20,083 nt of DNA, from the IMG/VR virus record IMGVR_UViG_3300034280_000343, positions 1 to 20,083 of that record; one strand, given 5' to 3'. Positions within the stretch are counted from its first letter, which is position 1, and each line of letters begins with the position of its first letter. Positions 1 to 20,083 of the stretch are shown here, one piece after another. Below the pieces are notes generated by a model. That model saw only the letters and a program-made list of their open reading frames with translations. It did no database searches and was not told where the DNA came from. The position numbers and the translations under genes are program-made. This stretch comes from a virus.

Positions 1-1
1 A

Positions 2-352
2 GCTGGATATTATTTTTATAATTTATACAAAAGAGGTGTACCAAGAAAGGAATCCGTACCAGGCTCAAACTTACGTGCATATAATGTCCGTTGGTGGATT
101 AAAGAAAATCCATACATTGATGCTGCAGGTGTTAGTCATGATACAGCCTATCAGAAATTATTTTGCATAGATGATCCAAGAAACAATTCAATAAAAATCC
201 GTAAATTTACGCTGACAGTTACAGCTGATTGTAATTTAGTTCGTGGCATATCAGTAGATACAATAGTAAGAATGTCAATAGGTGATGGTCAGGTAGAAGA
301 AATCACATACGATACATCAAACAATTCTATAACGATAACAGGTAAAGTATAA
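2..352 (+). CDS. C-terminal end of a virion (tail/baseplate-type) protein, 5' partial
   Basis: The frame beginning at base 2 is open from the window edge to a TAA at 350-352, giving 116 residues without a start codon, so the gene begins upstream. The fragment is rich in aromatic residues at first (GYYFYNLYKRG, RWWIKENPY) and ends in beta-strand-like alternating residues (RKFTLTVTADC, SITITGKV). It has no motif I recognise. Its stop overlaps the ATG of the next gene by one base (TAATG), so the two are probably co-translated. A tail or baseplate role is inferred only from the neighbours. Confidence 0.72.
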   Translation, partial: AGYYFYNLYKRGVPRKESVPGSNLRAYNVRWWIKENPYIDAAGVSHDTAYQKLFCIDDPRNNSIKIRKFTLTVTADCNLVRGISVDTIVRMSIGDGQVEEITYDTSNNSITITGKV

Positions 353-2826
353 TGGCATATAATTTCAATAATATAAGTTTAGAAAGTGTTGATAGTGCAG
401 GTAACACGTTAATGACTGCCTTGACTTTTACAGCTACAACCATTCCAGTATTGACTGAATATATGGCTATTGGTAACAGAGTTAAATTAACTTTGAGTGT
501 TGATGCTTCTGCAGGTGATGATTTTACTGATAAATGCATGAGAATAAATTTAGGATTATTTGTTAACAACAATGATGCTAATGCATTTCAATTTGGTTTT
601 GATTCTTTAGTATTTTTAACAACTTCTCCAACATTGTGTAGTTTTGTTGTTGGTACTGATCCACAGGCACCAAGCAGACATAATTTCATAGGTACAATGG
701 AGCGAAACATGGCAAGTACAGAAGCTACAATTGTAATTGAATTTTTTGTTACTACTGATTTATTAAATTATGTTTCAAGTAGTTTTAGTGTAAGCAATGA
801 AAGGAGATTTTTGAGTAATGAATTAAACACAAATTTTTATCCGTTAATAAACAGAACTCCATCTGTATATAGAAATGGTTCTAACATTGGTGTTGTTGGT
901 CAGGTATATGATTTTGCAACATTTGTTAAAAGTATTTTTAATGGTGCAGGTTCAAAATTTATGTTAATACCAGTTCAAAATAGATGGTATAATTCAGACT
1001 ATAATAATCCATCTGGAACATTACGTTTTATTAAAGAGATTGAAATAACCTGTCCATCACAAGTTGCATTGAATTTACCAAGTGTTACAGATATAACAGC
1101 TACATCTGGTCAGGGATTTGTTCAAAGTACAGATTCTGCATTTACAATTGTTAGTAATCAGCTATCATTATTTGAAGATAATAGTGTTAGGATTTTAATG
1201 AGTGGATTGGCTAAGACTGGAATAGTTACTAATCCACCTGTGACTGGAATCAAAGCAACTGTAATAAGACTGGATGACATATCCAATACTCAAGATATGT
1301 TTGTTGATCTGCAGATGTCTGATGTTGAAATACCACAGCTTGCTGTTGCTCCTGCATTGTTAGATGGAATAATTTATACTCCATCTGATTGGTTTGAAGA
1401 TGTTCCTAATCCAGATGATGTAGAAGTACAGTTTATTCTTGATGGAACACAATTAAGTCCTAATGGCAGGTATAGAATTATTATCTGTGTTTATGATGAT
1501 GCTAATCAGGATTATGTTACATCACATATTACACCAGAATTGACTGCTACTTATGTTGAACCAGTTGTGCCTACAATAACAGGTTACATGAGTGTTTATA
1601 ACAAAGAATTTAGTGGTAATGAATTAACTGTTAGTCCACATCAGCGTGTAAAAGCTACAATTGAAATAGACAAGACAAGTTACAATGCTCAATTAACAGC
1701 ATTAGGTATAGTAGGTGCTTTTGATGGTTCTTTGTTTAATGTTAATTGTGCTTTGACTGCAAGACCGAATGCTTTTACACCAACGCAAGGATATTTTGCA
1801 AATACCTTAACACCACCTTTGAACAATGAAATATTGACTTCAAACATGGTAAAGAAAACTGATAATGCAACAACATTAAGACTAGAAGCATTATTTAGGA
1901 TTGAAGAAGAATATGCAAATACATCAAACATATTTACCTGGACATTAAATTTTAATCAGCCTACATTTACAATTGGTCAGACTACATTAAACAGAATTAT
2001 ATTTGAACAGAAACTGGATGTTACTAACTTTGAAAATGATGTATTTGCACCTAACTTATTAGCTGTTAGATTCTATGATGCTGATTTATATCCTGCATCA
2101 AAAGTGCCTGTATTGAATATTTGCAACAAACGTTATTTAGTTGCAGAGGTAGAAAAAGACCCTGGATTCACAGGTACAATAAATCTGGTTGCCACAATTT
2201 ATCCTGCAAACAGTTTAGGAGCAACAACAAGTAGTGCAATTGAAGAAGAAGAAGATTGGGTACCATTCACAATACAGATGGCTCAAGAATTTAGTGGTAA
2301 ATTGGATTCAGTAGAAACAAGTTTTGGTTCTGATGATTTTGCTTCATTTGTTATTAACGTTAATCAGTTAACACTTGGTCAGGAATATTGGGTAACTGCC
2401 ATAGCATTCCAGACTGATCCTGACTATTGCCCAATTGGGTTGACTAACAACATCAAAATAGATACAATTAACTTTACTGGTGGTTGGAATATAACAGTTG
2501 ATCTAGGATTCTTAATAACTGAAATATTAGCACATCCTGACTATGTTGGTGGTATTAACAAAGCACGTTACAGAGTTATTGATCCACCTACAAATGTATT
2601 AGTAGGAACAACACAAACAATAGTAGGTAGTGTTTTAACTGTGTTAAATATCCGTTCAAGTACACCATCAGTATTATTACAGGTTCAAGTTGATGCGGAT
2701 TTTGACCCAGGTACTGGACCACATACAGTTAGACATGAATTAAATTTAGTAATAAATTTACCTGCATACGGACCAATTACTACTAATTTAGATACAAATA
2801 GTTATATTTGCATTGACCTTGGATAA
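352..2826 (+). CDS. Large beta-rich virion structural protein, 824 aa
   Basis: This frame encodes 824 residues starting at an ATG that overlaps the preceding stop. The sequence is dominated by Thr, Ser, Asn, Val and Ile in alternating patterns, with few Lys or Cys, as in proteins made of stacked beta-sandwich domains. Similar segments appear at intervals (for example GLFVNNN near residue 70 and ITGYMSVYNKEFSGNE near 410), which suggests several Ig-like units, though I cannot prove internal repeats by eye. There is no signal peptide or membrane segment. Between a virion gene fragment and a tail-type gene, it is most likely a tail, baseplate or appendage protein. I do not recognise the family. 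Confidence 0.8.
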   Translation: MAYNFNNISLESVDSAGNTLMTALTFTATTIPVLTEYMAIGNRVKLTLSVDASAGDDFTDKCMRINLGLFVNNNDANAFQFGFDSLVFLTTSPTLCSFVVGTDPQAPSRHNFIGTMERNMASTEATIVIEFFVTTDLLNYVSSSFSVSNERRFLSNELNTNFYPLINRTPSVYRNGSNIGVVGQVYDFATFVKSIFNGAGSKFMLIPVQNRWYNSDYNNPSGTLRFIKEIEITCPSQVALNLPSVTDITATSGQGFVQSTDSAFTIVSNQLSLFEDNSVRILMSGLAKTGIVTNPPVTGIKATVIRLDDISNTQDMFVDLQMSDVEIPQLAVAPALLDGIIYTPSDWFEDVPNPDDVEVQFILDGTQLSPNGRYRIIICVYDDANQDYVTSHITPELTATYVEPVVPTITGYMSVYNKEFSGNELTVSPHQRVKATIEIDKTSYNAQLTALGIVGAFDGSLFNVNCALTARPNAFTPTQGYFANTLTPPLNNEILTSNMVKKTDNATTLRLEALFRIEEEYANTSNIFTWTLNFNQPTFTIGQTTLNRIIFEQKLDVTNFENDVFAPNLLAVRFYDADLYPASKVPVLNICNKRYLVAEVEKDPGFTGTINLVATIYPANSLGATTSSAIEEEEDWVPFTIQMAQEFSGKLDSVETSFGSDDFASFVINVNQLTLGQEYWVTAIAFQTDPDYCPIGLTNNIKIDTINFTGGWNITVDLGFLITEILAHPDYVGGINKARYRVIDPPTNVLVGTTQTIVGSVLTVLNIRSSTPSVLLQVQVDADFDPGTGPHTVRHELNLVINLPAYGPITTNLDTNSYICIDLG

Positions 2827-2835
2827 AAAAATATT

Positions 2836-3786
2836 ATGGATATAACTTATAATGTTACATATACACCAGAAAACAGTTTAACGTATAGTTTCAGACAACC
2901 TGTTCCTATACGTTATGTCTGTCCTCCATTACCACCAGAATTTATTTTTGAAGTAGGTGATGCATGGAATTGTAATTTGTGTGGAAGTGATGTTGAGTTT
3001 TTTGCACCTTATTTGCGTGGTGATATTATTCCTTTTCAGACAGGATTTGTTGATGAATTTAATCAGCCTAATGATATTTTAACTGCAGGTTTTTTTAATA
3101 GTGTTGGTAGTGATTATTATATAAAGGTTAGTTTATTAGATTGCTGTGATGTTTTGATTAGTGATGAAATAGATGTATTTTCAGAATCTTGGTGGGTAGG
3201 ACATAGTGTTGGAACTGGTAGTCTTCAAACATGGTTTGTTAATACAGGATTATTCCCTACAGACTTGACATGTTGGAGATTAAAGATTGAGATTTACAAG
3301 AAAGATGATGAGGGTGATCCTGTTTTAGATACCGAAGTTTACACGCAATTCTTTAAAGAGATTCCAGAATGTGGATTTACTCAATCAGCATTGATTGAAT
3401 CAACTTATGCTGATTTTGACTGCAATGGTAACTATTACGGTACATTACAAAACTATTTAGGTCCTACAAATACAGCATACTTTAATAGCATGAGAGTATG
3501 GGGTGAACTTGAATGGATAGGCAGTTCAGAATCTGCAACATTGAATGATAGAAATGTAGTTATAAATAAGACAATTACAGAAAATTATAAGATTATTTCA
3601 GGTGTATATCCACCATATTTCATCAGAAAACTGGATCAAACGGTGAGAGGTAATTCAGTTACTGTTGATGGTAATGTATATCAGAATTTTGATTATGACC
3701 AGAAAAGCGATGAATCCAGAATGTTTGCTATTGACATAACATTTGATAAAAAATGTTTATTAGATAACAATCGCTGCGACATCTAA
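2836..3786 (+). CDS. Virion protein of unknown function, 316 aa, probably tail/baseplate
   Basis: The ATG at 2836 follows the previous stop by nine A/T bases and gives 316 residues. Aromatic residues and paired cysteines are frequent (CNLCG near residue 46, LDCCD near 102, a final CDI). The C-terminal third (IRKLDQTVRGNSVTVDGN and following) looks like a compact beta domain. There is no signal peptide, transmembrane segment or enzyme motif. It shares cysteine-rich, Asp/Asn-rich composition with its neighbours and lies just upstream of the putative major tail protein, so a structural tail or baseplate role is inferred. The exact function is unknown. Confidence 0.8.
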   Translation: MDITYNVTYTPENSLTYSFRQPVPIRYVCPPLPPEFIFEVGDAWNCNLCGSDVEFFAPYLRGDIIPFQTGFVDEFNQPNDILTAGFFNSVGSDYYIKVSLLDCCDVLISDEIDVFSESWWVGHSVGTGSLQTWFVNTGLFPTDLTCWRLKIEIYKKDDEGDPVLDTEVYTQFFKEIPECGFTQSALIESTYADFDCNGNYYGTLQNYLGPTNTAYFNSMRVWGELEWIGSSESATLNDRNVVINKTITENYKIISGVYPPYFIRKLDQTVRGNSVTVDGNVYQNFDYDQKSDESRMFAIDITFDKKCLLDNNRCDI

Positions 3787-3797
3787 AGGTGAGAGGG

Positions 3798-3816
3798 TTT
3801 GCTGACAGATAGCAAA
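3798..3816 (+). promoter_or_regulatory. Leader hairpin upstream of the putative major tail gene
   Basis: TTTGCT at 3798-3803 pairs with AGCAAA at 3811-3816 around a seven-base loop (GACAGAT). It lies 26 bases before the chosen start at 3843. The capsid gene leader has a hairpin of the same shape (10962-10978) with a T-A pair here where that one has C-G. An A/T-rich stretch then leads to the ATG. No terminator-like T run follows, so a role in RNA stability or translation is more plausible than termination. Confidence 0.4.
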
Positions 3817-3842
3817 TTTTGTTGATTTTAAATTTATTAAAA

Positions 3843-4718
3843 ATGAATTACGATTTTATAAAAATAATCACAGGTGTATTTGGACAATGCCCACCATGTA
3901 TTGACACGGACAATGTACCAAACTACCTATGTGACCCTTGTGATACTACAGTTTATTCTGGTGGTATTGCAGGATGGGTTGCAAAAAAATGTAAATATAC
4001 TTTTGATGACATTACTGATTCAGCTGAATGGTATGATGCTATTGAAGCTAAAGAAGTTTTCGGTAGAATCAATGGTTCCAGAATCAGCGGTGGTTTAACT
4101 GCTCCTGACTTTACTACTAAAAAACGTGGTAGTTGTGGTCAAGAAGAAATTGTTAAGCAGTCCAGAACTGTTTCTTTGACAGATGCTGAAAATGATGCAA
4201 ACTTTAGCATTGATGAAATGTATAATTTCTTAGCTATTCCTGCAAAGCATTCTGGCTATGAATTTGGTTTTGTTACTTGCGATGGTAGATTTTTAGGTTG
4301 GTATGAAAACGTTGCTGTACGTGCGTTTTATCAGATTGCAGAAACAGATGAAGATGATTCATACTGGACAGCTGAATTTAGATTTAACGAAAGTTTAGGT
4401 AACTTTAGTCAGCAGCAGTTATCATTCTTACTTGATCTACCTGCAAATGTTTGTTGGGTTGTATCAATTGCTTGTCAAGGTTTGGCAGGTGCTACAACTG
4501 TTCCTAATGGTGGTACATTGCAGATTGTTGGTACTGTTACTCCTGGTAATGCTACTAATCCAATATTGAATTATAGTGTTGTTAACGGTACAGGCACTGC
4601 AACAATTGATGCACTTACTGGATTGTTGACAGGTACTGGTGTAGGTACAGTAACAGTAATTGTTTCTGCTACAGATGCAAGTGGTGTTACTTGTTCTGTT
4701 GAAATTGAAGTAGTATAA
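3843..4718 (+). CDS. Putative major tail (tube) protein with C-terminal Ig-like domain, 291 aa
   Basis: I chose the ATG at 3843, which gives 291 aa. A TTG at 3819 would add eight residues but falls in the A/T leader next to the hairpin. Residues about 1-210 form the main domain, with paired Cys near the N-terminus (CPPC, CDPC) and a KKRGSCGQEE segment. Residues about 220-291 look like a bacterial Ig-like (BIG2-type) domain, with TLQIVGTVTPGN, TGTATIDALTGLLTGTGVGT and a final VEIEVV. Phage tail tube proteins such as lambda gpV carry a similar C-terminal Ig-like domain, and a strong terminator follows as expected for an abundant protein. The assignment is inference. Another abundant virion protein, such as a decoration protein, remains possible. 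Confidence 0.75.
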   Translation: MNYDFIKIITGVFGQCPPCIDTDNVPNYLCDPCDTTVYSGGIAGWVAKKCKYTFDDITDSAEWYDAIEAKEVFGRINGSRISGGLTAPDFTTKKRGSCGQEEIVKQSRTVSLTDAENDANFSIDEMYNFLAIPAKHSGYEFGFVTCDGRFLGWYENVAVRAFYQIAETDEDDSYWTAEFRFNESLGNFSQQQLSFLLDLPANVCWVVSIACQGLAGATTVPNGGTLQIVGTVTPGNATNPILNYSVVNGTGTATIDALTGLLTGTGVGTVTVIVSATDASGVTCSVEIEVV

Positions 4719-4737
4719 ATTGTTGATAAAAAGTCTG

Positions 4738-4766
4738 CAGGGTAGTGTAAAAGCTACCCTGTTTTT
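4738..4766 (+). terminator. Intrinsic terminator after the putative major tail gene
   Basis: CAGGGTAG (4738-4745) pairs perfectly with CTACCCTG (4754-4761) around an eight-base loop, followed by five T at 4762-4766. It separates the tail-type genes from the portal gene, whose leader directly follows the T run. The inner GGGTAG/CTACCC stem recurs in the terminator after the capsid gene. Confidence 0.8.
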
Positions 4767-4778
4767 AAATTTAACAAA

Positions 4779-6509
4779 ATGAATATAGAACAATATTTGG
4801 AGTTCATGGATGAAATTGCAGTTGGATTATTAAGTCCACCAATACATCCGTTTAAAGAGGAATGGAAGCGCATTTACGAAGAGATTAAACCCCATTTCTA
4901 CGGCAAAGTACCACCTGTTTTAGATGTTGCTTTCCCCAATGAAGAACCAAATATTTTAAATTACAGAAAAGCTACCTATCAGCCAAAGACAGAATCACCA
5001 CTTGTCAAGGCAATAACTGAACTGAATAGGTTGTTGAGTTCTGCAAAGCATTCCATAAAGTTTGAGAATATGGAGATGCAAAAGTATATTGAAGATAAAA
5101 AGTTTGGTGATCAGGATTTGACCAGATATTTTTTCAATATATTTATTCCTAACAGGATATTAGACCCGAACGCTGTTTTGTTGGTTAATCCTGTAAACAT
5201 AGTTGACGAAACACAAAAGGTGGATATTGAATTGTCAATAGTGCCATCTGACCGAATTATATTTAATGACCCTGACTATAAGCTGTTAATATATAAGGGT
5301 ATCAATAAGAAAAAATACAGCACGTTTGCATTACAGCAGCCACTTTGGTATCATGTTATAACAGATGAATTTTATGCTGAAATTAGAAGCATTGATGGTA
5401 AATCTGAATTGACTGTATTGTATCAGCATGAATCTGGTTTAATGCCTTGGATAACTTTGGGTGGTAGAGCAGTTCCACAATATGATATTTATGGTAATAC
5501 ATTTGTTGTTTATAAATCTGATTTTAGTCCTGCTATCCCTTATTTGAATGATGCTGCTATCTTTGACAATCAGCATAAATCAGTAATGTTATCAACCTGT
5601 TTCCCTATCAAATTTGTTGAGGGTGTTGACTGCCATAGCTGTCATGGTGTTGGTTACGTTATGGATAAGAATGACCATGACCACACAATAAGCTGTAATA
5701 CCTGTCATGGACATGGTAAGATATTATCTATTAGTCCGCTAGCTGCTTATAACATCAATCCGACTACAAACAGATTTCCAGATGCTAATGCAAGTACACC
5801 TGTTGATCCTATCAGATTCTATTCTCCTGACACTTCTACAATTGAGTTGACTAAGACTGTAGCCAATGAAAGTTTGTTGAAAGCAGAGAATGTATTGAAC
5901 CTAAACAGGACCATAAATTCTGTTCAGTCTGGTGTGGCTAAAGAGATGGACAGAGAATCTGAATATATTGAGATTGGTAAAATATCAGATGATGTTTATA
6001 GTAAATTAGAAGATTTGCTTTATATTATCCAGGGATTAGTTTTCATGGATAATGATAGCATGATAACGGTTAATAAGCCTATCAGTTTTGACTTAAAATC
6101 TGAAACAGAATTGTTAGCAGAGTTTACAGCATCACAGAAAGGACAGCCTGCTGCAATCAGATATGAAGCATACAGAAACTATATGGATAGAAGATTTAGT
6201 TCTGATGCTGTAGCCAGACAGATTGCTGATATTTGTGCAATGTACACTTCAATCTATCTATACACACCAGATGAAATTAATGTCATGATTGGTACTGGTA
6301 GCATTACTCAAGAAGATGCAGTAAAAGCTACATTTGTTTTTGATGCTGTTACTACATTATACTATGTTGAGAATTACGACATAATGACTAATGATTTTAA
6401 TGCTATCAATAATGAATTAGACCGTATCTTAGCACCTAAATTAGAATCAGCACAAAGTGTAATATTACCCGAACAACAAAGTTTTGAAGAGCAGAATCCA
6501 CCTGAATAA
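4779..6509 (+). CDS. Portal protein with inserted DnaJ-type zinc module, 576 aa
   Basis: The 576-aa length, acidic and helical composition and position just before a MuF-like gene fit a phage portal, the dodecameric ring at the DNA entry vertex. The C-terminal half has the long helical stretch usual for portals (about 365-470). The oddity is a pair of CxxCxGxG motifs, CHSCHGVG at residues 285-292 and CNTCHGHG at 306-313, separated by a His/Asp-rich loop (DKNDHDH). This is the pattern of DnaJ zinc fingers and should bind at least one zinc ion. A/T-rich bases precede the start, which sits 12 bases after the terminator T run. Portal identity rests on size, composition and gene order rather than on a decisive motif. 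Confidence 0.75.
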   Translation: MNIEQYLEFMDEIAVGLLSPPIHPFKEEWKRIYEEIKPHFYGKVPPVLDVAFPNEEPNILNYRKATYQPKTESPLVKAITELNRLLSSAKHSIKFENMEMQKYIEDKKFGDQDLTRYFFNIFIPNRILDPNAVLLVNPVNIVDETQKVDIELSIVPSDRIIFNDPDYKLLIYKGINKKKYSTFALQQPLWYHVITDEFYAEIRSIDGKSELTVLYQHESGLMPWITLGGRAVPQYDIYGNTFVVYKSDFSPAIPYLNDAAIFDNQHKSVMLSTCFPIKFVEGVDCHSCHGVGYVMDKNDHDHTISCNTCHGHGKILSISPLAAYNINPTTNRFPDANASTPVDPIRFYSPDTSTIELTKTVANESLLKAENVLNLNRTINSVQSGVAKEMDRESEYIEIGKISDDVYSKLEDLLYIIQGLVFMDNDSMITVNKPISFDLKSETELLAEFTASQKGQPAAIRYEAYRNYMDRRFSSDAVARQIADICAMYTSIYLYTPDEINVMIGTGSITQEDAVKATFVFDAVTTLYYVENYDIMTNDFNAINNELDRILAPKLESAQSVILPEQQSFEEQNPPE

Positions 6510-6512
6510 TAA

Positions 6513-8030
6513 ATGGCAGATTTAGATAAACCATACAGAATTACAGAAAGGGTTAACGGTATATTAGAGAAAACACTAAATACCGTTGAACCTAAATTTG
6601 TTAAGCAGGTAGTTGAATGGGTTGGTAAGTTCCAGACATCTTCTGGTAACTTGACAAGGTCTAAATCAAATAAGGATAGGATAGCAACTTTTAAGACAGC
6701 CATTGAAAGACATCTTCAACGTGCAGGTTATTATGACATGATTAGTAAGTTTCTTGTAGGATTTGATGAAATGTCAGCAGCACAAACGGAGATTCAACAA
6801 GATCTAAATGCTATCAGTTTAACAAAAAGTTTTTTGAATACCTTCAAACGTGTTGCAATAAATCAGGTTATTACTAACATGGAAAAACAAGGATTATTAA
6901 CAGCTTTAATAAATCCTTTGCGTAATCAGTTAAACATTGCAGTTAATCAGGGTAGTTCATTATCTGATACTGTTGCATCCATCAGAGGTCAGTTAGAAAC
7001 TACAGAGAAAAGACAGGGTATATTGAAGAAACTTAGTCTGCAGTCAACCAGAGATGCATTAGGGCAATATGATGGAGTTGTGAATGAAGCAGTCCGTAAA
7101 ACTTATAAACTTGATGCAATTTTATATGTTGGTAGCTTGGTTAAAGATTCACGTGCGCAATGTGAACGTTGGACACAATACATGGATAACGGCAAGCGTG
7201 GTCTGATACTATTTGAACAGCTTGAACAGGAAATAATGTGGGCTGATGCAAACGGTACTGGAATGATACCTAACACTACTCCAGAGAATTTCTGTCAAAA
7301 TCGTGGCGGTTTTAATTGCAGACATGTAGCCTATCCTGTTAGGAATCCGAATAAGATTACAACGGCAGGCAATGTTAGTGAAAAAGTAGATGCTGATATA
7401 AGTGCAAAGGAGCAACAGGCAGCAATACAGAAACTAAAAGTACCAGAAGTTAAGTTAGGTTTTGATAAAAAATATGATGATTTTATTAATAATGAAGAAA
7501 TTACTGATGAAGCTAAAATATTAATTGATAAATTAGAAAAACCTAAAGATATTATATCAAATAAAAAAGGTTCATATTATATTGCTTCTGATAAAAAAAT
7601 ATACATGGATAAAAATGATAAAAAAGATGTTTTTACACATGAATATGGACATCATATAGATAATATATCAAATAGAGTATCTCTAAGTAAAGAATTTATA
7701 CAAGCATCTAATGATGATGGTTTATATTTAAAAAATTTATTTAAAGGACAAAATTTATATGAAGAATTAAGAAAAGAATGGAAAGGTAAAAGAGAATATT
7801 ATGGTGCATCAGATATTTTAGATTCTTTATCAGCTGGTTTATTTTTTGATAAATATTATATGCCAGGTCATGGTAAAAGATATTATAAAAATAAAGAATT
7901 AAGACATAAAGAAAATTTTGCAAATATATTTGAAGCATGGTCAAAATCAGATAAAAATTCAATAAAAAATATAGAAAAATACTTTCCAAATCTTTACAAA
8001 GAATTTATTAAAATTATTGAAACATTATGA
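6513..8030 (+). CDS. MuF-like head morphogenesis protein fused to a C-terminal HExxH metallopeptidase (toxin-like) domain, 505 aa
   Basis: Residues about 1-285 look like a MuF/SPP1 gp7-type minor head protein. They are largely helical and end in the family's typical elements: DSRAQCERW at 212-220, then the NRGGFNCRHVAYPV block at 263-276 with C261, C269 and H271. From about residue 310 the composition changes to Lys, Asp, Asn and Tyr with much lower G+C. This C-terminal part contains HEYGHH at 376-381 (an HExxH zinc-peptidase site: H376, E377, H380), then DILDSLSAG at 434-442, GHGKRYY at 452-458 and KENFANIF around E467, a likely third zinc ligand. Such C-terminal enzyme domains on MuF proteins are described as polymorphic toxins of temperate phages. 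The domain could instead be a virion protease acting on host or cell-wall targets. The 64-aa gene overlaps its stop. Confidence 0.85.
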   Translation: MADLDKPYRITERVNGILEKTLNTVEPKFVKQVVEWVGKFQTSSGNLTRSKSNKDRIATFKTAIERHLQRAGYYDMISKFLVGFDEMSAAQTEIQQDLNAISLTKSFLNTFKRVAINQVITNMEKQGLLTALINPLRNQLNIAVNQGSSLSDTVASIRGQLETTEKRQGILKKLSLQSTRDALGQYDGVVNEAVRKTYKLDAILYVGSLVKDSRAQCERWTQYMDNGKRGLILFEQLEQEIMWADANGTGMIPNTTPENFCQNRGGFNCRHVAYPVRNPNKITTAGNVSEKVDADISAKEQQAAIQKLKVPEVKLGFDKKYDDFINNEEITDEAKILIDKLEKPKDIISNKKGSYYIASDKKIYMDKNDKKDVFTHEYGHHIDNISNRVSLSKEFIQASNDDGLYLKNLFKGQNLYEELRKEWKGKREYYGASDILDSLSAGLFFDKYYMPGHGKRYYKNKELRHKENFANIFEAWSKSDKNSIKNIEKYFPNLYKEFIKIIETL

Positions 8031-8221
8031 AAGAGTTAGTTGAAGAATATGTAAAAGTTTTTGGAGAAGAACCAGGTATTATTGGAATATATTGGAATAA
8101 TTTTGATAGGTTAGAAGAAAATATATCTAATGCTATTAAGACTAAAAAACCTTACAATGAGTTAGATTTATTAACTGATGAAGAAATAAAATTATTTAAC
8201 AAAGGTAAATTGATGTTTTAA
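8027..8221 (+). CDS. Small acidic protein overlapping the MuF-metallopeptidase gene; candidate immunity protein, 64 aa
   Basis: The ATG overlaps the preceding TGA as ATGA, giving 64 residues. It is acidic, with no signal peptide, membrane segment or cysteine. Visible features are an N-terminal helix (KELVEEYVKVFGEEP), a central IGIYWNN, and a charged tail (LLTDEEIKLFNKGK). It shares the low G+C of the metallopeptidase segment (about 25% by hand count over 8041-8160), and composition returns to the phage background at its end. Small size, acidity, coupling to a toxin-like domain and shared composition are what an immunity protein would show. No family is recognised, so this is inference. Confidence 0.75.
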   Translation: MKELVEEYVKVFGEEPGIIGIYWNNFDRLEENISNAIKTKKPYNELDLLTDEEIKLFNKGKLMF

Positions 8222-8222
8222 A

Positions 8223-8414
8223 ATGATAATAATCAGAGCAGTCAATAAGCAGACGCAAGCAACACATGAGTTCACTCCTACAGAATGGTATGAAGTGCAA
8301 AAATCAAATCAGTATCTTTATTCTGGCACTGTATTTAAGGAGGTTCAAAACACTAATCCGATACAGCCTAAAGTAGTTCAAAAATCTGGTCGTGGATGTG
8401 GCTGCAAAAAATAG
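8223..8414 (+). CDS. Small hypothetical phage protein with GCGC tail, 63 aa
   Basis: Sixty-three residues start one base after the previous stop. The N-terminal part looks like a small beta/alpha unit (IIIRAVNKQT, then FTPTEWYEVQ). A flexible linker follows, then a basic, cysteine-containing end (SGRGCGCKK). G+C is back near 38% over 8221-8280, unlike the cassette just upstream, so this gene belongs to the core head operon. Function is unknown. The two Cys in GCGC could bind metal or form a disulfide, but nothing else supports this. Confidence 0.7.
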   Translation: MIIIRAVNKQTQATHEFTPTEWYEVQKSNQYLYSGTVFKEVQNTNPIQPKVVQKSGRGCGCKK

Positions 8415-8416
8415 AT

Positions 8417-8656
8417 ATGTTCATAGAAGTAATGATTAAGCAATATGTCAAAGATGATGATGATTTATCTGAACTTGACATTGAATCATGTGACATAAGA
8501 CATGTAAAATGTTGCATCAACAAACAGCATGTAAGCAGTTTTGAACAGTCCAGTTTTGATGATAAAGAAACACTTATAATGATGAATAACGGAGAGCAGA
8601 TTACTGCATTGGTGGATTATAAAATTTTCAAATCATTATTTTTTAAATTAAACTAA
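8417..8656 (+). CDS. Small hypothetical protein, 79 aa
   Basis: I chose the ATG at 8417, two bases after the upstream stop. An ATG at 8396 would add seven residues but overlap the previous gene by 19 bases. The protein begins MFIEVMIKQYV, has an acidic DDDD stretch, a cysteine pair (KCCINK) and ends in a unit of the form TLIMMNNGEQITALVDY. The succession of short strands with an Asn-Gly turn resembles small FlbD-like proteins, but the likeness is only by eye. It lies between core head genes and the scaffold candidate. Function is unknown. Confidence 0.62.
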   Translation: MFIEVMIKQYVKDDDDLSELDIESCDIRHVKCCINKQHVSSFEQSSFDDKETLIMMNNGEQITALVDYKIFKSLFFKLN

Positions 8657-8661
8657 GACAA

Positions 8662-9495
8662 ATGGAATTTTTAAAAACAGTAGTAGAAAAATTAGGGTTT
8701 GATCCTGAAACATTGGATAAGCTATCCAAAAATGAATTGCCCATTGATGATGCTGTCAACGGTTACGTTTCAAAGATTGAAAAATCTGTAACTGAAAGAC
8801 TTGCAAGACAGATTGAAGAACAGAAGAAAACAGAATTGTTTGGTGCTGCCTATGCTAAGACAGAAAAGCAGATTGCAGATGAGTTTCAATTGGATTTGAG
8901 TAAATATGACACAGTAGATAAAAAAGACCGTTACAGAACGATTCTGAAAGATTTAAAACAGCAGCAGTTTGAGATGGTCGAAAAGCTGAAACAGGAATAT
9001 ACCACAGCGGACCAACAAAAATTACAGCAACTTACACAGCAACTTGAATTAGCTAATGCAAAGCTGAATGAGAAAGAAAGAATGATGCAGGATGCTATTA
9101 TGCAGGAACAGAATAAATTCAAAGACTATCTTAAAAATAATCAGATTGATGGAATCAGAAATAAACTGGTTGAATCAATTAAGAATCCAAGATTAACACC
9201 AAAAGAAATGAGAGCAGTTTTTGAAGCTGATGTGCGTGAGAATGGATATACTTTTGAACTTGACCAGGATAATAATGTCTGGGTTAATAAGGATGGTAAT
9301 AGGGTTAAACATCCATTGAAGCCTACAGAGAATCTGAAATATGAAACATTGTTTGAGATTGTTTCTACTGAAAATAATTTTGTTAAGCAGAGCAATGCTA
9401 CAGATAATACAACTAAGTTTGTGTTTGAAGAAAAAAGTAAAGATGGAATACATCCTGCAAGATTAAAATATCTTCAAGAACGTGGATTGATATAA
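8662..9495 (+). CDS. Putative capsid scaffolding protein, 277 aa
   Basis: The protein is highly charged and helical. Residues about 85-160 are rich in Gln, Glu, Lys and Leu with heptad-like spacing (LKQQQFEMVEKLKQEY, LTQQLELANAKLNEKERM), predicting a coiled coil. The N-terminus holds a short helical domain (EFLKTVVEKLGFDPETLDKL). Residues about 190-240 look like a small mixed domain (VRENGYTFELDQDNNVWVNK), and the end is basic (HPARLKYLQERGLI). Coiled-coil architecture, lack of Cys and position between the portal/MuF genes and the capsid gene are typical of scaffolding proteins. No separate prohead protease gene is recognised here. A terminator follows at once. Confidence 0.78.
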   Translation: MEFLKTVVEKLGFDPETLDKLSKNELPIDDAVNGYVSKIEKSVTERLARQIEEQKKTELFGAAYAKTEKQIADEFQLDLSKYDTVDKKDRYRTILKDLKQQQFEMVEKLKQEYTTADQQKLQQLTQQLELANAKLNEKERMMQDAIMQEQNKFKDYLKNNQIDGIRNKLVESIKNPRLTPKEMRAVFEADVRENGYTFELDQDNNVWVNKDGNRVKHPLKPTENLKYETLFEIVSTENNFVKQSNATDNTTKFVFEEKSKDGIHPARLKYLQERGLI

Positions 9496-9503
9496 AAAAA
9501 ATA

Positions 9504-9527
9504 GCCTGCAATTACGCAGGCTTTTTT
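9504..9527. terminator. Terminator between convergent plus and minus operons
   Basis: GCCTGC (9504-9509) pairs with GCAGGC (9516-9521) around a six-base loop, followed by six T on the plus strand. The mirror side has a run of A (9494-9501), broken by T9502, that could serve the minus strand. It lies between the stop of the scaffold candidate at 9495 and the stop of the 35-aa minus-strand gene at 9529, so it probably works in both directions. Confidence 0.85.
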
Positions 9528-9528
9528 G

Positions 9529-9636
9529 TTAGTGGTTTTTATCTTCAAAATATTGGTCTGGATGTTCATCTTTTGCAGAAACTAAACCAATCAGAATACA
9601 AAATATAGCTATTGTCAAAATCATTATAGAAGTCAT
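9529..9636 (-). CDS. 35-aa single-span membrane microprotein
   Basis: On the minus strand an ATG at 9636-9634 opens 35 codons to a TAA at 9531-9529. The product starts MTSIMILTIAIFCILIGLVS, one clear transmembrane segment or uncleaved signal anchor, followed by a short acidic polar tail (AKDEHPDQYFEDKNH). It is the last gene of the minus-strand block and its stop abuts the terminator. Single-span microproteins of this kind can act as membrane modulators, but no family is recognised. Coding status rests on the clean hydrophobic/polar layout and on filling the gap exactly between terminator and next gene. Confidence 0.6.
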   Translation of the reverse strand: MTSIMILTIAIFCILIGLVSAKDEHPDQYFEDKNH

Positions 9637-9647
9637 AGTATTTATAT

Positions 9648-9986
9648 TTAATCAAGTGAAAAAAGTGGATACATCTTAGCTACCTGTTCTTTTGTTCGGG
9701 TAACACGTATTGCTTTCCCCCATTGAAACTTCCAGTTATGTAGTGCTGAATCCTGATCTTCAACTGAATTGTAAATAAAAATAATACGGTAATATTTCTT
9801 ACCATTCACTTCTGCTATTTCTACCATAGCAGGATCGTACATCATTATAAAATATTCTGGTTTGAGCAGTTCTGGATTTTCTGTTGAAACAACTTGAACA
9901 CAATAGTGTAAACCAGTTTTTTCTGTTTCTTGAGAGAATGCTGAAACAGTTAAAAGCATTGCAAGGATAAAGATTAATGTTTTCAT
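9648..9986 (-). CDS. Exported protein with SPOR-like fold pattern, 112 aa
   Basis: Residues 1-19 form a classical signal peptide (MKTLIFILAMLLTVSAFSQ) of the kind common in Bacteroidota, so the mature protein should reach the periplasm. Residues about 24-100 show the order of elements seen in SPOR domains: a first strand with HYCVQVVST, an intervening helix region, a central GKKYYRIIF strand, and a final AIRVTRTK strand. SPOR domains bind glycan strands stripped of stem peptides at division sites. The match is by pattern only, and the region is short. It is in the minus-strand accessory block and its leader contains TTAACACAC just before the ATG. A host-directed periplasmic role is inferred. 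Confidence 0.75.
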   Translation of the reverse strand: MKTLIFILAMLLTVSAFSQETEKTGLHYCVQVVSTENPELLKPEYFIMMYDPAMVEIAEVNGKKYYRIIFIYNSVEDQDSALHNWKFQWGKAIRVTRTKEQVAKMYPLFSLD

Positions 9987-10007
9987 GTGTGTTAATAGTT
10001 TAAAATA

Positions 10008-10247
10008 TTAAATAAAAGAATTACAAAGTTCCCAGTCTAATCTGTCTTGTTCGTTTAAAGCATTGCAACAGATTTTATAAAGTTCTGATTCTGTGATATT
10101 AAATTGTTGTGCTAAGGGTTCTAAATCTTCATTTATTTGCCAGTGTGCAGGTTCATATTCGTCATTGAATCCATCTCCACAATGAGGATAGTAATTGCCA
10201 GAAATGAGGACAGTTTGACCGTTAATGATGATAGTTGTGTGTGTCAT
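10008..10247 (-). CDS. Small acidic hypothetical protein, 79 aa
   Basis: This 79-aa acidic protein starts with MTHTTIIINGQTVLISGNYY, a likely pair of strands. A HCGDGFNDEYEPAHW segment follows, then a helical part (LEPLAQQFNITESELYKICC). There is no signal peptide or membrane segment. The first seven codons and the leader before them form a 21-base tandem duplication (10227-10268), so the native start could once have been at codon 8, now ATT. It belongs to the minus-strand accessory block. Function is unknown. Confidence 0.68.
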   Translation of the reverse strand: MTHTTIIINGQTVLISGNYYPHCGDGFNDEYEPAHWQINEDLEPLAQQFNITESELYKICCNALNEQDRLDWELCNSFI

Positions 10248-10268
10248 GATGATAGTTGTTTTGTGTGT
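10227..10268 (-). repeat. 21-base tandem duplication spanning a start codon
   Basis: GATGATAGTTGT occurs at 10227-10238 and again at 10248-10259, exactly 21 bases apart, each followed by GT-rich sequence. On the minus strand this reads as two copies of an ACAACTATCATC leader, one ending in ATG (the start codon) and one in ATT at codon 8. The duplication adds seven in-frame codons to the gene. Confidence 0.6.
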
Positions 10269-10269
10269 G

Positions 10270-10506
10270 TTATTTAATAGAAAATTTTTTGTCTATGTTA
10301 TATACTTCAATATTTAATGTTTTTACAAATTCTCTTATTTGTTCTCTACATAATTCTTTATTATCTTCATCAGTAACTTTTACTTTGTATTTTTTTGTAT
10401 TTTTAGAAACTGGAAATAAGTTACCGTTTACATTATTAGTTTCTTGAATTGAGATTGTAATAACATTGTCATCCCAGTTTGTGCAGTCATAAATTCCGTA
10501 AATCAT
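10270..10506 (-). CDS. Small hypothetical protein, 78 aa
   Basis: The 78-aa product begins MIYGIYDCTNWDDNVITISI, which suggests beta strands. A basic segment follows (KNTKKYKVKVTDEDNKE), then a C-terminal amphipathic helix (REQIREFVKTLNIEVYNIDK). It has no export or membrane signal. Its leader on the minus strand, AACACAAAAAATTAAAATT before ATG, is nearly the same as that of the 70-aa gene upstream. A hairpin with a T run separates it from that gene. Function is unknown. Confidence 0.68.
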   Translation of the reverse strand: MIYGIYDCTNWDDNVITISIQETNNVNGNLFPVSKNTKKYKVKVTDEDNKELCREQIREFVKTLNIEVYNIDKKFSIK

Positions 10507-10527
10507 AATTTTAATTTTTTGTGTTTT
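10507..10527 (-). promoter_or_regulatory. A-rich translation leader (copy 2)
   Basis: Read on the minus strand this is AACACAAAAAATTAAAATT directly before the ATG. It matches the leader at 10781-10803 at 17 of the first 18 bases counted from the start codon. Bacteroidota ribosomes rely little on Shine-Dalgarno pairing, and A-rich leaders raise translation, so a ribosome-loading role is likely. Confidence 0.5.
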
Positions 10528-10554
10528 AAAAAATAGCGGTTTAAGGCTGACCGC
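10528..10554 (-). terminator. Possible weak terminator inside the minus-strand block
   Basis: On the minus strand GCGGT (10554-10550) pairs with ACCGC (10540-10536) around a nine-base loop, then TA and six T (10533-10528). It lies between the 70-aa and 78-aa genes. With only five pairs it would be partial at best, reducing transcription of the distal genes. Confidence 0.42.
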
Positions 10555-10567
10555 AAACCTGTTTATT

Positions 10568-10780
10568 TTAAAAATCTAACCCTAAATCTTTACATTGTTT
10601 TGAAAAAGTTTCATTCAAATAAATCAAAACATCATCAGTTAAAAACCTATCTTTAGAACAATAAAACAAATTAAATAAAATTGTCTTTGCATCTTGTTCT
10701 GATTCCATTGTAAAAATATCTAAAATGGCATCTCTTTTTGATGTGTAAACTTTTCTTGTGATTTCTGTTGAAGTTGTCAT
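10568..10780 (-). CDS. Small helical hypothetical protein, first gene of the minus-strand block, 70 aa
   Basis: This 70-aa protein (MTTSTEITRKVYTSKRDAIL at the start) is nearest the minus-strand promoter, so it should be the most transcribed member of the block. The sequence is mostly helical (FTMESEQDAKTILFNLFYC, VLIYLNETFSKQCKDLGL) with no signal or membrane segment and no DNA-binding motif I can identify. It has an A-rich leader and a hairpin after its stop. G+C is low here. Function is unknown; an early-expressed accessory or host-interaction protein would suit the position. Confidence 0.68.
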   Translation of the reverse strand: MTTSTEITRKVYTSKRDAILDIFTMESEQDAKTILFNLFYCSKDRFLTDDVLIYLNETFSKQCKDLGLDF

Positions 10781-10803
10781 AATCTTAATTTTTTGTGTGT
10801 TAA
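10781..10803 (-). promoter_or_regulatory. A-rich translation leader (copy 1)
   Basis: On the minus strand this reads TTAACACACAAAAAATTAAG then ATT before the ATG. The TTAACACAC part recurs just before the start of the SPOR-like gene, and a similar ACACACACAAAAC precedes the 79-aa gene. It probably recruits ribosomes to the unstructured A-rich stretch. Confidence 0.5.
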
Positions 10804-10829
10804 TAATTCCGTTTGCGTTAATGATGAAT

Positions 10830-10860
10830 CAAAGATACTACTGTTTTTTATTTCTGCAAA
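10830..10860 (-). promoter_or_regulatory. Bacteroidota-type promoter driving the minus-strand block
   Basis: On the minus strand TTTG (10860-10857) is followed, after a 19-base spacer, by TATCTTTG (10837-10830). These match the Bacteroidota -33 TTTG and -7 TAnnTTTG boxes exactly, at the usual spacing. Transcription would begin roughly 30-45 bases before the ATG of the 70-aa gene. Confidence 0.65.
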
Positions 10861-10881
10861 TATTTTTATAAAAAAATTATT

Positions 10882-10912
10882 TTTTTTTCTGCAATATTAA
10901 CAATTATCTTTG
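10882..10912 (+). promoter_or_regulatory. Probable promoter of the major capsid gene
   Basis: TATCTTTG at 10905-10912 matches the -7 box TAnnTTTG and is identical to the box of the divergent promoter. At the matching distance upstream the -33 position holds TTTT (10882-10885) rather than TTTG, inside a nine-T run (10880-10888). It would give a leader of roughly 100 bases before the capsid start. Confidence 0.5.
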
Positions 10913-10940
10913 TTTTTGTAAGTCCTCTCACACTTATACG

Positions 10941-10978
10941 ATGCTCAAAGCATAGATTTTGTCGCTTTTTGGTAGCGA
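10941..10978 (+). promoter_or_regulatory. Two leader hairpins in the capsid gene 5' UTR
   Basis: ATGCT (10941-10945) pairs with AGCAT (10949-10953) around CAA. TCGCT (10962-10966) pairs with AGCGA (10974-10978) around a seven-base loop. The second has the same loop size and stem position as the hairpin before the tail gene at 3798-3816, with a C-G pair in place of T-A. A long A/T stretch follows up to the ATG at 11025. Confidence 0.42.
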
Positions 10979-11024
10979 ATTTATACCAACAATATTTTTC
11001 CAATTTTAAAAATTTATTCAAATA

Positions 11025-12740
11025 ATGAGTATCAAATTAGCTGATGCGTGGAAAATTATAGACCTCACGCTCAATAATAACAACGGCATGCGTTCCATGC
11101 CATCTCCGAACATTGGACTTTTACAGCTTCTTACATCATCTGCTAACCGTGCTGCATCAAGAGTTAAACTTGGTAACGTACAGGCTATTGACCGTGGTGA
11201 TGGAAAAGTTTATAAAGTTTCACGTTCTTTCTTTCCAAGATTAGGACAGGTTAACAACGCTTCTGTAGAATATTGTCCTACAGATGGTGATGTTATCAAA
11301 CCTTTATTTGATGAAGTAGAAATCAAGAATCAGACTGTTTCAAGAAAAATCAAAATTGACGATGAGTTAATGAGATGTATTAAAGAAAACAGAGCAGATT
11401 ATCAGAATGCTTACATCAATGAAGTATTAAGAAACCACATTAACTTGTTAGGTCAGCAGGTTTCAACTGTTGTTGGTACTAATGGTTATATCGGTGGCTT
11501 TCCTAAATGTGATTGTGATAGCACACCTGCTGCTTGTCTTGATTTGCCATTGTTCATTTCAACTGGTTTAGGTATCAATCCTGTAGGTGAATCAATCCTT
11601 GATTCTATCAGAAAGCAGGCTGAAATTGATCAGCAGTTAGTTCTGGTTGGTGGTACTTTGCTTGACCAGTACAGAAAAGCACGTGCAATTGCATCTGGTA
11701 ATGATAACGGTTTTGATGCTTCTCTTTTGGACATCACACGTTCAATTTACTATGATACGCACATACCTGCTGCTATGGGTGGTAATAATAAAATTATCGC
11801 AATGGCTCCAGGTGCGCTTCAATTGATTACTTATGCTAAAAATCAAGGTCAATTCTCTTATGAGTTTGAAGACCAAATGAGAACAACTGTAGTTGACCCA
11901 TGGTTAGGTCTTACTCATGATGTTTACATGTCTTATAGCAAGTGTAATGCTGAAATCGAACTTTACATCCAGTTTGTTACGAATTGGGCAGTAGTTGGGA
12001 TGCCAAAATGTTGGTCTGCTGATGATTGCTTACTTGAAAACGTTCTTGATGTATTCTGTTTTGATGTTGTATGTGCTGATACTGGATATTGCGATATTGA
12101 AGCTGCATGTGGCAAAACATCTGTTTCTGCTCCTACAACTGCTGTATTCTGTGATAGTGCTGAATTATGTGTATCTCCATGTGATGCAGGATTTGTTTCT
12201 GAATGTGGTGGAGTTTACAATGTATTCAATTATGTAGGTTCAACATATGAAGAAGTAAGTGCAGTAGTGATCAATGGTATTCCTATCAGTTTAGGTGGTG
12301 TATTTGACTTGACTACATCTTCTGGTGGTAATGCTTTCATGGTTGCTTTGCAGGCTGCTCTTTCTAACATACCAAGCATTCTAAGTGTTTCTGGTGGTTG
12401 GGATGGTACACAGACAGTTGTAAACATTGTAACTAACAATACAATTTTGACTATCAGCTTATTTGATAATGCTGCAGGTTATATTGCTTTGTATCTTGAA
12501 GTATCTGAACTTTGTCACATTGTTAGCACATCTGTAGCTTCTACTAATGCAACGTTGACAAATCTTGATTGGACTGCTCCAGGACCTGATACTTTTGATG
12601 GTGCTCCAGGTGCAACAATCTTTACAGCTGGTTATGTTGGTACATACAGTAATTTCTTTACTAACAATGATGGTGCTTATCAGTTAGTAATTACAGATTC
12701 TGTTGCTTGTACTGATACTTACAATGCTACAGTAGGATAA
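11025..12740 (+). CDS. Major capsid protein with Cys-rich linker and C-terminal extension, 571 aa
   Basis: Its position after the scaffold, with its own promoter, structured leader and following hairpin, suits the most abundant virion protein. Residues about 1-325 have the look of an HK97-fold capsid protein: a helical N-terminal arm (DAWKIIDLTLNNN), an E-loop-like segment (GDGKVYKVSRSFFPRLGQV), a long helical part (RADYQNAYINEVLRNHINLL), and a P/A-domain core ending about NWAVVGMPKCW. Residues 329-394 carry ten cysteines (329, 335, 345, 350, 356, 362, 376, 382, 386, 394). Residues about 398-571 are a Thr/Ser/Gly-rich beta extension, probably surface-exposed like a decoration domain. No separate protease or decoration gene is recognised in this window. 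The fold call is by pattern and context. Confidence 0.82.
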   Translation: MSIKLADAWKIIDLTLNNNNGMRSMPSPNIGLLQLLTSSANRAASRVKLGNVQAIDRGDGKVYKVSRSFFPRLGQVNNASVEYCPTDGDVIKPLFDEVEIKNQTVSRKIKIDDELMRCIKENRADYQNAYINEVLRNHINLLGQQVSTVVGTNGYIGGFPKCDCDSTPAACLDLPLFISTGLGINPVGESILDSIRKQAEIDQQLVLVGGTLLDQYRKARAIASGNDNGFDASLLDITRSIYYDTHIPAAMGGNNKIIAMAPGALQLITYAKNQGQFSYEFEDQMRTTVVDPWLGLTHDVYMSYSKCNAEIELYIQFVTNWAVVGMPKCWSADDCLLENVLDVFCFDVVCADTGYCDIEAACGKTSVSAPTTAVFCDSAELCVSPCDAGFVSECGGVYNVFNYVGSTYEEVSAVVINGIPISLGGVFDLTTSSGGNAFMVALQAALSNIPSILSVSGGWDGTQTVVNIVTNNTILTISLFDNAAGYIALYLEVSELCHIVSTSVASTNATLTNLDWTAPGPDTFDGAPGATIFTAGYVGTYSNFFTNNDGAYQLVITDSVACTDTYNATVG

Positions 12741-12761
12741 AAATTTGTTAAATAATGATTT

Positions 12762-12792
12762 GGGGTAGGTAGTAAAATATCTACCCCTATTT
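12762..12792 (+). terminator. Hairpin terminator/attenuator after the capsid gene
   Basis: GGGGTAG (12762-12768) pairs with CTACCCC (12781-12787) around a 12-base loop, followed by the weak T tract TATTT. It lies 21 bases after the capsid stop. The poor T tract suggests partial termination, which would lower expression of the neck genes relative to capsid. The stem core matches the terminator after the tail gene. Confidence 0.6.
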
Positions 12793-12804
12793 AAAAAAAA
12801 ATAT

Positions 12805-13179
12805 ATGAATAAGATACAGGAAGCATTAAACATTATAAAGAAATTCCATCCAGCATTTCATGTTCAAAAAACTGATGTTGAAGAAATTGTATTTTTATTT
12901 GAATATAAACTGAATAAGAAAACAGTTGGATCAGAAAAGATTAAAAATGCTGTTGAGAAAGCTGTTAAACAGCAAGATTTCCCGAAACAGGTTAAATACC
13001 AAGATGGTATGTTGTTTGTCCTTAAAGCGGAAACGGTTAAGGAAGTTAAACAGGAAGTTATTGAAGAAAAGGAAGCAGTAGTTGAAGAAACTGTAAATGA
13101 AGAAATAGCAGTTGAAGATGCTCCAAAAAAACGTACACGTAAGAAAAAAGAAACTGAAACTGAAACTGAATCTGAATAA
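12805..13179 (+). CDS. Small charged protein with basic/acidic tail, 124 aa
   Basis: The first half (about residues 1-70) looks like a small folded domain (MNKIQEALNIIKKFHPAFHV, then IVFLFEYKLNKK). The second half is an extended, very charged tail. Alternating Glu/Val/Lys stretches lead to the basic KKRTRKKK, and the end is ETETETESE, encoded by three ACTGAA units and one TCTGAA. No enzyme motif is visible. Between capsid and neck genes it may bind DNA or the inner capsid through the basic patch, but that is inference and no family is recognised. It starts 12 bases after the capsid-gene hairpin. Confidence 0.72.
   Translation: MNKIQEALNIIKKFHPAFHVQKTDVEEIVFLFEYKLNKKTVGSEKIKNAVEKAVKQQDFPKQVKYQDGMLFVLKAETVKEVKQEVIEEKEAVVEETVNEEIAVEDAPKKRTRKKKETETETESE
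13153..13176 (+). repeat. Hexanucleotide repeat at the end of the 124-aa gene
   Basis: ACTGAA occurs three times in tandem (13153-13170) followed by TCTGAA (13171-13176), encoding alternating Thr/Ser-Glu. Slippage would add or remove two residues without a frameshift. Confidence 0.7.
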
Positions 13180-13181
13180 TT

Positions 13182-14165
13182 ATGCTTACTAATTCTCCAT
13201 CTTGTTTAGATAATTATATTATTTTTTACAATGGCTGTTATGGTGATGATACTCCTGTACCAACATCTGGTTACTATATTGAAAATCTTGAGGGATTGAC
13301 AATAGAGAATGTAGCCATGATTACACCAGAACTGCTTATATCTGCAACACAAACAATTAAAGAAAAGATGTTGTTTGCAGCAAGTATAGTAGAAAACAGA
13401 TTAAAAGCTATTCTAAACAGCAGAGGGATTAAGCTGAACACATTAGGTAAATTATATAGTGCCTGTTCTGTTACATCTGTAGCTGATTTGCCTTCACCAT
13501 TTGATCGTGGTATAAGAATATCAAAGAAGTGGTTAAATAGTCCACAGAGCAGAATATTTATAGATGCAGTACGTTTTAAAAGTAAGGTTAACGGACCAAG
13601 TGTAATTAAGGTAAAAGATTTGTTAGGTAATATCTTATGGCAGCAAAATACAGTTTGCATAGCAGAAACTGAACCTACTGTTTTTATTAAGAAACACTTT
13701 GAACCAGATATTATCCTAGTCACAATTGATACTACATCTATACAGCCATACATTTATACATGTGATAAAACAACTAACTGCACTCCATGTGATGCAAATA
13801 TAAACTTAGCTATTGATGGATGGAATGGTACTGGTGTTGGTCCTAATGGATATGTTAGTGTTTGTGTTAGACTTGATTGTACTGATAAGGATATTATATG
13901 TCAGTTTTTGGATAGACTAGGATTGACAATATTATATCAGACAGGTGCGCAAATAGCAAAAGAATGGTTAGCACCTAATAATAGGCTTAACATCATCAAA
14001 ACACATGGTCTTGAATGGGCATCACAAATGGCTACAATGTGGGAGAGTTTAAGCAATGAGTATTTGAATAATGAAATTGACAATATAATACAGATACTTG
14101 AAACGGATAAGTTCTGTTATAGATGTGAAACCAGATTGAGAATGTACACAATGTTACCTGGATAG
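13182..14165 (+). CDS. Head-tail connection-region protein of unknown function, 327 aa
   Basis: The gene starts two bases after the previous stop and runs to one base before the next start. Residues about 45-75 are helical (ELLISATQTIKEKMLFAASI), about 105-190 look beta-rich, and the C-terminal third is helical with a cysteine pair (CYRC) near residue 315. A TNCTPC element sits near residue 205. There are no export, membrane or catalytic motifs. Position directly after capsid genes and before a neck-type protein suggests an adaptor or connector, or a protein lining the neck. I do not recognise the family. Confidence 0.75.
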   Translation: MLTNSPSCLDNYIIFYNGCYGDDTPVPTSGYYIENLEGLTIENVAMITPELLISATQTIKEKMLFAASIVENRLKAILNSRGIKLNTLGKLYSACSVTSVADLPSPFDRGIRISKKWLNSPQSRIFIDAVRFKSKVNGPSVIKVKDLLGNILWQQNTVCIAETEPTVFIKKHFEPDIILVTIDTTSIQPYIYTCDKTTNCTPCDANINLAIDGWNGTGVGPNGYVSVCVRLDCTDKDIICQFLDRLGLTILYQTGAQIAKEWLAPNNRLNIIKTHGLEWASQMATMWESLSNEYLNNEIDNIIQILETDKFCYRCETRLRMYTMLPG

Positions 14166-14747
14166 ATGGCATTAGAAAGTATAGCAGAAAGATTATTAGC
14201 TTTAAAAGCTATAGCACAGGACACTAACACACAAAAACGTGTTAGTCAGGCTGCTGCATTTCGTGTTATTGCTGAATATAAGACCAGAATATTTGTTGAT
14301 GGATTAGCAACGGATTTACAGCCTATTGGACAATATAGTTTTACAAGTTTTTATATAAATCCTAATTCGCCACAATTGTTTGGTGTATCGAGTTCTGCTA
14401 TTAAACCAGCAGGTAAAACTGGTCAGACAACATTTAAAAATGGGAATCCGCACAAAACAAAATATTTAGCGGATGGATATTCTGAATTAAGAAACTTAAC
14501 TGGCAGACAAAATCAATATGTAGACTTAAATTTTTCTGGTAGTTTGTTTCAATCTATAAAAGTAGTTGAAGAGGGTAACGTAACAAAAGTAGCATATACT
14601 ATTGCATCAGAAGCTGATAAGATGGTATGGAATGAAACCAGATTCGGGAAAGATATTTCTACTGTTTCAGAACAAGAACAGCAAGCAGGAACAGAAGCAG
14701 CACAATTGGAATTTTTAGCAATTTTAGAAGAATTTGACTTACAATGA
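14166..14747 (+). CDS. Putative neck/tail-completion protein (gp10-like or Mu gpG-like), 193 aa
   Basis: The protein begins with an N-terminal helix (MALESIAERLLALKAIAQDT). The central region carries TKYLADGYSELRNLTGRQ, then a strand-turn pattern LNFSGSLFQSIKVVEE and AYTIASEADKM. Together these recall HK97 gp10-type and virion morphogenesis proteins that connect head and tail. The C-terminus is Glu/Gln-rich. Its size near 190 aa and its position before a tail-terminator-like gene fit. Its end overlaps the next start as ATGA. The assignment is by pattern and gene order, so moderate. Confidence 0.75.
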   Translation: MALESIAERLLALKAIAQDTNTQKRVSQAAAFRVIAEYKTRIFVDGLATDLQPIGQYSFTSFYINPNSPQLFGVSSSAIKPAGKTGQTTFKNGNPHKTKYLADGYSELRNLTGRQNQYVDLNFSGSLFQSIKVVEEGNVTKVAYTIASEADKMVWNETRFGKDISTVSEQEQQAGTEAAQLEFLAILEEFDLQ

Positions 14748-15319
14748 TCATAGCACAAACAATAATACACTATCTTATTAAAAGCATTGAAACTGAAATG
14801 AATGCTGTTACAGGTGCGAATGTCACAGGTAAAGGTATTGCTATTAAGGATGTTTTAGGACAGGTTGTAAGTTTACAGACAAATGCATCAGGTGAAAGAG
14901 AATATCTTGGTTTAAATGATACACTAAGAACATATTTTTACATTAGATTAAATGGTAACTATACAGAAACCAGAAAGGCAGCAAATGTTAAACGTGGCAG
15001 TTGTGGATTAGAATCAGAGGTCAGAGTGCCACTTAAAGCAGTTATGCAGCATCCGTGTGCTGATCCTTTGATGTTACTTGATGCATTCAAATACGGTCTG
15101 TTTAATACTAATTTCAAAGGTCTTATCTGGGGATATGATATAGTAAATATTAGAATCTTTCCTTTGATTAGTTCGGTTGTATCATGGGAGATATATAATC
15201 TTGAAACAGGAAAAGATGCTAAGACAATGAATAGTCTTATGCAGATTGTTAGCCATGACTTTGAACTTAGATTTGATTTGACTTATTCTGATAAATGTAA
15301 AAAATTTAAAATCTGCTAA
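14744..15319 (+). CDS. Putative tail terminator / neck protein, 191 aa
   Basis: Translation is coupled by an ATGA overlap. The N-terminal helix (MIIAQTIIHYLIKSIETEMN) followed by alternating strands and a late helix near residues 100-120 fits the small alpha/beta tail-terminator fold that caps tail tubes, and the neighbour upstream looks like a tail-completion protein. A KRGSCGLESE element near residue 83 echoes KKRGSCGQEE in the 291-aa tail-type protein. That may reflect a shared interface or may be chance. Cysteines lie at the end (DKCKKFKIC). There is no catalytic motif. Function is inferred. Confidence 0.73.
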   Translation: MIIAQTIIHYLIKSIETEMNAVTGANVTGKGIAIKDVLGQVVSLQTNASGEREYLGLNDTLRTYFYIRLNGNYTETRKAANVKRGSCGLESEVRVPLKAVMQHPCADPLMLLDAFKYGLFNTNFKGLIWGYDIVNIRIFPLISSVVSWEIYNLETGKDAKTMNSLMQIVSHDFELRFDLTYSDKCKKFKIC

Positions 15320-15320
15320 T

Positions 15321-15659
15321 ATGAATTGTTGTCCTTGTTGTGAAAAGACTTTGTATTTAGGCTGTTATAATCCATGTGGGATGGTCATAGATTTTGATAT
15401 GATTGTCACTATGGGTATGGCAGGTGACTGGACATTGCAATTAACTTTTGGCAGACAGATACAAAAATTTGTTGTCAGTTTGGCAGTTGGTGATGATATA
15501 AAATTTAACCTGTCAAATTTGAATGAATATTACACTTATTCATTAACTTTGCTTGATCCAAACGGAGATATAGTATTAGTTGAAGTGAATGGTGAAGAAT
15601 ATGATTGTTTTGAGTTTAAAACCACAATTGGTGCTATAAATGGAATTGTTATATCTTAA
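15321..15659 (+). CDS. Small protein with Cys-rich N-terminus, 112 aa
   Basis: The protein starts MNCCPCCEKTLYLGCYNPCG, six cysteines in 19 residues, which could be a zinc knuckle or a disulfide knot. The rest looks like a compact beta sandwich (WTLQLTFGRQIQKFVV, YYTYSLTLLDPNG, CFEFKTTIG). There is no signal peptide or membrane segment. It sits between the neck genes and the first fibre gene, so a fibre attachment or tail role is possible. Cysteine richness at this density is unusual even among its neighbours. I do not recognise the family. Confidence 0.73.
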   Translation: MNCCPCCEKTLYLGCYNPCGMVIDFDMIVTMGMAGDWTLQLTFGRQIQKFVVSLAVGDDIKFNLSNLNEYYTYSLTLLDPNGDIVLVEVNGEEYDCFEFKTTIGAINGIVIS

Positions 15660-15670
15660 AATAATAAATT

Positions 15671-16963
15671 ATGTACGCTTCTTTTAAATTCCCTATTGAC
15701 ATTGTTAAACAAACAAATGGCAACGTATTTATTTATAATAATGCAACAGGTGATTATGTAAAATCATTGACTTCTGAATATGTTGAATTAATCTGCAATG
15801 ACAATGGAATTGTTAAGTTAGTTCAAGAAGCAGGTGCTGAATATTTTGACCCTGCATTAGTTGTTAAAACTCAAGTTTTACCTGCTGCTGCTGTTCCATT
15901 TAGTGGTAATTGTTTAGATTTAAGTCAACTATTAGCTACTGATTTTTTTTTTGAATTAGCAGGTTCTGGTGGTGGTTGTTGTGATTTGGATGCTACACTA
16001 ACAGTTGGTAATAGTGCAGGTGCAAATGATATTGACCTAAATAATAATGATTTGTTGAATGTAGATAAAGCTACATTTAATTTAGGTAGTTCTGATGTTG
16101 CTGGGGTTGGTGAAGTTGTTTGGAATAATCAGGATGGAACTTTGGATTTAGGTTTAAAAGGCGGTGCAGTTACTTTACAAATAGGACAGGAGATTGTAGC
16201 AAGGTCAGTTAATAAAACTGTTCCTTTAATAGATTTGTTGGAAGCTAACTATCAGGTTGTAAGAGTTACAGGTGCATCAGGACAAAGATTAGCAGTTAGA
16301 TTAGCACAAGCTGATACAGAGGCAAATTGCCAAAGCACACTTGGAATAGTAACAGAAACAATTTTAAGAAATCAAGAGGGTTTTGTTACGGTTTTAGGGC
16401 AAGTTAGAAAGATTAACACAACTGGTAGTTTACAGGGCGAAACGTGGAATGATGGTGATGTGCTTTATCTTAGCGCAACAACACCAGGCGCAATTACAAA
16501 CGTAAAACCACAATATCCAAACAAAATTATAATTGTTGGATATGTAGAATATGCTCATGCTATAAACGGTAAAATTTATGCAAATATTAACAGACAAGAA
16601 ACTGCTGCTGTTGATATTCAAGCTGCATGTAGTGATGAAACTACAGCACTAACAACTGGTACTGCTAAACTTACATTTAGAATGCCTTATGCAATGACTG
16701 TTTATGAAGTAAGAGCGAGTTTAACTACTGCTCAAGCATCTGGTTCTATTTTTACTGTAGATATAAATGAATCTGGATCATCAATTCTTAGCACTAAACT
16801 AACTATTGACAATACAGAAAAAACATCTAAAACTGCTGCTACTCCTGCTGTAATATCAGATAGTGCTTTAGCTGATGATAGCGAAATAACAATTGACATT
16901 GACCAGATAGGAGATGGAACTGCAAAAGGTTTAAAAATTACTTTAATTGGTGTACGCTCATGA
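15671..16963 (+). CDS. Tail fibre / appendage protein with modular C-terminal domain, 430 aa
   Basis: Residues about 1-95 form an N-terminal attachment region ending just before a GSGGGCC turn. Residues about 145-310 contain a module familiar from phage tail and fibre proteins (VVWNNQDGTLDLGLKGG, then ETWNDGDVLYLS and NKIIIVGYVEYAHAINGKI). Residues about 318-430 carry a second module common at the ends of phage structural proteins (CSDETTALTTGTAKLTFRMP, ending ITIDIDQIGDG and LKITLIG). Family recall is from sequence pattern, without a database check. The gene contains a 10-T run (15943-15952). It overlaps the next gene as ATGA. It probably mediates host-surface contact. Confidence 0.8.
   Translation: MYASFKFPIDIVKQTNGNVFIYNNATGDYVKSLTSEYVELICNDNGIVKLVQEAGAEYFDPALVVKTQVLPAAAVPFSGNCLDLSQLLATDFFFELAGSGGGCCDLDATLTVGNSAGANDIDLNNNDLLNVDKATFNLGSSDVAGVGEVVWNNQDGTLDLGLKGGAVTLQIGQEIVARSVNKTVPLIDLLEANYQVVRVTGASGQRLAVRLAQADTEANCQSTLGIVTETILRNQEGFVTVLGQVRKINTTGSLQGETWNDGDVLYLSATTPGAITNVKPQYPNKIIIVGYVEYAHAINGKIYANINRQETAAVDIQAACSDETTALTTGTAKLTFRMPYAMTVYEVRASLTTAQASGSIFTVDINESGSSILSTKLTIDNTEKTSKTAATPAVISDSALADDSEITIDIDQIGDGTAKGLKITLIGVRS
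15943..15952 (+). repeat. Ten-T homopolymer inside the fibre gene
   Basis: The tract GAT-TTT-TTT-TTT-GAA has ten consecutive T and encodes D91 F92-F94. Loss or gain of one T puts a stop within three codons (TAG or TGA). Such runs are prone to replication or transcription slippage. Confidence 0.85.
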
Positions 16964-17757
16964 TAATAAATCCTTATGTATTTGCAAGTTGTGACCCTGA
17001 TGCTGAAATTTTTATAACAGCAGCAGGTATAACTGATGTTACTCAAAAAACTGCTATTTGTAAATTAGTTGGTGCTTTAAAAAGTAATAACTTGTGGACT
17101 AAGATGCAAGCTATATATCCATTTGTTGGTGGTACTGCAAGTACACATAAGTGGAATTTAAAGAATCCTTTAGATACGGATGCTGCACATAGAATTGTAT
17201 TTTCAGGTGGATGGACACATTCAAGTACAGGTATTCTTGCTAATGGTGTGAATGCTTATGCAGATACAAAGTTAGGAATGAATGTTCTTGCACAGGACAA
17301 TGCACATTTATCTATATATAGCAGAACAAATAGTAATATAACTACAATAGACTTAGGTGTTCAATTTACTTCAATATCTTTTAGTTCTTTTATTGCTGCA
17401 AGAATATCTGGTAATTTTAACAGTAGACTAAACACATCAGGTTTTATAGATGGACTTACTGCTAATACAGATTCAAGAGGTCAATTTCTTTCATATAGAA
17501 GTGATAATCTTAAAATAAATACAAGAAAAAATACTAATAGTGCATTTGCATTTAATCAAACATCAACAAGTGCAGGAGCAAATGTTTTACCTTATTTTAT
17601 AGGTAACATTAATTTTAATGGAACTCCTTTAGGAGGATATTACAGTAATAGAGAATATGCTTTTGCAACATTAGGTTCTGCATTGTCAGGTGCTGAAACT
17701 ACAATATTTTATACAATAATACAAGATTTTCAAACACTTTTAGGTAGACAAGTTTAA
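16960..17757 (+). CDS. Probable adhesin / fibre-associated protein, LamG-like, 265 aa
   Basis: The protein begins near FITAAGITDVTQKTAICKLV and contains the run NNLWTKMQAIYPFVGG, then RIVFSGGWTHSSTGILANG. This series recurs in proteins encoded with tail fibres of Bacteroidota phages. Later it is Ser/Thr/Asn-rich and beta-like with a GGYYSNREYAFATLG element, consistent with a concanavalin-type (LamG-like) sandwich that binds glycans. There is no signal peptide, as expected for a virion part. It is translationally coupled to the 430-aa fibre gene by ATGA. A receptor-binding or decorating role is inferred. Confidence 0.78.
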   Translation: MIINPYVFASCDPDAEIFITAAGITDVTQKTAICKLVGALKSNNLWTKMQAIYPFVGGTASTHKWNLKNPLDTDAAHRIVFSGGWTHSSTGILANGVNAYADTKLGMNVLAQDNAHLSIYSRTNSNITTIDLGVQFTSISFSSFIAARISGNFNSRLNTSGFIDGLTANTDSRGQFLSYRSDNLKINTRKNTNSAFAFNQTSTSAGANVLPYFIGNINFNGTPLGGYYSNREYAFATLGSALSGAETTIFYTIIQDFQTLLGRQV

Positions 17758-17758
17758 T

Positions 17759-17968
17759 ATGATACAAGTAGGATTATTGACATTAGCACAAAAAAATGAA
17801 ATATTTGAAATGCTATATGATGAAGATAGCTATTTCAATGCAATCCAGGATGCAGATGATAACTGGATTATTAGTATTGAAGAAATAGAATTTTGTACAG
17901 TTGAACAGTTTCAATGGGTTAAGCAATTACCATTGATAGAATATAAACCGAAAGTAACTGAAATATGA
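17759..17968 (+). CDS. Small acidic protein linked to fibre genes, 69 aa
   Basis: Sixty-nine residues start one base after the stop of the LamG-like gene. The protein is acidic and amphipathic (LTLAQKNEIFEMLYDEDSYF) with an Asp/Glu-rich turn and a C-terminal FQWVKQLPLIEYKP. It overlaps the endolysin start as ATGA. A small protein between fibre and lysis genes may be a fibre chaperone or assembly factor, but I see no diagnostic motif. Function is unknown. Confidence 0.68.
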   Translation: MIQVGLLTLAQKNEIFEMLYDEDSYFNAIQDADDNWIISIEEIEFCTVEQFQWVKQLPLIEYKPKVTEI

Positions 17969-18591
17969 AACACTTTCAGCAGATATTAAAGGATAAAGGA
18001 TTCTATTCTGGCAATGTAGATGGAATCATTGGTCCTATAAGTTTAGCTGCTACTAAGCAGTTAATAAGCTATGAAATATCAAAACGTGGATGGTTACAAC
18101 CTGTAACCGACTTAGTTTGGTTGCGCTTAAATAAAACATTTGATAATAAATTTACTGATGTTGTTGTTCGATTTTCAAACAATAATCCTGACATGATTAT
18201 GCCATGTTCTACCAGACCAGGTAATTTTTGGATTTTTAATCCTGTATCTGTTGGTGGAATAACTGGTACAGCTGTAGCATGTGAGCAGCAAACAATCGGT
18301 TCACATACGTTCAAAACATCAGCAAATTGGAAAAGTTTGTGGTTAGGTGCGCCATATTTCATGCAGACTGGAGCAGTTGAAATTTGGAGAGATGGAAACA
18401 AAGATACTAACATAGACAAAAACATTAAGACAAAAGGTTGGTACGGTATAAACTTTCACAGGGCAGGATTAGGTTCTTTTGTAGATAACTGGTCTGCAGG
18501 TTGTATGGTTGTTCCAGATAACAGATGGTTTGAAGCTATAAAGATATTTAAAGCAGAACAGGTTATAAACTTTACATTGATTGAATTATGA
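17965..18591 (+). CDS. Putative endolysin: PG-binding domain plus YkuD-like catalytic domain, 208 aa
   Basis: Residues about 3-35 match a peptidoglycan-binding (PG_binding_1) repeat (FQQILKDKGFYSGNVDGIIG then LAATKQLI). The C-terminal domain carries FHRAG with H165 and NWSAGCMVVP with S177 and C180. This resembles the YkuD His/Cys site, but with 11 residues between His and Ser and Ala where the classical motif has His (S/T-H-G-C). There is no signal peptide, so it needs the holin to cross the membrane. The following membrane and holin genes overlap as ATGA, which supports a lysis role. It could cut or exchange peptidoglycan cross-links; which bond is not visible. The variant motif lowers certainty about chemistry, not about lysis context. 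Confidence 0.82.
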   Translation: MKHFQQILKDKGFYSGNVDGIIGPISLAATKQLISYEISKRGWLQPVTDLVWLRLNKTFDNKFTDVVVRFSNNNPDMIMPCSTRPGNFWIFNPVSVGGITGTAVACEQQTIGSHTFKTSANWKSLWLGAPYFMQTGAVEIWRDGNKDTNIDKNIKTKGWYGINFHRAGLGSFVDNWSAGCMVVPDNRWFEAIKIFKAEQVINFTLIEL

Positions 18592-19073
18592 TGATATTTA
18601 TTTACATTTTAGTTGTAGCTTGCTGTATTAAATTTCTGCATTATTGCATTGGATCTCCTATCCAGGGTGAATTTTATTCTGGTAGAATATTTTCAAGCTA
18701 TGGTAGATGGATTTCATACAAGTATAACGATTTTGAAGAAAGAGAAAAGAAACGTGTTTATTCGGTTTTTGAGACATGGAAACATGCAATGGATATAAAG
18801 TTACAGAATGATTTAAAAACTGCAGCACAGACCGAAACAGAAGCTATTTATAAGCATTTTGTAGAAACAGTTGACAAGGAATATAAAAGAATAGAACATA
18901 AAATGAAGCCTAATCCATTCAGCATGTTAGGTGCGTGTCCAATATGTTTTGGAACATGGGTAGGGTTAATTTTATGGACAGCAATATGTTTATTAAATCC
19001 ATTTCAATTATGGTGGATTTTAATAGGTTCTCCCACATCAGTTGTTTTATCACGTTATATTAAAATTCAATGA
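18588..19073 (+). CDS. Membrane protein of the lysis cassette with CPIC motif, 161 aa
   Basis: Residues 2-20 are hydrophobic (MMIFIYILVVACCIKFLHYC), a likely N-terminal membrane anchor. A long charged helical middle (about 45-108, with EEREKKRVYSVFETWKHAMD and many Lys/Glu) follows. Then come GACPICFGTWVG around C117 and C120 and two probable C-terminal spans (about 121-156). CPIC-F-G-x-W is a short element of small membrane proteins such as DUF1360-type; metal or redox use is possible. It sits between endolysin and holin with ATGA overlaps on both sides. It could be an accessory holin or a spanin-like protein, but a spanin would normally have a different shape. Confidence 0.72.
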   Translation: MMIFIYILVVACCIKFLHYCIGSPIQGEFYSGRIFSSYGRWISYKYNDFEEREKKRVYSVFETWKHAMDIKLQNDLKTAAQTETEAIYKHFVETVDKEYKRIEHKMKPNPFSMLGACPICFGTWVGLILWTAICLLNPFQLWWILIGSPTSVVLSRYIKIQ

Positions 19074-19510
19074 AACACATTTTACTTTTTACAGGAATTG
19101 GACTTACTACAGAGTTATGCAAAGAAATAGATGTAATGAAACCACTTATAGTTGGTTTGTTTATTTTCTTATTGTTAGATCTGATTACAGGAATCAGAAA
19201 AGCAAGTATAAATAAACAGGCTATTACATCTTTAGGATTGAGAAAATCACTAAGCAAATTTTTAGAATATTCTATTGCAATCTTAGCATCTCAAGTATTT
19301 ACATTCATATTTAAACTGGACATTACATTGTCCTATTATGTAGCTTTGTTTATTGCTACAATTGAATTGAAGTCTATATTTGAAAATATATCTGAAACAA
19401 CTGGAATAAATCTTTGGAAAGTTGTTAGAAAACTGATTCCATCAATATCACAGTTAGAAGAAGAAAAGAAAAAGAAGAAAGAGGATAATAAACCAGAAAA
19501 CAATGGCTGA
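19070..19510 (+). CDS. Holin (phage holin family 4 type), 146 aa
   Basis: Residues about 24-42 form a hydrophobic segment ending in LLLDLITGIRKA, the D-x-x-T-G-I element typical of this holin family. Two more hydrophobic stretches follow (about 66-84 and 87-105: YSIAILASQVFTFIFKL, ITLSYYVALFIATIEL). The C-terminus is a long charged tail (EEEKKKKKEDNKPENNG), probably cytoplasmic. It would form the membrane lesions that let the endolysin out. It overlaps the upstream membrane gene as ATGA and the next gene by eight bases. No dual start or antiholin is evident. Confidence 0.82.
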   Translation: MKHILLFTGIGLTTELCKEIDVMKPLIVGLFIFLLLDLITGIRKASINKQAITSLGLRKSLSKFLEYSIAILASQVFTFIFKLDITLSYYVALFIATIELKSIFENISETTGINLWKVVRKLIPSISQLEEEKKKKKEDNKPENNG

Positions 19511-19808
19511 TAGTTATACGGATTATCCGAAAGCAGCGGTTGAAAATGCTAAAGCTGCATTAAGGTATGCAGAAGAATATGGATGGGGAACCTGTGGTAC
19601 TCCTGTAGGTAAAGCAAGAGCAAATCAATTAGCGAATAATGAACCCATTTCCGAAGATACTATCCAGAGGATGGCAATGTTTGAACGACATAGACAAAAT
19701 TCTACCAGAAGATTAGGTGATGGATGTGGTCGTTTAATGTGGTTAGCCTGGGGAGGTGATGAGGGTATTGAATGGGCAAAAAGAAAAATGGAACAACTAA
19801 AAAAATAA
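19503..19808 (+). CDS. Small conserved phage protein with ANQLANNEPIS core, 101 aa
   Basis: The 101-aa protein starts inside the end of the holin gene. It contains YPKAAVENAKAALRYAEEYG, CGTPVGKARANQLANNEPIS, an FERHRQNS segment and GRLMWLAWGGDEGIEWAK. This is a compact helical module that I recall as recurring in phage genomes, sometimes attached to prohead protease (XkdF-like) proteins. Here it stands alone beside the lysis genes and just before the terminator. No catalytic residues are evident. Function is unknown, and the placement next to lysis genes is not what its association with head genes would predict. Confidence 0.76.
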   Translation: MADSYTDYPKAAVENAKAALRYAEEYGWGTCGTPVGKARANQLANNEPISEDTIQRMAMFERHRQNSTRRLGDGCGRLMWLAWGGDEGIEWAKRKMEQLKK

Positions 19809-19838
19809 TCTCTGTTTCTTGCGTTCCTTTGTCTGCGA

Positions 19839-19871
19839 CAGGGCTGGTGTAAAAATCAGTCCTGTTTTTTT
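19839..19871 (+). terminator. Terminator closing the late operon
   Basis: CAGGGCTG (19839-19846) pairs with CAGTCCTG (19857-19864) with one G-T wobble around a 10-base loop, followed by seven T. It ends plus-strand transcription after the 101-aa gene. Confidence 0.85.
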
Positions 19872-20083
19872 ATTAGCAGTTGTGACTTATCACTAAATCT
19901 AATTATTGTGGCTATCTCATAACATAGAACAGTTTCAAAATAGGTTTTAGCATAAAGCTGATTATTCTTTTCAGTATCGTAAATAATCGCTTCATAGGGA
20001 TTATAATAGACAAGTGAACAATGATTATAGGTAAAGATAAATAATGGCAGCAGAACGTTATTTTGTGGCAATACAGAGCATCT
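19856..20083 (-). CDS. Minus-strand reading frame, 5' partial at the window edge
   Basis: The minus-strand frame is open from the window edge to a TGA at 19858-19856, 75 residues. Composition looks natural for a protein (VYYNPYEAIIYDTEKNNQLY, then YFETVLCYEIATII and a KKQD end). No family is recognised. A TTG at 20071 is the only candidate start I saw inside the window, but the frame continues beyond it, so the gene probably begins outside. Its stop falls within the plus-strand terminator, and no terminator for the minus strand is visible, which weakens the call. A plus-strand ATG at 20044 competes for the last 40 bases. Confidence 0.45.
   Translation of the reverse strand, partial: RCSVLPQNNVLLPLFIFTYNHCSLVYYNPYEAIIYDTEKNNQLYAKTYFETVLCYEIATIIRFSDKSQLLIKKQD
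20044..20083 (+). CDS. Possible start of a plus-strand gene running off the window
   Basis: An ATG at 20044, preceded by an A-rich TAAAGATAAATA, opens MAAERYFVAIQSI to the edge. It would be the first gene of a new transcript after the terminator. Only 13 codons are visible and a minus-strand frame overlaps it, so this is a weak call. Confidence 0.25.
   Translation, partial: MAAERYFVAIQSI

Follow-up and report, generated by a model that had tools for sequence, protein, structure and literature searches.

What is a pair of cysteine-glycine knuckles doing in the middle of a phage portal protein, and is it likely to hold a metal? The window analyzed here is a viral contig of 20,083 bases, taken at its full length, in which an ORF of 576 amino acids (4779-6509, + strand) contains two copies of the motif CxxCxGxG: CHSCHGVG at residues 285-292 (5631-5654, + strand) and CNTCHGHG at residues 306-313 (5694-5717, + strand), with a CX2C knuckle pair spacing shared by the window family. 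Translation of positions 5631-5717 gives CHSCHGVGYVMDKNDHDHTISCNTCHGHG (residues 285-313), in exact agreement with a first-pass annotation, which had proposed a portal protein carrying a “DnaJ-type” zinc module and had suggested ring stabilization, scaffold binding, or use as a folding handle as its role. A single CxxCxGxG arose in 8 of 200,000 shuffles of the protein and a pair in none of 200,000; scanned as a nucleotide pattern, the motif occurs in the window at the two knuckle sites only, and zero times in the reversed window.

The protein's identity had to be approached through its relatives, since direct searches miss it. Run against PHROGs and Pfam, hmmscan returned weak matches to the cysteine module and no portal match; tblastn against phage isolates gave nothing meaningful, bacterial genomes scanned with the window family gave zero matches, and a PDB profile search with the window family alone gave only cytochrome-like chance matches. 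IMG/VR holds about 95 relatives of the window protein (53-98% identity), some with a C-terminal extension matching the C-terminus of the annotated portal of Flavobacterium phage tant8-1, a phrog_7376 member (E 4.7e-184) with four cysteines at the same place as the window module. This extension, a domain of about 60 residues (GSVGGVQGILEIQ...YGIPNEEAKRILG) seen in relatives L023 and L052 and also in L088 and L089, spans portal families: it occurs in some window-family proteins, in tant8-1, and in the Mu-type portal of FPSV-S1; the window copy lacks it.

Profile comparison by hhalign matches the window family to phrog_7376-type portals at 95.2% (97.3% with deeper profiles; 0.1% in the reversed control). 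Cutting the cysteine module out of both families still leaves 95.1% (P 3.3e-8), so this homology to annotated portals is independent of the module; with smaller alignments the scores are lower (59.7% module-free, 54.6% in another small-profile comparison). The phrog_7376 HMM matches the corresponding ORF of a 94% identical relative, L005 (E 4.7e-9), and leaves the window ORF itself unmatched; identity to phrog_7376 portals is about 15%. These portals include those of Bacteroides phages B40-8 and B124-14, Flavobacterium phages Fpv5 and tant8-1, Croceibacter phage P2559Y, and Polaribacter phage P12002L. They and a solved portal, PDB 9wwa, share with the window protein a colinear profile, four cysteines between the stem helices, a P-x8-C register, and an HxxGxxP landmark, in the window H217-x2-G220-x2-P223 (5427-5447, + strand; HDVGYCPA in phrog_7376 portals).

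The gene neighborhood is of the expected kind. Directly downstream of the ORF, where such a gene would be expected beside a portal, is a Mu F-like head morphogenesis gene (6513-8030, + strand; phrog_4728, E 4.1e-9, residues 309-505); we read its N-terminal half as Mu F, and a variable HExxH domain makes up the C-terminal half. A coiled protein without cysteine (8662-9495, + strand) is the probable scaffolding protein, going by position and composition, and the probable major capsid protein (11025-12740, + strand) is assigned from position and size, with no family match. A phrog_2 terminase is present in eight of eight long relatives (E about 1e-22); a PF03237 search detected no terminase in the relatives. 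Together with the fold comparison described below, the profile match bears out the portal assignment, and ORF 4779-6509 almost certainly encodes the portal protein.

The Mu F-like gene has a peculiarity of its own. Its C-terminal half (HExxH in FTHEYGHHIDN) is present in only 7 of 108 relatives (L016, L041, L044, L051, L075, L081, L086), and a 64-residue ORF (8027-8221) is found in exactly the same seven; L003 and L004, with portals at 98% identity, have neither. Neither the C-terminal half nor the small ORF has a Pfam match. The two have the look of a polymorphic toxin of the Mu F kind accompanied by a gene for immunity to it.

Where in the portal do the knuckles lie? An AF2 model of the monomer, built from a merged alignment of 51 rows in which the window family was joined to other portals, reached a pLDDT of 71.8 and has the features of a portal fold: stem, clip, and stem in that order, a tunnel loop, and a long wing helix. 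All 17 Foldseek matches in the PDB with E below 1e-3 are portals, as are, alone or as part of larger entries, all 50 rows among the VIA-align matches listed; the best is the SH-Ab15497 portal (Z 19.6, rmsd 5.2, 366 residues aligned), and T7 gp8 (Z 18.5, 4.0, 314) and SPP1 gp6 (Z 16.8, 4.0, 355) have the same fold. Since the model rests on the merged alignment, fold match and profile evidence overlap in part. A model built earlier from only 12 close relatives was of low quality (pLDDT 39.6): Foldseek placed portals in its first three ranks, at non-significant E-values of at least 0.15, and VIA-align gave nothing above Z 4.9. The solved portal 9wwa is not among the fold matches of the window model.

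By AF2/DSSP the predicted order is helix 250-272, strand 277-280, the module with strands 293-295 and 303-305, strand 315-318, helix 353-373, the SGVA gap, and helix 393-422. This is the canonical sequence of stem, clip, stem, tunnel loop, and wing helix, which would make residues 250-272 (5526-5594) and 353-373 (5835-5897) the first and second stem helices, residues 273-352 (5595-5834) the clip region, with 316-350 at low confidence, and residues 382-392 (SGVA at 384-387) and 393-422 the tunnel-loop region and long wing helix (together 5922-6044), all on the + strand. The element order therefore places the cysteine module, very probably, in the clip domain between the two stem helices. Model confidence is middling over the module (block pLDDT 62-74) and below 50 in the remainder of the clip. 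In merged alignments of the window family and phrog_7376-type portals, the four cysteines stand in register between the stem helices.

Far from being unconserved in close relatives, all four cysteines occur in 110 of 110 window-family ORFs (74 distinct). Both outcomes that the first-pass annotation had named as telling against it, a missing portal match and unconserved cysteines, failed to appear. The window family, however, conserves almost all cysteines of its main virion genes, so conservation within it proves little and the cross-lineage evidence carries the weight. The module is present in the portals of other Bacteroidota phages, among which the first-pass annotation had proposed to look for it: all four cysteines are found in 96 of 97 Bacteroides-type portals, in 23 of 23 full-length Flavobacterium-type portals, and, among isolates, in the portal of Polaribacter phage P12002L (CTKCGGEG..CSSCGGDG), as well as in those of Pseudanabaena phage Pan5 and one Rhodobacteraceae phage. 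The sequence of 9wwa has the same four (C..C-DGG..CPKCG). In a 66-row alignment across lineages, only P223 and G385 (both 66/66) exceed the four cysteines (65/66), which are level with G455. The portals of crAss001, 11b, phiST, and FPSV-S1, also from Bacteroidota phages, are canonical ones and, unlike that of the window, lack the CxxC pair.

Some spacings vary. The register P276-x8-C285 is ungapped in every lineage among the alignment rows listed, and first-pair spacing and loop length differ by lineage (CX2C, CX3-4C, CX9-10C): most phrog_7376 members have CX4C or CX10C where the window has CX2C, a form it shares with the Polaribacter, Pan5, and Rhodobacteraceae members. The portal tree places the window family, the Flavobacterium type, the Bacteroides type, and the Polaribacter/Pan5/Rhodobacteraceae group in well-supported separate clades, and the presence of CX2C in the first and last of these suggests, without proving, that it is the older form of the first pair. 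The His/Asp loop described between the knuckles in the first-pass annotation holds for the window's own clade; most relatives, for example RVPDPNNYDNSIT, have no histidines there. Two further portal ORFs, L158 and L178 (IMGVR_UViG_3300020045_008030), lie at opposite ends of a contig and have one stop each in the aligned stretch, which could be recoding, frame shift, or assembly error.

The sole exception to the cysteine pattern is L183, a Bacteroides-type portal (ORF 3699-5516) in which the four cysteines are replaced by D, D, A, and K, with the loop retained; at least one lineage, then, can do without the site. The four cysteines are present or absent together, around a loop whose length varies, and are best understood as a single structural metal site, a reading which we put at roughly 85%; if a metal is bound, it is very likely zinc. 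Retention of all four in separate lineages, and their joint loss in L183, support the earlier proposal of a zinc-type module; metal binding itself is inferred.

Do the sequences allow other chemistries? As read in the window alone, CHSCH and CNTCH could be two CXXCH sites for c-type haem, and cytochrome c turns up among the weak matches, both as profiles and as chains. Within the window family, however, the residue after C288 is N in 92 members, H in 12, and F in 6, and that after C309 is H in 40, L in 38, S in 21, N in 6, Q in 3, and K in 2; the missing CXXCH histidines rule out a c-type cytochrome for the family, and the chance of a haem role is close to nil. Iron, in a rubredoxin-like site or an Fe-S cluster, is quite unlikely: CxxC pairs can bind it and the metal is not readable from sequence alone, but the CxxCxGxG form and the structural position are typical of zinc, and no redox role in a clip is known, as far as we infer.

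Structural disulfides in the mature virion, with no metal site at all, are likewise an unlikely explanation for the cysteines. The virion proteins of the window lineage are rich in conserved cysteine, and virion disulfides have precedent in the gp57 dimer of crAss001 (PMC10172136). Against this, a CxxC pair with glycine after it is the usual zinc knuckle, and the four cysteines come and go together. Portals moreover assemble in a reducing cytoplasm. The wealth of cysteine in this virion is unusual in itself: in five virion genes (2836-3786, 3819-4718, 11025-12740, 13182-14165, and 15321-15659) nearly all cysteines, several CxxC pairs among them, are conserved in 48-96 relatives (10/10 in 2836-3786).

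The likeness to DnaJ raises a different possibility, a captured zinc domain serving as chaperone, folding handle, or scaffold-binding site. PF00684, the DnaJ central domain, is the best Pfam match to the window protein (E 4.6e-4) and has the same CxxCxGxG knuckles, and DnaJ-like fusions do occur in phages, for example in HMO-2011-type DNA polymerase (PMC9038755). The match scores 20.8 bits against a Pfam gathering cut-off of 32.7, however; there are two repeats rather than four and no J domain, and homologues with CX4C or CX10C first pairs do not match PF00684. Score and repeat number rule out membership of the family, and “DnaJ-type” describes a resemblance. Capture of such a domain is very unlikely, and the roles that would go with it fare no better: since the scaffold acts inside the procapsid and the clip faces outward, scaffold binding is improbable, and support for a folding handle is absent.

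This leaves ring stabilization, of the three suggested roles the one best supported, with the predicted clip position as its basis. In the proposed mechanism, both knuckles would build one tetra-cysteine site, most likely for Zn2+, and the metal would staple the clip loop, whatever its length in a given lineage, into a rigid lobe. A dodecamer would have twelve of these lobes, which would make the clip ring stiffer at the place where neighboring subunits interlock, and the ring would offer a docking place first to the terminase motor and afterwards to the adaptor. In solved phages the clip lies outside the capsid, inserted in the adaptor (PMC12886913), and in JBD30 a clip loop interlocks neighboring portals and the adaptor C-terminus is wedged between clips (PMC11445458). 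The position of the module in the clip thus suggests stiffening of the clip ring and of its terminase- and adaptor-docking surface, and the main role is probably structural, to make the clip or its docking surface more rigid.

How much of this concerns the ring itself, and how much its partners? Alternatively, the module may serve specifically as the surface at which the packaging motor or the adaptor docks or is recognized; the metal would then keep the module in shape and would not brace the ring. In solved phages the adaptor attaches at the clip (PMC11445458, PMC12886913), and lineage-specific loop lengths and first-pair spacings are what a partner-specific surface might show; but it is the knuckles that are conserved and not the loop surface, and L183, if functional, works without the module. 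We regard this as possible and somewhat doubtful, and favor the stiffening role. In a bolder and improbable extension, the putative zinc site of the clip would work as a functional switch: the lobes would form the surface on which motor is handed over to adaptor, loss or change of metal or lobe would reset the choice of partner, and one lineage would control the end of packaging via metal. If this were true, a portal lineage common to phages of Bacteroidota, cyanobacteria, and Rhodobacteraceae would end packaging by way of a metal site.

A parallel is found in a different protein of the phage neck. In the Herelleviridae stopper (phage 812), a tetra-cysteine zinc site stabilizes a neck loop (PMC12886913), as the predicted zinc in the window portal might; the stopper site differs in its protein, in its motif (CPC...CxxC), and in being reported as conserved only in Herelleviridae (PMC12886913). 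An open-access literature search turned up no paper that mentions a metal site in the clip of a portal. The portal family and its solved member 9wwa are already known; the four-cysteine clip module is real and apparently undescribed. The portal clips of T7 and SPP1 are not known to contain a zinc module.

For this uncultured phage family, the analysis identifies a portal that ordinary searches miss, and the four-cysteine signature is an aid to annotating further portals now called hypothetical. The portal is a well-studied hub of phage assembly, and here a putative metal site in its clip is conserved across a portal lineage that includes cultured phages: the module is a small, mutable element with which it may be tested how the clip ring serves first the motor and then the adaptor.

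Follow-up and report, generated by a model that had tools for sequence, protein, structure and literature searches.

The five small genes that run against the late operon in the window (the whole 20,083-nucleotide stretch of viral DNA analyzed here, positions 1 to 20,083 of IMG/VR record IMGVR_UViG_3300034280_000343) are best read as an accessory, moron-like unit that occupies an insertion hot spot, would be transcribed by the host machinery apart from the late program, and may supply an exported 112-amino-acid (aa) protein that binds septal glycan; we give this reading a probability of about 60%. Phage morons are accessory genes that carry their own promoter and terminator and are inserted between core genes. 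The block shares with them an autonomous promoter and terminator and presence or absence among relatives, but it differs in comprising five genes where one or two are typical, in being always reversed, in belonging to a lineage without sign of lysogeny, and in using a single site at which many cargo types are found.

A cassette site between head genes

The block is flanked on the left by a scaffold-like coiled-coil gene (8662 to 9495, plus strand) and on the right by a capsid-like gene (11025 to 12740, plus strand), both named by position only. Neither protein had a convincing match in family databases or the PDB, the fold prediction for the capsid-like protein was poor (pLDDT of 30), and searches with the capsid and portal proteins against 50,697 phage records, at an E value limit of 1e-5, returned no match. 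Both flank genes could be located at 64 loci, of which 48 are empty, with only 167 to 260 nucleotides (nt) in the gap, and 16 are filled by cargo of 631 to 3256 nt that is always reversed and falls into six types. Locus L005 stands outside this set because no scaffold gene was found before its contig end, and L067, L068, and L079 stop short of the capsid gene. The empty-site junctions are clean (222 of 228 matches for L009 and L013, 232 of 238 for L030 and L025), and a phylogeny of the scaffold gene that includes 63 of the 64 loci (L011 was too short and was left out) places cargo type D at five separate positions, as the starred branches demand.

With 48 of 64 sites empty, 16 holding varied reversed cargo, and a promoter and terminator belonging to the block itself, these sequence comparisons lead us to conclude that the locus is a moron-like cassette site. 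The comparisons also demonstrate that cassettes with their own reverse-strand promoter have been gained, lost, and exchanged at this site, which is bounded by the terminator of the scaffold gene and the promoter of the capsid gene. A core virion function for the block was rejected given its absence from the 48 empty loci. Comparison with related phages, which the first-pass annotation had named as a check, thus reveals that the block is not fixed family-wide, yet in the clade to which the window belongs all 7 loci hold cargo, so it may be fixed there.

Free-standing homing endonucleases could also keep such a site variable, with intergenic homing dragging cargo in and the small genes hitchhiking along. 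GIY-YIG-type proteins (MUG113/T5orf172) are indeed cargo in L060 and L053, and another type of cargo, distinct from these and weakly matching ParB/GmrSD-like proteins, recurs at five places in the tree. Among the cargo proteins scanned, however, nuclease genes were limited to L060 and L053; no nuclease-like match was obtained for the window's five block proteins or for the small cargo scanned in L043 and L059, and the SPOR gene described below is subject to strong purifying selection. We consider homing an unlikely account of the site.

Transcription signals and lifestyle

Five genes opposed to the late operon, with a promoter of their own and a shared terminator, had been described in the first-pass annotation, and each of these elements was recovered. 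The block promoter (10830 to 10860, minus strand) was identified by pattern match together with conservation and is of the Bacteroidota type, TTTG-N19-TATCTTTG, the consensus for this phylum being given as TTTG/TANNTTTG (PMC6847099). The pattern is weak when only the window is considered (3 matches against 1.19 expected, with 10 of 100 shuffles reaching 3). The minus-strand pattern TTTG-N18-21-TAnnTTTG nevertheless occurs in 15 of the 16 filled gaps, whereas none of the 16 has it on the plus strand, and shuffled gaps show it 0 to 7% of the time; L060 lacks the exact pattern. It is this conservation across filled gaps, and not the window match by itself, that makes the block promoter convincing at the sequence level. 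At the other end, a bidirectional intrinsic terminator (9503 to 9522, both strands), with a stem of 7 to 8 bp and T-runs on either side, is common to the scaffold-like gene on the plus strand and the reversed block on the minus strand.

The boundary of the block is marked by the -7 box (TATCTTTG; 10905 to 10912, plus strand) of the divergent capsid promoter, which is present as TAT[CTA]TTTG in all 64 loci and lacks a matching -33 box in 63 of them. Because the block promoter is complete whereas the capsid promoter has no -33 box, host RNA polymerase would be expected to transcribe the block early or continuously, separately from the late program. The proposal of a moron-like unit independent of late expression is supported at the level of anatomy, by the autonomous signals, the interchangeable cargo, and the many empty sites.

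The suggestion of prophage expression is not supported. A lysogenic conversion role, in which a prophage-expressed block protects or alters the lysogen, would be in keeping with a host-type promoter that is independent of the late genes, but neither a tyrosine integrase (PF00589; 0 of 10) nor a resolvase (PF00239; 0 of 10) was found in the relative contigs, which are classed as linear and are fragmentary, perhaps incomplete, and no capsid relative was confirmed among 84,980 species genomes. On these grounds lysogenic conversion was rejected as the main reading, and we regard it as highly improbable. The phage probably represents a virulent, uncultured lineage infecting Bacteroidota, and the earlier interpretation as a whole is partly supported.

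Gene content of the block

Between the two plus-strand flank genes lie five ATG-started minus-strand open reading frames (ORFs) of 70, 78, 79, 112, and 35 aa. The 70-aa ORF (10568 to 10780) has distant relatives in just two other phage contigs (L126 and L127; 38 to 39% identity), and the 78-aa ORF (10270 to 10506) is an orphan with a weak match to phrog_10844 (function not assigned) and zero confirmed relatives in an IMG/VR search; these two are consequently the less certain genes. The 79-aa ORF (10008 to 10247), which adjoins the SPOR gene in L001 and L002 too, and the 35-aa ORF (9529 to 9636), a probable small membrane protein with a single hydrophobic stretch, were both found again in those two loci, and the latter is conserved at 84% over 19 aa there and at 94% over 35 aa in L067 and L068. 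The 112-aa ORF (9648 to 9986) is predicted to encode a secreted protein in which a signal peptide is followed by a SPOR-like (RNP-fold) domain spanning residues ~25 to 105. It is the best-conserved cargo of the block, and dN/dS values of 0.056 to 0.19 support coding and indicate strong purifying selection, so that a chance ORF was rejected.

Searches of Pfam, NCBIfam (four of the five proteins, the 35-aa one being left out), PHROGs, and PADLOC yielded no confident match for the block proteins. Taken as a whole, the gap has a lower GC content than both the scaffold and the capsid genes in all 16 filled loci, but the 112- and 79-aa genes match the late genes (0.33 and 0.34 in both cases). A minor feature is a CACA-rich leader repeat that precedes several of the block genes (6 matches where 2.05 would be expected; as many were reached by 2 of 100 shuffles).

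A predicted secreted protein with a SPOR-like fold

The signal peptide of the 112-aa protein was judged by eye, and an AF2 model (pLDDT of 82) predicts an RNP-like beta-alpha-beta-beta-alpha-beta fold. Foldseek searches with this model placed SPOR domains at ranks 1, 2, 5, 6, and 9, with E values of just 0.009 to 0.045, and superposition on the RlpA SPOR domain bound to denuded glycan (6i09) gave 1.9 Å over 72 residues with a Z score of 8.5, a value barely past the range that the structure tool terms common. Two residues, Gln31 on strand 1 and Arg67 on strand 3, are invariant in 22 of 22 relatives. The first is in register with RlpA Gln270 in the structural alignment (27 aligned to 266), a residue reported as the most conserved glycan contact (PMC6895207), and the second was equated with FtsN Arg285 by motif only.

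Sequence-level support for the SPOR identity is weak. Of 22 relatives, 8 weakly matched the Pfam SPOR model (PF05036), the strongest with an E value of 0.0039, and the window's own protein gave no match to it at an E value of ≤1; PDB profile searches with SPOR family alignments recovered no SPOR chain, returning spurious proteasome chains or nothing. The protein had no match among 50,697 phage records at an E value limit of 0.1, and a scan of genome contigs for close patterns, which host SPOR proteins may escape, confirmed no relatives. A match to PriA_C (E value, 0.0063) was dropped, being present in 2 of 22 relatives only and unfit for a secreted protein. In common with the SPOR domains of RlpA, FtsN, DamX, DedD, and CwlC, the modeled protein has an RNP-type fold, and it shares with SPOR domains an invariant Gln, a Ser three residues on, and a strand-3 Arg, positions for which roles are described in PMC6895207; it differs from them in standing alone behind a signal peptide, with neither membrane anchor nor enzyme, in being too divergent for a clear Pfam match, and in belonging to a family found here in phage contigs only.

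Transfer of the SPOR gene and its relation to lysis genes

The history of this gene departs from that of the head genes around it. The window's 112-aa protein is ~80% identical to those of L074 to L077, whose head genes are unrelated, and is 61% identical to its counterpart in L001, though the L001 capsid is 97% identical; likewise, L094 and L101 have different head genes and 112-aa relatives that are 94% identical. These comparisons establish, as far as sequence relationships go, that the protein is transferred among phages whose head genes are unrelated. The SPOR phylogeny includes 49 of 54 loci and the window, with L073, L119, L123, L124, and L125 left out.

The SPOR protein might instead belong to a lysis or wall-remodeling module, in which it would set the timing of lysis by guiding or restraining the phage's exported glucosaminidase on denuded glycan. 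A glucosaminidase gene is present in the flank examined at 28 of 49 SPOR loci and is on the same strand in all 28, a neighborhood that counts for the septal-glycan reading too, and L053 holds the SPOR and glucosaminidase genes inside one reversed block. The enzyme is encoded in 10 of the 10 family contigs searched, but contigs without a SPOR gene at the site keep it as well, and the pairing is therefore not an obligate one; moreover, 21 of the 49 SPOR loci have no glucosaminidase in the flank examined (some flanks are short), and the window's holin (19070 to 19510; PF05105) is distant from the block and on the opposite strand. A role in such a module seems somewhat unlikely.

Proposed action at the septum

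Under the accessory-unit reading, the 112-aa protein would reach the periplasm by export, and its SPOR-like sheet could there bind septal glycan strands stripped of stem peptides. Because it carries neither an enzyme nor a membrane anchor, it may act as a competitor or cap at the division septum, displacing host SPOR proteins and delaying septation or, alternatively, shielding denuded glycan from lytic enzymes. Overproduction of DamX is reported to stop division (PMC4981707). An effect of the block on host physiology through a secreted SPOR-fold protein is plausible, and we rank division interference ahead of wall-hydrolysis tuning, and the latter ahead of superinfection exclusion. The last of these would have the exported protein mask septal glycan or SPOR-protein sites used for entry by other phages. 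The reported cross-link between T4 gp27 and DamX, a SPOR protein, and the reported fall in T4 yield to ~40% when damX is missing (PMC11054660) lend this some appeal, but PADLOC models matched none of the 10 block and cargo proteins scanned, and we judge it quite improbable.

Lambda Kil, P1 Icd, and T7 Gp0.4 resemble the 112-aa protein in being small phage proteins, with a stop on host division as the proposed effect. These three are described as acting on FtsZ inside the cell, whereas the 112-aa protein would target the septal wall from the periplasm. More tentatively, and at odds that we place below even, freshwater Bacteroidota phages, unrelated ones included, may trade, via cassettes next to head genes, a stand-alone secreted SPOR-fold decoy or cap for denuded septal glycan, a weapon against cell division or wall hydrolysis that is directed at the wall and not at FtsZ. 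The hot spot would allow host-acting genes to be gained, swapped, and lost in a probably virulent lineage while head production is undisturbed, and the 112-aa protein is a candidate phage effector acting at the cell wall.

A putative structured leader of the capsid mRNA

The mRNA of T4 gene 32 has an autoregulatory pseudoknot leader. The capsid mRNA carries a putative structured 5' leader (10918 to 10987, plus strand), which adjoins the block, lies outside it, and consists of a hairpin and an H-type pseudoknot; like the gene 32 leader, it places an H-type pseudoknot upstream of the gene for an abundant phage protein, and it differs in having no Rfam match and in belonging to a gene adjoining the block. 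The alignment (A7) comprises 29 of 37 distinct segments and the window, whose segment is that of L001; eight near-copies were omitted, and five rows (L005, L047, L059, L001, and the window) were trimmed at their ends. Pairs were counted on this third alignment, the earlier two having misplaced L047 or cut L005. Since thermodynamic folding was no better than that of shuffled sequences (z scores of -0.39, -0.01, and -0.43), the case for the leader is one of covariation, with 348 of 348 cells paired and two-sided changes at 8 of 12 pairs. Should this leader be regulatory, it would represent a new type of capsid-control RNA for Bacteroidota phages.

Structure and promoters of the reversed block

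Minus-strand ORFs of 70, 78, 79, 112, and 35 amino acids occupy positions 10780 to 9529 of the window, a viral record 20,083 bases long, which confirms the five small genes that the first-pass annotation saw reversed between scaffold and capsid genes. The flanking scaffold-like (8662 to 9495, plus strand) and capsid-like (11025 to 12740, plus strand) genes are named by position; their products had no convincing match in family or profile searches, and structure prediction for the capsid-like protein gave an unusable model. Slightly upstream, the product of the gene at 6513 to 8030 (plus strand) matches head morphogenesis family phrog_4728 (4e-9) and carries a metalloprotease-like HEYGHH motif in its C-terminal part. 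This part looks exchangeable, since most relatives align over only about the first 280 to 310 of 505 residues, and the protein perhaps resembles the toxin-tailed MuF proteins. The putative portal protein (4779 to 6509, plus strand) has a DnaJ-like cysteine repeat, CxxCxGxG, at residues 276 to 317 (NCBIfam DnaJ_bact, E = 7e-4).

The promoter and shared terminator proposed for the block are both present: a single, complete Bacteroidota-type promoter, TTTG-N19-TATCTTTG, lies at 10860..10830 (minus strand), and a bidirectional terminator at 9503 to 9522 marks the block end. The Bacteroidota consensus is TTTG/TANNTTTG (PMC6847099), and from the promoters alone we infer a Bacteroidota host. The divergent capsid promoter has its -7 box at 10905 to 10912. 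A TAT[CTA]TTTG-type box is present there in 64/64 loci, whereas TTTG at proper spacing upstream of it occurs in a single one of these (L046; L numbers denote IMG/VR loci with relatives of the capsid-like or 112-aa protein). Of the 16 reversed cassettes, by contrast, 15 possess the full promoter, and so the two divergent units are probably under different control. Several block genes are preceded by CACA-rich leaders (AACACACAAAA-like; 10259 to 10801, minus strand), a pattern with 6 matches in the window (2.05 expected).

A variable cassette site in a probably virulent lineage

A scan of IMG/VR with the capsid recovered 66 loci encoding relatives, with both flanking genes visible in 64, window included. 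Comparison of presence and absence at this position found the scaffold-capsid gap empty in 48 loci (167 to 260 nt) and filled in 16 (631 to 3,256 nt), always with cargo on the minus strand. The SPOR gene, which encodes the 112-aa protein, occurs in the window and in L001 and L002 (type A), where the latter two also encode a core resembling class II tRNA synthetases (PF00152, E = 1.3e-14); with other small genes in L047 to L049 and L059 (type B); and in L053 with a glucosaminidase (PF01832, 1.9e-33), a GIY-YIG type MUG113 protein (4.5e-10), and others (type C). The remaining cargoes are a single protein in L009, L030, L032, L045, and L061 (type D; the two scanned, L009 and L030, gave weak, below-cutoff GmrSD_N or ParB-like matches), MUG113 in L060 (type E, 1.6e-15), and a 76-aa protein in L043 and L056 (type F). 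This synthetase-like core, cargo of the window's closest relatives (in L001 at 1770 to 2651, minus strand), is free-standing and AsnS/asparagine synthetase A-like by NCBIfam.

On a quick tree of 63 scaffold proteins (SH-aLRT support only), the filled or empty state requires 8 changes, with gain and loss indistinguishable, and type D appears at five places separated by starred branches. Ungapped comparison of 12 filled/empty locus pairs gave near-perfect junctions in four, running from the scaffold terminator T-tract to an AT-rich stretch upstream of the capsid promoter (L009/L013, 222/228 matches; L030/L025, 232/238; L061/L012, 229/238; L060/L006, 220/226), and poorer matches (136 to 211) in the other eight. 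The window's own clade (types A and B) is filled in 7/7 loci, which counts against free gain and loss. The deep branch L053 also carries cargo, so that the filled state may be the ancestral one, with loss in the large clade. The cassette structure, variability among relatives, and conserved promoter largely uphold the description of the block as moron-like.

The suggestion that it might be expressed from a prophage fared less well. Ten contigs of 33 to 47 kb contained neither integrase (PF00589; positive control, 14/14 genomes) nor resolvase (PF00239; positive control, 10/14 genomes), no capsid relative was confirmed among 84,980 species genomes, and neither capsid nor portal matched any of 50,697 phage records (E limit, 1e-5). 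We read the lineage as uncultured and probably virulent. The SPOR protein likewise had no match in those records (E limit, 0.1).

A predicted SPOR-fold protein exchanged between phages

Like its relatives, the 112-aa protein (9986 to 9648, minus strand) starts with what looks by eye to be a typical signal for export: Lys, a hydrophobic stretch, and small residues before Gln. Its AF2 model (pLDDT 82, alignment of 7 rows) retrieved SPOR domains at Foldseek ranks 1, 2, 5, 6, and 9 (best E, 8.6e-3); VIA-align superposed it on the SPOR domain of RlpA bound to denuded glycan at Z 8.5 (1.9 Å over 72 residues), the top non-SPOR row reaching Z 6.7. Gln31, Thr35, and Arg67 are invariant in 22/22 relatives, Ser34 is kept in at least 90%, and most members have an aromatic residue two before Arg67. 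Gln31 aligns in register with Gln270 of RlpA, which PMC6895207 describes as the sole glycan contact that is highly conserved. Ser34 takes the position of DamX Ser354 and FtsN Ser254, and Arg67, with that aromatic residue, fits FtsN Trp283/Arg285 by motif (PMC6895207). Pfam SPOR did not match the window's protein and matched 8/22 relatives weakly (best E, 0.0039), so that sequence-level support for this identity is thin. Eight of nine comparisons gave dN/dS values of 0.056 to 0.19, which shows purifying selection; the remaining one was saturated, and synonymous sites were near saturation in several other pairs.

Relatives of this protein are encoded at 54 loci. Among the 49 whose head genes were examined, 10 carry the window family, 36 a different head module (recognised by eye as a ClpP-like protease plus a different type of capsid), and 3 were unassignable; a search for the window-family capsid came up empty in 9/9 contigs with the other module (searched whole, no positive control). 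Head genes oppose the SPOR gene in direction in 10/10 window-family loci and in 10/36 of the other module. Besides the near-copy L072, the nearest proteins to the window's are those of L074 to L077, which have the other head module (~80% identical), whereas L001 shares 97% capsid identity with the window and only 61% in the 112-aa protein; those of L094 (window family) and L101 (other module) are 94% identical. We read the SPOR gene as horizontally exchanged between phages. In 28/49 SPOR loci, a glucosaminidase gene lies in the examined flank, always on the same strand (28/28), yet the enzyme is encoded somewhere in 10/10 family contigs searched, with or without a SPOR gene at the block site. 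In another phage family (L085, L110, L078, and similar loci), islands of a SPOR gene, secreted glucosaminidase, and small genes adjoin protease-capsid genes, partly on the opposite strand.

Cassette structure, variability, conserved promoter, selection, and exchange are established, as is the SPOR fold at the level of a model. We propose that the block would be expressed early or constitutively, and that the 112-aa protein would be exported and bind denuded septal glycan, thereby affecting the host in some way. SPOR proteins made in excess can interfere with cell division, as when overproduced DamX causes filamentation (PMC4981707). The protein might alternatively act in superinfection exclusion, for which the sole lead is that T4 needs DamX for full yield, reaching about 40% without it (PMC11054660). 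Phage accessory cassettes are a known kind, and phage endolysins with SPOR domains are recorded; a literature search brought up no stand-alone secreted phage SPOR protein. What appears new is that the hot spot is reversed and takes many cargoes in a lineage that is probably virulent, together with a putative stand-alone secreted SPOR-fold cargo.

A conserved RNA in the capsid leader

Outside the block, and setting its right-hand limit, the 5' leader of the capsid mRNA (10918 to 10987, plus strand) can form a hairpin together with an H-type pseudoknot made of two interleaved 4-bp helices; it begins near the expected transcript start and is conserved in relatives. All 348 of 348 cells are paired across 29 distinct rows, a percentage that leans towards the structure because it was drawn by eye from those sequences. 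Two-sided changes occur in 8/12 pairs (20 cells), against a mean of 1.6 pairs in shuffles, and the signal is lost when partners are slid. These changes arose in several distinct lineages: window/L001, L005, L047/L059, and the L022/L037/L044 type. Folding energy, taken alone, is not distinctive. Rfam held no matching family (window region, L003, L014, L046, and L053), and a literature search on such leaders yielded general works and no counterpart. The leader is a candidate new cis-regulatory RNA that may regulate how the capsid mRNA is translated or how stable it is. A model omitting the pseudoknot helix found one strong copy per contig in 10/10 contigs (other matches all E > 0.1) and, in 22 other loci searched alongside the window, nothing better than E = 0.3, which is no strong match. 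Scanning with a sequence pattern located the leader in 56 contigs; at 46 additional loci, the capsid gene follows within 200 nt in 43, two end too soon, and one is a chance match.
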